From positions 1 through 64,000 of the forward strand of contig JABDHD010000003.1 in NCBI GenBank assembly GCA_013285685.1: DNA of 64,000 nt, read 5' to 3'. Under the pieces are notes generated by a model, which was not told the origin of the DNA, did no database searches, and was given only the letters and a program-made list of their open reading frames with translations. The stretch is from Bacteroidota bacterium (GTDB taxonomy: Bacteria; Bacteroidota; Bacteroidia; Sphingobacteriales; Sphingobacteriaceae). This document shows positions 1 through 64,000 of the stretch, one piece after another. The first letter of the stretch is position 1, and each line of letters starts with the position of its first letter. Made by a program: the position numbers and the translations under genes.

Positions 1-542
1 ACACGATCATCGTTTTTGCCGGCGATAATGGCAGCCAGGGAAATTTCCATTCCATCTATAAGGGTAAGGAAGTCGCAGGCGAAAAGGGGTTCCCTACCGA
101 GCTCGGGACACATGTGCCGCTTTTGGTAAACTGGCCGGGGCACATTATGCCCGGCACCAATGATAACCTGGTTGACTTTAGCGATTTTGCGCCCACTTTT
201 TTAGATATGGCGAACATAAAAAATAAGCCCCCTGGGGATGGCGTTTCATTTTATCCCCAGTTATTTGGTCAGAACGGAACCGCCCGCAGCTGGATATACG
301 ATTATTACGACCCGTTCCCGGTGGTTGGACCGAACGGCCAGCGGCCATCTCAACCCAGGAGCTTTGCCCAGGATACCGCATATAAACTATATAAAACAGA
401 CAGTGTGGGATTGAGGGCCGGCAAGTTTTTTCATTTTACAGTAGACCCTGAAGAAAAAATCGCACTTAAGGACAATCAGCTCACGCCGGCACAGGCTGCC
501 ATAAAACAAAAGCTGCAGGCTGCGTTGGCAGGGCTTCCATAA
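1..542 (+). CDS. Sulfatase, C-terminal part (cut by left window edge)
   Basis: This is the last 179 codons of a sulfatase; the reading frame is open from base 3 and the start lies outside the window. The product aligns throughout with the C-terminal parts of the two following sulfatases, sharing the AGDNGSQGNFHSIYKGKE segment (metal- and substrate-site region of the alkaline phosphatase-like fold), THVPLLVNWPGH and the FAQDTAYKLYKTD block near the end. Family knowledge: such enzymes hydrolyse sulfate esters, usually on sulfated glycans, after a Cys is converted to formylglycine. The catalytic Cys region is not in the window. Here HSIYKGKEVAGEKG is followed by FPTE, where both other copies read RTTE. 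It is the most divergent of the three copies at nucleotide level. Substrate cannot be inferred. Confidence 0.9.
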   Translation, partial: TIIVFAGDNGSQGNFHSIYKGKEVAGEKGFPTELGTHVPLLVNWPGHIMPGTNDNLVDFSDFAPTFLDMANIKNKPPGDGVSFYPQLFGQNGTARSWIYDYYDPFPVVGPNGQRPSQPRSFAQDTAYKLYKTDSVGLRAGKFFHFTVDPEEKIALKDNQLTPAQAAIKQKLQAALAGLP

Positions 543-935
543 AGAACCGAAGCCATTCACTTATTTTCTGTTTACGCTGTTTTGCGTAGGGCTTCCAGCA
601 TAGGCTCAAAACACGGAGCAGCATTGAATTACGAAACTTCGCCACTTGGTCTCAATAATTTTTTTAGAGTTGTTGCGCTGTTGTCACATAACACGTATGT
701 AGTTTAACAATCACCAAATGTTTAGCAAACAGGAATTGCAGAACGAGTTGTTGTTTTAAAGATTAGAATATGATTAGTTTTTAAAACAAAGGCGAAAAAA
801 ACGCATCTATTTACCCCTCCCTAAAAACTATTTGACTATAGATTGTTAAATATGATATGAATTGTTTGTGATCACGAAACAGCGTGGCGTAACATTTTAT
901 ATGGATGGCTGGCGATTAACTTCAATAAAACGTAA
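543..935 (+). repeat. Duplicated sulfatase leader, copy 1
   Basis: This 393-base gene-free gap is clearly similar to 2404-2789, the gap before the third sulfatase. Shared blocks include the start (AGAACCGAAGCC), TTCACTTATTTTCTGTTTAC, AATCACCAAATGTTTAGCAA and ATTAGAATATGATTAGTTTT, and the last bases before the start codon (TTAACTTCAATAAAACGTAA). The gene was therefore duplicated together with its upstream region, and each copy probably carries its own promoter. No ORF was found in it. Confidence 0.8.
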
Positions 936-2279
936 ATGAATGCAAAACGAACCCTTATTTTGGGGCTTGTTTTATTTTCTTTAAACTACAGTTGTAAAAA
1001 AAATAAAATAGCTGTTCCCCCTGACGGCGGTGTTACCACAAAGAGTTCCGGTCCGCCGAATATTATCTTTATCCTTGGTGACGATGTAGGTTATGAGATG
1101 CCGACATTTGACGGCGGCGAGTCTTATAACACTTCTCATTTAGATAGTCTTGCTGCAAATTCGATGGTGTTTACCGAATGCCATGCCACACCCCTTTGTT
1201 CGCCCTCACGTGTGGAATTGCTGTCAGGCCTTTACAATTTCCGCAACTACCTTAAATATGGCTGGGGTGTTTATGACACTCAATTCATTTCGTATGCCAA
1301 AGCGCTTCAAAATAATGGGTACAAAACTTGCGTGGTAGGGAAATGGCAACTGGGCGATTGGGATATTGGCCTTGATCAGGTCGGTTTTGACAATTATTGT
1401 GTTTTAGCCCCGTCGGGAAATTTGTACCGAAGCCCCACTTTAGTTGAAGAATTTGGCAAGTTACCCCCAAGCGCCACTCAAGATAAATACAGCGAAGATA
1501 TCACCGGCGATTATGCCATGAACTTTATCGATCAGAATAAGGATAAGCCCTTTTTTATCTATTATTCGTTTATGCTGATACACGTGCCCGATCAGCCCAC
1601 GCCGCTTGACCCAAATTTCCAGTCGTTTGACGATAATACCTCCGATACAACCTATATCGGCTCGATGACCCATTACCTGGATTTAAAAGTGGGCGCTTTG
1701 ATGAGTAAACTGAAAGCCGATGGTTTGGACAAAAATACGATCATCGTTTTTGCCGGTGATAATGGCAGCCAGGGCAATTTTCACTCCATTTATAAAGGCA
1801 AAGAGGTTGCAGGTGAAAAGGGGCGCACCACGGAACTTGGTACGCATGTGCCGCTTTTGGTGAACTGGCCGGGTCATATTATGCCAGGCATTAATAATAA
1901 CCTGGTTGACTTTAGCGACTTCGCCCCCACCTTTTTAGATATGGCGAACGTAAAAAACAAACCGTCGGGGCTGGACGGGGTTTCGTTTTATCCCCAGCTA
2001 TTTGGCCAGGGCGGGAACCCGCGCACCTGGATATACTGTTATTACGACCCATTCCCCGTGATTGGACCGAACGGTCAGCACGTATCTCAACCCAGAAGCT
2101 ACGCCCAGGATACCGCATATAAGCTATATAAAACAGATAGCGTAGGTTTGAAAGCCGGCAAGTTTTATCATTTTACGGTTGACCTTGAGGAATTAAATCC
2201 GCTTCAGGATAGCCAGCTTACACCGGCACAAGTTGCGATAAAACAAAAGCTGCAGGCGGCGTTGAGCAGGCTTCCTTAG
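936..2279 (+). CDS. Sulfatase, exported lipoprotein (copy 2)
   Basis: 447-residue type I sulfatase. Residues 1-20 form a lipoprotein signal ending in NYSC (lipid-modified Cys20), so the enzyme should be anchored in a membrane facing the periplasm or cell surface. Metal-binding Asp pair at 49-50 (GDDVGYE). The sulfatase signature CSPSRVELLSG runs from Cys88, the residue expected to become formylglycine, with Arg92 in place; the usual TG at its end is SG. Further motifs are GKWQLGDW, HVPDQP and AGDNGSQG. It belongs to a tandem set of three and is followed by an FGE gene, the enzyme that makes formylglycine. The first motif reads LGDDVG, whereas copy 3 has the canonical LADDMG. The substrate is probably a sulfated glycan or small sulfate ester, but nothing in the sequence identifies it. 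Confidence 0.92.
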   Translation: MNAKRTLILGLVLFSLNYSCKKNKIAVPPDGGVTTKSSGPPNIIFILGDDVGYEMPTFDGGESYNTSHLDSLAANSMVFTECHATPLCSPSRVELLSGLYNFRNYLKYGWGVYDTQFISYAKALQNNGYKTCVVGKWQLGDWDIGLDQVGFDNYCVLAPSGNLYRSPTLVEEFGKLPPSATQDKYSEDITGDYAMNFIDQNKDKPFFIYYSFMLIHVPDQPTPLDPNFQSFDDNTSDTTYIGSMTHYLDLKVGALMSKLKADGLDKNTIIVFAGDNGSQGNFHSIYKGKEVAGEKGRTTELGTHVPLLVNWPGHIMPGINNNLVDFSDFAPTFLDMANVKNKPSGLDGVSFYPQLFGQGGNPRTWIYCYYDPFPVIGPNGQHVSQPRSYAQDTAYKLYKTDSVGLKAGKFYHFTVDLEELNPLQDSQLTPAQVAIKQKLQAALSRLP

Positions 2280-2789
2280 TGTTAAGTCAACAGGCTTTAG
2301 TCCTAAGTCTGTTTTTCGTTATTCTGACTTAAGAGTCACGTCCCGATAACTATCGGGGTTCGACTCAAAACCAGGCGTCAATTCTCGGTTGACATGGCAC
2401 CAGAGAACCGAAGCCCTTCACTTATTTTCTGTTTACGCTGTTTTGTAAGGCTTGCAGCATAGGCCAAAGCGCGGCGCACGCCGAATTACGAGCAACTCAC
2501 CTCAATAATTTCTTCAAGGTTGTAGCGATGCTACCAGGCGAAACGTATATAGTTTAGCAATCACCAAATGTTTAGCAAAAAGGAATTGCAGAGAAAGTTA
2601 TTGTTTTAAAGATTAGAATATGATTAGTTTTTATAATCAGAACAAAAAAACTATATATTTATCACACCCTGTTAAAAACTAGTTGATTATAAATTATTAA
2701 ATATGGTATAAAGTTTGTAGCGGGTCACGAAAAGCCGAGTGCTGTAATATTTATACATATAAATGCTGATTAACTTCAATAAAACGTAA
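2280..2789 (+). repeat. Inter-sulfatase gap: hairpin plus duplicated leader, copy 2
   Basis: This 510-base gap has two parts. Bases 2280-2403 contain a stretch found again after the third sulfatase (4131-4230), including a hairpin with TCCCGATA/TATCGGG arms at 2341-2357 flanked by GAGTC...GACTC. Bases 2404-2789 repeat the leader found at 543-935. The hairpin sits just after a stop codon and may act as terminator or as a REP-like element. No credible ORF. Confidence 0.75.
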
Positions 2790-4130
2790 ATGAACGCGAA
2801 ACGAACCCTTATTTTGGGGCTTGTTTTATTTTCTTTAAACTACAGTTGTAAAAAAAATAAAATAGCTGTTCCCCCTGACGGCGGTGTTACTACGAGGACT
2901 TCCGGTCCGCCAAATATTATCTTTTTGCTTGCCGACGATATGGGCTACGAGATGCCCACATTCGATGGCGGCGAGTCTTATAACACTTCTCATTTAGATA
3001 GTCTTGCTGCAAATTCGATGGTGTTTACCGAATGCCATGCCACGCCCATTTGCTCACCCTCACGTGTGGAATTGCTTTCGGGCCTCTATAATTTCCGAAA
3101 TTACCTGCAATATGGCTGGGGTGTTTATGACACTCAATACATCTCGTATGCCAAAGTACTCCAAAATAACGGGTACAAAACTTGCGTGGTAGGAAAATGG
3201 CAATTGTCCGATTGGGCTATTGGACTCGAAAATGTTGGGTTTGACAATTACTGTGTTTTAAACCCGTCAGGAAATTTGTACCGAAGCCCTACTTTACTTG
3301 ATGAATTTGGCAAGTTACCCCAAAGTGTCACTCAAGATAAATACAGCGAAGATATCACCGGTAATTATGCCCTGAACTTTATCGATCAGAATAAGGATAA
3401 GCCCTTTTTTATCTATTATTCGTTTATGCTGATACACGTGCCCGATCAGCCCACGCCGTTGGACCCAAATTTTCAGTCGTTTGACGATAATACCTCCGAT
3501 ACAACCTATATCGGTTCGATGACCCATTACCTGGATTTAAAAGTGGGCGCTTTAATGAGTAAACTGAAAGCCGACGGTTTGGACAAAAATACGATCATCG
3601 TTTTTTCTGGTGATAACGGCAGCCAGGGCAATTTTCACTCCATTTATAAAGGCAAAGAGGTTGCAGGTGAAAAGGGGCGCACCACGGAACTTGGTACACA
3701 TGTGCCGCTTTTTGTGAACTGGCCGGGTCATATTATGCCAGGCATTAATAATAACCTGGTTGACTTTAGCGATTTCGGCACCACTTTTTTAGATATGGCG
3801 AATGTAAAAAATAAGCCCCCCGGCGACGGGGTTTCTTTTTACCCCCAGTTATTTGGCTCGGGCGGGACCCCGCGCAGCTGGGTATACTGTTATTATGACC
3901 CATTCCCGCTTGATAAACCGGGCGGCGAGCCGCAAACTCAGCCTATAAGCTTTGCCCAGGATACCGCATACAAGTTATATAAAACAGATAGAATGGGTAC
4001 TAAAGCCGGTCAATTTTTTCATTTCACGGTGGATCTGGAAGAATTAAACCCGCTTCAGGATAGCCAGCTTACGCCGGCACAAATTGCGATAAAACTAAAG
4101 CTGCAGGCTGCCTTGAACGGGCTTCCATAG
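2790..4130 (+). CDS. Sulfatase, exported lipoprotein (copy 3)
   Basis: 446-residue paralogue of the preceding gene, with the same lipoprotein signal (Cys20), metal Asp pair (LADDMGYE, 49-50) and formylglycine motif starting at Cys88 (CSPSRVELLSG). The first ~35 codons and a central stretch (about residues 190-300) are almost identical in DNA to copy 2. The region around residues 120-165 and the C-terminal segment PLDKPGGEPQTQPISF differ clearly. This mosaic suggests gene conversion, with variable segments perhaps tuning substrate choice. The gene has its own copy of the duplicated leader and ends 225 bases before the FGE gene, so the two may be co-expressed. Membrane-anchored, outward-facing location is inferred from the signal. 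Confidence 0.92.
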   Translation: MNAKRTLILGLVLFSLNYSCKKNKIAVPPDGGVTTRTSGPPNIIFLLADDMGYEMPTFDGGESYNTSHLDSLAANSMVFTECHATPICSPSRVELLSGLYNFRNYLQYGWGVYDTQYISYAKVLQNNGYKTCVVGKWQLSDWAIGLENVGFDNYCVLNPSGNLYRSPTLLDEFGKLPQSVTQDKYSEDITGNYALNFIDQNKDKPFFIYYSFMLIHVPDQPTPLDPNFQSFDDNTSDTTYIGSMTHYLDLKVGALMSKLKADGLDKNTIIVFSGDNGSQGNFHSIYKGKEVAGEKGRTTELGTHVPLFVNWPGHIMPGINNNLVDFSDFGTTFLDMANVKNKPPGDGVSFYPQLFGSGGTPRSWVYCYYDPFPLDKPGGEPQTQPISFAQDTAYKLYKTDRMGTKAGQFFHFTVDLEELNPLQDSQLTPAQIAIKLKLQAALNGLP

Positions 4131-4192
4131 TGTTAAGTCAACAGTCTTTAGTGGTAGTAGTCATTAGTCTGTTTTTGGTTATTCTGACTTAA

Positions 4193-4226
4193 GAGTCGCG
4201 TCCCGATAACTATCGGGATTCGACTT
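4193..4226 (+). terminator. Hairpin after third sulfatase
   Basis: Inverted repeat: TCCCGATA (4201-4208), two-base spacer, TATCGGGA (4211-4218), extended outward by AGTCG/CGACT with a two-base mismatch. The same element follows copy 2 at 2333-2366. There is no clear T-run, so it could be a REP-type element instead of an intrinsic terminator. Confidence 0.5.
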
Positions 4227-4355
4227 AGGGATAAACGTCAATTCGTAATTGACACAACGGCGGTAAACGGAAGGTATTTTATATATTCTCTTTTGCGGCG
4301 TACTATTTTTGGTTTTTTATCGACATTTTTGGACACCGCATTTTAAAGGCAATAC

Positions 4356-5522
4356 ATGACGCTGAACTCAAACAAAACGATTGGTTTAATATTGTCGCTT
4401 GCGTTGATCTGCGCGTGCCGGAATAATAGCAAACCGGTTACAGCTATTGCGGTTTTACAAGGCCCTCCGATGAAAAATGCTAAAGCGCCGCTTTGCTGTT
4501 CATCAAATATTCCTGCCCGGTTCGCGGTATTAAAAACACCCGTGAATACGGCGACTGTGCTGAGCGACGCCAGGCTTGTTAAATCACAGGAAGGTATGGT
4601 GTGGATCCCCCCCGGCTCGTTTATGATGGGATCAACTGATAAACAGGCTGTCGCCGACGAGTTTCCGAGGCACAAGGTATCTGTTACTGGTTTTTGGATG
4701 GACCAAACGCTGGTAACCAACAACGAATTCAGGAAATTTGCAGAAGCCACCGGCTACGTTACAACAGCCGAAAAAAAACCGGATTGGAACGATTTGAAAA
4801 AGCAGTTGCCCCCGGGTACGCCAAAACCCGACGATAAACTGCTCGTGGCCGCGTCATTGGTTTTTACGCCGCCAACCCACCCGGTAGATCTTAATAATGC
4901 CGGCCAGTGGTGGTCGTGGCGGAAGGGCGCCAACTGGAGGCATCCGCATGGACCAGGCAGTGATATAAATGGAAAAGGAAATTACCCGGTGGTGCAGGTT
5001 TCGTGGTACGACGCCCAGGCTTACTGTAAATGGGCCCATAAACGCTTGCCAACAGAGGCCGAATGGGAATGGGCAGCCCGTGGCGGCTTGGTTGATAAGG
5101 AGTATCCCTGGGGAGATGAGCCCGTTAACACTGGTAAAATAAAAGCAAATACCTGGCAGGGCCATTTTCCCGATCAAAATTCTGTCGCCGATAAATATTA
5201 TTATACCTCTCCTGTAGGCTCTTTTCCGGCAAACGGGTATAGGCTGTATGATATGGCCGGCAATGCCTGGGAATGGTGCAGCGACTTGTACAGCGCCAAT
5301 TATTACAGCACTATCAATACCCCGGCTGGCGTAAACAACCCTACCGGCCCCGCCAAAGGTTACGACCCCGAGGATCCTTACGCCCAAAAACGCGTTCTGC
5401 GCGGCGGCTCATTTTTATGCAATGCCAGTTATTGTTCCGGCTACCGCGTAGCTAACCGGCAAAAAAGCACCGAAGACAGCGGTACTGAAAATACCGGGTT
5501 TAGGTGCGTAAGGGATAAATAG
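4356..5522 (+). CDS. Exported formylglycine-generating enzyme (FGE/SUMF1 family)
   Basis: 388-residue protein. A lipoprotein signal ends at LICAC (Cys21), followed by a linker and an FGE-sulfatase domain from about residue 80 to the end. Family knowledge: aerobic FGE oxidises the sulfatase-motif Cys to formylglycine, using copper bound by two cysteines. These are visible as CNASYC (Cys355 and Cys360), matching the C-x4-C pair of true FGEs and not the many FGE-like proteins that lack it. Other diagnostic blocks are GANWRHPHGP, VSWYDAQAYC, RLPTEAEWEWAARGG, GNAWEWCSD and GFRC near the end. The gene lies directly after the sulfatases, its likely clients. Known bacterial FGEs are usually cytosolic; this one carries an export signal, so modification may happen after translocation. 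Confidence 0.93.
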   Translation: MTLNSNKTIGLILSLALICACRNNSKPVTAIAVLQGPPMKNAKAPLCCSSNIPARFAVLKTPVNTATVLSDARLVKSQEGMVWIPPGSFMMGSTDKQAVADEFPRHKVSVTGFWMDQTLVTNNEFRKFAEATGYVTTAEKKPDWNDLKKQLPPGTPKPDDKLLVAASLVFTPPTHPVDLNNAGQWWSWRKGANWRHPHGPGSDINGKGNYPVVQVSWYDAQAYCKWAHKRLPTEAEWEWAARGGLVDKEYPWGDEPVNTGKIKANTWQGHFPDQNSVADKYYYTSPVGSFPANGYRLYDMAGNAWEWCSDLYSANYYSTINTPAGVNNPTGPAKGYDPEDPYAQKRVLRGGSFLCNASYCSGYRVANRQKSTEDSGTENTGFRCVRDK

Positions 5523-5669
5523 CGGCAGATAGTATATTCCAATATTGGGCCTTGCACTTAATAACCGAACACCGGGAATACGTTTACCGGCTTTCCCGCT
5601 TATGCCCGCCATGCCAGTTTGCGTTTGACACAATGAAAGCATAATTTTATCCTTGTTATAGCGATCATC

Positions 5670-6149
5670 ATGAAAACAAGAAAATTATTAGCCCTGTTAG
5701 GCATTTTATTTCTCCCGGGGTTTGCGCTTGCGCAAAAGGCAGCCCAAATAGTTGAATTCGTTAATCCTGCTACGGTTAACCCACCAAAGGGTTATTCACA
5801 GGCTGCAGTGGTTGATTTGGGGACTTGCAGGATGATCATTATTTCAGGCCAGGTCGCTCTTGATAAAAATGGCAGCCTGGTGGGCAAGGGCGACTTTACC
5901 GCCCAGGCGGATCAATGTTTTCAAAATATCAAAAGTACTTTAGAAAGCGTAGGCGGAGCAATGAACAATGTTGTCCGGCTTGGGTATTATGTTACTGATA
6001 TGGGCCAAATACAGGCGCTCCGGACCATGAGGGACAAATACGTAAACGTTAGCAACCCGCCGACCAGTACATTGGTGCAGATCAGCAAACTGTTTAGAGA
6101 CGACGTGCTGGTTGAAATAGAGGCAACTGCCATCATTCCAAATAAATAA
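5670..6149 (+). CDS. RidA/YjgF-family protein with signal peptide
   Basis: 159 residues. A cleavable signal is visible (hydrophobic stretch ending FALAQ around residue 21), followed by a RidA/YER057c/UK114 fold. Supporting motifs are ISGQVALDKNG, FQNIKSTLESVGGAMNNVVRL, YYVTDM and LVEIEATAII. Family knowledge: cytosolic RidA deaminates reactive enamines and imines and needs an Arg in the P-x-R-S motif. Here that region reads NPPTSTLVQI, so the Arg appears to be replaced, which suggests it is not a RidA-type deaminase but one of the uncharacterised exported subgroups. It stands between the FGE gene and the convergent permease cluster, and no functional link to either is visible. Confidence 0.85.
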   Translation: MKTRKLLALLGILFLPGFALAQKAAQIVEFVNPATVNPPKGYSQAAVVDLGTCRMIIISGQVALDKNGSLVGKGDFTAQADQCFQNIKSTLESVGGAMNNVVRLGYYVTDMGQIQALRTMRDKYVNVSNPPTSTLVQISKLFRDDVLVEIEATAIIPNK

Positions 6150-6191
6150 TCATTTATAACATCCGGCATCATTCATTCACTACTCACCATT

Positions 6192-8615
6192 TCACTCACT
6201 CCTCAAACTCTTCACCGGATTTGTTAATGCTGCCTTGATAGATTGAAAGCTAATAGTAATAAACGCAATGGCTATTGCGGCTGTGCCGGCCACCACCGGT
6301 ACCCACCATTGGATCTCCTGCCGGTAGGCAAAGCTTTGCAGCCAGCTGTGCATGGCCCACCAACCTGCCGGTACAGCGATAACGATGGCGATAAGCACGA
6401 GCTTGATAAAATCTTTGGACAACATGCCCACAATGATGGACATGTTGGCGCCGAGCACTTTGCGAATGCCAATTTCCTTAGTTCGCTGTTCGGCGGCGTA
6501 GGCGGCCAGGCCGAACAGGCCGAGGCAGGCGATAATGATGGCCAGCGTGGTGAAGGCGATGGATATGGCGCCTGTGCGCTGTTCGGCACGGTACAGGGCG
6601 TCGAAATTATCGTCGAGGAAGCTGTAGCTAAACTGGCGGTTGGGCGAAAGATCCTTCCATTTGGTTTTGATCTTATCCAGCAACGCGGGAATATTGGCGC
6701 TGTTGATGCGCACGCTGAGCTGCGACGAACCCTGGTTGAGGTTGAAGAGCATCGGGCTGACGTTATCACGCAGCGATTTGAAGTTAAAATCCTTCACCAC
6801 GCCAATGATGCGCAGTTTAACGGTTTTTGAGAAATTGGCATCGCCCGGGGCGTAGATGGGCTGATCGATGGGGTTAGCATAACCCAGCATTTTGGCAAAA
6901 GACTCGTTGATCACCACGGCGGCGGTATCTGTCTTCATGTCTTTTTGGAAATTGCGGCCGGCGATCATTTTTATGCCGAGAGTGGGCACAAAATCTTCGT
7001 CCACACTCCAATCATAGGTTAAAATAGACCGTTTTTGGTCGATCACGGGGTCTTTAAAATAAGTGGTGCTGTTGGTATTAGGGTCAGTTGGCAGTGCGTT
7101 TGAGAAGGATGCCCCCTGCACGTCGCTTAACTGCTTTACCTCATCTTTGAAAGCTTTGGCGGCATTGCCCAGCGCCCAGGTGTTTTGTACCACCAGTATA
7201 TGGTCGCGCTTGTAGCCGAGGTCCTTATTTTGGATATAGCGTAACTGGTTGCTGATAACCAGTGTGCCGACGATAAGGAATATAGAGATGGCAAACTGCA
7301 CTACTACCAAAATACTGCGCAGGCCGCTGCCTTTAAAACCGCCGGCCAGCTTACCTTTTAATACTTGTATGGGTTGGAAGCCCGAAAGAAACAGGGCCGG
7401 ATATGAACCTGCGAGGCAGCCCACCACTACAATGATGATAAGCATAGCGGGCAGCAGCCAGCCTAAGATTTGCCCGGTTACGACAAGTTGTTTGCCCGAT
7501 ATTTGATTGAACAGGCCCAGGAAGCCCCATGCCGCCAATACCGCAAGGATGGCGCCGGCCAGCGTTACCAGGATGGATTCGGTTAAAAACTGGGCAATCA
7601 GCGCCTTTCGCGGCGAACCGAGCACTTTGCGCACACCCACCTCCTTAGCGCGGTTGGCCGAGCGGGCGGTGGAGAGGTTCATAAAGTTGACACAGGCGAT
7701 AAGCAGGATAAAAATGGCGGTTGCCGAGAAAATATACACATAGCTGATATTGCCATTGGGTTCAATCTCGTCAATACTGGCAGAGCGCAGGTGCAGGTCG
7801 GTAAGCGGGATAATATTATAACGAAAATAGCCGCCGTCTTTTTCGAACGTTTTGAAATCCTTGTGCAGGAGGGCCTGTAGCTCGGCCCCCGCATGACGAA
7901 CAATAAACGCAGGCAGCTTGGCCCTGAAGGTTTCAGGGTCGGTCCCCGGCCTGAGCAGCACATAAGTACTGAAGTTGTTGTTGAACCAGGTAGTTTCGCG
8001 GCTTTCAGCAAGGGTTGGCATCGACATGAAGAAGTCGAAATGAAAGTGCGATTGCGCCGGGATATTTTTGATGATGCCGGTGATCTTGTACCGGATGGAA
8101 TCGTTTATGGTGAGCGTTTCGCCCACGGCATTTACCCTGCCGAAATATTTTTTGGCCATGTTTTCGGTAATGACCATTGCATGCGGCGCTGCCAATGCTT
8201 TGGTCGGATCGCCCTGCAGCATAGGCAGCGTAAATACATCAAAAATGGAATTATCGGCGTAAACCATCATATCCTCCTGGATGTTTTGATTGCCTTTACG
8301 CACCTGGTTGCCGCCACGGTTGCGTAAACGCGCTACCTGTTCGATCTCGGGGAAGTCGGCTTTTAAAGCGGCAGCGGCAGGCGCGCCGGTCACGGCATAG
8401 GAGTTTTCCATGCCGCCGAACTTGATCTCGTTGTTGACGCGAAAGATACGATCTGCTTTGGAGTTGTAACGGTCGTAGCTCAACTCGTCGAACACATAAA
8501 AAACGATGAGCAAGCAGGTAGCCAGTCCCAAAGTAAGGCCGAAAACGTTGATGAAAGTGAAGCCCTTATTCTTCATCAGGTTGCGGAATGCGGTTTTGAT
8601 ATAGTTTTTTATCAT
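6192..8615 (-). CDS. FtsX/MacB-type ABC permease P1
   Basis: 807-residue permease with the two-FtsX-domain layout common in Bacteroidota. TM1 lies at about 19-42, followed by a periplasmic MacB-like domain to about 285 and an FtsX block starting near 292 with RAKEVGVRKVLGS at 322-334. A second periplasmic domain follows, then a second FtsX block with KEIGIRKVLGA at 713-723 and the family tail NPVKSLRSE. The paired KE-G-RKVLG motifs probably mark cytoplasmic loops that contact an ATPase (inference). No ATPase domain is fused; the only one nearby is at 25281-25958. It is closest in motif to P2 and P7 (FGLAAYAAEQR). It is last in the minus-strand array and separated from P2 by a 346-base gap, so it may have its own promoter. 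Confidence 0.9.
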   Translation of the reverse strand: MIKNYIKTAFRNLMKNKGFTFINVFGLTLGLATCLLIVFYVFDELSYDRYNSKADRIFRVNNEIKFGGMENSYAVTGAPAAAALKADFPEIEQVARLRNRGGNQVRKGNQNIQEDMMVYADNSIFDVFTLPMLQGDPTKALAAPHAMVITENMAKKYFGRVNAVGETLTINDSIRYKITGIIKNIPAQSHFHFDFFMSMPTLAESRETTWFNNNFSTYVLLRPGTDPETFRAKLPAFIVRHAGAELQALLHKDFKTFEKDGGYFRYNIIPLTDLHLRSASIDEIEPNGNISYVYIFSATAIFILLIACVNFMNLSTARSANRAKEVGVRKVLGSPRKALIAQFLTESILVTLAGAILAVLAAWGFLGLFNQISGKQLVVTGQILGWLLPAMLIIIVVVGCLAGSYPALFLSGFQPIQVLKGKLAGGFKGSGLRSILVVVQFAISIFLIVGTLVISNQLRYIQNKDLGYKRDHILVVQNTWALGNAAKAFKDEVKQLSDVQGASFSNALPTDPNTNSTTYFKDPVIDQKRSILTYDWSVDEDFVPTLGIKMIAGRNFQKDMKTDTAAVVINESFAKMLGYANPIDQPIYAPGDANFSKTVKLRIIGVVKDFNFKSLRDNVSPMLFNLNQGSSQLSVRINSANIPALLDKIKTKWKDLSPNRQFSYSFLDDNFDALYRAEQRTGAISIAFTTLAIIIACLGLFGLAAYAAEQRTKEIGIRKVLGANMSIIVGMLSKDFIKLVLIAIVIAVPAGWWAMHSWLQSFAYRQEIQWWVPVVAGTAAIAIAFITISFQSIKAALTNPVKSLRSE

Positions 8616-8961
8616 AAGTTAGTTCATTAGTTCACTCCCGCACGTACGGGATTAGTTCATTGGTGAATGGCGGCTAAATAGCTACTGCGTCTGCGGGATA
8701 AGACGACGATTTTTTGAGTAAGGTTACGCCGGAAAGCAGATTTATTCACCGGCACTTTTGCTGCTCCGGCAGGCCGATGAAATTAAAGCCAGCGCGCCAA
8801 AAATAGTGACAAACCATTATCAGTAGTTGCGAACTGTTGCAGGTTGTTTCAGGAATATTGACCTAACTTATTGATTTTCACAGGGCAGTGTTGCGGGTGT
8901 TGCAGCTGTTTTTTTCGGCACGGTGTTGCACTGCAACATCGTGCCGAATTGTAAAGGATGG
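8616..8961 (-). promoter_or_regulatory. Upstream region of permease P1
   Basis: 346-base gene-free gap holding the probable promoter of P1. Near the P1 start it has degenerate TTCATTAG/TTCATTGG-type repeats and a CCCGCACGTACGGG palindrome (8637-8650). At its distal end it has several GTTGCR words and a long palindrome (8914-8948, listed separately). No copy of the 32-nt element seen before P3, P4 and the fusion protein was found. Confidence 0.5.
8914..8948. promoter_or_regulatory. Long near-perfect palindrome with TGTTGCA core
   Basis: 17-base arms around a single central base (8931), with one mismatched pair (8923/8939); the core reads TGTTGCACTGCAACA. A one-base loop is poor for an RNA hairpin and no T-run follows in the minus direction. 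A protein-binding operator or a REP-like element is therefore more likely than a terminator. Its core resembles the TGTTGC...GCAACA dyad upstream of the response regulator at 27906-27926. Confidence 0.5.
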
Positions 8962-11370
8962 TCACTCGCTGCGCAAACTATCCACCGGGTTAGCAAGCGC
9001 TGCTTTGATCGACTGAAAGCTTATAGTAACAAACGCGATAAGAATGGCCGCGGCGCCGGCAATGCCAAGCAGGTACCAATGAAAGACTACGCGATAGGCA
9101 AAGCCTTCCAGCCATTTGTTCATGGCAAACCAGGCCAGCGGCGAGGCAATAAGGATAGAGATAAACACCAGTTTAATAAAATCCATGGAAAGCATGCCGA
9201 CGATGGTTGAGATGTTGGCGCCCAGCACTTTGCGGATGCCGATCTCCTTGTTGCGCTGCTCGGCGGCGTAAGCGGCGAGTCCGAACAGCCCAAGGCATGC
9301 AATAATGATCGCCAGCGAACTGAACGATATGAACATCGAGCCAAAACGCTGCTCAACGCGGTAGGTGGCGTCGAAATCCTCATCCATAAACGAATAATTG
9401 AACGGCTGACCGGGCGACAAGCCTTTCCATTTACTTTGAATTTTAGACATCAGCCCGGTAAGGTCGGCAGAATGAAGCTTTACGCTGATGGCGCCGTTAT
9501 CCTGCTGATAGATCATGGCCAGCGGGCCAATATTGTCCTTCAGACTGGCAAAGTTAAAATCCTTAACCACGCCGATGATATGGTATTGCTGTAAGCCGTA
9601 ACTGTCGCGATAGACATTTTTATTTAGCGGGTCTAATTGCCCAAATTTCCTCTCGAATGCTTCGTTAACAATCATTCCTGCCGTATCGGATGCCATATCT
9701 TTTGCAAAGTTGCGCCCGTTAGTCAATTTAAGGCCCATGGTATTGATGAAATCCTCATCAACCGACCAAAACTCCGTCAGGATATCTTCTTTGATGTCGA
9801 TCTTTTGGTGCGGGAACAGGCCTGTCTTTAAATCTTCGTCGCCGGTCGGCTGGTAGGATGACATGGTGGCGTTTTGCACATCCGGCAGCTGCTTCAATTC
9901 GTCCTTCAGTATTTTGGCGCGATTGCCCAGCACATTGGTATTTTTTATCACCAGTACCTGGTCGCGGTTAAAGCCGAGGTCTTTATTATGAATATAGTTC
10001 ATCTGGTTATAAATAACCAAAGTACCGACAATAAGGAAAATGGAGATCGAGAACTGGAAAACAACCAGGAAGCTTCTTAAAAATCCACCCTTAAACCCGG
10101 CGGCTATCTTTCCTTTCAGTACCTGTATGGGCTGAAATGACGACAAGTACAAGGCCGGGTATGATCCTGCCAGGAAACCAACCATTAAAATAATGACAAC
10201 GAGCGAAGGTATAAGCCATGCAAAGGTTTGCGGATTGATGGTTAATTGCTTATCGGCCATTTGGTTAAACGCGGGCAGTAAGGCCCATGCCATTACCACC
10301 GCGATGATGGCGGATGCCAGCGTAACCAAAACCGATTCGGTTAAGAACTGTGCCACCAGGTACTTACGCGGCGAACCCAATACCTTGCGCACGCCCACCT
10401 CCTTGGCCCTGTTAGCTGAGCGGGCGGTAGACAAATTCATAAAATTTACACAGGCGATTAGCAAAATAAATATCGCCACAAGTGAAAAAATATAGATGTA
10501 CTGAATATTGCCCTCTTTTTCCAAAGGGTATTGTGCTTCAGAATCCTTCAGGTGAATATTCAGTAGTGGGGTTAAAGTGATGCGCAAATGGTTATCACCT
10601 GTTGTCCATGTAGAGGGATTAAATGAGTTTTTTATGTCGATGCCGGTCAGCTGATTTTCCAGGTTTTTAACATCTGTACCTGGTTTCAGCAATAAATATT
10701 GATGCAGCCCGGCATAACCCCAGCCGGTTGCTTTATATTCAGCGGTCGTGGAAAACGACACGAAGAAATCATAATGAAAATGCGATTGCTGGGGTATGTC
10801 TTTTATCACGCCGGTAACTTTTAATGGGTGAGTGTCGTCCAGCGTAAGGGTCTGCCCTACTGCGTCAGCCTTGCCAAAATACCGTAACGCCGTGCTTTCG
10901 GTAATTACTACTGTACCCGGCTCATCCAGCGCGTGCGTGGGCGTTCCGTGGATCATAGGCAGCGTAAATACGTCAAATATGGACGATTCGGTAAAAACCA
11001 CCTTCTTTTCCAACAAATCGCTGCTACCTTTTTTAAAGTAGAACTTTGAAGGCGTGAGGAATAGTCCATCAAAGTTAATCAGCCTCGCTACTTTCTCCAC
11101 CTGCGGAAAACGGCTTTGCAGTATTTCCTTCCAGGGTTTTTCGGATGTGGCGTAAATACCCGCATTGCCGTTTAATTTAGCATCGACCCCCATGCGGTAA
11201 ATGCGGTCAGCTTTGGTATTATATTGATCGTAATTTAATTCGTCGACCACATAAAATACAATCAGCAAACAAGTTGCCAGCCCTACCGAAAGGCCCAAAA
11301 CATTAAGAAACGTGAAGCCCTTGTTTTTTGACAGGCTGCGGTAAGCGGTTTTGATGTAGTTGCGTATCAT
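8962..11370 (-). CDS. FtsX/MacB-type ABC permease P2
   Basis: 802 residues with the same architecture as P1: N-terminal TM (GFTFLNVLGLSVGLATCLLI), MacB-like periplasmic domain, FtsX block with RAKEVGVRKVLGSPRK, second periplasmic domain, and C-terminal FtsX block (FGLAAYAAEQRNKEIGIRKVLG) ending NPVDSLRSE. P1, P2 and P7 form the most similar subgroup. The gene follows P3 in the same direction with a 91-base gap, so it is probably co-transcribed with P3. The gap is a low-complexity stretch (GTGAATTAGTGAGTTAG and related words). Permeases of this kind usually work with a LolD/MacB-like ATPase and a fusion protein in export of small molecules or lipoproteins; the substrate is unknown here. Confidence 0.9.
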   Translation of the reverse strand: MIRNYIKTAYRSLSKNKGFTFLNVLGLSVGLATCLLIVFYVVDELNYDQYNTKADRIYRMGVDAKLNGNAGIYATSEKPWKEILQSRFPQVEKVARLINFDGLFLTPSKFYFKKGSSDLLEKKVVFTESSIFDVFTLPMIHGTPTHALDEPGTVVITESTALRYFGKADAVGQTLTLDDTHPLKVTGVIKDIPQQSHFHYDFFVSFSTTAEYKATGWGYAGLHQYLLLKPGTDVKNLENQLTGIDIKNSFNPSTWTTGDNHLRITLTPLLNIHLKDSEAQYPLEKEGNIQYIYIFSLVAIFILLIACVNFMNLSTARSANRAKEVGVRKVLGSPRKYLVAQFLTESVLVTLASAIIAVVMAWALLPAFNQMADKQLTINPQTFAWLIPSLVVIILMVGFLAGSYPALYLSSFQPIQVLKGKIAAGFKGGFLRSFLVVFQFSISIFLIVGTLVIYNQMNYIHNKDLGFNRDQVLVIKNTNVLGNRAKILKDELKQLPDVQNATMSSYQPTGDEDLKTGLFPHQKIDIKEDILTEFWSVDEDFINTMGLKLTNGRNFAKDMASDTAGMIVNEAFERKFGQLDPLNKNVYRDSYGLQQYHIIGVVKDFNFASLKDNIGPLAMIYQQDNGAISVKLHSADLTGLMSKIQSKWKGLSPGQPFNYSFMDEDFDATYRVEQRFGSMFISFSSLAIIIACLGLFGLAAYAAEQRNKEIGIRKVLGANISTIVGMLSMDFIKLVFISILIASPLAWFAMNKWLEGFAYRVVFHWYLLGIAGAAAILIAFVTISFQSIKAALANPVDSLRSE

Positions 11371-11461
11371 AGGGGAGGCAATTAGTGAATTAGTGAGTTA
11401 GCGAGTTTTGAATTATTGAATGTTGAATTATTAAATTATTGAATATTTAACTGCCAACTGC

Positions 11462-13912
11462 TTACTCGCTGCGGAGGCTCTTCACCGGGTTCGAAGACGC
11501 CGCTTTTAAGGCCTGGAAACTGATCGTCGCCAGGGCGACGAAAACCGCCGACAGCGCAGCCAATCCGAATATCCACCAGCTAAGCACGGTGCGGTAGGCA
11601 AATCCCTGCAGCCAATTATGCAAAATCAGCCAGGCAAACAGGCCGCCTATAACGCTTGCAATTCCTACCAGCTTCACAAAATCTTTTGAAAGCAGCAGCA
11701 CGATATTTGAAACCGATGCGCCCAGTACTTTACGTACGCCGATCTCCTTTGTGCGCTGGAGGGTTGCAAATAGCGACAAACCCAGCAAACCCAGACAGGC
11801 AATAAATATGGCGAAACCTCCGAAGATGCTGAAGGCTTTGCCAAACAGTTCGTCGTTTTTGTACTGGTCGTTAAATTGCTGATCTAAAAAGGCGTAGTCG
11901 AACAAATTGCCGGGGAAAAAGCTTTGGTATTTTTCCTTTATCTGCGCCAGGGTTTGCGCCACGTTTTTGGTATCCATTTTTATCGATATCTGGCTCTGGA
12001 TATTCACAGCCGGTTGCAGGAAAGTTGGCTCAATAGCGTAGCGCAATGATTTTTGGTGATAATCGGCCACCACGCCAACGATCGTCCATTTTTTATTCCC
12101 GTTCAGCATGATGTGGCCTAGCGCGGCTTGCGGCGTTTTATATCCCAGCGTGGTTACTGCATTTTGGTTCAGGATGATATTATTGAGTTTGTTAAAATCA
12201 GGGCTATAATCTGTTGGTTCAAACTCCCGTCCGGCAATTAGCTGCATACCGTAAGTTTTGGTAAAGTCCTTGCTAACGCCATCAAATCGCATGGTATAGT
12301 GCGTATTCGGATCACCTTCCTGCGCGCGGATATTAAAATTGCGCCCCATTTCGTTACCCGGCACCCAATAGGATGTGGCGGCATTTTTTACGCCGGGTAT
12401 CTGGTCCATTTCAGCCACCAGCGCGTTGGTACGGCTAACAAAAGTGGTATCCTGTTTAACAAGCACCGGTCCGCTCACCAGCAGCACCTGGTTGATATTT
12501 ACACCCAGCTTCTGCGCGTTCATAAACTTTATCTGTTTATAAACCACGAACGAGCCAATAATAAGCACTACGGTAATAGCAAACTGGCCTATCACCAGGC
12601 CTTTGCGCAAAATGGCGCCCCTCTTTGAACTGCTGAACCTGCCCTTCAAAACCAATATCGGTTTGAATGACGACAAAACAAACGCCGGATAAAAGCCCGA
12701 TACAAAAATGCCGGTTAAAACAACCACCACCAGCCCAATACTGATGACGTAGCCGCCCAGGCCTTTCATAAATAGGTACGATAATCCCAAATGATTGGAT
12801 ATCAATGTATTAAAAAAGCCCTGGAAAAAGCCCACCAATACCAGCGCCAGGCCAAGGGCCATCAGGTTAACCAGGAACGATTCGGTAAGAAACTGCCTGA
12901 TCAGCTGCCCCTGCGTAGCGCCGGTTACTTTGCGCACACCCACCTCTTTTGCCCGTTCAACCGAGCGCGCCGTGGCCAGGTTGATGTAATTTACCCAGGC
13001 AATGCCAATGATAAATAAGGCGATGATGAGCAAACCCCAAACTACCGTTTTACTGCCAGTCGTCGCAATCTCATACTCGGTATCCGAGTACAAATGCGCA
13101 TCGAGCAGGGGCTGCAGGTAAAACTTCTCCACGCTGCCCGATATCTTGTTGCCCTGGAAATGCCTTTGGCTAAAAGCGGCCAGTTTTGCGTCGAACGCCG
13201 CCACGTCGGTTCCGTCTTTTAGCTGCACATAATGCCAGTAGTCCGAATCGGTAAAATCGTAGTCGGCTTGCTTATTGCCAAAGCTTCGATAAAGGGAGGG
13301 GTACGACTCCAGGGCGTCGAATTTCAGCAAAGAGTTTTCCGGAATATCAGCCAATATCCCGGTTATTTTAAACGGGATGGAGTCCTGCCCGATGATGACC
13401 GGCTTGCCGACATACTGGCTAAAGTCATCGCCTTTAAATATTTTGCGGGCAAGCTTAGCCGACAAAAGCACGGTACGCGCCTCGGTTAACGCATTTTTTT
13501 TATCGCCTGTGAGCAGCGGGTACGAGAACATGGAAAGAAATGAATTGTCCACAAATAATACGGGCACCTTAGGTATTTTCTGCTCCTTGTAAATAAATAT
13601 CTGCTGCCCGCCCGGTACAAGCCGGGTATGATTAACCAATTCCGGGTAATCATCCTGCATGGCTTTGCCGATTGCCGAATAAGTAATGGTGCCATGTTGT
13701 ATTAGCTTGCCATTTTGATACCTGTCATTAATAACCCGGTAAATATTCTTCGCGTTTTTGTTAAAATGATCGTAGCTCAGCTCAAAATTTACATATTGTA
13801 AAATGAGCAGGCAAGCCGCCATACCCAGCGAAAGCCCGAGGATGTTGATCAGGGAAAAAACTTTGTTTTTCCATAAGTTCCGCCATGCGGTTTTAAAATA
13901 GCTCTTTATCAT
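11462..13912 (-). CDS. FtsX/MacB-type ABC permease P3
   Basis: 816 residues. TM1 (VFSLINILGLSLGMAACLLI), MacB-like periplasmic domain, FtsX block with RAKEVGVRKVTGATQG, second periplasmic domain, and C-terminal block GLSLFATLQRTKEIGVRKVLG, ending NPVKSLRSE. The sequence is of a different subgroup from P1, P2 and P7. Its upstream region (13913-14183) carries a -24/-12-like sequence and the 32-nt element, so it probably heads a P3-P2 transcription unit. That leader is clearly paralogous to the one before P4. It contains all features expected of a working permease. Confidence 0.9.
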   Translation of the reverse strand: MIKSYFKTAWRNLWKNKVFSLINILGLSLGMAACLLILQYVNFELSYDHFNKNAKNIYRVINDRYQNGKLIQHGTITYSAIGKAMQDDYPELVNHTRLVPGGQQIFIYKEQKIPKVPVLFVDNSFLSMFSYPLLTGDKKNALTEARTVLLSAKLARKIFKGDDFSQYVGKPVIIGQDSIPFKITGILADIPENSLLKFDALESYPSLYRSFGNKQADYDFTDSDYWHYVQLKDGTDVAAFDAKLAAFSQRHFQGNKISGSVEKFYLQPLLDAHLYSDTEYEIATTGSKTVVWGLLIIALFIIGIAWVNYINLATARSVERAKEVGVRKVTGATQGQLIRQFLTESFLVNLMALGLALVLVGFFQGFFNTLISNHLGLSYLFMKGLGGYVISIGLVVVVLTGIFVSGFYPAFVLSSFKPILVLKGRFSSSKRGAILRKGLVIGQFAITVVLIIGSFVVYKQIKFMNAQKLGVNINQVLLVSGPVLVKQDTTFVSRTNALVAEMDQIPGVKNAATSYWVPGNEMGRNFNIRAQEGDPNTHYTMRFDGVSKDFTKTYGMQLIAGREFEPTDYSPDFNKLNNIILNQNAVTTLGYKTPQAALGHIMLNGNKKWTIVGVVADYHQKSLRYAIEPTFLQPAVNIQSQISIKMDTKNVAQTLAQIKEKYQSFFPGNLFDYAFLDQQFNDQYKNDELFGKAFSIFGGFAIFIACLGLLGLSLFATLQRTKEIGVRKVLGASVSNIVLLLSKDFVKLVGIASVIGGLFAWLILHNWLQGFAYRTVLSWWIFGLAALSAVFVALATISFQALKAASSNPVKSLRSE

Positions 13913-14010
13913 TTTTTTTTGATTTCACCGATTTTTGCATGATTTCACCGATTAATACAATATTTAATAATCTGAGGCTTTCAATTGCCACAGTTACTTG
14001 ACCAAATCTC

Positions 14011-14026
14011 CCAATACAAATACCAA
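14011..14026 (-). promoter_or_regulatory. Sigma-54-like -24/-12 sequence before P3
   Basis: Read on the minus strand: TTGGTATTTGTATTGG, compared with the sigma-54 consensus TTGGCAC-N5-TTGC. The GG dinucleotide and TTG spacing fit; the -12 element has GG in place of GC. It lies about 100 bases before the P3 start codon. The assignment is an inference supported by the sigma-54 activator encoded at 27966-29318 and by a matching sequence before P4. Confidence 0.5.
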
Positions 14027-14078
14027 ACAATTATCGTATTGTAAATCAATTACTTAAAAAGATAGTTAAACTCCTAAT

Positions 14079-14110
14079 GCGTTCGTTTTTGATACAGTGG
14101 GTGTGCGGAT
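14079..14110. promoter_or_regulatory. Conserved 32-nt element, copy A
   Basis: Plus-strand sequence begins GCGTTCGTTTTTGATACAG and ends GTGTGCGGAT. Near-identical elements occur at 16831-16862 and, more diverged, at 27461-27492, each 53-55 bases from the GG of a -24-like motif. It is a likely binding site for the sigma-54 response regulator of this cluster (inference). Confidence 0.55.
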
Positions 14111-14183
14111 ATGAGAATGAATGGTTGTTAAGCAGTGGGCAGTTTTAGTTGCTTTTGACTGCCCACTGCAAACTGCTTACTGC

Positions 14184-16659
14184 TTACTCTGACCGCAGGC
14201 TTTTCACCGGGTTTACAATTGCCGCTTTGATGGTTTGGAAGCTTGAAGTAACAACAGCTGCTATCAGCATGACCGCCCCGCTTGCCGCAAATATCCACCA
14301 GCTGATGGTTGTTTTATCCGAATAAGTTTCCATCCATTTGTTCATAGCCAGCCAGGCCAGCGGTGTAACGATTACAAAGGCCAGCAGGATAAGCAATACC
14401 AATTCGGTCGACAGCAGGGTGACTATCTGTGTAACCGATGCGCCGAGCACTTTGCGTACGCCGATCTCCTTGGTACGCTGGCTGGTGGTGTAAATAGCCA
14501 AACCTAACAGCCCAAGGCAGCTGATGAGTATCGATAATCCGGTTGCCCAGGTTAACAGCGTGGATGTATTTTGCTCCTGCCCGTAAAACTGCGCTATGGA
14601 TTTATCATAAAACTGGTAGTTGAAATCGTCGTCGGGATAGCTTTCCTTCCAGATTTTTCCCATGGCGGCAATGGTTTTATTCCAGTCGCCTGCGGTGATT
14701 TCTGGTTTTAAGGCTATATGGAAGGTCCCTGTTTGATAAGTATCATTGGCGCCGCTTGCCAAAATGGCCAACGGATTTATAGGCGATTGCAGCGAATGTG
14801 CGTAAAAATCGCCGATAACGCCGATGATACGCACATTTTTCAAGCCATTGAATTTCTCGAGCTGTTTGCCCACGGCGTCATTCGGATTAGTAAAACCAAG
14901 TATCCTGGCGTACTTTTCATTAATCGCAAGCCCGGTTGTAGAATCACCTGCCTGGATATTACGTCCGGCCAGTATCTTGATTTTATACAGCTTGATATAA
15001 TTTTCATCGGCGTACTTTACCTCAACTTCCGTGCTTAGGTCTTTTTTGCCGTCCTTATAGGTGGCTAACGTGGTGTTGGTTGAGCCCGAAGACGGCGCTG
15101 CAGTACCAACGCTCAACATTTCGATGCCCGGCAAGGCCCGCAGTTTGTTTGCCAATACCCTATTGGTAGTCAACTTACGATGTTTCCAGGGAGAATCGAT
15201 GAATACAATTGCGTCCTTTTTAAAACCAAGGTCCTTATGCAGCGCATAGTAAATTTGCTTGCTTACGAGCACCGTAGCCATGATGAAAAATTGTGCGATC
15301 ACAAATTGCGATACCGTGAGCGATTTGCGCATCCATGCATTGCGGGTTTTATGGCTATTGCTTTGCGCCTGGTTTTTAAGCACCAGCACCGGTTTATAGC
15401 CTGACAGCATGAGTGCAGGATAAAAACCCGACAACACGCTGACGATCACCGTTAAACCAAAAAGGAACAGGAAGATGCCAGGCTGATGGATAAAATCGGC
15501 TTTAACTCCGGACGCGATAAAATCTGAAAACAGCTTTAAGATTACAGGTGTTAAAGCAACCGAAATGATTACGGCTATAAGGGTGATCAGGAATGTCTCG
15601 CTCAAAAATTGTATAACCAATTGCGCGCGGCTGCTGCCCATCGTTTTGCGTATGCCGATCTCTTTGGCCCGCTGCGTGGCCTGCGCGGTTGTTAAATTGA
15701 TAAAGTTGATACAGCCCAATATCAACAAAAAGCCCGCAACTGCCAGCAGCAGGTACAGCCTTGTTTTGTTGGCCGGGCCGCTGTAATCAAAAGTGCCATA
15801 TTTTTGGTCGAAATGAATATCCTTTAAGGGCTGAACGGTAAACGAACGGGAACTTCCACGTTTGATCTCATCGGCGCTTGGCGGAGATTTCTTTTTTAAC
15901 AGGGTATTAACCTGCCGCTCGATGTTTGCGGCCGATGTATGCGGGGCCAGTTTAATAAATACTTCTGATGCGGAATTGGTACTATTCCATTGGTCAAGCT
16001 GCAAATTGTTGCCCAGAGCTGTTTTGGGCGCAGCCGAACTGAACGAAATAAAATCGTGGCACGAAAAATCGGTATTCTGCGTAATAGTTTGCACAATACC
16101 TGTTACCGTCGTCTTCAGCGTATCGTAGGTTACCACTTTGCCAATCATCTGGTCGTACGAGAGCGTGGGAAAATAAAGCTTTGCCTGGTCAGACGTAAGC
16201 ACAACGTGATAAGGCGCGTCCAGCGCGGTGGTGGAAGATCCGGCGAGCCATTTATATTGAAATATTTTAAAATAGTTTTGGTCGGCCAGCGTTACATGAT
16301 CAACTCCCTTAAATTTTTTCGGCTGGTTATTTTTGCCGGTAACTGTTACATCCGTGCCCAGTGTATATAAGGGTGCTGTCAGTTCAACACCAGTAACGTC
16401 ACTTTTAATCGCTCCTGCAAGCGGGCCGCAAACCCCATAGCTATAGCTTGGATTGCCCTGGAACGAATAATTGCTCACTACCCGGTAAATACGGTCGCTA
16501 TCCTTGTGAAATTGGTCAAATGTAAAATCATAGTGGACAATCAGATAAATTACCAGCGATGCGCTGATCCCGATTGGAAAGGCCGATAATGTTGATGAAG
16601 GTAAAAAGCTTGTGCTTCCAAAACCCCCGGAGTGCGATTTTAAAATAGTTCTTTATCAT
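14184..16659 (-). pseudogene. FtsX/MacB-type permease P4, frameshifted near its start
   Basis: Reading from the ATG at 16659 gives MIKNYFKIALRGFWKHK and then ...FINIIGLS, after which the frame breaks. Skipping one base at about 16574-16576 restores IGISASLVIYLIVHYDFTF and the rest of a full-length permease to the family tail NPVKSLRSE at 14184. The span is 2476 bases, one more than a multiple of three, and the corrected product would be about 824 residues. The downstream frame could start at a GTG (16478), but it would lack TM1. The break is not in a homopolymer run, so a real single-base insertion is plausible, though an assembly error cannot be excluded. The remaining sequence has no stops and keeps both KE-G-RK motifs, so the lesion is recent. 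Its upstream region carries the cluster's regulatory elements. Confidence 0.85.
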
Positions 16660-16763
16660 TTTTTTTGGATTTCACCGATTTTAGGTTGATTTCACCGATT
16701 AATAAATTGTTTGATAATATAAAATTGCCAACCGCCACTGCCAAGCGCTACGAAGGTGGCCTT

Positions 16764-16779
16764 CCAATATAGATACCAA
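16764..16779 (-). promoter_or_regulatory. Sigma-54-like -24/-12 sequence before P4
   Basis: Minus-strand reading TTGGTATCTATATTGG, with the same layout as the sequence before P3. It lies about 105 bases before the P4 start. The surrounding block (ATACCAAACAATTATC on the plus strand) is also shared with the P3 leader, so part of the conservation may simply reflect duplication. Confidence 0.5.
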
Positions 16780-16830
16780 ACAATTATCTTATTGTATATC
16801 AGTAAGTTAATATCTTTATGAACTACGAAA

Positions 16831-16862
16831 CTGTTCGTTTTTGATACAACGAGTGTGCGGAT
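16831..16862. promoter_or_regulatory. Conserved 32-nt element, copy B
   Basis: Plus-strand sequence starts CTGTTCGTTTTTGATACAAC and ends GTGTGCGGAT, nearly the same as copy A. It is 54 bases from the GG of the -24-like motif before P4, against 55 for copy A. Possible enhancer-type activator site (inference). Confidence 0.55.
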
Positions 16863-16953
16863 ACGGAAGCGCGTTGGTGTGATAACCTTTGGGCACGCGA
16901 TTTTTCAATGCCCCCAACACTAGCTGCCACTGCTACTGCTACTGCTACTCCTA

Positions 16954-19323
16954 CTACTCCGACCTCAGACTCTTCACCGGGTTGGCCAGCGCCGCTTTCA
17001 GCGCCTGGAAACCGACGGTTAATATGGTAATCAGGATGACTACACCGCAGGCTATTAAAAATACCAGCGGGCCAATGGTAATGCGGTAAGCAAAACCGCT
17101 GAGCCATTGGTTCATCATATACCACGACAACGGGAATGCGATCACCAAGGCGATGACTACCAGCTTCAAAAAATCTTTGGTGAGCATAAGGGCCAGTCCG
17201 TTTACCGATGCGCCGATTACCTTGCGTATGCCGATCTCTTTTTGCCGTTTTTGAGCGGTGAAAGCCACCAGCCCGAACAGGCCGAGGCAGGAAATGATGA
17301 TTGCAAGTACCGAAAAATATTCGGAGAGCGTAGAAATCCTTGCCTCGGTTTCATATTGTTTTTGGTAAGCCGCATCCAAAAAATCATACATAAAGGGAAA
17401 ACCGGCGTTAAAGGTTTCGTACAATCGCTGTACTTGTCCGATGGTTTCTTTTTGATCGCCGGGCTTTATCCTGACGATTATTTTGTACCATGGGCTTGCG
17501 CCCTGCGCCAATAGTATAAATGCCGGCTTAACAGCTTCGTGCAGCGATTCGAAATGAAAGTCTTTAACAATACCGATAACCTGGACTTTTTGGCCCATAA
17601 CATTGATGTTTTTTCCGATGGGATCCTTCAAACCCATTGCTTTTATTGCAGTTTCGTTGAGAATAACTTTGTTGCCCTCATCGCCAAAGTTTTGGTAGAA
17701 CGAACGGCCGGCAGCCATTTGCATGCCCAGCGTTTCGATAAAGTTGTAGCCTCCGCCAAAGCCTTCGAAATAGGTATTTTGCTGATTATTGCCATCCCAG
17801 CTAACGCCGGCGGTGCCAAAATTGCGGCCAACTAAGTTATGGGTGGTATAACTTGCATTTACCACGCCGGGAATGTTTTTGAGCGCTGCTACAAACTGAT
17901 CTTCCTTGCCCATCAGGTTCCCTTCAGAGCCAAACCTTATAATATTGTCTTTATTATAACCCGGTTTTGTCGACTGTATATATTGTATTTGCCTGTACAC
18001 TACCAGCACGGCAACAATAAGCATAACTGATATGGTAAATTGAAATACCACCAACCCCTTGCGTGCGATGACATCCGAAAAAGATGCAATGAATTTGCCC
18101 TTAAGTATGGCTAAAGGCTTGAATTTTGAAAGGTATAGTGCGGGGTAACTTCCGGATGCCAAACCTGTAAACAGCGCAATGCCGGTTAAGGTCAACAGCA
18201 ATGGCACATCAAAATGCAGGTGGATATTCTTGCATGTCAACTGGTTAAACTGCGGCAGCAACAGCCATGCAATACCCACAGCAATAAGGGTGGTGAGGAT
18301 GGCCATTAACGTAGACTCGGAAAGAAACTGGATGATTAATTGCCTGCGTTCCGCCCCGAGTACTTTTTTAACCCCTACTTCTTTCATGCGCCCGGAGGCC
18401 TTTGCTGTCGACAGGTTCATAAAGTTGATACAGGCAATGATCAGAATAAATACAGCTACCAGCGAAAACAGCCGCACATATTCGGCCCTGCCGCCCACCC
18501 TTGAGCCGTGGTTGAACGTATTTTGCAGGTAATTGTCGGAAAAACGCATGGCAAAAGCGGTGCGGTTGGTATCGGTGGTGTTTTTGGTAATTAAATTGGC
18601 GATGCTTTTGTTGAAGCTGTTCACATCAATGCCCGGCTTTAACATAACAAAGTTATGCGGGCCGCCGTTGCCCCAGGTTTTAACCCAGCTTTGGCCCGGA
18701 ACGTCCTCGGCAAGGTGGTCGAACGATTGTACGTAGTCAAACTGCTGCGAAGAATTTGCAGGTACTTCAAAGACCCCCGAAACAAAGGAAATTTTATCCT
18801 GCTGTATCTTGATCCCCCTGCCAATTACGTTTTCGGTAGTGCCAAACAACCGCCTTGCAAGGTCGGCGCTAATTACGATCGAGCTTTTTAAGCCGAGGAC
18901 ACTGCTTCTATCACCCGAGAGGAGTTTGAACGAAAAGATATTAAAATAATCCTTACCTGCATACATGCCGGATGCCTTAATATTTTTATCGCCAACGGTA
19001 AGCGTATTCTTCGGGAACCAATCCGGCGGGGCTACCGATGCCGCATACTGCACCATATTGCTTTGCACTTTTAAGGCATAACTCACCATGCCCGATGACT
19101 CATCGGTGAGCCCCTGGCTGCCACTGTTTTTACGGTGTTCCATTACCTGGTAAATCCGGTTGTCGTTGTCAAAGAATTTGTCGTAGCTCATTTCATCATG
19201 AACCCACAGGTAAATCAACAGCGTGCAGGCAATCCCTGCGGACAGCCCAAGCACATTTAAAAAGGTAAACTGTTTATCCTTTTTAAGGTTGCGAAATGCG
19301 ATTTTGATGTAATTACGTATCAT
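16954..19323 (-). CDS. FtsX/MacB-type ABC permease P5
   Basis: 789 residues. TM1 (FTFLNVLGLSAGIACTLLIY), MacB-like domain, FtsX block with RMKEVGVKKVLGAERR, second periplasmic domain, C-terminal block GLVAFTAQKRQKEIGIRKVIG, ending NPVKSLRSE. It forms its own sequence subgroup within the array. It lies 141 bases downstream of P6 in the same direction; that gap holds an inverted repeat that may attenuate read-through. Just after its stop codon is a short low-complexity run (CTGCTA repeats on the plus strand, about 16929-16958). Complete and without obvious damage. Confidence 0.9.
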   Translation of the reverse strand: MIRNYIKIAFRNLKKDKQFTFLNVLGLSAGIACTLLIYLWVHDEMSYDKFFDNDNRIYQVMEHRKNSGSQGLTDESSGMVSYALKVQSNMVQYAASVAPPDWFPKNTLTVGDKNIKASGMYAGKDYFNIFSFKLLSGDRSSVLGLKSSIVISADLARRLFGTTENVIGRGIKIQQDKISFVSGVFEVPANSSQQFDYVQSFDHLAEDVPGQSWVKTWGNGGPHNFVMLKPGIDVNSFNKSIANLITKNTTDTNRTAFAMRFSDNYLQNTFNHGSRVGGRAEYVRLFSLVAVFILIIACINFMNLSTAKASGRMKEVGVKKVLGAERRQLIIQFLSESTLMAILTTLIAVGIAWLLLPQFNQLTCKNIHLHFDVPLLLTLTGIALFTGLASGSYPALYLSKFKPLAILKGKFIASFSDVIARKGLVVFQFTISVMLIVAVLVVYRQIQYIQSTKPGYNKDNIIRFGSEGNLMGKEDQFVAALKNIPGVVNASYTTHNLVGRNFGTAGVSWDGNNQQNTYFEGFGGGYNFIETLGMQMAAGRSFYQNFGDEGNKVILNETAIKAMGLKDPIGKNINVMGQKVQVIGIVKDFHFESLHEAVKPAFILLAQGASPWYKIIVRIKPGDQKETIGQVQRLYETFNAGFPFMYDFLDAAYQKQYETEARISTLSEYFSVLAIIISCLGLFGLVAFTAQKRQKEIGIRKVIGASVNGLALMLTKDFLKLVVIALVIAFPLSWYMMNQWLSGFAYRITIGPLVFLIACGVVILITILTVGFQALKAALANPVKSLRSE

Positions 19324-19377
19324 CTTTGGTTCATTAGTTTACTGGTTCATTAGTTCATTGGTGCCTGTCATTTGTCT

Positions 19378-19456
19378 GAACCTGGATTAAGTTGATTTTT
19401 TTGACTTAGCTACCTGTCGAATCAAAAAAATCAGTTAATCAGGTTAATCCAGGTTC
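19378..19456. repeat. REP-like inverted repeat between P6 and P5
   Basis: Outer arms GAACCTGGATTAA (19378-19390) and TTAATCCAGGTTC (19444-19456) pair perfectly over 13 bases. Inner arms TGATTTTTTTGA (19393-19404) and TCAAAAAAATCA (19422-19433) pair perfectly over 12. It is a dispersed-repeat type element and may also work as a hairpin in the transcript between the two permease genes. Confidence 0.7.
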
Positions 19457-19464
19457 TGACTATT

Positions 19465-21858
19465 CTATTCATTCCTCAGGCTCGTCACCGGGTTGGCCAT
19501 CGCCGCTTTTATGGTTTGAATACTTACCGTCAGCAGCGCAATAATTACCACCGCCAGGCCTGCAGCGATAAATATCCATGCGGTTACTTCGGCGCGGTAG
19601 GCAAATCCCTGCAACCATTTATCTGTCAGCCACCAGGCTAAGGGCGATGAAATGATAATGGAAATCAGTACCAGCTTTACAAAATCAACGGACAGCGTGG
19701 TAACGATATCGCCGACGTGTGCGCCTAATACTTTTCTGATGCCGATCTCCTTAACGCGTTGTTTTGCTGAATAAGCAGACAAGCCGAATAATCCCAGGCA
19801 AGCCAGCACAATTGCAACGGACGAAAATATATTCAGCACGGTGCCGAGCCTCAGCTCCGAATTGTATAAGTTATTAAAATCTTCGTCCATGAAATGATAT
19901 TCAAACGGACGGTATGGCACCAGCTCTTTCCATCTGTTGCCGATAAATGCAATGGTTTGCGGAATATTGTTGCCGCTCAATTTGATAAGCAGCGACCTGC
20001 CCCTTACCGCCGGGAATAAAACAAGCGGCCGTATTGGTTCGTGGACGGATTGAAAATTAAAATCCTTTACCACTGCCTTTACAACACCCGGGCGCGAAGC
20101 GTCCAAAAACATGCGCTTGCCGATGGCGGTTTCGGCCGTCCAACCCAATTCTTTTGCAGCGGCCTCGTTTAAGATAAAATGATACACATCCTGGTGGTCA
20201 TCCTTATTGGAAACATCTTTCATGTCCTGCTGGCTCAGGTCGTCCCCGGCCAATATCTTTAACCCGGTAGTTTTTACAAAGTCTTCGTCAATAGGGTCCG
20301 CGGTAACGGCTATTTGCTGGTTCTCAGGCATGATGGATGAGCGCATGTTGTATCCACCGCCAATCTCCACCGGCGTACTGACGCAAGCCGATACATTTTG
20401 GATATTGCTATTGCTTTTTAGCTCGGTTTTGATGGTTTGAAGGTTATCGAGCATCCGCTTATCCATCGGCGTAACCAGCACCTGTTCGCGGTTATAGCCC
20501 ATATCCTTTTTCTGGATATAGCCGAGCTGCTTTTGCATTATGACCGTGCAAACGATCAGTAACACCGAAATAGAAAACTGGAAAACGATGAGCGACTTGC
20601 GCACCAGTTGGCCGCTGCCGGTATTTTTAAATGCGCCTTTCAGCACTTTTACCGGTTGAAAGTTTGAGAGTATCAATGCCGGGTAGCTGCCGGCTGCGAG
20701 GCTTACCAATGCGGTGATCATTATCAATCCACTGATAAACTGAAAAGAAAATATCGATTGAACAGTAAGCTGCTTTTCTGTTAACCGGTTAAACTCTGGC
20801 AACAGCAATACGGCTAACACCAGGCTAAGTACAACTGCCGCTGAGCACAGCATTGCCGATTCGCCAATAAACTGCCAGAAAAGCTGGCTTTTGCTGGCGC
20901 CGATCACCTTTCTAACGCCAACTTCCCTTGCCCGTTCGATCGATCTTGCTGTATTAAGATTGATGTAGGTAAAGCATGCGATGACCAGGATAAGCAGCGC
21001 GGCCGCCTCAAGGATATAGATGTATTTGATATTGTTATTGGGTTCAAACCCGTCGTATTCGGAGTGCAGGTGTATTCCTAAAAAAGGTTCGAGCGCAAAA
21101 TCAACCGTTGCTCCCTGCCCCGTCATTTCTTTTCGCATAAAGGGGGTGATCTTCGCCTGGAGCGTTGAAATATCCGACGGTCTTTTTAGCAGGAAATAAG
21201 TGGTATAGTTAGCGTCCCAGTAAGTTTTTTCCTGGTCTTCGGTATGCAAGGATGAAAATGAAGCCAGGAAATCAAATTTGATCTGCGAATTGGACGGAGA
21301 ATCCTGGATGACGCCCGTTACCTGGTAGTTTGCGGTATCGGCCCCCACTTTCAATACTTTGCCTACCGGGTTTTCATCGCCAAAATATTTTTTTGCCGTG
21401 GTCTCCGTAAGGACGACCTTATTGGGCGCATCCAGTACATTTTTAGCATCACCCTGCAGCAACTTATATGAAAACAGATTGAAAAACGAAGGGTCGGCAT
21501 ACACAAAGCGTTTTTCGTCGATGAGTTTATCGTTGTACCTAACCACAAGACTGTTATTGGTCATCCGTACTGCATCCTCAATCTCGGGAAAGGTTTGTTT
21601 AAAAACTTTGGCCACACGAACGCTGGTGAAATTGCCCTTTTTCATCTCGTCCCCGCCGTCAAACTTGTATCCCATTATCACCCGTGTGATGCGATTGCCC
21701 TTTTGCTCAAATTTGTCGTAATTCAGTTCGTGTTGAATGTAAATGCCGATCAGGAGGCAACTGGTCAATCCAATGGTCAGCCCGAATACGTTAATAAACG
21801 AAGCCGTTTTGTTCTTCCACAAGTTGCGGAATGTGATTTTGAAATAGTTTCGTAACAT
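19465..21858 (-). CDS. FtsX/MacB-type ABC permease P6
   Basis: 797 residues. TM1 (TASFINVFGLTIGLTSCLLI), MacB-like periplasmic domain, FtsX block with RAREVGVRKVIGASKS, second periplasmic domain, C-terminal block GLSAYSAKQRVKEIGIRKVLGA, ending NPVTSLRNE. A distinct subgroup within the array. Its leader is unusual: an array of 8-base repeats begins eight bases from the start codon on the upstream side (21866-21969). P7 lies 154 bases upstream in the same direction, so co-transcription from the fusion-protein end of the cluster is likely. No damage seen. Confidence 0.9.
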   Translation of the reverse strand: MLRNYFKITFRNLWKNKTASFINVFGLTIGLTSCLLIGIYIQHELNYDKFEQKGNRITRVIMGYKFDGGDEMKKGNFTSVRVAKVFKQTFPEIEDAVRMTNNSLVVRYNDKLIDEKRFVYADPSFFNLFSYKLLQGDAKNVLDAPNKVVLTETTAKKYFGDENPVGKVLKVGADTANYQVTGVIQDSPSNSQIKFDFLASFSSLHTEDQEKTYWDANYTTYFLLKRPSDISTLQAKITPFMRKEMTGQGATVDFALEPFLGIHLHSEYDGFEPNNNIKYIYILEAAALLILVIACFTYINLNTARSIERAREVGVRKVIGASKSQLFWQFIGESAMLCSAAVVLSLVLAVLLLPEFNRLTEKQLTVQSIFSFQFISGLIMITALVSLAAGSYPALILSNFQPVKVLKGAFKNTGSGQLVRKSLIVFQFSISVLLIVCTVIMQKQLGYIQKKDMGYNREQVLVTPMDKRMLDNLQTIKTELKSNSNIQNVSACVSTPVEIGGGYNMRSSIMPENQQIAVTADPIDEDFVKTTGLKILAGDDLSQQDMKDVSNKDDHQDVYHFILNEAAAKELGWTAETAIGKRMFLDASRPGVVKAVVKDFNFQSVHEPIRPLVLFPAVRGRSLLIKLSGNNIPQTIAFIGNRWKELVPYRPFEYHFMDEDFNNLYNSELRLGTVLNIFSSVAIVLACLGLFGLSAYSAKQRVKEIGIRKVLGAHVGDIVTTLSVDFVKLVLISIIISSPLAWWLTDKWLQGFAYRAEVTAWIFIAAGLAVVIIALLTVSIQTIKAAMANPVTSLRNE

Positions 21859-21865
21859 GGCTATT

Positions 21866-21969
21866 TGTTCATTTGTTCATTAATTCATTAGTTCATTGGT
21901 TCATTGGTTCATTAGTTCATTGGTTCATTGGTTCATTGGTTCATTGGTTCATTGGTTCATTAGTTCATT
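21866..21969. repeat. 8-base tandem repeat array in P6 leader
   Basis: Thirteen consecutive 8-base units of the form NGTTCATT (mostly GGTTCATT, with AGTTCATT, TGTTCATT and one AATTCATT) on the plus strand. In the sense of P6 the units read AATGAACC. The array lies immediately before the P6 start codon. The unit count could vary by slippage and change leader length, but a phase-variation role is only a hypothesis. Shorter degenerate versions occur before other genes of the cluster. Confidence 0.85.
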
Positions 21970-22012
21970 GGTGCTTATCGCCGGATTAGCCGGTTTCTAT
22001 TCCTTAAACCTC

Positions 22013-24436
22013 CTACTCATTTTTCAGGCTGTCAACCGGGTTCGACGTGGCGGCTTTAATGGACTGGGAGCTAATGGTTGCAAAGGCAATAAACAGCGCA
22101 ATAGCCCCGGCTGCAGCAAAGATCCACCATTGCACTTCAATCCGGTAGGCATACCTCTGCAACCATTGATTGGAAAAATACCAGGCGATAGGAGATGCTA
22201 TCAGGATAGAAACAAACACCAGCTTTATAAAGTCCATCGAAAGCATGCTTACTATCCCGGATACGCTCGCTCCCAGCACTTTCCTTATACCAATCTCTTT
22301 AATACGTTGCTCCGCGGCGTATGCTGCAAGACCGAACAAACCCAGGCACGCTATCAGGATGGCCAGGGTGCTGAATGAGATAAACAGCTTTCCCATTCGC
22401 TGTTCCGAGCGGTAAATGGCATCAAAGTCATCATCCATAAATGAAAAACTCATCTGTTGTTTTGGCGAAAATGATTTCCACTTATTTTGAATTTGGGACA
22501 TTAAGGCAGGGACATCCGTAGTTTGCATCCTGATGCTCAATGCGCCGTCGTTTTCCGCCAATCGCATTGCTACCGGCAAAATATTCTCGCGCAGCGAACT
22601 AAAATTAAAGTCCTTTATAACGCCGACGATATGTAACCTGTCTGCCTGTTTTTGTTTACCCGGCAGTGTGTACACAAATTGGTTTACCGGATCGGCAAAT
22701 CCCATCAGTTTAGCCGCGGTTTCGTTTATCAATATGCCGGATGAATCGGTTTGTATCGTTCCGGATAAGTTTCTACCCGCAACCAGTTTCATCCCAAGGG
22801 TATTGACATAGCTCTCGTCAATATGCCAAAACTGAAGCAGGGTGGCATTCTTTTGATCGATAGTTGGCGAATTGAACAAGGTTGTACTCCCCCTTAAGCC
22901 ACCAGTTGGCAAAAAACCTGTAAGGGAAGCGTCTATCACACCGGGAATATTTTTTACTTCGCCTTTAAAGCTCTTTATCCCTTCACCCAATTCATTTACA
23001 TTTTGCAATATCAATACCTGGCTGCGGTTATAGCCAAGATCCTTATTTTGCATGTATTTCAACTGTTTATAAATTACCAGGGTGCCGATGATCAGCAGTA
23101 TCGAAATAAAAAACTGGAAAACAACCAGCCCTCCCCTAAGCCAGCCGCTTTTAAAGCCCGTAGATAGTTTCCCTTTCAATACAGCGATCGGCTGAAATCC
23201 CGACAGGAAAAAGGCAGGATAAGCGCCCGCAAGCAGGCCGATTATCACGACTATAAATAAAATGGCGGGTAAAGCGCCATATATAAGGTGCCAGGTAATC
23301 ACCAATTGCTTGCCGGCCAATTGATTAAACAAAGGCAAAAGAGCGAAAGCCATAAACAGCGCGATAAGGGTGGCAACAAGCGTTACCAGGAAGGATTCGG
23401 CCAGGAATTGTATCACCAGGTTTAACCTGTTTGAGCCTAAAACCTTGCGGATGCCTACCTCGCGGGCGCGGTTTGATGAACGGGCAGTTGAAAGGTTCAT
23501 GAAATTTACACAGGCTATCAGCAATATAAACAGGCCTATAGCCGAAAAGATATATACGTACTGGATATTCCCATTTGGCCCCAACTCGGCGTTCCGATCA
23601 GATTTGAGATGGATATCTGTTAATGGCTGGAGGCTCAACCTGAAATAATTGCCGCTTTTTTCAAAGTCCTCAAAACTTAAATTCAGGACGCTTTTCAACT
23701 CCGGCGCCGCATTTTTTACGATTAAAGAGGGGAATTTTGCCTGTAGTTTTTGCGGATCAGCGCCCGGTTTCAGCAATACGTAAACATTAAAATTACTCCT
23801 TATCCATGAGTTTTCTTTTTTCAGATCAAGGGTTGATGAAGAAGCGAACAGGTTGAAATTAAAATGCGATTGTGCCGGAACATTGCGTATTACCCCGGTA
23901 ATTTTGTAGATCACGGTATCATCCACGGTGAGCGTTTTATTCACAAGGTTTTGGGTTGTACCAAAATATTTTTTGGCGGTGGTTTCGTCAATCACCACCG
24001 ATCTTGGCTCAACTAAGGCCGTTTTTGGGTCGCCATCGATGAATGGCAATGTAAAAACGCTGAATATGGATGGATCGGCATAGACTACTTTATCCTCTTT
24101 TACGTTTTGATTCCGCTTTTTTACATAAATACTATGCCCCCCCTGCATCCTCACGGTTTCTTCGACTTCGGGGAAATCGCTTTTTAATAACTGCGAAAAA
24201 GGCGAGGGCGAAACTGCATTCAAACCAATATTTCCGCCAAATTTCAGGTCTTCATTTACCCGGTAAATTCTATCGGCTTTTTGATTATACCGGTCAAAAC
24301 TTAATTCGTCCTGTACGTAAAAAGCAATAAGCAGGCAGGTTGCCAGGCCAACCGATAAGCCTAAAACATTAATTGCCGTAAACCCTTTGTTTTTTTTAAG
24401 GGTTCGGAAGGCGGTTATGAAATAGTTTCTTATCAT
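22013..24436 (-). CDS. FtsX/MacB-type ABC permease P7
   Basis: 807 residues. TM1 (GFTAINVLGLSVGLATCLLI), MacB-like periplasmic domain, FtsX block with RAREVGIRKVLGSNRL, second periplasmic domain, C-terminal block FGLAAYAAEQRIKEIGIRKVLG, ending NPVDSLKNE. Most similar to P1 and P2. It follows the collapsed permease P8 by 97 bases and precedes P6, all on the minus strand, consistent with one long operon starting at the fusion-protein gene. It is the intact permease nearest the ATPase and so the best candidate for its primary partner (inference). Confidence 0.9.
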   Translation of the reverse strand: MIRNYFITAFRTLKKNKGFTAINVLGLSVGLATCLLIAFYVQDELSFDRYNQKADRIYRVNEDLKFGGNIGLNAVSPSPFSQLLKSDFPEVEETVRMQGGHSIYVKKRNQNVKEDKVVYADPSIFSVFTLPFIDGDPKTALVEPRSVVIDETTAKKYFGTTQNLVNKTLTVDDTVIYKITGVIRNVPAQSHFNFNLFASSSTLDLKKENSWIRSNFNVYVLLKPGADPQKLQAKFPSLIVKNAAPELKSVLNLSFEDFEKSGNYFRLSLQPLTDIHLKSDRNAELGPNGNIQYVYIFSAIGLFILLIACVNFMNLSTARSSNRAREVGIRKVLGSNRLNLVIQFLAESFLVTLVATLIALFMAFALLPLFNQLAGKQLVITWHLIYGALPAILFIVVIIGLLAGAYPAFFLSGFQPIAVLKGKLSTGFKSGWLRGGLVVFQFFISILLIIGTLVIYKQLKYMQNKDLGYNRSQVLILQNVNELGEGIKSFKGEVKNIPGVIDASLTGFLPTGGLRGSTTLFNSPTIDQKNATLLQFWHIDESYVNTLGMKLVAGRNLSGTIQTDSSGILINETAAKLMGFADPVNQFVYTLPGKQKQADRLHIVGVIKDFNFSSLRENILPVAMRLAENDGALSIRMQTTDVPALMSQIQNKWKSFSPKQQMSFSFMDDDFDAIYRSEQRMGKLFISFSTLAILIACLGLFGLAAYAAEQRIKEIGIRKVLGASVSGIVSMLSMDFIKLVFVSILIASPIAWYFSNQWLQRYAYRIEVQWWIFAAAGAIALFIAFATISSQSIKAATSNPVDSLKNE

Positions 24437-24533
24437 GGTTTGGTTTATTAGTTCTATCGTTCATTTAGTCCATGGCATTGATACAGGATTATCGAACCGT
24501 TATTTCTTAGCCGCCAATTGCAACTGCCAACTG

Positions 24534-24953
24534 CTATTCTGCCCGAAGGCTTTTCACGAAAGGGAACGTGAATATTTTAAATAAAGATGGGTCGGTGAAA
24601 ATGATATTGTTTTCCTGGAATTTTTTTTCGCCGCTTACCATCAGGAAACCGGCTCCAAATACCCTGGCATACTCTTTTACATCGTCCGGGTAGTCTCTTT
24701 GCAGCGCAGGGCCCATCGGCGGGGATGCGCTGCTCCAGTGCAACACCTCCTGCGGTGATTTTATGTCGGTTACCAGGCGATATACCTGGTCGAAGTTTTG
24801 ATTGAACTTATCATAGCTCAATTCAAAGGTCACAAATATAAAGATCAGGAAACAAGCGGTCATACCAACAGCCAGCCCGATGATATTAATAAACGAAAAA
24901 CCCTTATGCCGCCAAAGGTTTCTTAATGCGATCTTGATGTAATTTCTTAGCAT
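24534..24953 (-). pseudogene. Collapsed FtsX/MacB-type permease P8 (internal deletion)
   Basis: Only 139 codons. Residues 1-132 match the N-terminus of the family: MLRNYIKIALRNLWRHKG, TM1 (FSFINIIGLAVGMTACFLI), then the beginning of the MacB-like domain up to IFTFPF. The frame then continues directly into VKSLRAE and a stop, which is the tail that ends every full-length paralogue (NPVKSLRSE). Some 660 codons appear to have been removed in frame, leaving both ends. It has no second FtsX block and cannot be a normal permease. It could still yield a small one-TM protein, so residual function is not excluded. It is placed first after the ATPase gene. Confidence 0.85.
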
Positions 24954-25280
24954 TCTACCCCCCTCCGACTCCCCTTATTGGGAGAGTTTAATTGTTTAAT
25001 TATGGTTCATGAGTTCATTGGTGCCATGCGCGTTATTTAATTGGTTGCTCGCACCCCGCTATGAACCATGACCCCAAATTTGGGCAATAGCGAATCCTCC
25101 TCGTGCAACCCCCTCCTTTCCAGGAGGGGGTGAGCGGAGGCACTTAACAAATTAACTTAGCTATAAACTTTCTTGCGTTAGTTCATTCGTTTACTTGTTC
25201 ATTAGTTCATTAGTCCCGTCTGATTGATTTAATTGGCAATCACTACTGCTATGAACTATGAACCGTCAACCATGAACCAA
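24954..25280. other. Gene-free gap between ATPase and P8
   Basis: 327 bases without a credible ORF. It contains a perfect hairpin: ACCCCCTCCT (25108-25117), loop TTCC, AGGAGGGGGT (25122-25131). There are also scattered TTCATTAG/TTCATTGG words and ATGAACTATGAACC words (25250-25275). The hairpin may lower read-through from the ATPase into the permease array. No promoter motif was recognised. Confidence 0.6.
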
Positions 25281-25958
25281 TTATATCATTATATTCTCCA
25301 CCACGGTCTGTCCGTCAAGCAGGCGGATAATGCGGTGGGCGTAGCGGGCGTCGTGCTCAGAGTGTGTTACCATTATAATGGTAGTACCCTGTTCGTTCAA
25401 ATCGGTGAGCAGTTCCATTACATCGTTACCGTTGCTGCTGTCGAGGTTACCAGTGGGCTCATCCGCAAGGATCAGTTTGGGTTTGTTAACAACGGCCCTG
25501 GCAATAGCCACACGCTGCTGCTGACCACCCGATAATTGTTGCGGGTAGTGGTTGCGGCGGTGCATGATCTGCATCTTATCCAATACTTCTTCAACCCTTT
25601 TCACACGCTCGGCCGAAGGCACGCCGGTGTAGATCAACGGCAGCTCCACGTTTTCAAAAACGGTAAGCTCATCGATCAGGTTAAAGCTCTGGAAGACAAA
25701 GCCGATGTTATGTTTGCGCAGATCGGCTCTTTTGCGTTCGGTAAAATGGGCAACTTCTACACCATTAAAAACGTAGCTGCCCTCATCAGGATCGTCCAGC
25801 ATGCCGAGGATGTTCAGCAGGGTTGATTTGCCGCAGCCCGATGGGCCCATTATGGCAACAAACTCACCCTTTTTAACTTCAATCGACAGCTTGTTCAGCG
25901 CAATCGTTTCTACCTCTTCCGTGCGGTAAAATTTTTCTAAATCTGTAATTTTTATCAT
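25281..25958 (-). CDS. ABC transporter ATPase (LolD/MacB type)
   Basis: 225-residue ATP-binding subunit. Walker A GPSGCGKST (38-46), Q-loop at FVFQSFNL (Gln90), signature LSGGQ (142-146), Walker B LILADE (162-167) and switch His at VTHS (His199). The length and the motif ADEPTGNLDS are typical of the MacB/LolD/FtsE group, whose transporters use the energy of ATP for mechanical export across the periplasm instead of classic substrate channelling. It is the only ATPase in a cluster with eight permease genes. It lies 142 bases after the fusion-protein gene in the same direction. Presumably it binds the FtsX-domain loops of several permeases (inference). Confidence 0.95.
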   Translation of the reverse strand: MIKITDLEKFYRTEEVETIALNKLSIEVKKGEFVAIMGPSGCGKSTLLNILGMLDDPDEGSYVFNGVEVAHFTERKRADLRKHNIGFVFQSFNLIDELTVFENVELPLIYTGVPSAERVKRVEEVLDKMQIMHRRNHYPQQLSGGQQQRVAIARAVVNKPKLILADEPTGNLDSSNGNDVMELLTDLNEQGTTIIMVTHSEHDARYAHRIIRLLDGQTVVENIMI

Positions 25959-26100
25959 TTTAGCCTCCTAAACCCTCTCCGCTGAATTGCGGCGGATTTG
26001 ATTTTTTAAGTTTATTCGTTAGTTAATTAGTGAATTATTGAGTTAGTGAATTAGTGATTTTTCTTGATTCTTGGTTCTTGACTCCTGATTCTATATTCTT

Positions 26101-27354
26101 TTATTTTTTCAGCACCAGTACTTCGTTATTACCGTAAGTTTCATAGCTGGAGGTGATTACCCTGTCGCCTTCTTTCAGGCCTGACGTAAGCTCATAATAA
26201 TCCGGGCTCATGCGGTTTATTTGTATATCAGTTTTATAAGCAGTTTTTCCATCCTCACTCAGCTTAAATATCCAGTTACCACCGGTTTGCTGGAAAAATC
26301 CGCCTTTAGGGAGCAACAGCGCGGTTGTGGGGTCGCTCAGGTTTAACGTTATCTGCAGGGTTTGACCCTTACGTATACCCTGCGGCGCTGGTCCAACAAA
26401 ATACATATCAGCTGAGAACTGGGCGTTCACTATTTCCTGAAATATCTTTTTTACCACCAGGTTGTAAGTTTTGCCCGCAAATTCAACGGTGCCCTTTTGG
26501 CCGTTGAATACCCTCGGTACATAGTGTTCTTCAATACTTGCCCTCACTTTAAAGCCGGTAAGCACGTCGATCTGTCCCAATTGGTCGCCGGCTTTTTTAT
26601 CCTGGCCAATTTCCGAATCAAATGCTGTAAGCTGGCCGGCAACCGGGGCACGAACAGTAAGGAGGCTTATTTTTTTCTTCAGCAGTTCAAGCGTGGCCCT
26701 CATTGCCGTTAGTTGCTCCTGGTTTTGCACTTTTTGGTCTCTTACCGTAACACTGTCCTGCGAAAGGAACTGGTGGGCAAGTTTTTCGCGCTCCACCTGG
26801 TAATTATATGTATTAACCGCCGTTTGATATTCCTGCAAACCAATTGCTTTTTTGGCATAGAGTTCTTTATCCAGCTTATATATCCGTTCGGCTTCATTAA
26901 AGGCCAGGTCCACGTCTGCTTTGTTTTGCTTTTTGGTGATGGTATTCTGTTCGGCGTTATTGTTGGAGATGTTCATTTGGATTTCAGCGTTATAAACATT
27001 TGTCTGCGCTGTGGCCAGCTGAAGCTCAAGATCGGTACTGGATAGCTTTACTATCGGGTCACCGGCCTTTAATACGGTGCCGTCTTCGGTGTATTTTTCT
27101 TCAACACGTCCGCCATCGGTCGCATCAACATTAATGGTGATAAGCGGCATCACAACGCCGTTCACCGGGATGTTTTCCTGGAACTGGCCTTTTGTAATAG
27201 TGCTGACGGTAATCCGGTCCAAATCAACATCCAGCTTGCTTTTACCCGATGTAGAGTAAATGGCGCCGCCAATAAGTAAAACAAGAGCGGTAATGCCCCC
27301 AATAGTCATTATTCGTTTTCTGTTCCAGGTCTTTTGTTCAATTTTTCTGTCCAC
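26101..27354 (-). CDS. Periplasmic membrane-fusion protein (HlyD/MacA-like)
   Basis: 417 residues. One N-terminal TM (about 16-32), then a periplasmic adaptor: barrel-sandwich start (VEEKYTEDGTVLKAGDPIVKLSSTDLE), a coiled-coil region rich in Gln/Asn/Glu/Lys (about 95-215), return strand (TVRAPVAGQLTAFDSEIG), then beta-barrel and membrane-proximal domains. Family knowledge: such adaptors link an inner-membrane ABC exporter to an outer-membrane channel; no TolC-like gene is seen here. Translation probably starts at a GTG (27354), since the N-terminus DRKIEQKTWNRKRI fits relatives; an in-frame ATG is 15 codons later. It heads the minus-strand operon, with the 32-nt element and a -24-like motif upstream, divergent from the response regulator. 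Confidence 0.9.
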   Translation of the reverse strand: MDRKIEQKTWNRKRIMTIGGITALVLLIGGAIYSTSGKSKLDVDLDRITVSTITKGQFQENIPVNGVVMPLITINVDATDGGRVEEKYTEDGTVLKAGDPIVKLSSTDLELQLATAQTNVYNAEIQMNISNNNAEQNTITKKQNKADVDLAFNEAERIYKLDKELYAKKAIGLQEYQTAVNTYNYQVEREKLAHQFLSQDSVTVRDQKVQNQEQLTAMRATLELLKKKISLLTVRAPVAGQLTAFDSEIGQDKKAGDQLGQIDVLTGFKVRASIEEHYVPRVFNGQKGTVEFAGKTYNLVVKKIFQEIVNAQFSADMYFVGPAPQGIRKGQTLQITLNLSDPTTALLLPKGGFFQQTGGNWIFKLSEDGKTAYKTDIQINRMSPDYYELTSGLKEGDRVITSSYETYGNNEVLVLKK

Positions 27355-27460
27355 GAGTTTGTATAATTATATTTTTTGTATTTGCTATTGCTTATAAAAA
27401 GATATGCCACAAATTAAATCACTGTTTTTCAGTATCTTAAACCTAAAATAATCAATCAAG

Positions 27461-27492
27461 GCGTACGCTTCTGTTACAGCAAGTGTACGGTA
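27461..27492. promoter_or_regulatory. Conserved 32-nt element, copy C
   Basis: Plus-strand sequence begins GCGTACGCTTCTGTTACAG and ends AGTGTACGGTA, aligning without gaps with copies A and B; the ends CGTAC/GTACG are inverted. It lies 53 bases from the GG of a TGTGGCAT sequence before the fusion protein, the same distance as in copies A and B although the rest of this leader is unrelated. That makes shared function more likely than shared descent. Confidence 0.55.
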
Positions 27493-27723
27493 ATGATACA
27501 ATGGATTTAACCGGTTCCTGGTTAATAGTTCATAGTTCATGGTCGAAAGCCGGCGGTTCATTGTTAGTATTTAGGGGTTTATAAATAAAAGCAATTAATT
27601 ACCCATATTTAGCATAATAATTGTTCTTTGTGTCCCAGGTTGATTGACTGATGTTCGGCTCAAAAGGTTACAGAAAATCTTGTTCACCAACAATTAAATA
27701 AATTTATTGAATATTTGCGGAAT

Positions 27724-27965
27724 AGATGATGATTATTGAAAAATGTTGCACTATTAACTAACATTTGTCACGAACAGTCAACTATGAAGTCAAAGATGGC
27801 TGATGATTATTGAAAAATGTTGTACCATCCACCAACAACTGCCATGAACCATCAACTATGAACTATGAACTATGAACTAAAAGATAGATGATGATTATTG
27901 AAAAATGTTGCACTCCCGACGCAACATTCACCATGAACCATGTACTATGAACCATCAACTAAAGA
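27724..27965. repeat. Three-unit imperfect tandem repeat before response regulator
   Basis: Units of about 74-88 bases start at 27727, 27801 and 27889. Each opens with TGATGATTATTGAAAAATGT followed by TGCAC or TGTAC. In each unit the TGTTG is followed by a facing CAACA-like arm; in unit 3 this is TGTTGC-N9-GCAACA (27906-27926). The unit tails carry ACCATCAACTATGAAC-type words. The array ends at the start codon of the regulator and may bind a regulator cooperatively (inference). Confidence 0.7.
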
Positions 27966-29318
27966 ATGATACTTAAAAAATCCTGCGTTTTAATTGTTGA
28001 CGATGACCCCGACGTGCTGACCGCCGTTAAACTGCTGCTGAAAACGGAAGCACAGGAAGTGATCACCGAAAAGAACCCTGAAAATTTAAACTGGCTGCTG
28101 CAGCGTAACCAGGTTGACCTGGTTTTGCTGGACATGAACTTTAACAGTGCGATTAATACCGGCAACGAGGGTTTGTACTGGCTGCGCAAAATAAAGGAGT
28201 GGAAGCCCAACGTTTGTGTGATCATGATCACCGCCTATGGTGACATAGACCTGGCTGTTAGAAGCTTAAAAGAGGGCGCCAATGATTTTATTGTAAAACC
28301 CTGGCATAACGAAAAACTGATAGACACCATAAAAGAACTGCTTGAGAAAAAGGAAGGCGTAAAGCCGGCAAAGGCGACAAAGAGCGGATCAGGTGCGACG
28401 TCGATATTGGGCGAGTCGGACGTGATGCAGGATATTTTTTTTAAAGTTGGAAAAATCGCCCCGACCGACGCTAACATTTTGATTTTAGGCGAAAACGGTA
28501 CCGGGAAGGATTTGATGGCCAAAGCTATTCACGAACGCTCGCTGCGGGCTGATAAGCCCTTTGTTAAGGTGGATGTGGGCGCATTAACGGATAGTTTGTT
28601 TGAAAGCGAGTTGTTCGGACACAAAAAAGGCGCCTATACCGATGCCCGCGAGGACCGTATGGGTCGATTTGAGGAGGCAGAAGGAGGCACCCTGTTCCTG
28701 GACGAAATTGGCAACATCAGCCTGCAGCAGCAGGCTAAGTTACTTACCGTGCTGCAAAATCGCCAGGTAACGCGGCTGGGCACCAACAAGGCTGTCGATA
28801 TTGATATCCGGCTCATTTGCGCAACGAATCTGCCTTTAAGCGAGCTGGCTAATGAGAGCCGTTTCCGAAAGGACCTGGTATACCGCATCAATACCGTAGA
28901 AATTAATATGCCGCCACTGCGCAGGCGCAATGAGGATATTATTATTATAGCGCGCCATTTTGCAAAATTGTACGCCAACAAATACCTGAAGCCATCGGTA
29001 GATTTTGATGCCAGCGCAATACAAAAACTAAAAAGTTACGGTTACCCGGGCAATGTGCGCGAGCTGCAATATACCATCGAGCGGGCGGTTATTATGGCTG
29101 ATGACCATACCCTGCGGGCCGATGACCTGATCTTCTCGATCCTGGAAACACAGCCTGAACAGGTGGTGGACGACGATAACGTTCCGCTGAGCGCCCTGGA
29201 GAAAAACGCGATTTTAAGGGTGATTGAAAAGCATAACGGCAATATAACGCGTGCCGCTAAGGAACTTGGGCTAACGCGGACGGCACTTTACCGCAGACTG
29301 AGCAAATATGATATTTAA
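27966..29318 (+). CDS. Sigma-54-dependent response regulator (NtrC family)
   Basis: 450 residues in three domains. Receiver (1-125): acidic pair Asp12/Asp13, phosphoacceptor Asp56 (LVLLDMNFN), Thr89 and Lys111. AAA+ sigma-54 interaction domain (about 145-385): Walker A GENGTGKD (175-182), GAYTDA loop (222-227) in the place of the canonical GAFTGA, Walker B GTLFLDEIG (241-249). Fis-type helix-turn-helix at the C-terminus (NITRAAKELGLTRTALYRRL). Family knowledge: when phosphorylated it binds upstream of -24/-12 promoters and remodels sigma-54 polymerase. It overlaps its kinase gene by 11 bases and is divergent from the efflux operon, its likely target. Confidence 0.95.
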   Translation: MILKKSCVLIVDDDPDVLTAVKLLLKTEAQEVITEKNPENLNWLLQRNQVDLVLLDMNFNSAINTGNEGLYWLRKIKEWKPNVCVIMITAYGDIDLAVRSLKEGANDFIVKPWHNEKLIDTIKELLEKKEGVKPAKATKSGSGATSILGESDVMQDIFFKVGKIAPTDANILILGENGTGKDLMAKAIHERSLRADKPFVKVDVGALTDSLFESELFGHKKGAYTDAREDRMGRFEEAEGGTLFLDEIGNISLQQQAKLLTVLQNRQVTRLGTNKAVDIDIRLICATNLPLSELANESRFRKDLVYRINTVEINMPPLRRRNEDIIIIARHFAKLYANKYLKPSVDFDASAIQKLKSYGYPGNVRELQYTIERAVIMADDHTLRADDLIFSILETQPEQVVDDDNVPLSALEKNAILRVIEKHNGNITRAAKELGLTRTALYRRLSKYDI

Positions 29319-30657
29319 GCGATATGAATGGCGGCTGGTGCTGCGCGTGTTACTGTTATTTATTACGCTGACGGCGTGTTCGGTACTGGTAGTGGGCGGC
29401 AATTCGTTGTTTTTGGTAATTACCGTGCCTTTAGTCGTTTATTCGGTGATTGACCTGATCCGTTTTCAGAAAAAGGCGCAGGATGAGGTGAGCCAGTTTG
29501 TGGAATCCATTCATTACCGCGATTTTTCCCGCCATTTTGATGTACGCAAAGCGCCCAACGAGCTAAAACCGCTGCGCAAAGGTTTCAACGAGATCAATAC
29601 CACCTTTAAGCTCATTAGTCGCGAGCGTGAAACGCAATACCATTACCTGCAAAAGATTTTGGAGCTGGTTGATACCGGCATTTTGTCCTACGAGCAGGAA
29701 ACCGGCGAAACCGGCTGGCTTAACGAGGCCTTTAAAAACCTGATGGGTATCCCCTATCTTAAAACCATTCATTCGCTGGAGAAACGCGAAGAGGTTTTAT
29801 ACAAGGAACTGGTAAAACTAAAGTCGGGCGATGCCAAAATTTTAACCGTTAACCGGAACGGCCAGCTAATAAAAATACTGGTAACGGCGAGCATGCTGCG
29901 CAGCGACGACAAGATTTATAAGCTGATCGCCTTTCAGAATGTGAGCGAGGCGCTGGACGAAACCGAATCAAAAGCCTGGCAAAAGCTGTTAAGCGTAATG
30001 ACGCACGAAATCATGAACTCGGTAGCGCCCATTTCCTCCCTTGCTGATACGATGAAAAACCGGCTGAAAAGTTTGGAGATTGCCAATAGCGGCCTCGGCG
30101 GGCAATTGGAGGACCTGGAGCTGGGCATAGATACCATCAAACGCCGCAGCGAGGGCCTGCTTAAATTTACGGAAAGCTATCGCAGCCTGAACAAGATCAC
30201 CCGGCTTGACCTGACCAAAATACTGGTGCGCAACTTGTTCGAAAGCTTGAACCAACTGATGCGACCATCATTAGAAAAAAAACATATCGAACTGGAGATC
30301 ATCCTGCGCGACCCTACCCTGGGTGTGGAGGCTGACCATAATCTCATCGAGCAGGTAATGATTAACCTGCTGGTAAACGCCGTGGAGGCCGTAAAAGAGC
30401 GTGAGCACCCCCGTATTACGCTATCTGCCGAGATTACCAGCAATAACAAAACCCTGGTTAAAGTTACAGACAACGGCATGGGCATGCCTCCCGAGCTTCA
30501 GGAAAAAATATTTATCCCCTTTTTCAGCACCCGCAAAAACGGCAGCGGCATCGGGCTTAGCCTGTGCAAACAAATTATGCTGCTGCATAAAGGGAATATT
30601 TTGGTTCAATCTACGGAGGGGACGGGTTCGTCGTTTATTTTGCAGTTTAGTACGTAG
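29308..30657 (+). CDS. Sensor histidine kinase partner of sigma-54 regulator
   Basis: 449 residues. Two N-terminal TM segments (about 10-30 and 33-50) with almost no periplasmic loop, which suggests sensing within the membrane or the cytoplasm. Then comes a linker, a PAS-like region (about 110-215), the phosphoacceptor domain with His233 (VMTHEIMNSVAPISSLA) and an ATPase domain with N-box (MINLLVNAVEAV), G1 (VTDNGMGMP), F-box (FIPFFSTRKNGSGIGLSLC) and G2. It starts inside the end of the regulator gene (11-base overlap), so the pair is translationally coupled. It resembles NtrB/NtrY-type kinases common in Bacteroidota next to MacB-type exporters. The stimulus is unknown; membrane stress or a toxic compound would fit the neighbours. 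Confidence 0.93.
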   Translation: MIFKRYEWRLVLRVLLLFITLTACSVLVVGGNSLFLVITVPLVVYSVIDLIRFQKKAQDEVSQFVESIHYRDFSRHFDVRKAPNELKPLRKGFNEINTTFKLISRERETQYHYLQKILELVDTGILSYEQETGETGWLNEAFKNLMGIPYLKTIHSLEKREEVLYKELVKLKSGDAKILTVNRNGQLIKILVTASMLRSDDKIYKLIAFQNVSEALDETESKAWQKLLSVMTHEIMNSVAPISSLADTMKNRLKSLEIANSGLGGQLEDLELGIDTIKRRSEGLLKFTESYRSLNKITRLDLTKILVRNLFESLNQLMRPSLEKKHIELEIILRDPTLGVEADHNLIEQVMINLLVNAVEAVKEREHPRITLSAEITSNNKTLVKVTDNGMGMPPELQEKIFIPFFSTRKNGSGIGLSLCKQIMLLHKGNILVQSTEGTGSSFILQFST

Positions 30658-30666
30658 TACGCCGTA

Positions 30667-31701
30667 TTAAAGTTTCGCCATTAGTTCTTCGTTAGCAACG
30701 TACATCACAAAATAGGGGTTTTTGTGCGCTTTTTGGCGAATGATGATATAGAAAGGCTTGTTCAAATCCATGTGTTTTGGATGGCTCTTAATCGGAAGGG
30801 CGGTGTCGGCTAATTTTTCGATTGAGTCGATCGCAACCGATTTGATCACTACTCCGCTTTCGTTAAGCGTAAAAGAAGTCCGCTGCCGGGCCACATCAAT
30901 ACGATATCTAATAAGTGAACAACCTATATTTTGGCCTTCGATGTTTTGATAGTCTTTACTAATATCAAAGTTTAAAACCGGTATGGAGTACCTATCGCTA
31001 TCATTACCAAATACATATTTCCATAAATTCGACCGAATTTTGTCCTCGGCGTTGCCACGTTTAATAAGCACATCTGTCTTTTTAACTGCTTCGCCTAAAC
31101 TTTTTATCGGAGGCAATCCCTTTACCAGAATAATTTCGTTTAATGAATCTACAGGATGCAGGGTTAAAATAAAGTGGTCATCATCTGAATAATAGGATAC
31201 CTCTGTAGAAGAGCAATATTTATCTTCCAACGAACTCATTCCGAATGCCTTTACTTTATGACCGTCGAAAAAAATACCGCCATCCAATTTTTCTAATTGT
31301 GTGCTAAACGGCAGTTGCTTATTAAAACTGGCATAAGCAGAAACGATTGCATTTTTTACTGACACAAGCGTTTTGTAACTGCCGCTATCCAGCGCGTCAT
31401 TGAAGGAGTTTGATTGATCCATTAATTGCACAGCGGCCGGGTTACCGGGCCCAGCCAGCCGGTTGCAATCCGTTATTTTTCGAACCTTGTCCCAGGCATA
31501 CAAAAAAGCGGGAGTATAAACTACATTTTTATTCCTTTCGATAGAGGTTTCCAGTGTTGGGGCAAACTGCGTTTGCTTAAATTTTTCGATGTCTGTGACT
31601 GGCGGAAATTTCGAGCCACTGCCGGAGCATCCGGATAAAAAAAGACCAGAAAAAGTTGAAAAAATGGAAATACAGCGTATTTGTTTGCGAATCTTGATCA
31701 T
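30667..31701 (-). CDS. Lipoprotein of unknown function
   Basis: 344 residues, convergent with the histidine kinase and only 9 bases from it. A lipoprotein signal with lipobox LSGC (Cys25) is followed by a Ser/Gly linker, so it is probably anchored in the outer or inner membrane and faces the periplasm or outside. The rest is a mixed alpha/beta soluble protein without a motif I recognise; it has CNRLAGPGNPAA, a CSSTEVSYYSDDDHFIL stretch and a C-terminal KPFYIIIRQKAHKNPYFVMYVANEEL. It appears to be a single-gene unit. A secreted function cannot be stated more precisely. Confidence 0.8.
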   Translation of the reverse strand: MIKIRKQIRCISIFSTFSGLFLSGCSGSGSKFPPVTDIEKFKQTQFAPTLETSIERNKNVVYTPAFLYAWDKVRKITDCNRLAGPGNPAAVQLMDQSNSFNDALDSGSYKTLVSVKNAIVSAYASFNKQLPFSTQLEKLDGGIFFDGHKVKAFGMSSLEDKYCSSTEVSYYSDDDHFILTLHPVDSLNEIILVKGLPPIKSLGEAVKKTDVLIKRGNAEDKIRSNLWKYVFGNDSDRYSIPVLNFDISKDYQNIEGQNIGCSLIRYRIDVARQRTSFTLNESGVVIKSVAIDSIEKLADTALPIKSHPKHMDLNKPFYIIIRQKAHKNPYFVMYVANEELMAKL

Positions 31702-31940
31702 TTTATAAATTTAAACAAATTTGAATTGTTCAAATATTGTCGCGAGTTTAGTAATCGTTTCTTTTTTCATTTCTTTTTTGTACGAATTAACGTTTCGTTG
31801 ATATCAACAAAACGTAATAGTACTTTTCCCGGCATTTTCGTCAGCCAAGTATTTTAAATATATAATGATGTACGCATTACTAAGTTCGAACGACAATGAT
31901 GTGGTAATTTGTTATAAATACAACACAGTTGTAAAAACGC

Positions 31941-33218
31941 TCAATCCCCCACCAGCTTTACTTTCTCCCGTTTCAACGGAAAACTTTCCAACGGCAACAC
32001 CTTCATGGAAACCTGTATGGCCCTGCCTTTCCAGTCTCCGGTCAGCTGCAATTCGTCTTTTGACGGATTAGTATAGCTGAGGGTCTTCCATGTTTTTTTA
32101 TCGGGGCCGCTATGAAAGGAGAAGGTTTTTTTGACGCTGTCCACATCGTATTTGTACCAATCGAGATTATCATCTTTGGTGAATATTACGGCATGGTTGT
32201 CATATACATTCAATAGCATCCGCTTCCAGCGTACCGAGTCGTCCATGGTGGCGGGAAGGCTGTCTTTGGCCACAATAGCCGTAACATCATATATCTTTTC
32301 CTTTTGGGCGTTGGCGGTTTTGCGCAGATAACGGTAGTAGGTGCCTATGCCGATGATCAGCATCAAAATCCAGGGGACTGCGGTCAATACGCCTTTCAGC
32401 CAATATTTTTTTGAGTTAGATTTAAATACAAACTGTTTTGCCACATAAGCCTTCGAGCCGCCGGCAAAGAAAAACTGGAATATACTGTTTACGTATGGCG
32501 CCAGTAAAAACAAGGTATAAAGCAGTAATTGCGCTGAGAACAGCTTTACCGTAACATTATAAAAAATGTTCAACGCCACTACATTTGTCAGGATACCGGC
32601 CATTAAAACATAGCCAAAAACAGCTGTACGGCGGGAGAACAACAAAAAAGTGGCGACCAGTTCACAGGCCCCTGTAAATATTTGGTAACCCGGCGACATG
32701 CCCATAAAGTCCCACAAAACAAAGTACCGGTTCAAGTAACCGTAAGGCGTCGTCATTGCCAAAACGCCGGGGGGCATCATTTGCGTGGGGATTAATTTAT
32801 CTATCCCGTAGCCAAACATTACAATGATCAGCGCATAGCGTAAATAAAGGCAAAGCCAATAGTACAACCTATCGTAGTTATTTTTTTTCTTATCAAGAAT
32901 GCTCCAGGCAATGGCAATTAATACAGAAATGGAGAAAAGCGTAAGGTAAAAAACCACGCCGAAATGGTTGTCGCCGGGGAAGCCTTGCTGTGTTTGGGGG
33001 TTAAACCCGGTATGATAGATATGCTTATCCAGCCAATAACACGTTGCGGCCATGGGCCGGTACAAGATGCCTAAATCGAACTGGTTATGGTAAAACGCGC
33101 CATGAACAACGTAAATGGTGGTGTCCCAACACAGATATGAAGAAAGCGCTAAAAATGGAAAGAAGAACCGGAAGGCTATTTTTTGCCAGGGTTTCCACGA
33201 GGTATTCGGAGTTGCCAT
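31941..33218 (-). CDS. DoxX-like multi-pass membrane protein with soluble C-terminal domain
   Basis: 425 residues. The N-terminal ~300 contain about seven or eight hydrophobic segments with a DoxX-like look (YALIIVMFGYGIDKLIPTQM, GACELVATFLLFSRRTAVFGYV). The last ~120 residues after the final TM are soluble and beta-rich (SVRWKRMLLNVYDNHAVIFT, LDWYKYDVDSVKKTFSFH, ELQLTGDWKGRAIQVSMKVL). The following gene on the same strand is a clear paralogue with the same two-part layout. DoxX-type proteins are membrane components of poorly defined redox or respiratory roles; the C-terminal part is not one I recognise. Cellular role unknown. Confidence 0.75.
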   Translation of the reverse strand: MATPNTSWKPWQKIAFRFFFPFLALSSYLCWDTTIYVVHGAFYHNQFDLGILYRPMAATCYWLDKHIYHTGFNPQTQQGFPGDNHFGVVFYLTLFSISVLIAIAWSILDKKKNNYDRLYYWLCLYLRYALIIVMFGYGIDKLIPTQMMPPGVLAMTTPYGYLNRYFVLWDFMGMSPGYQIFTGACELVATFLLFSRRTAVFGYVLMAGILTNVVALNIFYNVTVKLFSAQLLLYTLFLLAPYVNSIFQFFFAGGSKAYVAKQFVFKSNSKKYWLKGVLTAVPWILMLIIGIGTYYRYLRKTANAQKEKIYDVTAIVAKDSLPATMDDSVRWKRMLLNVYDNHAVIFTKDDNLDWYKYDVDSVKKTFSFHSGPDKKTWKTLSYTNPSKDELQLTGDWKGRAIQVSMKVLPLESFPLKREKVKLVGD

Positions 33219-33317
33219 AACATAAAGTATAAGTGTTTGTAAATAAATATACTAACAATCAATATTAGTCCATTATCTCGCAGTTTCAGGTTCGTTGCCA
33301 GGCTGCCGACTTACCTT

Positions 33318-34586
33318 TTAATCCTGCATGATCTTAATTTTCTCTTTGTTTAAATACATACTGTCAACCGGCGACAATTTAAGTGATACGTTGATATCTT
33401 TCCCTCCTTTCCATTTACCTGCAAGTTGAAGTTTGCCGGCTGACGGATATGCATACTCCAGCATTTTGACTGCGTTATTATTAAGTCCATGCAGGGTAAA
33501 GGTCTTTTTCAGGCTGTCCACCTCGTACTGGTACCAGTCCTCCTTGTCTTTCATATTAAAAATAACCATGTAATTATCATAAACAAACAGCACGCGCCTC
33601 CAGCGGATGCTATCAGCAGCAACAGTATCTTTGGTGAGAAAAGTCATTACGTTATACATTTTTTCTTTACGTGCGCTCGCGGTTTCTTTACGGTATGATT
33701 TAACATCACCGATACTTTCAAATACCAGCGAGAGCAGTGGCACCAGCACTAATACCCCGGGCAAAAGGTAATTTTTCCACTTTTTTTTAAATGCATAGCG
33801 CTGCTGCGGAACAGCGGCAGGCGTCCCGGAGAAGAAGAATTGGCAGATGTTGCTGAGCCATGGCGCCAACAGGTACAGTGCATATAACCATAAAAGCGAA
33901 GAAAATAATTTGACGGATATATTATAAAACCAGTTTAACGCAACAACGTTGGTAAGTACGCCCAGCACAAAAACATAACCGAACACCGCGGTCCGCCTGG
34001 AAAATAGCAGCAAAGCGGCGAGTATTTCGCAGCTGCCGGTAAAAAGCATATATCCCGGCGACACGCCCATAAATTTCCATAACAAGTCCTCCCTGCTCTG
34101 GTTACCAAAAGGCCTGATCATATCTACCGTGCGCGGATGCGGCATTTGCACGGGTATAACCTTATCAATACCGTAACCTAATATTACAATGGCCAAAGTA
34201 TACCGCATGTAAAGGTTAAACCAATAAGACAGCTTATCGTAGCTCGCTCGTTTTTTATCCAAAATACTCCAGGCAACAGCAGCGATAACGGACAGGAAAA
34301 ACAGGGTGAGGAGATAAATAACGCCGAAATGGTTGTCGATGGGAAAGCTGACCTGGGTTTTAGGGTCGTACCCGGTATGATAAATATGCTGATCGAGCCA
34401 ATAAAAAAGTCCACTCAAAGGTTTAAATATGGGATACAGGTTTTCAACGCTGGCTTTTGCAACTGCCATCCAGGCGAAAAAAACGGTGTTTATCCAGCAA
34501 AAGACGGATGTGATGCCTAAGAATAGGAAGAAGAACCGGAAGCTAAGCTTATGCCAGGGTTTCCATGGGGCATCCGAAGCGTGCAT
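33318..34586 (-). CDS. DoxX-like membrane protein, paralogue of the neighbour
   Basis: 422 residues from the ATG at 34586. A longer frame begins at 34685, but the preferred start gives MHASDAPWKPWHKLSFRFFF, aligning with MATPNTSWKPWQKIAFRFFF of the downstream paralogue. Same architecture: a DoxX-like multi-pass region with YGIDKVIPVQM and EILAALLLFSRRTAVFGYVFV, then a soluble C-terminal domain (IRWRRVLFVYDNYMVIFN, DWYQYEVDSLKKTFTLH, GKLQLAGKWKGGKDINVSL). The gap between the two genes is 99 bases, so they likely form one operon that arose by duplication. It faces away from the FMN reductase gene. Confidence 0.75.
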   Translation of the reverse strand: MHASDAPWKPWHKLSFRFFFLFLGITSVFCWINTVFFAWMAVAKASVENLYPIFKPLSGLFYWLDQHIYHTGYDPKTQVSFPIDNHFGVIYLLTLFFLSVIAAVAWSILDKKRASYDKLSYWFNLYMRYTLAIVILGYGIDKVIPVQMPHPRTVDMIRPFGNQSREDLLWKFMGVSPGYMLFTGSCEILAALLLFSRRTAVFGYVFVLGVLTNVVALNWFYNISVKLFSSLLWLYALYLLAPWLSNICQFFFSGTPAAVPQQRYAFKKKWKNYLLPGVLVLVPLLSLVFESIGDVKSYRKETASARKEKMYNVMTFLTKDTVAADSIRWRRVLFVYDNYMVIFNMKDKEDWYQYEVDSLKKTFTLHGLNNNAVKMLEYAYPSAGKLQLAGKWKGGKDINVSLKLSPVDSMYLNKEKIKIMQD

Positions 34587-34762
34587 CGTAAATTGCTTAA
34601 GGTAAATAATTGTAAATAAAGGTAATAACAAATTATTCACACTACCAAAATAATTTCGGGGCCAGGCCGCCCGTTCCCTCAGCAATTGAATTTGTACGTC
34701 AATTCATCATCATTTTTCGAGAAACATTGAGCACCAAACTATTTATCAATTAGTATTGCAGC

Positions 34763-35296
34763 ATGCCGGCTAACAAAAGTGTCCTTGCTATTTCGGGCAG
34801 CCTGCGGGCGGGCTCGTCCAATCATGCTATTTTGCGGTATTTAGGCGGCCTGGCGCCTGCTGATTTTGATTACGTAATTTATGATGGCCTTGCCGGGCTT
34901 GCGCATTTTGATCCGGGGCTGGATGCTGGCCAAACGCCCTCCCCTGTCATTGAATTAAGGCAACTGCTGGCTAATGCCGACGCCGTTATCATTTGCAGCC
35001 CCGAATATGCTTTCGGCGTACCCGGTTCACTGAAAAACCTGCTTGATTGGACGGTTGGCAGCGGTTCGCTGGAAGGTAAGCCGTTGGCGCTTATTACTGC
35101 TTCAACCGGTGGACAACATGCACATGCCGCCTTGCAGCTGATATTGAAAAGTGCATTAGGGGGCAATTTACCGGCGGATGCGACTTTGCTGATCCCGTTT
35201 GTACGGACGAAAATGGATGGGGGCGGGAATGTGGTCGATATTGAAACCAAAGAGGCTTTGCACCAGGTTTTCAATGTTCTATTAACAGCGCTTTAA
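34763..35296 (+). CDS. NADPH-dependent FMN reductase family protein
   Basis: 177-residue flavodoxin-like protein. The phosphate-binding loop ISGSLRAGSSNHAIL is at 10-24 and the second FMN/dimer motif CSPEYAFGVPGSLKNLLDW at about 78-96, matching the NADPH:FMN / quinone / chromate reductase family. Such enzymes transfer two electrons from NADPH through FMN to quinones, azo dyes or metal oxyanions, often for oxidative-stress protection. It is cytosolic with no signal peptide. It is a single gene, divergent from the DoxX-like pair and convergent with the LytTR operon. The physiological substrate is unknown. Confidence 0.88.
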   Translation: MPANKSVLAISGSLRAGSSNHAILRYLGGLAPADFDYVIYDGLAGLAHFDPGLDAGQTPSPVIELRQLLANADAVIICSPEYAFGVPGSLKNLLDWTVGSGSLEGKPLALITASTGGQHAHAALQLILKSALGGNLPADATLLIPFVRTKMDGGGNVVDIETKEALHQVFNVLLTAL

Positions 35297-35319
35297 CGGA
35301 ACAAAGGACCTTGGTCGCT

Positions 35320-36015
35320 TCAAAACAACCCCTTTAGATTCTCTTTATAAAATTCACTTACCGGTATTTCTTTTTCGTGAATGCAAACAAAATCGCGTTT
35401 TATAGAGGTTATTTTTGACGCGGCGACCAGGAAAGATTTGTGCGTGCGGATAAACGCGCCGGAAGGCAGTTTTTCTTCTATTGCTTTGATGGTCATGTGC
35501 GTGAGTACCGGCTTTGGCGAGGATGAAAGATGTATTTTTATATAATCTTTTAAGCCTTCGACATATTCAATATCCGACACTACAATTTTTACCAGGGTAT
35601 ATTCAACATTTACAAAAAAATCGGGCGCGCCAGTTGTTGGGGCGGCCTTCAACTGCTTCAATTTAAACAGCTCATTTGCGCGGTTGGCTGCTTTTAAAAA
35701 TCGCTCAAAGCTAAATGGTTTCAAAATATAGTCTACCACATTCAGGTTAAACCCTTCAAGCGCATATTTTTCGTACGCGGTAACTAAAATGATCAGCGGC
35801 GGCTCGTTTAGCGACTGCAGAAACTGTAGACCGCTCAAGCCGGGCATCTGGATATCCAAAAAAACAAGGTCGACCGCTTCCGACTGCAAAACGTCTATGG
35901 CTTCGAGGGCGTTTTTACAGGCTTTTATAAGCTGCAAAAAAGGAATTTGCCGGATATTATCTTCCAGTAGCTCACGCACCAATTGCTCATCATCCACAAC
36001 TATACAGCGCATCAT
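35320..36015 (-). CDS. LytTR-family response regulator
   Basis: 231 residues. Receiver domain with acidic Asp8/Asp9, phosphoacceptor Asp54 (LVFLDIQMPG), Thr and Lys positions (VTAYEKYAL, VDYILKPFSF). Then a LytTR DNA-binding domain from about 130 (VNVEYTLVKIVVSDIEYVEGLKDYIKI, HMTIKAIEEKLP, FIRTHKSFLVAASKI). Its start overlaps the upstream kinase by 4 bases, so the two are coupled. It is the last gene of a four-gene operon with two small membrane proteins. Targets cannot be read from the sequence; autoregulation of this operon is a common arrangement. Confidence 0.95.
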   Translation of the reverse strand: MMRCIVVDDEQLVRELLEDNIRQIPFLQLIKACKNALEAIDVLQSEAVDLVFLDIQMPGLSGLQFLQSLNEPPLIILVTAYEKYALEGFNLNVVDYILKPFSFERFLKAANRANELFKLKQLKAAPTTGAPDFFVNVEYTLVKIVVSDIEYVEGLKDYIKIHLSSSPKPVLTHMTIKAIEEKLPSGAFIRTHKSFLVAASKITSIKRDFVCIHEKEIPVSEFYKENLKGLF

Positions 36016-37037
36016 GCCAGTTTCAGAGTTAAAATAATATAAAACAGGTTATTGCTATCCTTTATCGTTAACGAATAATTGTTTTTGTAAAGCATATCCA
36101 GCCGGGCTTTTACATTGCTGAGCCCTATGCCCGAGCTGTCATCCTTACTGTTATCATTTACTGCATCAAAACCGTTGAGTACTTCAAAAACCAATGATTC
36201 ATTGTCTACCAATAATTTAACAGATATATTGGGGCGTTCGATATTTCCTGTTCCGTGTTTAAAGGCATTCTCCACAAAAGGGATCAGCAGCATTGGTTCA
36301 ATGGTGTAATGTTCGTCGCCCTTGTTCAATTTTATGGTGGTGTCAATTGCTACATCGTCTCCAAAACGCAGCTTCTGCAACGCAATATAACTATTCAGAT
36401 ATTCAACCTCTTTTCCCAATGCTACTTTCTTTTCCCGCGTGTCATACAACATATAACGCATCAGGCCGGCAAGCATAATAAGCGATTGCTCCAATTGGTC
36501 GGATTTTTTCCTCGCCAAAGAAACCAGGTTGGTTAAAACATTGAACAAAAAATGCGGGCTGATCTGTGAGCGAAGAAATTTCAGCTCGGCAAATAATTGT
36601 TCTGCCTGCTTTTCTTTTTGTTCGTGTTCAAAGCGGATCTTATCTACTATCCGTCGATAGATAATGCTGATAATGAAAGCAATAATCGATGGAATAAGTA
36701 CAAACCTGGTAGCTGCGGTATTTTTAAGCACATCAGAAAACCATGTGGCGATAATAAAAAATTTTAACCGATGGGATGCGATAATGACCAGGACGGCGCT
36801 GATAATATAAAGCCACCACCAGCGCCGGTTGCATAACTTAGGGTACAGGTAAAATGCATTGCCGTAAAAAATGGCGATGTGAATAAAAACCGTTGCGGTA
36901 AATAACCGCCCGGGGATAATACCGATCCGGTAATCATTGGCTGCGTTAGAAACCAGGTATGGGAACAATAATACTACGCCCCAAACCAGTATATGAAGAG
37001 CATAGCCGACGTATTTAAAATTGAGCGTTTTTTTCAT
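36012..37037 (-). CDS. LytS/YehU-type sensor histidine kinase
   Basis: 341 residues. Four hydrophobic segments at the N-terminus (about 10-130), a charged helical linker (FEHEQKEKQAEQLFAELKFL), then a His_kinase domain with His162 (SQISPHFLFNVLTNL) and an ATP-binding domain (EPMLLIPFVENAFKHG, GIGLSNVKARLDMLY). Paired by a 4-base overlap with the LytTR regulator downstream. Fifteen bases separate it from the DUF2306 gene upstream. The lack of a periplasmic domain suggests it senses a membrane-embedded or neighbouring protein signal. Confidence 0.94.
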   Translation of the reverse strand: MKKTLNFKYVGYALHILVWGVVLLFPYLVSNAANDYRIGIIPGRLFTATVFIHIAIFYGNAFYLYPKLCNRRWWWLYIISAVLVIIASHRLKFFIIATWFSDVLKNTAATRFVLIPSIIAFIISIIYRRIVDKIRFEHEQKEKQAEQLFAELKFLRSQISPHFLFNVLTNLVSLARKKSDQLEQSLIMLAGLMRYMLYDTREKKVALGKEVEYLNSYIALQKLRFGDDVAIDTTIKLNKGDEHYTIEPMLLIPFVENAFKHGTGNIERPNISVKLLVDNESLVFEVLNGFDAVNDNSKDDSSGIGLSNVKARLDMLYKNNYSLTIKDSNNLFYIILTLKLA

Positions 37038-37052
37038 GCAGGATAAATAAAA

Positions 37053-37718
37053 CTAAGGAATAATTGGCACATTTCGTTTTCTGGTATAATTGATCCATAC
37101 CTCGGCAGCTATTAAATGGATGGTAAAACCGATCCAGAAAGCGATGCCGAAAAATTGATACGGCGATAGCCTGGAAAAGGCGAAAAATAGGCCGACGATT
37201 GGGCGCACCGTGGCAATAGCGAAACCGATTGCAAACATCCGTATCATCCATTCGCGGTGAAGCGCGACCTCATGCCGGCTGATATGATAAAAACCCTTTG
37301 CCAATGAGAACAAAAATATAATGGCGAACAAAACGGTAGCCGATGTTTCAGTTGCCCCTCCGATATTTGTTTTGAAACTCATGATCAATGCCGTAACACC
37401 TATGACCAGGCCTAAAACAACTACAATTCGCCCGGACAAACGGTGGAACCAAAGATGGCGCGCGCGAATGCCCGGCACGAATTGCAGCGGCGCGAGGATC
37501 ATAAACAATGCGCCGGGTATGATATGGACAAAAGTTAACGCTTTGTTAAGTTGAAAACCGGTGTCGAACGCGCCATATTTAGGATGTACGAACGGTTTGA
37601 TGACGCCGGCCAAAGTCAATGAACGGCGGATCACAACGGTTATCCCGATAATTGCCAGTATCACTACAATGGTGGTGATTGTCCGGATCAGCTGGCGGGG
37701 AATTTTTTGTGCTGTCAT
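37053..37718 (-). CDS. DUF2306 multi-pass membrane protein
   Basis: 221 residues with about six hydrophobic segments. Conserved-looking histidines sit in helices (FVHIIPGAL, WFHRLSGRI, YHISRHEVALHREWMIRMFAIG), as in DUF2306 proteins, where paired His could bind heme or metal (inference from layout). It overlaps the small membrane protein upstream by 4 bases and precedes the LytS-type kinase by 15 bases. That suggests a membrane unit whose state is reported to the two-component pair, or which the pair controls. No characterised function is known to me. Confidence 0.85.
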   Translation of the reverse strand: MTAQKIPRQLIRTITTIVVILAIIGITVVIRRSLTLAGVIKPFVHPKYGAFDTGFQLNKALTFVHIIPGALFMILAPLQFVPGIRARHLWFHRLSGRIVVVLGLVIGVTALIMSFKTNIGGATETSATVLFAIIFLFSLAKGFYHISRHEVALHREWMIRMFAIGFAIATVRPIVGLFFAFSRLSPYQFFGIAFWIGFTIHLIAAEVWINYTRKRNVPIIP

Positions 37719-38086
37719 GCAGTCTTAACGCTATAGTTTTGAATAATTGCCACAATGGCTGCAAGAGTTGCTGCAACCACCCCGATGGTTTGTATCCACA
37801 AACCGATGGAATCCCCGGCGTTTGTTATGTTGAGCAAGCGTGTATAGGCGCCGCTCGCAAATAGCCCGTTAGTTAAGAATACGCCGGCAACAATTGCAAT
37901 AATCGGGGTCCATCGCCGGCGGGTAAAGATCACCGAACCGGCGGGTATCAAAAGAATAAAAAATACCGGCGGCACTTTCGGATATGGATGGCCTGAAATG
38001 ATCTGGATAATAACCCCTACCGTGGCTATTACCAGGCCGGCTGCAGTCAGCTTGCCGGCGGGTGATAATGGGAGTCTCTCTTTCAT
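37715..38086 (-). CDS. Small four-TM membrane protein
   Basis: 123 residues with four hydrophobic stretches separated by short basic turns (KLTAAGLVIATVGVIIQII, VPPVFFILLIPAGSVIF, WTPIIAIVAGVFLT, IGLWIQTIGVVAATLAAIVAII). First gene of the four-gene operon with DUF2306, kinase and LytTR regulator, overlapping the next gene by 4 bases. The family was not recognised. Its obligate-looking coupling to DUF2306 suggests they act together. Confidence 0.75.
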   Translation of the reverse strand: MKERLPLSPAGKLTAAGLVIATVGVIIQIISGHPYPKVPPVFFILLIPAGSVIFTRRRWTPIIAIVAGVFLTNGLFASGAYTRLLNITNAGDSIGLWIQTIGVVAATLAAIVAIIQNYSVKTA

Positions 38087-38190
38087 AATTTTATTTGTTT
38101 TTAATTTTTTACTAGCGATTGGGTTAAAACATTAAGTTTCCGAATGAAAATAAATAAGCAGGTCTGTCATTCTGAACATAATGAAGGTTT

Positions 38191-38275
38191 TGTCATCCTG
38201 AGCAAAGCGAAGGATCTTGAAGCAACCGCATGCCATTCTGGTGTAAAAGATCCTTCGCTATCGCTCAGGACGACA
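38191..38275. repeat. REP-like inverted repeat
   Basis: Left arm 38191-38218 (TGTCATCCTGAGCAAAGCG...) and right arm 38247-38275 (AAGATCCTTCGCTATCGCTC...) are reverse complements apart from a few differences, with a ~28-base loop. A partial third copy lies at 38164-38186. It is located right after the stop codon of the small secreted protein gene, where it may also end transcription. The type is common as a dispersed intergenic repeat in Bacteroidota. Confidence 0.75.
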
Positions 38276-38280
38276 AATCG

Positions 38281-38649
38281 TTATAACATGTAGCATTGCC
38301 CGTCGTAAACCCGGAAATCCTTTTTCATTACTTTTTTATTTGAAGTAACTGCAATGGTGTAATTGCCGTTACCCAGTTTGGTTAGGATATAGTCCCTTGT
38401 TAGGTACTGGTCAATTGGCAGAATTTCCTTCAGGTATACGTTCGCATATTCGTCATAAATAATTACGACGACTTTTCCGGGCGTCCGTTTTTGTACCTGG
38501 ACGTCGACCCCTGCCTTTGAAGGCAATGGATGAAAGGTGATTGTATTATTTGATGGAGGGTAAAGGCTAATCGGTTTTGCCTGAACTGCGGCAAAAAGGC
38601 CGGTATTCACTAAAAGGAATAATACGGCTAATTTAATGGCGTGTTTCAT
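38281..38649 (-). CDS. Small secreted protein of unknown function
   Basis: 122 residues from the ATG at 38649; an in-frame ATG ten codons earlier (38679) would also be possible, but the shorter form gives a clean signal peptide (MKHAIKLAVLFLLVNTGLFAAVQA). The mature part of ~95 residues looks beta-rich (VDVQVQKRTPGKVVVIIYDEYANVYLKEIL, GNGNYTIAVTSNKKVMKKDFRVYD) and resembles small Bacteroidota secreted domains (carbohydrate or adhesion-type beta sandwich). No motif permits a function. Single gene, divergent from htpG. Confidence 0.7.
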   Translation of the reverse strand: MKHAIKLAVLFLLVNTGLFAAVQAKPISLYPPSNNTITFHPLPSKAGVDVQVQKRTPGKVVVIIYDEYANVYLKEILPIDQYLTRDYILTKLGNGNYTIAVTSNKKVMKKDFRVYDGQCYML

Positions 38650-38974
38650 GATTTCTAATTTTAAATGACTCTTTTTCATGTTGATGCTTGCTATGAAAGC
38701 TTGCTTGTTATATCAAAACTGCAGTGATTTTTAATGCAAATTTTCGGAATTAGACAGGAGGGGGAATTGTTTCGACAAGAATGGAAAAGATGTAGACATG
38801 TTTTTTTGCCACCGATATTTTGCCCCGATGGGGCAGGTATAATGGAAACGATTTGGTCAGGTATGGCTGGTTTCTATGATCTCCCTGCCAATTTGTCAAC
38901 CAAATATCATTTGGAACGACCATTGATGAGGGTGGTTATCACAAAAACAATAAAAAAATTTATAAGATAAGATT
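38650..38974. promoter_or_regulatory. Divergent upstream region before htpG
   Basis: 325 bases with no convincing gene. It holds two small perfect dyads: TGCCCC-GAT-GGGGCA (38821-38835) and CCAAAT-ATC-ATTTGG (38900-38914), the second about 60 bases before the htpG start. No CIRCE-type heat-shock element (TTAGCACTC and its inverted arm) was seen. The second dyad is the better operator candidate for htpG. Confidence 0.4.
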
Positions 38975-40858
38975 ATGCAAGAAAAAGGCACAATTTCGAT
39001 CCATACCGAGAACATTTTCCCGATCATTAAAAAATTCCTTTACTCAGATCACGAGATATTTTTACGTGAGCTGGTATCCAATGCGGTTGACGCTACCCAA
39101 AAGATCAAGCGTTTAGCCGCCCTTGGCCAGTACAACGGCGAGCTGGGCGACCTGAAGATTGAGATATCTTTTGATGAAAAGGCCAAAACCATCACCATCA
39201 GCGACCGCGGCCTGGGCATGACCGCCGAGGAGATCAAAAAGTATATCAACCAGATCGCTTTTTCGGGCGCTGAGGAGTTTATGGAGAAATTTAAAGAGGC
39301 TAAGGACGCCAACGAAATTATCGGCCGCTTTGGTTTGGGCTTTTACTCGGCATTTATGGTGTCCGACTCGGTGGAGATACAAACCCTTAGCTACCAGGAA
39401 GGTGCCGAGCCGGCACATTGGGTTTGCGATGGCAGCACTGAGTTTGAGATAAATGAAGGCAGCCTGGCCGAACGTGGCACGGAAATTACCCTGCACATCA
39501 ACAAAGACGGAGAAGAGTTTTTGAGCAAATACAAGCTGCAGGAGATACTGGATAAATACTGCAAATTTTTACCGGTGCCTATCAAATTCGGCACAACGAC
39601 ACAGGAAGAAGAGGACGGCGTTGATGAAGAAGGCAAGCCGAAATATACTTCGGTTGAGGTGGATAATATCATTAATGACACCAACCCCATCTGGACCAAA
39701 GCCCCCGCCGAGCTGAAGGACGAGGATTATTTGAATTTTTATAAACAGTTGTACCCTTTCTCGGAAGATCCGCTGTTTTGGATACACCTGAATGTGGATT
39801 ACCCATTCAACTTAACCGGTGTGCTATACTTCCCTAAGCTTAAGAATGATTTTGAGGTGCAGCGGAACAAGATCAAATTATTCTCCCGCCAGGTGTTTAT
39901 TACCGACGAGGTGAAAGACATCGTTCCGGAGTTTTTGATGCTGCTGCACGGGGTGATCGACTCGCCGGATATCCCCTTGAACGTTTCGCGCAGCTTTTTG
40001 CAGGCCGACAGCAATGTAAAAAAGATAAATACTTATATTACCAAAAAGGTAGGTGATAAATTAGGAGAACTGTTTAAGAACGACCGCCCGGCTTATGAAG
40101 AAAAATGGGGTGATATCGGCCTTTTTGTAAAGTACGGCATGATCAGCGACGATAAGTTTTATGATAAGGCAAAAGACTTTGTGCTGCTGACCAATATCAA
40201 AAAAGAAAACTTTACGCTGGAAGAATACAAGGAAAAAGTTAAACCCGAACAAACCGATAAAGACGGCAACCTGGTTTACATTTATACCAATGATGCTCCC
40301 AAACAGGATGCTTTTATCCAGTCGGCAACCAAAAAGGGTTATGATATTTTGCTGATGAATTCGCCGATCGATGGCCACTTTATCGGGCATGTTGAACATA
40401 AGCTGGATAAAACCTCCTTTAAACGCGTAGATGCCGATGTTGCCGACAAGCTGATCAAAAAAGAAGACGCCCCGGCGCACGTGCTTACCGAAGAGCAAAC
40501 TACGGCGGTTAAGTCGGTATTTGAAAAGGCCATCAACAAACCTGCTTACCGCATCGAGGTGGAAAGCTTAAGCCCGGATGAACTGCCGGTAACCGTTACC
40601 ATGGACGAGTTTATGCGCCGGATGAAAGAAATGGCAGCTATGGGCGGCGGCATGGGCTTTTATGGCAGCATGCCTGATAATTATAAAGTGATCATCAACG
40701 GTAACCATAAATTGATCAGCCGCATTGCCAGCGAAGAAAACGAAGAGCTGAAAACCAGCCTCTCCAAACAGGCGTTTGACCTGGCGCTGCTTTCACAAGG
40801 ACTGCTTACCGGCGCGGAACTGACCGAGTTTGTGAACCGGAGTGTTTCGTTGATTTAA
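38975..40858 (+). CDS. htpG: Molecular chaperone HtpG (Hsp90)
   Basis: 627-residue cytosolic Hsp90. The N-terminal GHKL ATPase domain (1-~230) shows FLRELVSNAVDATQKIK (Asn in the Mg site), DRGLGMT and GRFGLGFYSAFMV (ATP lid). The middle domain includes LYFPKLKNDFEVQRNKIKLF and DSPDIPLNVSRSFLQ. The C-terminal dimerisation domain runs from ~500. The length is typical for bacterial HtpG, with an acidic insert EEEDGVDEEGK in the N-to-middle linker region. It assists folding of client proteins under heat and other stress. Monocistronic: a strong hairpin follows at 40868-40907. Confidence 0.98.
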   Translation: MQEKGTISIHTENIFPIIKKFLYSDHEIFLRELVSNAVDATQKIKRLAALGQYNGELGDLKIEISFDEKAKTITISDRGLGMTAEEIKKYINQIAFSGAEEFMEKFKEAKDANEIIGRFGLGFYSAFMVSDSVEIQTLSYQEGAEPAHWVCDGSTEFEINEGSLAERGTEITLHINKDGEEFLSKYKLQEILDKYCKFLPVPIKFGTTTQEEEDGVDEEGKPKYTSVEVDNIINDTNPIWTKAPAELKDEDYLNFYKQLYPFSEDPLFWIHLNVDYPFNLTGVLYFPKLKNDFEVQRNKIKLFSRQVFITDEVKDIVPEFLMLLHGVIDSPDIPLNVSRSFLQADSNVKKINTYITKKVGDKLGELFKNDRPAYEEKWGDIGLFVKYGMISDDKFYDKAKDFVLLTNIKKENFTLEEYKEKVKPEQTDKDGNLVYIYTNDAPKQDAFIQSATKKGYDILLMNSPIDGHFIGHVEHKLDKTSFKRVDADVADKLIKKEDAPAHVLTEEQTTAVKSVFEKAINKPAYRIEVESLSPDELPVTVTMDEFMRRMKEMAAMGGGMGFYGSMPDNYKVIINGNHKLISRIASEENEELKTSLSKQAFDLALLSQGLLTGAELTEFVNRSVSLI

Positions 40859-40867
40859 GTTGAAAAG

Positions 40868-40907
40868 GTTGTAACGAGTTGTAAAGGTAAAAGCAACTCG
40901 TTACAAC
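40868..40907 (+). terminator. Terminator of htpG
   Basis: Perfect 14-base stem GTTGTAACGAGTTG (40868-40881) and CAACTCGTTACAAC (40894-40907) with a 12-base loop, followed by TTTTAC. It starts 9 bases after the htpG stop codon. Further CAACTTTTAC-type repeats follow. Confidence 0.85.
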
Positions 40908-40982
40908 TTTTACAACTTATTACGACTTTTACAACAAATTTTAACTCAAAACGTTGTACCTTTAATCAAACAAAGCATTACA

Positions 40983-41498
40983 ATGAAACGCTTGATCAGA
41001 TTATTCGCTGCAGCGGTAATGGTTTTGGCATTCATCAATGCCGCCAATGCCCAAAACTCCCGGCAGGAAAAGAAAGCAGCTGAACAGGTTGCCGTAAAAA
41101 ACATGGTGGCAGATGACAATTTCTTCTTTGTGGCGGAATACGCTTTGCCCATGCATGGCGGCAGTAAATTGCTTACTTCCATTTATGATCTGAAAGTAAC
41201 AAAAGACAGCGTTATTGCTTTTTTGCCTTATTACGGCCAGGCCTATATTTCGCCATCGCCCGCTGAAACAGAGGGGGGAATAAAATTTACTTCCACCAGG
41301 TTTAGCTATAAAACATCACATCCGAAAAAAGGCGGCTGGGAAATTACCATTACCCCGGCAGATCATGACATTACCAACTGGCGCGACGTGCAGCAAATGA
41401 GGCTGGACATTTCACCCGACGGTTATGCGTCCCTTTTTGTGAACAGCAGCAATCGCGACCCGATTTCGTTCGAAGGAAATGTTGTAGCTAAGGAATAA
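40983..41498 (+). CDS. DUF4251 secreted protein
   Basis: 171 residues. Signal peptide ending INAANAQ (about residue 23), then a DUF4251 domain: DDNFFFVAEYALPMHGGSKLLTSIYDLKVTKDSV, a core reading IAFLPYYGQAYISP, and a C-terminal half with MRLDISPDGYASLFVNSSNRDPISFEG. DUF4251 proteins are periplasmic or outer-membrane associated beta-rich proteins of unknown function, restricted mainly to Bacteroidota. A second, more diverged DUF4251 gene follows 100 bases downstream. Co-expression is likely, function unknown. Confidence 0.88.
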   Translation: MKRLIRLFAAAVMVLAFINAANAQNSRQEKKAAEQVAVKNMVADDNFFFVAEYALPMHGGSKLLTSIYDLKVTKDSVIAFLPYYGQAYISPSPAETEGGIKFTSTRFSYKTSHPKKGGWEITITPADHDITNWRDVQQMRLDISPDGYASLFVNSSNRDPISFEGNVVAKE

Positions 41499-41598
41499 AA
41501 GCGCGTTATTAATCTAAAATTAATTTTATTTCGTTTTGGTATGAAATTTGCTTTTTTCAAGTAGATATTGGTCTATTTTAACACTAAAATCTACTACA

Positions 41599-42057
41599 AT
41601 GAAAAGCATCAGCAGATTATTTTTTGTATTGATCGCGGTATTTGCCGGGTTAAATACACTTAAAGCGCAGACTTCACTCAAGGATGACAAGTCCGACCGG
41701 GCTGCCGAAGTGAAAAAATATGTGCAAACCAAAGACTACGTTTTTGAAGCAACAAATAAGGGCAGCATGCCTTTAAGCTACCACAAATACGACGTTGCAA
41801 TCGACAAAGACACCCTGATCGCCAATCTCCCGGGCAGTTCAGGTAAGATCAAATTTGACTGTACCAAATACAACTACAGCGAATGGCGCGGAAAAAATGG
41901 CGACATGAATGTGTTGATCAAGCCAAACACCCAAATGGCCGATGTGAAGCAGATCAAAATGGAGATTACGCCCCAAGGTCATGCAATGGTAGAAGTTGAG
42001 CGCCATCATGGCGGCCCGCTTTCGTTGAATGGCTATGTTAAACAGGAGGACTACTAA
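41599..42057 (+). CDS. DUF4251 secreted protein, paralogue
   Basis: 152 residues from the ATG at 41599; the frame is open to 41548, but the chosen start gives a standard signal peptide (MKSISRLFFVLIAVFAGLNT, cleavage after LKAQ). The mature protein follows the same plan as the preceding DUF4251 protein: QTKDYVFEATNKGSMPLSYH, KYDVAIDKDTLIANLPGSSG, IKMEITPQGHAMVEVERHHGGPLSLNGYV. Sequence similarity to its neighbour is moderate, so the duplication is old. It converges with eutC; a long inverted repeat lies between them. Confidence 0.87.
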   Translation: MKSISRLFFVLIAVFAGLNTLKAQTSLKDDKSDRAAEVKKYVQTKDYVFEATNKGSMPLSYHKYDVAIDKDTLIANLPGSSGKIKFDCTKYNYSEWRGKNGDMNVLIKPNTQMADVKQIKMEITPQGHAMVEVERHHGGPLSLNGYVKQEDY

Positions 42058-42102
42058 TTGAAGTTGAAAGTCGGAAAAGTCAGTAAAGTCCGAAAGAAGA
42101 AA

Positions 42103-42162
42103 AATATCGAACACCAATTTCGAATGATGAATAATGAAGGAAAAAATCCGGTGTTCGATATT
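42103..42162. repeat. Inverted repeat between convergent genes
   Basis: Perfect 13-base arms AATATCGAACACC (42103-42115) and GGTGTTCGATATT (42150-42162) separated by 34 bases. Positioned between the end of the DUF4251 gene and the end of eutC, so it could be a bidirectional terminator or a REP-like element. Confidence 0.75.
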
Positions 42163-42178
42163 AACGTTTAAATAGGTT

Positions 42179-42940
42179 TCACTTCAGCAAGCCTTCATTA
42201 TCCTTCAGTCCCACGCCTGATAGCTTGCGTTTAAAAGCTTCATTTATAAGGTAAAATATCTTTTCGGCCGCTGGTTTGTATTTTAAGCCATGCGGCCGGA
42301 TGTTTGATACGCAGTTGCGCGATTCGTCGGTTAACCCGCGCTTTGGGTTATAGGTAAGATACGCGCCCATGCTATCGGCCGAGCTTAAACCAGGTCGTTC
42401 GCCGATCAGCACCACCGAAAATTTGGCATTCAATTCGCCGGCTATATCATCGCCGATAGCAACCCTCCCCTGCTCCACCAGGCAGATTGGGGCGATCATA
42501 AACTTAGCCGCCAACAATTTTGGGATCAACAGGTGCAGCAAGCCAAAAGCGTTTTCATTAACAGCTGCTGCAGAAAGGCCATCGGCAATAATAATGGCCA
42601 CATCATATCCACTATACCCGGTTAAGTGCTGTGCTGAATCTTCATCCAGTTGCCTGCCCAGGTCGGGCCGTTTAAGGTACCTATGGCGAGTGGGTGCTTT
42701 GCTGTGCAAATGTAATACAGGCAAATCAAAAGCTTTAAGTGCTGTGAATAACCCGTCAACATCCAAAACAGAGTAAACGGCGTCACGGGCGTGCGCGTGG
42801 GCCAGGTTAAATTCAAGAGACTGTTTTAAAGGTATGCTCGTTCCAACCCGGCCAATAGCTATACGGGCAGCCGTAAATTGCTTTAACTGCTTTAATAAAT
42901 CGGGTACTGTCAACTCTTCTCCCATAATATTATTTAACAC
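42179..42940 (-). CDS. eutC: Ethanolamine ammonia-lyase small subunit EutC
   Basis: 253 residues. With EutB it forms the adenosylcobalamin-dependent lyase that converts ethanolamine to acetaldehyde and ammonia. Family motifs: FTAARIAIGRVGTSIPLKQS, FNLAHAHARDAVYSVLD, ADGLSAAAVNENAFGLL, GERPGLSSADSMGAYLTYNP and DESRNCVSNIRPHGL. The protein is shorter than the ~295-residue enterobacterial form because it lacks the N-terminal extension that targets EutC to a microcompartment, which fits the absence of shell genes here. It lies 112 bases after eutB on the same strand; product release and B12 supply must come from elsewhere. Confidence 0.95.
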   Translation of the reverse strand: MLNNIMGEELTVPDLLKQLKQFTAARIAIGRVGTSIPLKQSLEFNLAHAHARDAVYSVLDVDGLFTALKAFDLPVLHLHSKAPTRHRYLKRPDLGRQLDEDSAQHLTGYSGYDVAIIIADGLSAAAVNENAFGLLHLLIPKLLAAKFMIAPICLVEQGRVAIGDDIAGELNAKFSVVLIGERPGLSSADSMGAYLTYNPKRGLTDESRNCVSNIRPHGLKYKPAAEKIFYLINEAFKRKLSGVGLKDNEGLLK

Positions 42941-43052
42941 TATTATTTGACACGAATTGGCACAAATAAGGACAAATGAAAACTCGAATTATAAATAAAG
43001 TCAGCTTGCTATTGGCAAAACACATACTGCAATTATTTGCGATAATTCGATC

Positions 43053-44420
43053 TTATTCGTGAAAATTCGTGTTAATAAATTCGCTTAAAGCCTTGTCATT
43101 TGTGCCGCTTGTTATACCCTGTTTCATAAGCCATCGCTCAAATTCCGGCGCCGGCCTCAATCCCAACACTTTCCGCACATATAGCGCGTCGTGAAACGAA
43201 GTCGACTGGTAATTCAACATGATATCATCCGATCCGGGTATGCCCATAATAAAATTGCATCCGGCTACCCCTAAAAGAGTGAGCAGGTTATCCATATCAT
43301 CCTGGTCGGCTTCGGCGTGGTTGGTATAGCAAATATCAACACCCATGGGCAGGCCAAGCAGTTTGCCGCAAAAATGATCCTCCAGCGCAGCGCGGATGAT
43401 CTGTTTGCCATCGTACAAATATTCCGGACCGATAAAACCGACCACGGTATTTACCAGCAGCGGTTTATATCTCCTGGCCACCGCGTAAGCCCTGGCCTCG
43501 CAGGTTTGCTGGTCCACACCGAAGTGGGCGTTTGCCGATAGGGAACTCCCCTGCCCTGTTTCAAAATACATCACATTTTGGCCAATGGTACCACGGTTTA
43601 GCGACAAAGTGGCCTGGTAAGCCTTATCCAGCAAAGCCAGGTTAATGCCAAAGCTGGAATTGGTGAGCTCCGTTCCGCCTATTGACTGAAAACAAAGATC
43701 AACCGGCGCCCCGGCATTGATCAGCTCCAAAGTCGTGGTAATATGGCTTAACACACACGATTGCGTGGGGATATCAAACTGCTGCCGCACAGTATCGATC
43801 AGTTCCAGCAGCATCCTTACTGTTGCCGGGCTGTCGGTTGCCGGGTTAATACCGATCACCGCATCGCCGCTGCCGTATAGCAGCCCATCGATCATGCTGG
43901 CTGCAATGCCTTTGGGATCATCAGTCGGGTGATTGGGCTGCAGGCGGGTGGAGAAATGGCCTTTTAAGCCAATAGTATCCCTAAACCGTGTCACCACTTC
44001 GCATTTTTTTGCTGCCGCGATCAGGTCCTGGTTGCGCATCAGCTTGGAAACCGCTGCAGCCATTTCAGGGGTTATCCCGGGCGCTATCCCGGCTAAAACA
44101 GCGGTATCGGCCTCATCGCTTAATAACCAGTCGCGAAATTCACCAGTGGTTAGGCTGCTGATTGGGTCAAACGCGTTTTTATCGTGACTGTCGATGATCA
44201 GCCGGGTTACTTCGTCAGTTTCGTAAGGGATAAGTGCCTCATTTAAAAACGTTTTAAGCGGCACATCGGCCAGGGCTATCTGGGCGGCAACCCGTTCTTC
44301 ATACGTTTCGGCGCAGATACCGGCCAGCACATCGCCGGTACGGTAGGGCGATGCTTTTGCCAGCAGCGTTTTTAAATCCGCAAAACGGTAGTTGATGTTC
44401 CTTACTTTATGTCTGAACAC
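43053..44420 (-). CDS. eutB: Ethanolamine ammonia-lyase large subunit EutB
   Basis: 455 residues, almost the same length as other EutB proteins. Recognisable from FADLKTLLAKASPYRTGDVLAGI, the substrate and cobalamin region of the TIM barrel (GLKGHFSTRLQPNHPTDDPKGI, GDAVIGINPATDSP, CVLSHITTTLELI) and C-terminal CNFIMGIPGSDDIMLNYQSTSFHD. It carries the active site and binds the adenosylcobalamin cofactor together with EutC. It sits between the permease and eutC, forming a minimal catabolic operon for use of ethanolamine as nitrogen and carbon source. No EutA reactivase, aldehyde dehydrogenase or regulator is present in the window. Confidence 0.97.
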   Translation of the reverse strand: MFRHKVRNINYRFADLKTLLAKASPYRTGDVLAGICAETYEERVAAQIALADVPLKTFLNEALIPYETDEVTRLIIDSHDKNAFDPISSLTTGEFRDWLLSDEADTAVLAGIAPGITPEMAAAVSKLMRNQDLIAAAKKCEVVTRFRDTIGLKGHFSTRLQPNHPTDDPKGIAASMIDGLLYGSGDAVIGINPATDSPATVRMLLELIDTVRQQFDIPTQSCVLSHITTTLELINAGAPVDLCFQSIGGTELTNSSFGINLALLDKAYQATLSLNRGTIGQNVMYFETGQGSSLSANAHFGVDQQTCEARAYAVARRYKPLLVNTVVGFIGPEYLYDGKQIIRAALEDHFCGKLLGLPMGVDICYTNHAEADQDDMDNLLTLLGVAGCNFIMGIPGSDDIMLNYQSTSFHDALYVRKVLGLRPAPEFERWLMKQGITSGTNDKALSEFINTNFHE

Positions 44421-44495
44421 GATTTATAAGATTTAATGGAATGACAGTATCACATCATTTTATTTGATTAACAGGATCATATCATTCCGTTACTG

Positions 44496-45836
44496 TTACT
44501 TTCCGATAACCGGGCTTACCATATTCTCTTCCGTTAGCTTCACTTTATGTTTCCCCATGAGCGCAAAAATGGCAGTGGCCAGTACTAAGCCACCAAAAAA
44601 GTATAGGCTCAGCTGCCAGTAGAAGTACACCATTGCAACAAGTGTAATGGTGCAAATGACCAGGGCAATCGCAGGGAATACCGGGTAAACCGGTGCGGTA
44701 AACGGTCGCTCCAAATCCGGTTCTTTTTTACGGAGGATAAAGAGGCTTACCATACTTAACATGTACATTAGTACTGCGCCCATTACGGATATGTAAACGA
44801 TTTGGGCGGCCGTACCGGTAAAGAGCGCAATAAAGCTGATTACCCCGCCCGCTACCAATGCCCAATTAGGCGTTTTAAAGCGATGGCTGATGCCAGACAG
44901 GAAACGCGGCATGTACCCGCTTCGCGCCATGGCAAAAACCTGACTGGACGAAGCCAGGATAGTGCCATGAAACGACGCAATCAACCCAAACAAGCCTATA
45001 CCGGCAAATATGCGGGTTAAATTACTGTGGTTACCGAGCGCATATCGTATCGCTTCGGGCAGCGGATCGGAAACACCGCTCAGTTTGCGCCAGTCGGTAA
45101 TGCCGCCTGTGAGGATCATCACGCCAAAAGCAAGGACGATCAGCGTCCCCAGTGCTGAAATATAGCCTTTGGGTATATTGCGTTTTGGCTCCTTCACCTC
45201 CTCGGCTACCATCGCCACGCCTTCTATAGCCAAATAAAACCAAACTGCATAGGGCAGCGCCGCAAACACACCCGACCAGCCGAAAGGCATTGGACGGCTC
45301 ATAAAATTGCCCATTTTGAAATGTGGGGAAACAATGCCCATAAACAGCAGCAATTCGGCTACCGCCAGCACCGTTACAAAAACCGAAAATATTGCCGACT
45401 CCTTTACCCCAAGGTAATTGATGACGATAAATACGACATTAAAAAACAGCGCCGAGTATAAAGGCGGGACAACCGGCCATAAAAAATTGAGGTAAGTGCC
45501 CAGCGCAATGGCTATGGCGGGCGTTGCAAATAAAAAATCGACCAACGTGGCGTAACCGGCAATCAGTCCGCCAAAAGGCCCCATGGCGCGGTAGGCATAA
45601 GCAAAAGCACCGCCGGCATGCGGAATAGCTGCGGTAAGTTCGGTATAGCTGAAAATAAAGGCGATGTACATGACGGTGATGATCACCGTGGCAATTAGAA
45701 AGCCAATGGTACCAGAAACGGCCCACCCGAAGTTCCAACCGAAGTACTCACCGGATATCACCAAACCAACGGCGATGGCCCAAAGATGAATGGGCTTTAA
45801 TACCCTTTTTAGCTGTTCGGGTTTGGCGTTTGTCAT
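44496..45836 (-). CDS. Ethanolamine permease (APC superfamily)
   Basis: 446 residues with about twelve TM segments, characteristic of amino acid-polyamine-organocation transporters. The N-terminal LKPIHLWAIAVGLVISGEYFGWNFGW and the middle YLAIEGVAMVAEEVKEPKRNIPKG are typical of proton-coupled ethanolamine permeases. It is first in an operon with eutB (75-base gap) and eutC, which supports the substrate assignment. Its upstream region carries a REP-like inverted repeat. Localised in the inner membrane. Confidence 0.9.
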   Translation of the reverse strand: MTNAKPEQLKRVLKPIHLWAIAVGLVISGEYFGWNFGWAVSGTIGFLIATVIITVMYIAFIFSYTELTAAIPHAGGAFAYAYRAMGPFGGLIAGYATLVDFLFATPAIAIALGTYLNFLWPVVPPLYSALFFNVVFIVINYLGVKESAIFSVFVTVLAVAELLLFMGIVSPHFKMGNFMSRPMPFGWSGVFAALPYAVWFYLAIEGVAMVAEEVKEPKRNIPKGYISALGTLIVLAFGVMILTGGITDWRKLSGVSDPLPEAIRYALGNHSNLTRIFAGIGLFGLIASFHGTILASSSQVFAMARSGYMPRFLSGISHRFKTPNWALVAGGVISFIALFTGTAAQIVYISVMGAVLMYMLSMVSLFILRKKEPDLERPFTAPVYPVFPAIALVICTITLVAMVYFYWQLSLYFFGGLVLATAIFALMGKHKVKLTEENMVSPVIGK

Positions 45837-46254
45837 GGGCGGATGCAGCTGATTAATTTCCGCTTTAAAATAGTCAAACGGCGGTTTATTTCAAAATGGA
45901 AATTAGCGGGTTTTTTAAAATACCCCTCTAAACCACAAAGGACACAACGAACACCAAGAAAGCGCAAAGAAATATCAAATGCTGTTTGAGTTATTAGCAG
46001 AAAAACTTTGATTATATAAGTGATCCAAAGAAATGGCAAACGCTGCTTTGTGCCCTCCTTTGTGTACCTTTGTGTACCTTTGTGTACCTTGTGGTTAAAT
46101 TTCGTATGTTAAACGGGCTGCATTTCCCGATATCAACACTGTTTACAAATTGTTTATAAATACCCTCAACCTTGTAATGTTTATTTCGTTTAATTCGTAA
46201 TGTCAAATAAAAAAAACAGCTTTAAGTTTGGCGCGTTATTTGCACAAAGATATT
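45837..46254. other. Gap between ethanolamine operon and small paralogue pair
   Basis: 418 bases, divergent promoters expected. It contains a large imperfect inverted repeat (45931-46096) with arms built from AACCACAAAGG / CTTTGTG words, and within the right arm an exact tandem triplication of the decamer TGTGTACCTT (46061-46090). The elements look like dispersed intergenic repeats. No gene is visible. Confidence 0.65.
46061..46090. repeat. Decamer tandem repeat, three units
   Basis: Three exact copies of TGTGTACCTT, followed by GTGG. Part of the right arm of the inverted repeat between the ethanolamine permease and the small paralogue pair. Confidence 0.85.
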
Positions 46255-46539
46255 ATGCTGAAAATAGTTGTTCCTTCAAATACGCCGTCAGGTATAACTT
46301 TCTCATTGTTTGAGCGTTACGGAATACCGGGACCGACATCGGGAATTGATGAGGAAATAAATGACGACCTGGTGTTGAAGTTTGAAAATGAAGAAGAGGC
46401 CGTAGTTTACGCGCAGCAGCTGCAAAACATGGCCGAAGAAATAAATGACAAAACAACTACGCAATATTTGGCGATAAACGATATAATTGTAGCTATAAAA
46501 AGCGATGAATTTGTACAGGATTTTACGAGAAATGAATAA
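46255..46539 (+). CDS. Small protein of unknown function, paralogue 1
   Basis: 94 residues from the ATG at 46255; the frame is open to 46228, but the chosen start matches the next gene (MLKIVVPS against MLRINLPP). Acidic cytosolic-looking protein without signal or TM. Shared pattern with the next gene: short N-terminal strand, F-x-x-Y/R-G-I/L-P-x-P, S-x-G-I, then D/N-D-L-V-L-K-F-x-N-E-x-E-A-V-V-Y-A-x-Q-L (residues ~39-60) and a C-terminal helical part with AINDIIVAIKSDEFV. I do not recognise the family. Nineteen bases separate the two genes, so they form one unit. Confidence 0.75.
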   Translation: MLKIVVPSNTPSGITFSLFERYGIPGPTSGIDEEINDDLVLKFENEEEAVVYAQQLQNMAEEINDKTTTQYLAINDIIVAIKSDEFVQDFTRNE

Positions 46540-46558
46540 ATGAAAAACTTTTAATATT

Positions 46559-46918
46559 ATGTTACGCATCAATCTACCTCCTACCGGGCCCACCCGTGTC
46601 ACAACCGATTATTTCAGGAAATACCGCCTGCCGCTGCCTTCAAAAGGCATTAAAGCCCGGGGCGAAAAAAACACCGAACTGCTGTTTGACAACGAGGATG
46701 AGGCCGTAATTTATGCCGACCAGCTGGAAGAAATTGTGAGCGGTGTAAGCCGCGGATCGCAGTTACGGAGCATGCTGAGGGATATGGTTACCGCCATCCG
46801 TAATGATGATTCCATCCGTAATTACCTGGAGTATTCTTCGGTATATACCTGGGTGAAGAACCGTGTGAGAAACATTCGCATGGCTATTAAGCCGAGCGCT
46901 TCGTTCCTGAAAAATTAA
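46559..46918 (+). CDS. Small protein of unknown function, paralogue 2
   Basis: 119 residues, homologous to the preceding protein over about 95 residues: LFDNEDEAVIYADQLEEIV aligns with KFENEEEAVVYAQQLQNMA, and DMVTAIRNDDSIRNYL with DIIVAIKSDEFVQDFT. It has an additional basic C-terminal tail (WVKNRVRNIRMAIKPS), which gives it the opposite charge character to its neighbour at that end. No signal peptide, TM or known motif. The pair looks like an old tandem duplication; a two-subunit complex is possible but unsupported. Confidence 0.78.
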   Translation: MLRINLPPTGPTRVTTDYFRKYRLPLPSKGIKARGEKNTELLFDNEDEAVIYADQLEEIVSGVSRGSQLRSMLRDMVTAIRNDDSIRNYLEYSSVYTWVKNRVRNIRMAIKPSASFLKN

Positions 46919-47325
46919 GTTTGAGGTTAAAGGCGGGGTAATACGCCCCTTCAGGTCCTTTGTCCATTTGCGGGTTGGCGCCTCAGGTGCTAATCACAAT
47001 TTGTGAAAACCTTGGGTTGATTGCTCGGCAATATTATGTTGGATAGTCATAGTATTGGTTGTGAAACATTATCCCAGACTGACTATACCTGTTTATTTTT
47101 TTTTGAATAACTTTAGGGCCCGCACTTAAGCAATAAGCAGTCACTCAATTAATAACTTTTCCTTTTTATTTTTTAGCATACTTTTAATTAAGTTTTCCGG
47201 GTTGATTGCCCGGCAGATCTTTTTTATAGGCGCTAATCTATAATGGCTCCGATATTATACGATCTGATTTCAAACAATTTAAGGTTTTAATCCTTTAATC
47301 TAAATCTTCACTATGTCAATCAATC
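46919..47325. other. Gene-free gap before phospholipase-like gene
   Basis: 407 bases without a credible ORF. Contains a twice-occurring GGGTTGATTGC-CGGCA sequence (about 47013-47031 and 47200-47216), the second as a small CCGGG...CCCGG hairpin. AT-rich near 47280-47325, consistent with a promoter for the next gene. Nothing else noted. Confidence 0.4.
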
Positions 47326-48675
47326 ATGCGTATACTTCAAATAGGGTTAAAGGGTTTTATCATTGCATTTTTTTTACTACTTAATACGGCCAGGGTGCAG
47401 GCCTATTCAGTGCTCACGCATGAAGCGCTGATCGACGCCAGTTGGGATAAATTCATCAAACCCCTGCTTAAATCAAAATATCCGGGTTCGACTGATGCCC
47501 AACTTAAAGAGGCTCATGCCTACGCATATGGCGGCAGTTTATTGGCCGATATGGGGTATTATCCGTTCGGCAGTACCTATTTTACCAACCTGGCACATTA
47601 TGTAAGGAGCGGCGATTTTGTAGAAAACCTGTTAGAAGAGGCTCAGAATGTTGACGAATATGCTTTTGCAGTTGGCTCCCTTTGTCATTATTTCGCGGAT
47701 GAATACGGCCATTCTCTTGCCACTAATTTAACCGTGCCCGAAGTGTATCCCAAAATAGCACAGCGATTTGGCCCCGTGGTTACCTACGATGAAGATCATA
47801 TCTCGCATAGCCGGGTCGAGCTTTCTTTTGACATACTCGAAATAGCCCGCGGCAATTATGCATCAACTACCTATCATGACTTCATTGGATTCCAGGTGTC
47901 CAAGCCGCTTTTGGAAAGGGCATTTTTGAAAACATACGGCGAGGACATTAACGAAGTATTCGGTGACCTGGACCGGTCAATCTCTACCTTCAGGTGGGCT
48001 GTTAAAAGCCTGTTCCCGGTAGTCACCCATAGTGCATGGCAACTCAAAAAAAATGATATTAAAAAACTGAACCCCAGTATAAATGAGCATAAATTCCATT
48101 ACAAAATGAAGAATAAGGCTTACTATAAGGAGTTTGGTTCATCCCGGGAAAAACCAAAGTTTAAGGAAGTAGTCGTAGCATTCATTATCAAGATCATTCC
48201 GAAGATAGGCCCGTTTAAGGCGTTAAAATTTAAAGATGTCGGTCCCGATGGCGAGAAGAAATTTATCGCCAGCTTCGACACTACGCTCGCCAGGTATGAA
48301 ACAGCGATCGGACGGCTGCAAAGCGGCCCCATTGTGTTACCCGATATAGATTATGACACAGGAAAACCCACCGTCCCCGGCGAATACGGACTGTGTGACA
48401 AAACTTATGATGATTTGCTCGACAAACTAAGCGGCAATAAGTATGCCGACTTAACTGCATCGCTCCAACAAAATATTCTCGATTTTTACAACAAGGCCGA
48501 TACCTCGCAATTCGCCGCAAAATATGGTGCCCAATGGAAAAAGGTCTCGATAGATCTGCAACAGCTTAAGGCGGCTACCCCGATAAAGTTGGACAGTTTG
48601 AAGAATAAAAAAGGCGTGTACTATAAACTTATACAGGAAGCGCCGGCGCCAGCCGGTGGCAAACCCATTAAGTAA
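47326..48675 (+). CDS. Zinc-dependent phospholipase C-like secreted protein
   Basis: 449 residues. Signal peptide ending RVQA (about residue 26), so exported. The N-terminal half has the His-rich all-helical layout of the zinc-dependent phospholipase C / S1-P1 fold: THEAL (His32), NLAHYVRSGD (His91), SLCHYFADEYGHS (His121, Asp125, His129) and DEDHISHSRVE (His158, His161). The C-terminal ~240 residues are Lys-rich and of unknown fold. It probably hydrolyses phosphate esters such as phospholipids using three zinc ions (family inference). Monocistronic; convergent with the following lectin-like gene. Confidence 0.8.
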   Translation: MRILQIGLKGFIIAFFLLLNTARVQAYSVLTHEALIDASWDKFIKPLLKSKYPGSTDAQLKEAHAYAYGGSLLADMGYYPFGSTYFTNLAHYVRSGDFVENLLEEAQNVDEYAFAVGSLCHYFADEYGHSLATNLTVPEVYPKIAQRFGPVVTYDEDHISHSRVELSFDILEIARGNYASTTYHDFIGFQVSKPLLERAFLKTYGEDINEVFGDLDRSISTFRWAVKSLFPVVTHSAWQLKKNDIKKLNPSINEHKFHYKMKNKAYYKEFGSSREKPKFKEVVVAFIIKIIPKIGPFKALKFKDVGPDGEKKFIASFDTTLARYETAIGRLQSGPIVLPDIDYDTGKPTVPGEYGLCDKTYDDLLDKLSGNKYADLTASLQQNILDFYNKADTSQFAAKYGAQWKKVSIDLQQLKAATPIKLDSLKNKKGVYYKLIQEAPAPAGGKPIK

Positions 48676-48713
48676 AACAGTTGTGTTTTAACATACGCCG
48701 CACATTTTATACC

Positions 48714-49664
48714 CTATTGTATTTGCCACGTTGCGCCCGGATTAGCGGTGCCTGGCGTGAGCCGTATATTATTCGGTCCCATGCTTAAATACTGGCCGGA
48801 CTGCACGTTCTTAATATGAAAAACGTTACCGTCTACCGGTTCGAGCGACCATATCGTACCCGGTGATTGATCGAGCGGCGCCATGGTGATGTAGCCCCTT
48901 TCCGTATCGATAAAATTACTCTTCCAACGATTTTTTATTTTGAAAAAATTCGAACCCGGCACAGGTATTATTTGCCATTGAGCGCTAAACCAGCCATTTT
49001 GTATTGGCGAGCAATTGATAACCCCGGTTTGAATATTGATAAACGTGCTGTAGTTGGCACTTCTTATCTGGTAAAAACTGTCAATATTAAACACAGGTGG
49101 TGGTTGGTTTGGCGCCGGATCAGGGGCCCGAACCGGAGGTGGACCAACCGCTTCTGCAGCCAAAGGCACCAATTGCTGGCTGTTGCCTATATAAAATACC
49201 AGCATATTGAGCTGCTCGTTTAGCGGTACGATCATTATCTCATCTACGCTGATGGTTTGGCCGGGCATTATGCCATAACCCATTTTCACCAGCGCCCGGT
49301 TTTGGTATACATTGTAGGGCGGGGCCTTTATCACTGCATATTTACTTGTAAGCCTCGCCCCGGTAGCATTAAGGCAGTTGAATTGTACCAGGTTATCAGC
49401 TACACCATTCATTCCGTTGACGCCCGGTCTGAACGGAAGTACCCTGGGCCTGTCGGAAACATTTCTTACAAAAAAACTGATAGAATAACGGCTGAAGTCG
49501 CCCTTGTCGCCAACTGCTTTTGTTTCAAGCGATTTGATCTTGTAACCGCAACTGAGCCCCTCTATAACTACAGGCTGCTGGTCGGTTACCGGAAAACCTT
49601 GCTGGGCATATCCTTTGCTTATCGTAATAACAGCGCCGATGAGTAAGATGTATCTCAATTTCAT
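48714..49664 (-). CDS. Secreted protein with C-terminal trefoil (ricin-type) lectin-like domain
   Basis: 316 residues. Signal peptide ending SKGYAQ (about 21). The N-terminal ~155-residue beta-rich domain (LSCGYKIKSLETKAVGDKGDFSRYSISFFVRN) is of unknown type. A Pro-rich linker follows (PPPVRAPDPAPNQPPP). The C-terminal third (about 195-316) is a three-fold repeat resembling ricin-type beta-trefoil domains: FYQIRSANYSTFINIQTG...GWFSAQWQIIPVPG, FFKIKNRWKSNFIDTERG...WSLEPVDG, VFHIKNVQSGQYLSMG...ATWQIQ. It probably binds carbohydrate. Similar units occur in the starch-binding protein at 61719-64000. Single gene. Confidence 0.75.
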   Translation of the reverse strand: MKLRYILLIGAVITISKGYAQQGFPVTDQQPVVIEGLSCGYKIKSLETKAVGDKGDFSRYSISFFVRNVSDRPRVLPFRPGVNGMNGVADNLVQFNCLNATGARLTSKYAVIKAPPYNVYQNRALVKMGYGIMPGQTISVDEIMIVPLNEQLNMLVFYIGNSQQLVPLAAEAVGPPPVRAPDPAPNQPPPVFNIDSFYQIRSANYSTFINIQTGVINCSPIQNGWFSAQWQIIPVPGSNFFKIKNRWKSNFIDTERGYITMAPLDQSPGTIWSLEPVDGNVFHIKNVQSGQYLSMGPNNIRLTPGTANPGATWQIQ

Positions 49665-50059
49665 GTCTCAGGGTTTTTATTTGTTCGCAATAAAACTTTT
49701 AACTTTTGTTTGGAATCAGCTGATTGCAGGTCCCTCAGCGGGCCAATTTTAAATTCATCCAAGTCAAACCAACGTTTGAGATTTAAATTTAAGGCAGAAA
49801 CTTTTAAAAGGAAGGCAGTATCAGGCAAAATAGCCATTTTATCCTATAAGGATTTGAGGGGAATTTACGCAGGGGAATATTTATTTCATGTGGCGAAAAC
49901 AAATACCAGGAGGGGCCGGTGAGACTATTGCGGCTGGCCGTTAGGTTAATAAAAGTGGTAGATACCAACCGGCGCAAAAGCCGAAAAAAGCTTTATTAGT
50001 GGTCCAACAAAACAATAAGCACATCCGCTCTGATCTTAATAAGCGAATTTACCGGCTCA
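49665..50059. other. Gene-free gap
   Basis: 395 bases. One 70-codon open frame (49710-49922, plus) has no recognisable features and is not called. I see no repeat, hairpin or promoter motif beyond AT-rich stretches next to the lectin-like gene. Confidence 0.4.
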
Positions 50060-50533
50060 TCAGTTTTCCAGTTTATCTTTGGCCACCTCCACAACAATAA
50101 TTACCAAAACTGCAAGGGTTCCTCCTAAAATATGCAACAATGAATTGCCAAAATTCTCTTTCACCTTTCTTGTCAAGTCGACACCGTTGTTTTTATATTC
50201 AATAATGCGGTCAGCTGAGTCAATATGAAATTTAATATAGGTATGATGTACGGCGTAAAAGGTGCCTTTTATCGAATCCGGCTTCGGAGAATCAATTTTT
50301 TTATTTATTGTGTCTGAACTGTTTTTGTCACTAAGCACCGATAAAGTATCCCTGATATAAGACCATTCTTCATAACCGGGATTAATAACCTTTTGATCGG
50401 GCTCGCCGAGCTGTTTTAAAAGATCCTGTTTAGTGTGCAGATTATCTACCACTTGCTGGCTGTATACAATTTTGCTGCACCCGCTTAATGAAAATAATAG
50501 TAGTATATAAAAACCATATATTAATTTTTTCAT
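50060..50533 (-). CDS. BamE/SmpA-like small lipoprotein
   Basis: 157 residues. Lipoprotein signal LFSLSGC (Cys19). The following segment TKQDLLKQLGEPDQKVINPGYEEWSYIRD has the pattern of SmpA/BamE-type domains (helix, then LG-x-P and a Tyr/Trp-rich strand). Near the C-terminus is a hydrophobic stretch (LLHILGGTLAVLVIIVVEVA) that probably forms a TM helix, which BamE itself lacks. So it is only BamE-like and may sit in the inner membrane. Single gene; function unassigned. Confidence 0.65.
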   Translation of the reverse strand: MKKLIYGFYILLLFSLSGCSKIVYSQQVVDNLHTKQDLLKQLGEPDQKVINPGYEEWSYIRDTLSVLSDKNSSDTINKKIDSPKPDSIKGTFYAVHHTYIKFHIDSADRIIEYKNNGVDLTRKVKENFGNSLLHILGGTLAVLVIIVVEVAKDKLEN

Positions 50534-50738
50534 TTCAAGTGGTTATTTCCCCAAATCTAATATTTATTAATACACAATACCATATATGATGGAAAATACA
50601 TACCCGCTGTTTCAAAGAAGCAAACACGTTTTATTGCAAAACAGAATCCCTGTGCCGCACGATTTGGTATCGTTCGGGATGCCAATGCCCCTATTTGGCT
50701 GGCAAACTAGCAATAAGCAATCTATGTCTTTTTCAAGA

Positions 50739-51518
50739 TCACTTCACCCTGACGTAAGTTTCAACCGACTGCTGGTTGCTTTTTGCATCGCTGATTACCT
50801 GGGTATATTCATTATCGCTGCTAAATGCAATTTTGATACTGAATTTATGTTTCAACGCCGAAACATCGCTGGCAATGGTATTTTCTTCAACCAGGTTACT
50901 GCCGTTTAGGCTAAAAGAACCATATCCAAAATTATTTTTGAATTTATTTGCAGATTTGTCAACCAGGTACCTGCCTGCGAACAGAAAATTTCCACCCTGG
51001 AATATCTTGTACTGCGTTACTTCTTTTTTAATCGTATCTTTTCCATTAACCATAAAGCTTTTACTCATTTTCCACAAGCCGTCCAATTTGGTGGTATCGC
51101 CTGACGGCGACCTGCTATAGTTTTCCATCAAATCGTACTTCACACCTTTTATGGTGGCAATTGCCGGTATTTTTTGTGTAAAGCCAGTGTCGGTTTTGGT
51201 AATGTCGACTTTAAATACCCTGGAGGTATCCAACCGGTAGCTGCTGTAAAATTCATTTTCTATAACGCGATTACCGGTATCCGGTTTATAATTGCCGACA
51301 CCAAAACTCACAGCCGAATCTGCCGTCATCCCGGCATAAATAAACTGGTGGGCCGTGTATATCTTAATTTGCGTTTTTTTATAAACAGAGTCATTCCCCC
51401 CGCCGCTTATCCATTGTTTTTCCAGTTTGTAAACCCCCGTCATCGACAAACCTTTATTTTTCTTGCATCCTACGAGCAGGCAGCTTAATAAAGCTGCGCA
51501 AAGTAATATCCGTTTCAT
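50739..51518 (-). CDS. Lipoprotein with two repeated lipocalin-like halves
   Basis: 259 residues. Lipobox LLVGC (Cys18). The mature part contains two similar ~110-residue units: MTGVYKLEKQWISGGGNDSVYKKTQIKIYTAHQFIYAGM and LDGLWKMSKSFMVNGKDTIKKEVTQYKIFQGGNFLFAGR. Each begins with a G-[VL]-[YW]-K strand and continues with a predicted antiparallel beta pattern, like the lipocalin-type lipoproteins found in Bacteroidota. A small-ligand-binding or structural role is possible. Single gene, 205 bases upstream of the BamE-like lipoprotein gene. Confidence 0.72.
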   Translation of the reverse strand: MKRILLCAALLSCLLVGCKKNKGLSMTGVYKLEKQWISGGGNDSVYKKTQIKIYTAHQFIYAGMTADSAVSFGVGNYKPDTGNRVIENEFYSSYRLDTSRVFKVDITKTDTGFTQKIPAIATIKGVKYDLMENYSRSPSGDTTKLDGLWKMSKSFMVNGKDTIKKEVTQYKIFQGGNFLFAGRYLVDKSANKFKNNFGYGSFSLNGSNLVEENTIASDVSALKHKFSIKIAFSSDNEYTQVISDAKSNQQSVETYVRVK

Positions 51519-52384
51519 ATCAATTAAGTTTATTTTTAAGAAAATGGAACAATTGGATTTGACAGAATGGTAAAGGGCGGGTTTTGGCTACCTGTCTGTA
51601 AAAAATGCACCAAGCAAGGGCAAATAAATGCCCATGGCCTTAGTTTTCATGACTTTTACACCTTAGGTGAATTGGTATATTAAATTTACGTACAATAAAT
51701 AATATTACCAATTAATAAAATGGGGAATTATTTACAAACCGGGCTGAGGCTGCACGGTCTGCCTGGCAGCCTTTCAAATAGCAGCGCCATTTTATCCACG
51801 TCTCCGGCTTCCGCAAGTCGTATGAGCACACTATATCTCAGCCTGACTAGTGTCATGTCACCATCAAAATGACGCTTTGCTTTTACAGCGGACTTTAAGT
51901 GCTTTAGCAAACCGGACAAAAAATGAGTTTTTGACTGTTTTACAAAGGTTGCCGGGCCGGCATAATGTTATTTAATTTGGTGACAAATTCATGTCAGCGA
52001 AATGGGTTAACATACATATTGCGGGCTTTCACTTATTTTCATGTTAAATAATTGATTTACAAGTATTTAAAATAGGGTTAACATTGAAATATGTTAAGTT
52101 GTGTTAACCCTTTTGTGTGATTATGGATGCGCGTTACCGGGTATATTCGCACTTGAGCAATCAAGTATTACTACCATCCACAAACAAAGGTAAAATTGAA
52201 ATTCCGGTTATGATTATGCGATAAAAACGTGTTGACACCACACCAGTTCGTCTGATTATTTGGCTGGCGCCACATAAAGCACTTTCCTTTTTCAAGGCTA
52301 CAAAAATAATCGTAACAGAAACAGCGGGAAGGCTCCCGCTGTTTCGTTTACAAACCAATGTAAAATATATGAATAAGGAAGGTT
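51519..52384. other. Longest gene-free stretch of the window
   Basis: 866 bases. A 76-codon open stretch on the minus strand (about 51728-51967) without an ATG encodes a basic peptide (LKHLKSAVKAKRHFDGDM); it could be the remnant of a gene but I do not recognise it. AT-rich sequence at 51990-52110 contains several GTTAA/TTAAC words (for example GGGTTAACAT). The right end holds the amylase terminator (52318-52345). No tRNA or insertion sequence was seen. Confidence 0.4.
52318..52345 (-). terminator. Terminator of the starch-utilisation operon
   Basis: Perfect 12-base stem GAAACAGCGGGA (52318-52329) and TCCCGCTGTTTC (52334-52345) with loop AGGC, located 39 bases after the amylase stop in transcription direction. 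In that direction it is followed by TTACGATTATTTTTG, a T-rich stretch. Confidence 0.85.
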
Positions 52385-53803
52385 TTAGCTTTTGCTCAAT
52401 ATAATGTATTGGTAGGCCGACATCGGCATTTGCACTGGCAGCGTTACCGATGCTTTGGTTATGCCGTTTATCCAGGCGGTATTTTGCAGCCCTGCGGGTA
52501 CGTTGTAAGTTACCGGGCTGCCGGTTGCGTTCACCAGGATCAGTACATCGTCCGTGCCCGATTTCTTTTCAAAAACGATGACGGACGCATCGTTGTATTG
52601 GGTAAGCGTTCCTGTTTTGACGGCCTCATGCGCAGCCCTGAAGGCTAATATTTGCTTATAGGCCGCCACGATATCGGAATTGGCCGTGTAGTCCACGGGT
52701 ACATCGGTAAAAAAATTGATGGCGCCGGGATAGCCTACTTCCTGGCTATCATAGATCATCGGGATGCCGTCCATATAAGCTGCCGTCACAAAGGCGGAGA
52801 GTGCGCCTTGTTTGCTTTTATAAATCGTTAAAGTGCTGCCATCGCTGCTGGCGTCGTCGTGGTTGGTTATGTACCGCATTTTGGCGCCTGTCGACGGAAT
52901 CGAGGCTATCTCAGAACTGTTGGTCGTAAATATCGAGCTTGGCGCCTGTGACCCGCCATAAACGCCTTTCAGCGTGCTGTAATAACTAAACGCATAGTCG
53001 ATCTGGAAACCTGACGAAATTTCGCTGCTGGTGGTGCCTTCAGCCAGGTAGATCAGTTTATGGGTGTTAATAGTGCTTAAGGTGTCAAGCGCCTGTGTCC
53101 AAAAATCGCTTGGGATATTATCGGCAAAATCGCAGCGATAGCCATCGATATTAGCCGTGAACACCCAATATTTCATTGCTCTGATCATGGCGGTGCGCAT
53201 AGCGGTGCTGTTAAAGTTTAAAGCGGCGACATCGGTGTAGTTGGTTCCCGGCGGAAAAATGATATTGCCGTTTCCGTCCTGCTGGTACCACGATTTATTG
53301 GTAATCCAGGTGCTATCCCATGAAGTATCGTTCGCCACCCAATCCATAATTACCGCCATCCCCAGGCTATGCGCTTTATCGATATAGCTGCGTAAATCGG
53401 TCAAAGTACCAAACTCTGAGTTCACGCCTGTATAATTCTGAACACAATAAGGCGACCCGATGCTTTTTAACACCCCGATGGGGTAGGTGGGCATCAGCCA
53501 TATTACATTTGCGCCCAGCGCTTTTATCGAATCAAGCCGGGTCATTGCACCTGCTAAGGTGCCTGGTGTGTAAGTGCGCAGGTTTACTTCGTAAATCACC
53601 ATATCCTTTGTGGCAGGCACACTGGCGTAGGGCGTTCCGTATTGTGCAGGGTCATGGTAAATAGGCGTAGTCGTGGTATCCGGGTTGGTTTTTACCGGCG
53701 GCGGGTTGGGTGTGCTGTGTTTGCTGCAGCCTGCACAGGCTAATAGTATAGATAGAAATAAGGTGGTCATTTGTAATATGCTGTTGTTGATTTTCATTTT
53801 CAC
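52385..53803 (-). CDS. GH13 alpha-amylase family lipoprotein
   Basis: 472 residues. Lipoprotein signal (LLACAGC, Cys23 or Cys26), so anchored to a membrane and facing outwards. GH13 TIM barrel with the conserved regions: region I MDWVANDTS (about 153-161), region II GYRCDFAD with nucleophile Asp225, region III IYLAEG with acid/base Glu255, region IV ITNHDD with Asp316. Region I reads DWVAND in place of the usual DxVxNH. C-terminal beta domain from ~400. It hydrolyses alpha-1,4-glucosidic bonds; exact specificity is not visible. Last gene of the SusC-SusD-SusE-like operon, comparable to SusG of the model starch system, behind a 123-base gap with a strong hairpin. Confidence 0.92.
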   Translation of the reverse strand: MKMKINNSILQMTTLFLSILLACAGCSKHSTPNPPPVKTNPDTTTTPIYHDPAQYGTPYASVPATKDMVIYEVNLRTYTPGTLAGAMTRLDSIKALGANVIWLMPTYPIGVLKSIGSPYCVQNYTGVNSEFGTLTDLRSYIDKAHSLGMAVIMDWVANDTSWDSTWITNKSWYQQDGNGNIIFPPGTNYTDVAALNFNSTAMRTAMIRAMKYWVFTANIDGYRCDFADNIPSDFWTQALDTLSTINTHKLIYLAEGTTSSEISSGFQIDYAFSYYSTLKGVYGGSQAPSSIFTTNSSEIASIPSTGAKMRYITNHDDASSDGSTLTIYKSKQGALSAFVTAAYMDGIPMIYDSQEVGYPGAINFFTDVPVDYTANSDIVAAYKQILAFRAAHEAVKTGTLTQYNDASVIVFEKKSGTDDVLILVNATGSPVTYNVPAGLQNTAWINGITKASVTLPVQMPMSAYQYIILSKS

Positions 53804-53882
53804 AGATCTCCTGGGTTTTTAATTTTTAATCTATTGCCTGTTTATTAACGTTTGTGGCAGTAAATTTAGCGTTATCGTTTTA

Positions 53883-53915
53883 AACAGCCGGCCGGCGTTC
53901 AACCGGCCGGTTGTT
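53883..53915. terminator. GC-rich hairpin between SusE-like gene and amylase
   Basis: Arms AACAGCCGGCCGG (53883-53895) and CCGGCCGGTTGTT (53903-53915) pair over 13 bases with one mismatch/wobble and a 7-base loop. On the plus strand it is followed by T5; on the minus (operon) strand the T-run is weak. It could reduce read-through into the amylase gene or protect the upstream mRNA. Confidence 0.65.
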
Positions 53916-53926
53916 TTTACTATTGG

Positions 53927-54973
53927 TCAATCCTGCACCACCGTATAGTAATATCCCTTTTGTTTTTTCTGAGTCATATCAATTGTTACTGTGTAAGTAC
54001 CTGCGTTGTTTATAGTAATAGCGCCCGGGTTGTTAAATTGCAGGGTGCCGGTTAAGGCATTGCTGTCCAGCGGGCCGTAGTTAATGGTCCAGCCATCGTC
54101 GGCCCTGAATTTGAGCGCACCGGGTACCAGCGCAATTTTTATCGACCATAAACCTGTCGACTGGTCGTAAGTCATTGGGGTGGACGCATTCCAACCCTGC
54201 GGCGTAGACGTCCCTATAATCCCAAAGGTACTGATATAAGTTGCCGAATAGGTAAGGTTAGTAATATCCGCATCCAGCAGGTAAACTCCAGCCGAATTGT
54301 ACACAATACCGCCGGCATTGCCATTGGTGGTTAAGGTGCCGTTGCCGCCATCGCCATAATTAATGTGGTTATAATCGGGCGCCGAAGTAAACTTAAAATT
54401 GCCGGCAGCGCTAAAGTATACATAACCTTCATAAGTGGTTTGCGTGACTGACGGAATAGTTGGAGCGGCGCCGGGGTTGTAACCTTCGTACGAACCGGGC
54501 AGCCATAGCTGGTTAACCGCCAGCGTGGTTAATGCTACCTTAACCGGTTTTGAATAAACCGTGTCCTTGCCATAAATAGCCGAAGCGACCCGTATCTCGA
54601 CGGTCGACAATGCATTGGGCGTTAGGCCAAGCCCGTTCATTAGTTTCGAGCTTAAACTATTATAGCTCAGCCCGAACGAGGTGGTAGAGGTGAGGCTGGC
54701 AAGGGTATAGCTTTTACTGAAGTTTTTACCTGCAGAGTCGGCCTGGATAATGTAATTGACGACCGCCGCAACGCCGTAATCGGGTTTGGCCCAGGTGATG
54801 TTTAATATTTGAGCCGAGTCGGCTATGGTTACATCAACGCTGGAGCCGTCTGCCGGGTTAGTGAGCATCGGGGCTGTAATATTAGCGCTTACAGTGGTCA
54901 AAGGCGCTTTTTTACAGGCATGGAGAAAAGCCGACACTACTAACAGGATGATAAATATTTTTTTCATGATCAT
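53927..54973 (-). CDS. SusE/SusF-like outer-membrane starch-binding lipoprotein
   Basis: 348 residues. Lipoprotein signal with lipobox LHAC (Cys20). N-terminal SusE-type Ig-like domain (about 30-155: ITAPMLTNPADGSSVDVTIADSAQILNITW, a pattern typical of SusE). Then two modules that resemble the starch-binding domains of SusE/SusF: LWLPGSYEGYNPGAAPTIPS...YEGYVYFSAAGNFKFT and FGIIGTSTPQGWNASTPMTYDQSTGLWSIKIAL. Such proteins hold starch or maltooligosaccharides at the cell surface next to the SusCD transporter. It lies 20 bases after susD in the same operon. Confidence 0.9.
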   Translation of the reverse strand: MIMKKIFIILLVVSAFLHACKKAPLTTVSANITAPMLTNPADGSSVDVTIADSAQILNITWAKPDYGVAAVVNYIIQADSAGKNFSKSYTLASLTSTTSFGLSYNSLSSKLMNGLGLTPNALSTVEIRVASAIYGKDTVYSKPVKVALTTLAVNQLWLPGSYEGYNPGAAPTIPSVTQTTYEGYVYFSAAGNFKFTSAPDYNHINYGDGGNGTLTTNGNAGGIVYNSAGVYLLDADITNLTYSATYISTFGIIGTSTPQGWNASTPMTYDQSTGLWSIKIALVPGALKFRADDGWTINYGPLDSNALTGTLQFNNPGAITINNAGTYTVTIDMTQKKQKGYYYTVVQD

Positions 54974-54993
54974 TTACTTGTTTAAATCGATGA

Positions 54994-56595
54994 TTAATAG
55001 CCCGGGTTTTGTTTCAGGTTAGGGTTTAATTCACGGTCGGACGCAGGTATCGGGAATAAATTCAAGTGCTCATCGGTAGCTGCGCCGCCAGCTACGTTTC
55101 CTTTCCAATCCCAAAGGTAGCTGCCGCCTGTAAACAGCCCGAAGCGGATCAGGTCAGTTCTCCTGAAACCTTCCCAGTACAATTCGCGGCCGCGCTCGTC
55201 CAATAAAAAGTTGAGCGTGAGCTGTCCCGAAGTAATATCGCCGGAAGCGCCTCCGTAGGCCCGTTCGCGTATTTTATTAACAAGGGTCAATGCGGTGGCC
55301 GAACTGCCGCCCGCGCCTCCGCGCAATACGGCCTCCGCATAGTTCAGGTAAATCTCAGAAAGCCTGAACAGCGGATAATCCGTATCGACAAAGGTGTTGT
55401 TTGAGCCTGGCGCACCTGTTGAAGTAACATTTTTGAATTTAGCGCACAAATAGCCTTCGCTAAAAATAGTAGGGTCGGCTACATCCGCAAGGTTTTGCCC
55501 GCTGGTATAAAAAATGGCGCGTTTATCGGTATTCCCGGAAGGATCGGGGAAGGTGCGGTTAACAAAAGTGGTGGTGAGCCGGTTGCCTGCCCATCCCCCG
55601 GATGCGATGCCAAACAAATTTGTAGCATCCTCCGAGCCGCCTACAGCTGCATGGATAACAAAGGTCATGTCGCCGTAACTTTCGGTGTTCATGCCGTCTT
55701 CCGCAATCGGCAGAATAATGTCGTTACGGTAGCCGTTGTTATCCGCCAAAAACAAATTTTGATAACTCGGCAGCAACGAATAGTTGCTGGAGGCGAGGAT
55801 CTTGTTGCAGTAAGTGATGCAATCTGTCGATCGGTCTGTCCCGGTAAAAACCTTTGCGTTCAGGTACATCCGGCTTAGCAACGCCCAATCCGCGCCCTGG
55901 TCAATCCTTGCATATTCATTGGCGCCAGGAGCTGCAAGTAAAGGCTGTATGGCGATCAGTTCCGACTCGATATATTTAAACAGGTCTGCGCGGGCGATTT
56001 GCTTTGGCAGAAAAGTGCCCGGCAGGTCGTTTTCAGTCGCGAAGGGTACATTGCCATACATATCCATGGCACACTCATAAAAATAGGCCCTTAAAAACCG
56101 GGCTTCCGCTAAATATTGATTAACGGCTGCCACAGAAAGGCCTGCGGGAAGTGATCCTAATCTTGCCGTTACATCCCTGATATATTCGTTGCAGTAGGCA
56201 ATGTTTACAAATATCCTTTCGTACATCAGCTGCACGTACAGGTTAGCATCGCTCCAGATGCCGCCGTGGTATTCCACCAGGCCGCCATCGCCCCAGGCGT
56301 TTATACACTCGTCCGTAGTAACTTCTTCTGCCGCCCAATATTCGCGAAGGAAACAGGCGGTACCCTGGTCGGATGCCTGGATATCATTTTCGGTGAAATT
56401 TATATTCTGGCCCGATACCGCCAGCGAAGCATACAGCTTTGCCAGGGCTTCTTTATAAGCCACCGGATTGTTAAATATGGTTGCCGACGTAGTAACGAGG
56501 GGGTCGATAGGTACCGTATCGAGCTTTTTAGTACAGGAACAAGCAAACACGACTGTCATGAATGCCTGTATGGTTAAAATCTTATTGAATTTCAT
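54994..56595 (-). CDS. susD: SusD/RagB-family nutrient-binding lipoprotein
   Basis: 533 residues from the ATG at 56595. A frame start eight codons earlier would overlap the end of susC, whereas the chosen start lies 10 bases after the susC stop and gives a normal lipoprotein signal (FACSC, Cys21). TPR-like helical architecture of SusD, with family landmarks LAEARFLRAYFYECAMDMYGNVPF, DWALLSRMYLNAKVF, YPLFRLSEIYLNYAEAVLRGG and a C-terminal LLDERGRELYWEGFRRTDLIRFG ending in NPNLKQNPGY. It caps the SusC barrel at the cell surface and binds the oligosaccharide; with an amylase and SusE-like protein present, an alpha-glucan is the likely ligand. Confidence 0.95.
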   Translation of the reverse strand: MKFNKILTIQAFMTVVFACSCTKKLDTVPIDPLVTTSATIFNNPVAYKEALAKLYASLAVSGQNINFTENDIQASDQGTACFLREYWAAEEVTTDECINAWGDGGLVEYHGGIWSDANLYVQLMYERIFVNIAYCNEYIRDVTARLGSLPAGLSVAAVNQYLAEARFLRAYFYECAMDMYGNVPFATENDLPGTFLPKQIARADLFKYIESELIAIQPLLAAPGANEYARIDQGADWALLSRMYLNAKVFTGTDRSTDCITYCNKILASSNYSLLPSYQNLFLADNNGYRNDIILPIAEDGMNTESYGDMTFVIHAAVGGSEDATNLFGIASGGWAGNRLTTTFVNRTFPDPSGNTDKRAIFYTSGQNLADVADPTIFSEGYLCAKFKNVTSTGAPGSNNTFVDTDYPLFRLSEIYLNYAEAVLRGGAGGSSATALTLVNKIRERAYGGASGDITSGQLTLNFLLDERGRELYWEGFRRTDLIRFGLFTGGSYLWDWKGNVAGGAATDEHLNLFPIPASDRELNPNLKQNPGY

Positions 56596-56605
56596 GATAC
56601 TTTTA

Positions 56606-59596
56606 TTAATAAGTTGCATTTAAACCGATTTGATAGATGCGTGCCCGGGGGAAGAAGTTATTATCCAGGCCCCCGCTTATTTCAGGGTCCAACCCTTTGT
56701 AAGGCGTAATAACAAACACATTTTGCACACCCGCGCTCAGGCGTAGTTTCAATTTACTTTTATTGAATGCCGGGAAATTATAACCCAGGCTCATATTGTC
56801 CATCCTGAAAAACGAAGCGTTTTGTATGTAATAATCGGATTGGTTGGTGGTTAACGCGGTAGTAAACTGCGTAAAGCTGGCATTGGTAGTTTGGTTGGAC
56901 AAATAACCGAGCGACGAATACAACCCCCGGTAGGTGCTGCCGGCAGCCACATTATTGTAATCGTAATTGCCAAGGCTTACCCTTCCAGAAAAGCTAAAAT
57001 CGAACCTTTTATAGGCGATATCCGAGTTAATACCCATGGTAACCGTTGGATCAGGACTATGGTCAAGGTATAAATCCGCACTATTGATCTGCCCGTCGTG
57101 ATTACGGTCGACATAACCGTCTTCTATCGGCTTCCCGTTTGGATTGTAGATTTGTTGGAAAACGTAGAATGAATTAATAGGATACCCTACCTCGTTGGCC
57201 TGTATGGTGCCTGACGTTGTCCCCGCTATACCCGAATTCGGGTTTACCTGTATAAAGCCGGGACCCGTTGACCCGATCAAATTCAAAATTTTGTTTTTGT
57301 TAAAGCTGATGTTATACCCAAATTGCCAGTGCCAGTCTTTCGAGTCGATGATGATCGCATTCAGGGCCAATTCGCCGCCCACGTTTTGCATGCTGCCGAT
57401 GTTCTCCAGAAGAGTTGAAGCAAAGTTTGTAAGTACGGGCACATTTACCACGTTAAGCAGGTTGGATGTTTTTTTGTAGTAAGCATCGATGCTCCCGGTT
57501 AACCGGTTGTTCAGGAAGCCGAAATCAAGCCCGATATTGCTGGTTGTGGTCGATTCCCACTTAATGCCCGCATCGTAAGGCCCTGGCCGCAGCGTGTTGT
57601 AAAACGTATTGCCAAACTGGTACCGGGTGGCGTTGTCGCTTTGCGAAAATACCGGCAGGTACGGGTAGTTATTATTGTTAGTCAAATCCTGCTGCCCGGT
57701 AGTACCATAGCCGAGGCGTAATTTAAGGTCGGAGAAGATGTTGCTATTCTTCATAAAATCCTCATCCTTTATGCGCCATGCAAAGGCCGCCGCCGGGAAA
57801 AGGCCCCAGCGGTCCTGGGGCGCAAATTTTGAAGTACCGTCGTCCCTCAATGTAAAGGTCAACAGGTATTTGTCATTAAAAGTGTAATTCACCCGGCCAA
57901 AAAACGAGATCAGCCTGTAGTCGGTCTTGTAAGGGGATGGCGGGTTAAACACGGTTTGCTTATAGTCCGATGAAATGGCATTGCCATTGGTATAAAAATC
58001 GGAGTAAGAATAACCGGCTGTCGCGTCGATCTTGCTTTTTATCGATTTAAGGTCCTTTTTATAGTTCAGGTAATATTCGGCCAAAAGGTTGCGGTTTACG
58101 GTATTGTAATACACCTTTTGACCGCCCGAAGCAACCGGCAAATACACCCATTGTGTGCTGTCGAGCACATTGTTATGGCCGAAGGCAAGCGAAATATCAT
58201 AGCCCAGGTTCACATTAGCGGTCAGCCCGTCAACACCCGGAATTTTATAATTAAATACCGCGTTGCCGATGCTCCTTCTTTGGGTCGACTTATTATCCGT
58301 TTCGTTTAATTCCGCTACCGGATTTGCTGTCGCGAGGGTAACCGGGTCGCCGTTGATATTGGTATTGCCGTTGGTTGTCCAGGTGGTATAGCCCCTCCAG
58401 CGGGTATTGCCATTATAAACCGGCTGGGTAGGATCGTAGTTTACCGCATTGCCTATGGCTCCCTGGTTGGCAAAATTATTCAGGTTGTACAAGCCTTTCA
58501 GGTTAACATGGATGTTAAGCGTATGGTTAAAAAAACTTGGGTCGAGGCCGACCGCAAGCGTTGTACGTTGATAGTTATAAGTTTTTAACACGCCGTCGGA
58601 ATTATTGTAACCGAGCGAGACGCGGTAAGGCAGGTTTTTTGTCGTTCCGGCAATGCTGAGATTGTGGTCCTGCCCTATAGCCTGTTGATAAATTTGGTTT
58701 TGCCAGTTGGTGTTGGCGTTGCCCAGCAGCGATGTCACTGCAGTTTGGCCGCCGTAAACCTGGTTAACCAGGGCTCGAAACTGATCAGCGGTATAAACAG
58801 GCACCTCCTTTGGGATGACTGAGACCGACCCGGTAGCGCTGTAGTTTATAGTCAGGTCTTTGGTACCGCGTTTGGTGGTGATTAAAATTACACCACTCGA
58901 GCCCCTCGAACCATAAATGGCCGTTGCCGAGGCATCTTTCAAAACAGTAACATTCTCCACATCATTTGGGTTGATACTGGTCAGGATATTATCGGTACCG
59001 CCCACGGGCACATTGCTCATGGGTACGCCGTCGATAACGATCAGCGGATCTGTACTGGCATTGATGGACGTAATACCCCGAATGCGGATAGTTGAAGTTT
59101 GCCCCGGCGCGCCGCTGATGGAGGTGATCACCACACCGGGCAACTTACCGTTTACAGCGTCCTGTATGCTGTTTACGGCGCCTTTGTTAAAGTCTTTCGC
59201 GGTTACCACGTCAACGGCGCCGGTTGCGTCTGTTTTCTTCACCGTGCCATACCCGATGACGGCTACCTGTTCCATCAATACCGAGGATGGTTTTAGCTGG
59301 AGGGTCAAATTCAGCCTGCCACCAACATTTACCGCTTGCTCCAATGTAGCGAACCCGATAAAGGTGATCACCAGCGTTTGCGGGCCGGCCGGCACGTTGA
59401 TTAGTTTAAAATAACCGTTTGCATCCGTGCCGGCGGTTTGTTTTGTCCCTTTCAGCATAACGGTTGCGCCGGGGAGGGGCTGATTTTCATCGTCGATCAC
59501 ACGGCCCGTTATAGCACCCGATTGGGCCATGGCCGGGTTGCAAAGGCCAATAAAAAGTAACAGCAAAGTGTAGCTCAAAAAGTAAAGCTTTTTCAT
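56606..59596 (-). CDS. susC: SusC/RagA-type TonB-dependent transporter
   Basis: 996 residues. Signal peptide ending PAMAQ (about 25), N-terminal carboxypeptidase-like beta-sandwich (GAITGRVIDDENQPLPGATVMLKGT), plug domain (about 110-240: VKKTDATGAVDVVTAKDFNKG, PGVVITSISGAPGQTSTIRIRG, LIVIDGVPM, VTVLKDASATAIYGSRGSSGVI) and a 22-strand outer-membrane barrel, ending in the aromatic residues expected for barrel insertion (IGLNATY). Imports oligosaccharides with TonB energy together with SusD. No N-terminal signalling domain for an anti-sigma system is seen, in line with regulation by the adjacent SusR-like protein. First gene of the operon. Confidence 0.97.
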   Translation of the reverse strand: MKKLYFLSYTLLLLFIGLCNPAMAQSGAITGRVIDDENQPLPGATVMLKGTKQTAGTDANGYFKLINVPAGPQTLVITFIGFATLEQAVNVGGRLNLTLQLKPSSVLMEQVAVIGYGTVKKTDATGAVDVVTAKDFNKGAVNSIQDAVNGKLPGVVITSISGAPGQTSTIRIRGITSINASTDPLIVIDGVPMSNVPVGGTDNILTSINPNDVENVTVLKDASATAIYGSRGSSGVILITTKRGTKDLTINYSATGSVSVIPKEVPVYTADQFRALVNQVYGGQTAVTSLLGNANTNWQNQIYQQAIGQDHNLSIAGTTKNLPYRVSLGYNNSDGVLKTYNYQRTTLAVGLDPSFFNHTLNIHVNLKGLYNLNNFANQGAIGNAVNYDPTQPVYNGNTRWRGYTTWTTNGNTNINGDPVTLATANPVAELNETDNKSTQRRSIGNAVFNYKIPGVDGLTANVNLGYDISLAFGHNNVLDSTQWVYLPVASGGQKVYYNTVNRNLLAEYYLNYKKDLKSIKSKIDATAGYSYSDFYTNGNAISSDYKQTVFNPPSPYKTDYRLISFFGRVNYTFNDKYLLTFTLRDDGTSKFAPQDRWGLFPAAAFAWRIKDEDFMKNSNIFSDLKLRLGYGTTGQQDLTNNNNYPYLPVFSQSDNATRYQFGNTFYNTLRPGPYDAGIKWESTTTSNIGLDFGFLNNRLTGSIDAYYKKTSNLLNVVNVPVLTNFASTLLENIGSMQNVGGELALNAIIIDSKDWHWQFGYNISFNKNKILNLIGSTGPGFIQVNPNSGIAGTTSGTIQANEVGYPINSFYVFQQIYNPNGKPIEDGYVDRNHDGQINSADLYLDHSPDPTVTMGINSDIAYKRFDFSFSGRVSLGNYDYNNVAAGSTYRGLYSSLGYLSNQTTNASFTQFTTALTTNQSDYYIQNASFFRMDNMSLGYNFPAFNKSKLKLRLSAGVQNVFVITPYKGLDPEISGGLDNNFFPRARIYQIGLNATY

Positions 59597-59805
59597 TCAT
59601 TTAGTAGTTTAAAATTGGTTTAACTTGATCGTGGCAACTCGCGCCAAATCCGAATCAAAGGAAAGAGGATGAAAAAGTAAAGGCAATAGCGGCTACCCTC
59701 AATATAGAAAATACAGAAGAGATATTAATATAATAAGTTGATTATTAATAATTTGTAAGTGATTTGATAAAGGCCAATATAGATTTCAGTTTCGGAAGTT
59801 TTCAA

Positions 59806-61437
59806 TTAAACCGCTTCTATCGCCATAATTCGGTCCTCAAAATCGTCATTGGAGATAAACGAGCGGTTTTTTATCCTGTTTTTGTAGGCGTAAATTGTGT
59901 TAACCGAATAGCCGAGCAGTTTGGCAATACGGTCATTATCATGAATGCCCATCCTTATCAAGGCAAATATACGATGCTCGGTGCCGAGCGCCTGGCCCTC
60001 CGGAATGCATATCTCGTCGCCGGGTTCAAACAAGGCATTGAATTTATTGATAAAATCGGGAAAGATGCGCAAGAAAACTTTATCGAAGGTGTGGAATAGC
60101 TGCTGCCTTTCATTTTCCAGGTTCAGGTTTTTAACAGCGGTTTGCGCGTCCTCGTAACGTTTGCTGCTCAACTTTTTCTCAAGGGATTTTTGAAAGCTCT
60201 CCAATTTTTCGATATAAATGGAGTTGATGTTAAAGTAGTAGCCGATATACTCGTTTTTTATTTTATTGGCCGTGCTTAAATTCTGGTTTAGTTCTTCGAG
60301 CGACCGGTTGTTTTCTTGCAGGGTGATGTTGGCCGCTTTGATCACTTCATCGGCGATGCGGAGCTTTTTTAATTGCTTAAATATGATCCACGCAAATACC
60401 ACTACCGCTATTACCAGCAGTGTAATAATGAAAGAGTACGTATAAAGCAGTTTTTTTTGATGCTCGATCTGGGTGATCCATTGCGCCTCGATAATGGGCA
60501 ATATGCTGCTAATCTTTACCTGGCGCTGTAAAGCGCCGTAAAAAGCAGCATCATCCATGGCCTGTTTAATATAAACATAGGCATGGTCTATATCACCTTT
60601 TTTAAACAGGATATCGGCCAGCTGGTAAATGGCCACCGTCTCTTTGGTTGCGGATTGAATATCAGAAATGGCCGCCCCTATAAGCAATTGCACGGACCTT
60701 TCCAAGTTCCCTTTTACCTGGTAAATGTAACTGAGACAACAGGCATTTACCGCGAAATCATGCGGCGTCAGGCCGGGTAACTTCAACAGGGAAATGTAGG
60801 TAGCTTGTCCGTCCGTATAATGACCGGTGCGCAGTTCTTTCAGGCCTTCGAGTTCCAGATAACGGAAAGTTCCGGGATTGTTTAGTGCAAGTGCCGAATC
60901 AATGCACGTTATGCCCTGGGGATCATACCGGGTCGAATAATCAGGGCTGCGGTCATAATCAGACAGATCAAAATAGCATCTTGCTTTTAGAAAATAATAG
61001 TCGCTTTTGTCTATTGGGTTAAATAGTTGCACATTGATGCCGTTAAGCTCTTCCAGTGTCTCTTTAAACAGCCCTGACGACAACAACGTAAATGCAAGTT
61101 TCATTTTCGCTGAGGCGATAAGCAGCGGATTATTTAATTGCGCCGATAAGACCTGTAGTTTTTTGGCATAATAATAGGATGAATCGTAACGAAAGGATTT
61201 ATACTCTTCAAAAAGCGAGGCGTACACGTCGAATTGTTGTTTAACCGTTTTGGCCTGCAGCAAGGCTTGGTTTAGCCGGGCGATCTGTTGCTGTTTTTGT
61301 GTTATATACTGGTCTTTTTTTGCCAGGGCGGCGTTCAGTTCGTTCAACATGCTGTCCGTGACCGACTGGGTGTGGGCAATCATAGGAAGGCAAACCATAC
61401 AAATGCCTGAAACTAATAGCCTGGACAATCTCAACAT
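59806..61437 (-). CDS. SusR-like membrane-bound transcriptional regulator (DUF6377 type)
   Basis: 543 residues from the ATG at 61437, chosen because it gives a signal/TM start (MLRLSRLLVSGICMVCLPMI); an earlier in-frame ATG (61572) would place 45 unlikely residues before it. Next comes a long helical sensor region with TPR-like repeats (about 30-320), one TM (LYTYSFIITLLVIAVVVFAWIIF), a cytoplasmic coiled-coil (ANITLQENNRSLEELNQNLSTANKIKNEY), and a C-terminal LuxR/GerE-like helix-turn-helix (ALIRMGIHDNDRIAKLLGYSVNTIYAYKNRIKNRS). Divided like SusR of the starch system: periplasmic sugar sensing, DNA binding inside. Same strand as susC, 209 bases upstream, so it likely activates that operon. 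Confidence 0.88.
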   Translation of the reverse strand: MLRLSRLLVSGICMVCLPMIAHTQSVTDSMLNELNAALAKKDQYITQKQQQIARLNQALLQAKTVKQQFDVYASLFEEYKSFRYDSSYYYAKKLQVLSAQLNNPLLIASAKMKLAFTLLSSGLFKETLEELNGINVQLFNPIDKSDYYFLKARCYFDLSDYDRSPDYSTRYDPQGITCIDSALALNNPGTFRYLELEGLKELRTGHYTDGQATYISLLKLPGLTPHDFAVNACCLSYIYQVKGNLERSVQLLIGAAISDIQSATKETVAIYQLADILFKKGDIDHAYVYIKQAMDDAAFYGALQRQVKISSILPIIEAQWITQIEHQKKLLYTYSFIITLLVIAVVVFAWIIFKQLKKLRIADEVIKAANITLQENNRSLEELNQNLSTANKIKNEYIGYYFNINSIYIEKLESFQKSLEKKLSSKRYEDAQTAVKNLNLENERQQLFHTFDKVFLRIFPDFINKFNALFEPGDEICIPEGQALGTEHRIFALIRMGIHDNDRIAKLLGYSVNTIYAYKNRIKNRSFISNDDFEDRIMAIEAV

Positions 61438-61660
61438 ATTCGCCAACTGTTTTGATGGTTTACAAGCTGTAAAAATAGAAATCTTTTTAAGTTTTATTGC
61501 AGCATTGAGGTAAGGGCGCGGGGCAGACGCATTAAAAATTTGATGTTTTAACGAGGTAATCTTTGTCTCCACCGGCGCGCTGTCGTTTGATCTATGCCCG
61601 AAGCATTATCAAAAAGCCGAGCGAAGAAATATCAAACTTCTCCCAATTTTTCTTTTAACC

Positions 61661-61691
61661 AAAAGCCCCGGCTTAACGGACCGGGGCTTTT
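61661..61691. terminator. Terminator after the modular starch-binding protein gene
   Basis: Perfect 11-base stem AAAAGCCCCGG (61661-61671) and CCGGGGCTTTT (61681-61691), loop CTTAACGGA. A T-run follows in both directions (A4 before, T5 after), so it can work on both strands; it separates the modular protein gene from the regulator gene. Confidence 0.9.
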
Positions 61692-61718
61692 TGAAAAACT
61701 GTTCAAACCTGCGTGTCG

Positions 61719-64000
61719 CTAGTATTTCAGTATGATGTACCCTTTTTTGTACTTAACGGTACTGCCTGCCTTATACTCCAGCAGGTAAAAATAGGTGCCC
61801 TGCGGCATCATTGCGCCATTTAAGCCGGAATGGCCGTCGAAAGTTTTACTTAGGTTATCATAGTTCGCGGTTTCGAAGACGGTAACACCCCTTGCATTCA
61901 TCACTGTTATTTTATTTTCGGGGTAACGGGAAATGTTATCAATAGTGAGTATGTCGTTTATACCATCGCCGTTTGGTGAAAGCGCCGGGCGAACAAAGGG
62001 CTCAGCAGAGAGCGGTGCGCCCGCCAACCCGTTCAGTTCAGTCGGATTGCTTTCGCCCGAAATACCGGCAACATAGGCATCGTTGTTTACTATTGTGGGA
62101 TTAACGAATTGCCACTCCGCGCTGTAAAAACCACTTGATGCGCCACTATATTGCGCATAACCGGCAAGGCTTTGGATATTTATCCACTCGGAGGTTTGCC
62201 ACCTGTTTTCAAGGTAATTCCAGCCATCGCCGGTTGATACGACCGACCACATGGCACTGTACCAGCTGCTGTTGCCGGTATTGCTTTCCACAGACCCATT
62301 TTGATCCTCCACATCCATCATGTTCCCTGTACCGCGGTTCACCAGGTAAATATAGCCCGACGGGCCGGTAACCTGCTCCCACAGGTAATTGTTGTTACCC
62401 GACGGGCTGGTGCCGTATTTTACCTGCCCGTTGCCGGCATCATATAAATAGGTATTGGGCTGCCACCTGTTTAAGATGTTATAATAGGTGGTGCTGCCGG
62501 AAGCGGTAACCGTAACGGTGCAGTTAGCCGTAAAGCTATTGTCGGTAGTGGTAACGGTAATAGTGGCCGCACCTGTGGCAACTGCTGTTACCAGGCCGGT
62601 TGTATTAACCGTGGCTACGGCAGTATTATTTGACGACCAGCTGACACCGGTTATCGTAGCATTAGTCGGTGCAAGGGTCGCAGTAAGCTGCTGTGTAGAA
62701 CCGCTGGCTACCGTTGCTGTTGTTGGGCTAACCGTAACTCCTGTAACCGGCACGGGCTGTGTATTGTACCAGTTGCCATTGTAATACCAGCCGTTGGATC
62801 CCCGGTTTAAATTGGCCGTTTGATTACTGCCGTCGTTAAATATCAGGTTGGTTGAGGTAATGTTGGTAAAGGTATAGCTATACCAGTTACCGCTGGTATT
62901 GGTCATGTTAACCCCCGGCCAGGTGCCATCAGCCAGGTTGCCGGCAGGTAATGCGCTCCACCAGTAAATTTTGATGCCGGTACCCCAGGTAGATGGCCGG
63001 TAAAAGTAAACCGTGAACCCTGAGGTTGCCGTTACCGTAACCGCACAGGTGGCGGTTTTGGCGCCGTCGGTGGTTTTAACAGTGATGGTGGCCGTTCCTG
63101 CTGCTACAGCGGTTACCAACCCTGCCGTACTTACGGTAGCTATGGCTGTATTGCTCGACGACCAGGTAACCGCTTTATTGGTCGCATTGCTGGGCGCAAT
63201 GGTGGCGGTTAGCTGTTGTGTCGCCCCCACCGATAACGATGTACTGGTTGGGCTCATGGTTACACCAGTAACGGCTACCGTGGTTACGGTTATGGCGCAG
63301 GTAGCTGTCTTGCTTCCATCCTGGGTAGTTACGGTGACAGTTGCCGTTCCGGCACCGACTGCGGTTACCAGCCCGCTGGTGTTTACAGTAGCTACCGCTG
63401 TATTGCTTGACGACCAGCTAACTGTTTTGTTGGTAGCATTGCTGGGGGCGACGGTAGCGGTAAGTTGTTGTGTACCACCCACGGCGACGGAAGCTGTTGT
63501 CGGGCTCATGGTTACCCCGGTTACAGGCACATTGGTGGTGTTCACCGTAATTGCTGACGTTGCGGTAAAGGAATTGTCGTTTGTAGTCGCTGTTATGGTG
63601 GCCGTTCCTGCGGCTACTGCGGTTACCAAACCGGCTGTGCTCACGGTGGCCACAGCCGTGTTGCTTGATGACCAGGTAACGCCTGTTACCGTAGCATTTG
63701 AAGGAGCCAGGGTGGCAGTAAGCTGCTGTGTTCCGTTTACGGCCAGGCTGGCTGACGTTGGACTTACCGTTACACCGGTGACCGGTATGGGCTGCGTATT
63801 ATACCAGTTGCCATTGTAATACCACCCGTTCGTCCCCGCCCTGCTTAGGTTTGCAGTTTGGTTTGAACCATCGTCAAATATCACATTGGTTGAAGTAACA
63901 TTGGTGAAGGTGTAGCTATACCAGTTATTGCCGTTATTGGCCATGGCGACGCCCGGCCATGTGCCGTCTGCCAGCACACCGGCAGGCAATGCGCTCCACC
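61719..64000 (-). CDS. Modular secreted protein with starch-binding and Ig-like repeats (cut by right edge)
   Basis: The last ~760 codons of a gene whose start lies beyond the right edge. Visible order: CBM26-like starch-binding module (edge to ~65; TNVIFDDGSNQTANL, WYYNGNWYN), three BIG2-type Ig-like repeats (70-149, 155-235, 239-319; each with TQQLTAT.APSNAT and SGLVTAV.AGTAT), a second CBM26-like module (324-410), a fourth BIG2 repeat (414-494), a trefoil-like domain with two SA-x-W units (500-630) and a C-terminal gliding-motility/type IX sorting domain (FVRPALSPNGDGINDILTIDN... to GYIILKY). It is probably a large extracellular amylase or starch-binding protein with a catalytic domain upstream (inference). 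Gene is upstream of the SusR-like regulator, on the same strand. Confidence 0.88.
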   Translation of the reverse strand, partial: WSALPAGVLADGTWPGVAMANNGNNWYSYTFTNVTSTNVIFDDGSNQTANLSRAGTNGWYYNGNWYNTQPIPVTGVTVSPTSASLAVNGTQQLTATLAPSNATVTGVTWSSSNTAVATVSTAGLVTAVAAGTATITATTNDNSFTATSAITVNTTNVPVTGVTMSPTTASVAVGGTQQLTATVAPSNATNKTVSWSSSNTAVATVNTSGLVTAVGAGTATVTVTTQDGSKTATCAITVTTVAVTGVTMSPTSTSLSVGATQQLTATIAPSNATNKAVTWSSSNTAIATVSTAGLVTAVAAGTATITVKTTDGAKTATCAVTVTATSGFTVYFYRPSTWGTGIKIYWWSALPAGNLADGTWPGVNMTNTSGNWYSYTFTNITSTNLIFNDGSNQTANLNRGSNGWYYNGNWYNTQPVPVTGVTVSPTTATVASGSTQQLTATLAPTNATITGVSWSSNNTAVATVNTTGLVTAVATGAATITVTTTDNSFTANCTVTVTASGSTTYYNILNRWQPNTYLYDAGNGQVKYGTSPSGNNNYLWEQVTGPSGYIYLVNRGTGNMMDVEDQNGSVESNTGNSSWYSAMWSVVSTGDGWNYLENRWQTSEWINIQSLAGYAQYSGASSGFYSAEWQFVNPTIVNNDAYVAGISGESNPTELNGLAGAPLSAEPFVRPALSPNGDGINDILTIDNISRYPENKITVMNARGVTVFETANYDNLSKTFDGHSGLNGAMMPQGTYFYLLEYKAGSTVKYKKGYIILKY

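Follow-up and report, generated by a model that had tools for sequence, protein, structure and literature searches.

Adjacent genes that encode two small proteins resembling each other, and nothing with an assigned name, raise the question of what kind of protein they specify, how the pair arose and what it might do. The pair lies in the window (the whole stretch of DNA analysed here, 64,000 nucleotides), and its parts are as follows.

46255..46539, including stop, + strand: gene A, encoding an acidic protein of 94 aa (pI 4.07, net charge -12), of the type found alone in most family-bearing genomes
46540..46558, + strand: A-B spacer, 19 nt from the stop of A to the start of B (16-25 nt across 23 pairs)
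46559..46918, including stop, + strand: gene B, a 119-aa paralogue of A (pI 9.78, net charge +6) with an extra, predicted basic C-terminal helix

A family of small proteins

Both frames are intact on the + strand, and their products are homologous (BLASTP, 30% identity and 61% positives over 90 residues, E 3e-18 in a single comparison), which confirms an earlier note, made from the letters of the window, that had described tandem homologous small proteins 19 bases apart. With B as query, A is recovered at E 1.7e-11, and nothing else apart from B itself reaches E <= 10 in the source assembly, which is 71% complete. The common core reads L-x-F-x-N-E-x-E-A-V-x-Y-A-x-Q-L, represented by NDDLVLKFENEEEAVVYAQQL in A and KNTELLFDNEDEAVIYADQL in B; the motif proposed earlier holds except for its leading D/N-D-L, which belongs to A only. 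Likewise, the reported difference in C-terminal charge is borne out by the two isoelectric points but was incomplete, as B also possesses a tail of about 25 residues beyond its homology to A, which has no such tail, and the entire net charge of the window's B is located past residue 91. A mechanical list of open reading frames places the start of A at TTG 46228; ATG 46255, which lines up with the MLxI at the beginning of the related proteins, is the better choice.

Homologues exist outside the strain: the family is present in 73 of 149 Mucilaginibacter genomes (query A alone, E <= 0.001), and a deeper profile returns the same number. Two copies are carried by 23 of these genomes and a single copy by 50. 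Wherever there are two, they are direct neighbours with a shared orientation, A first and B second (23/23; gap 16-25 nt), so the proposed check of pair order came out in favour of conservation; A also directly precedes B at all eight named loci found with query B. Matches in a Sphingobacteriaceae sample (54/399 genomes, 5 of 25 genera) include five genomes outside Mucilaginibacter; against a profile built without their sequences, four of these give E 7.9e-12 to 9.8e-9 and the fifth gives E 4.4e-4. A class-wide sample gave matches at E <= 0.01 in 9 of 345 genomes, six of them Mucilaginibacter and three weak ones in larger ORFs (E 8e-4 to 4e-3, ORFs of 356-568 aa) that are taken as chance, and in a phylum-wide sample every one of the matching genomes (4/296) is a Mucilaginibacter. 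The nearest known proteins, uncharacterised Sphingobacteriaceae relatives from genera g12, g13 and g20, share with A a similar length, the P-x-P stretch and the F-to-YA core, at 27-33% identity. In two of them (L068 and L070, both g12), the A-like gene begins at an ATG that shares bases with the stop codon of an OsmC gene (TAATG), with no DUF4251 gene directly before it; translational coupling to the OsmC gene is possible. An endonuclease/exonuclease/phosphatase-like gene, named by eye, lies downstream of these A-like genes, near 8254 in L068 and near 8237 in L070.

Membership in a described family was judged by whether the profile score passed the curated cut-off of Pfam or NCBIfam, or else by a significant E-value. 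Neither protein has a credible match in Pfam, NCBIfam or PHROGs or any match in PADLOC, eight relatives gave nothing credible in Pfam (lowest E over the family searches 0.024, scores under the cut-offs), and a profile search of PDB sequences reached E 0.018 at best, over part of the profile only, which is not credible; the earlier statement that no domain is recognised thus stands. Among the papers listed by searches of the open-access literature, none on the family came up. A and B are real, conserved sister genes of a family without recognised relatives or function. Of the idea of a conserved two-protein unit founding a new family, the unrecognised family survives, but the single gene is the commoner state (50/73) and the pair is probably derived. 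One real, selected, unannotated protein family is in this way added to the Sphingobacteriaceae, although by itself it opens no long-standing question.

A largely fixed locus, often beside an ethanolamine cassette

The neighbourhood was mapped by clustering in the window and 40 further stretches, with Pfam names taken from ten neighbour proteins that were profile-searched. Mucilaginibacter accounts for 36 of the mapped stretches (13 with the pair, 22 with a single copy and one, L074, with a divergent single copy elsewhere). The context genes in the window are these.

41548..42057, + strand: DUF4251 protein gene (PF14059, E 6.7e-10)
42179..42940, - strand: EutC, ethanolamine ammonia-lyase light subunit (PF05985, E 2.4e-89)
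43053..44420, - strand: EutB, ethanolamine ammonia-lyase large subunit (PF06751, E 1e-219)
44496..45836, - strand: amino-acid permease-type gene, AA_permease_2 (PF13520, E 1.9e-40), divergent from A and adjoining eutB and eutC

Among the 35 stretches at the common locus, HtpG is found in 29, DUF4251 in 30 and a xylose-isomerase-like TIM-barrel gene in 27. The remark that no neighbour explains the two proteins accordingly needs qualification: the A locus is largely fixed (htpG, DUF4251, A; permease-eutBC; TIM-barrel gene), yet no neighbour is obligatory and no single partner gene recurs throughout the family. Downstream of B in the window (47326-48675) lies a zinc-dependent phospholipase C-like gene (PF00882), at the position that the TIM-barrel gene takes in 27 of the 35 stretches.

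Two arrangements recur at the locus. In 17 single-copy stretches without eut genes at the locus, the DUF4251 gene stops 2-52 nt upstream of the A frame in an operon-like manner and the TIM-barrel gene follows. In 12 of the 13 pair stretches and in five single-copy stretches, the permease gene and eutB lie beside A and are transcribed away from it, usually with eutC (unassigned in L081), and in 12 of these 17 eut-bearing stretches the DUF4251 gene is found beyond the far side of the cassette. The close spacing in the first arrangement would suit a two-gene operon in which A functions with the upstream DUF4251 protein, the eut cassette between them being only secondary, and L072, a weak family match from another genus, has a DUF4251 gene about 1.1 kb upstream. 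This reading is nonetheless unlikely, given that DUF4251 is retained in 9 of 12 family-negative stretches, that it was not found upstream within the stretch in five pair stretches (L090, L093, L095, L097 and L099), and that an OsmC gene or other genes occupy its position in other genera.

Distinctly unlikely, too, is a role of A and B as accessory or regulatory proteins of the permease-EutB-EutC cassette, transcribed divergently from it. Physical linkage speaks for such a role: A is divergent from eutB, 1.5-1.9 kb apart, in 40 of the 59 genomes having both (40 of the 73 family-bearing genomes), and a conserved element upstream of A (described below) sits between A and the permease gene, in the stretch from which both genes read outward. 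The distribution does not follow the linkage, however, as eutB matches occur in 59/73 family-bearing and in 52/76 family-negative genomes (odds ratio 1.9, Fisher p 0.09), and 14 of the 73 family-bearing genomes have no eutB match, some of these assemblies being incomplete. The stretch L096 (genome G062, 4748-5687) is a natural loss of the cassette beside an intact pair: eutC is in two frames, eutB is a 35-residue remnant (residues 415-449) and no permease match is left, whereas A and B are intact. Conversely, of 12 eut loci in family-negative genomes, nine retain DUF4251 beside eutC, five of these with the TIM-barrel gene right after the permease gene, and the profile finds no A among the ORFs called at the 12 loci, in agreement with a six-frame search of the genomes. 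Nor do A and B match any Eut family in Pfam or NCBIfam, and the family is not confined to eutBC-bearing genomes. The pair is independent of the eut cassette, and the linkage was set aside as an account of function on the strength of the eutB distribution, the loss in L096 and the family-negative eut loci. Minimal ethanolamine-catabolism clusters that have no microcompartment are a known kind. The window resembles them in having a permease gene, EutB and EutC next to A and B, but differs in that A and B are neither required for such clusters nor limited to them. One case of metabolosome-free ethanolamine catabolism has been described (PMC9426561), and a search of the open-access literature yielded no paper on ethanolamine ammonia-lyase in Mucilaginibacter.

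The intergenic region before A contains one further feature.

46214..46237, + strand: degenerate copy of a conserved element, departing at one position from AAACASCTTT-N4-TT-N3-GTGTT; TAAGTTTG lies within it at 46223-46230

A loose form of the pattern, AAACA(C/G)N, 8-14 bases and (G/A/T)TGTT, starts 59-65 nt before A in 20 of the 23 pair genomes (it is missing in L026, L035 and the window); of the 41 unique upstream regions of single copies, just 2 fit it. A TAnnTTT(G/A) box lies inside the element in 14 of the 23 pair genomes, and this box, like TAAGTTTG in the window, resembles the Bacteroidetes -7 box. When the tighter pattern given above (at most one mismatch) was searched in six genomes, the sole match was the one before A in three. 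The genome of the window adds a single match at another place, and the remaining two genomes match only at other places, their own elements differing too much. A Markov control gave a mean of 0.23 and a maximum of 3 of 23 over 300 runs, figures that are post hoc, ignore relatedness and are descriptive because the motif was derived from the same sequences. A free search for the best inverted repeat before A gave other arms more often than AACACC/GGTGTT, so the element is described as conserved with inverted-repeat-like arms and not as a proven operator. The loose-motif match at window position 15528 was regarded as chance, as it falls inside a long opposite-strand ORF (ABC-permease-like, by eye). 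An Rfam search of 42000-47400 returned a lone match with an E-value of 0.8 and a score of 20.9 bits, where the cut-off is 78.3. A short tandem repeat with a TTTGTGTACC-type unit (by eye) occupies 46059-46094, between the permease gene and A, and is absent from aligned relatives.

Charge, conserved residues and predicted fold

The A proteins of pairs are acidic in 23/23 cases (net -11 to -15) and their B partners have a pI above 9 in 22/23, the exception being L018 at 6.58. Single copies, with B absent, have a pI of 4.05-4.29 in 30 of 41 unique sequences, and the remainder are milder or, in L059, L106 and L107, basic. These three basic single copies (pI above 9) have a C-terminus that differs from that of most singles, with eut genes beside the gene. 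Within the B proteins of pairs, the core is near neutral (-4 to +3) and the remainder carries +4 to +7; the best 18-residue window of the tail, computed for 23/23, has a net charge of +4 to +6 and a hydrophobic moment of 0.39-0.72, so that the tail can, as far as sequence predicts, form an amphipathic helix. Across the 23 pairs, the net charges of A and B are uncorrelated (Spearman -0.02, p 0.93), and the charge split is no evidence of co-adaptation between A and B because most singles are equally acidic in genomes that have no B.

The AlphaFold2 (AF2) model of A, built from 60 family sequences, has a mean pLDDT of 91.1 and the order beta-alpha-beta-beta-alpha-alpha-alpha. That of B (41 sequences, mean pLDDT 76.9) repeats the order of A and adds a helix at 94-109, predicted at low confidence in blocks of mean pLDDT 63 and 52, with residues 110-119 below 50. 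At E <= 0.001, Foldseek found nothing in the PDB for either protein, nor did A match any viral model; VIA-align gave best Z scores of 4.7 (A) and 5.5 (B), both under the tool's informative level. On these models, the predicted fold would be neither assignable to a known fold nor claimable as new from absent matches. The invariant or near-invariant columns (M1, L2, I4, P25, P27, G30, L41, F43, E46, A49, Y52, L56, I81 and D84) are mostly hydrophobic, proline or glycine, with no histidine, cysteine, lysine or arginine among them, and would make up a hydrophobic core and turns. As they offer no candidate catalytic set, a binding role seems likelier than an enzymatic one.

Size, order and charge, with an acidic small gene first and a basic one second, also fit a toxin-antitoxin or orphan-immunity-like pair with an inverted-repeat-like element at its promoter, and that element is nearly locus-specific, the copy before A being the only match in three of six genomes. 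The immunity protein CdiI (5j4a_B), a small alpha/beta protein like A, appears among the high-coverage VIA rows with a weak structural overlap (Z 4.2, 78 aligned residues, rmsd 3.8), but unrelated folds score equally, it is not among the PDB sequence matches and no linked toxin was recognised. A and B are moreover homologous to each other, one copy stands alone in 50/73 genomes and the locus is largely fixed. Mobile elements offered nothing for this reading either: A had no match on plasmids and B none in phages, and a search of viral contigs with the family profile, in which one peptide pattern was scanned, confirmed no relative. Neither protein matches a toxin or antitoxin model in Pfam, NCBIfam or PADLOC, and neither CdiA nor any other toxin gene was recognised nearby (ten neighbour proteins profile-searched, maps by clustering). 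A toxin-antitoxin or immunity function is very unlikely.

A probable duplication history and a possible mechanism

Family and species trees point to the way in which the pair arose. In the family tree (84 rows on a short alignment of 95 columns), the B rows of pairs fall into one group (23/23; support 96/90) and the A rows of pairs into another (23/23; 87/87), and the Mucilaginibacter single copies fall on A's side with weak support (81/47). An HtpG tree of 37 genomes (eight with the pair, 21 single and eight without the family) places 8/8 pair genomes on one side of one branch (99/96) and requires three changes to account for family absence. Given a single clade of B rows and a single HtpG clade of pair genomes, the most economical history involves a single tandem duplication and several losses of the family. 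The single gene is probably the ancestral state, B probably arose as a copy of A, and the pair is the derived condition, seen in what seems to be a single clade within Mucilaginibacter. How deep the A/B split lies is uncertain, as the alignment is short and the long branch of B carries a flag for meeting a second long branch, and an older duplication with losses of B is conceivable; the direction and time of the duplication are what we infer. This evolutionary part of the preferred explanation is held with considerable confidence, lowered somewhat because the grouping of the singles with A is weakly supported. The locus would provide a reasonably clear example of a tandem copy that, at a largely fixed position, switched charge and acquired a helix, and for which the single-copy relatives serve as internal controls.

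Both genes are under purifying selection, with a median dN/dS of 0.146 for A (range 0.08-0.49) and 0.031 for B (range 0.00-0.11). Of 253 genome pairs, these values use the 13 in which dS falls between 0 and 1.5 for A and B alike; the 13 share genomes and are non-independent. That B is a decaying duplicate without function, as its absence from 50/73 family-bearing genomes might suggest, is hence disfavoured and scarcely credible, its frame being open in 23/23 pair genomes and its sequence more constrained than that of A (0.03 against 0.15). A and B thus belong to a real, selected and unannotated family of narrow range, with a derived tandem pair.

For the function of the family, the preferred explanation is a binding module, A, that was duplicated into an acidic/basic hetero-oligomeric pair. 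A would be a small, soluble, acidic single-domain protein that binds another macromolecule as an adaptor or regulator, a reading favoured because there is no sign of a catalytic residue set. After tandem duplication of its gene in one Mucilaginibacter clade, B would have retained the fold while shedding the acidic surface and acquiring a basic, amphipathic helix at its C-terminus. The two proteins would be translated from one message, an A-B hetero-oligomer would take over the ancestral A-A contact, and the helix of B may either tether the complex to the inner membrane or dock on an acidic partner, A itself or some other one. The single transcript, the oligomerisation, the anchoring or docking and the adaptor or regulatory role are what we infer from the features above, and the mechanism as a whole is put forward tentatively, as a possibility more doubtful than probable, because A and B show no covariation in charge and the singles are equally acidic where B is absent. 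A more ambitious joint reading, by which a new small domain, possibly of an undescribed arrangement (beta-alpha-beta-beta-alpha-alpha-alpha), became through one duplication an obligate acidic/basic heteromer that acts as a membrane-associated regulator via the basic helix, is a long shot; if it were true, the nearly locus-specific upstream element would be an autoregulatory operator. Among the remaining family members, one in L074 (Mucilaginibacter genome G066, 7754-8290) is a divergent protein of 179 aa with a long extra C-terminal region, encoded at a different locus.
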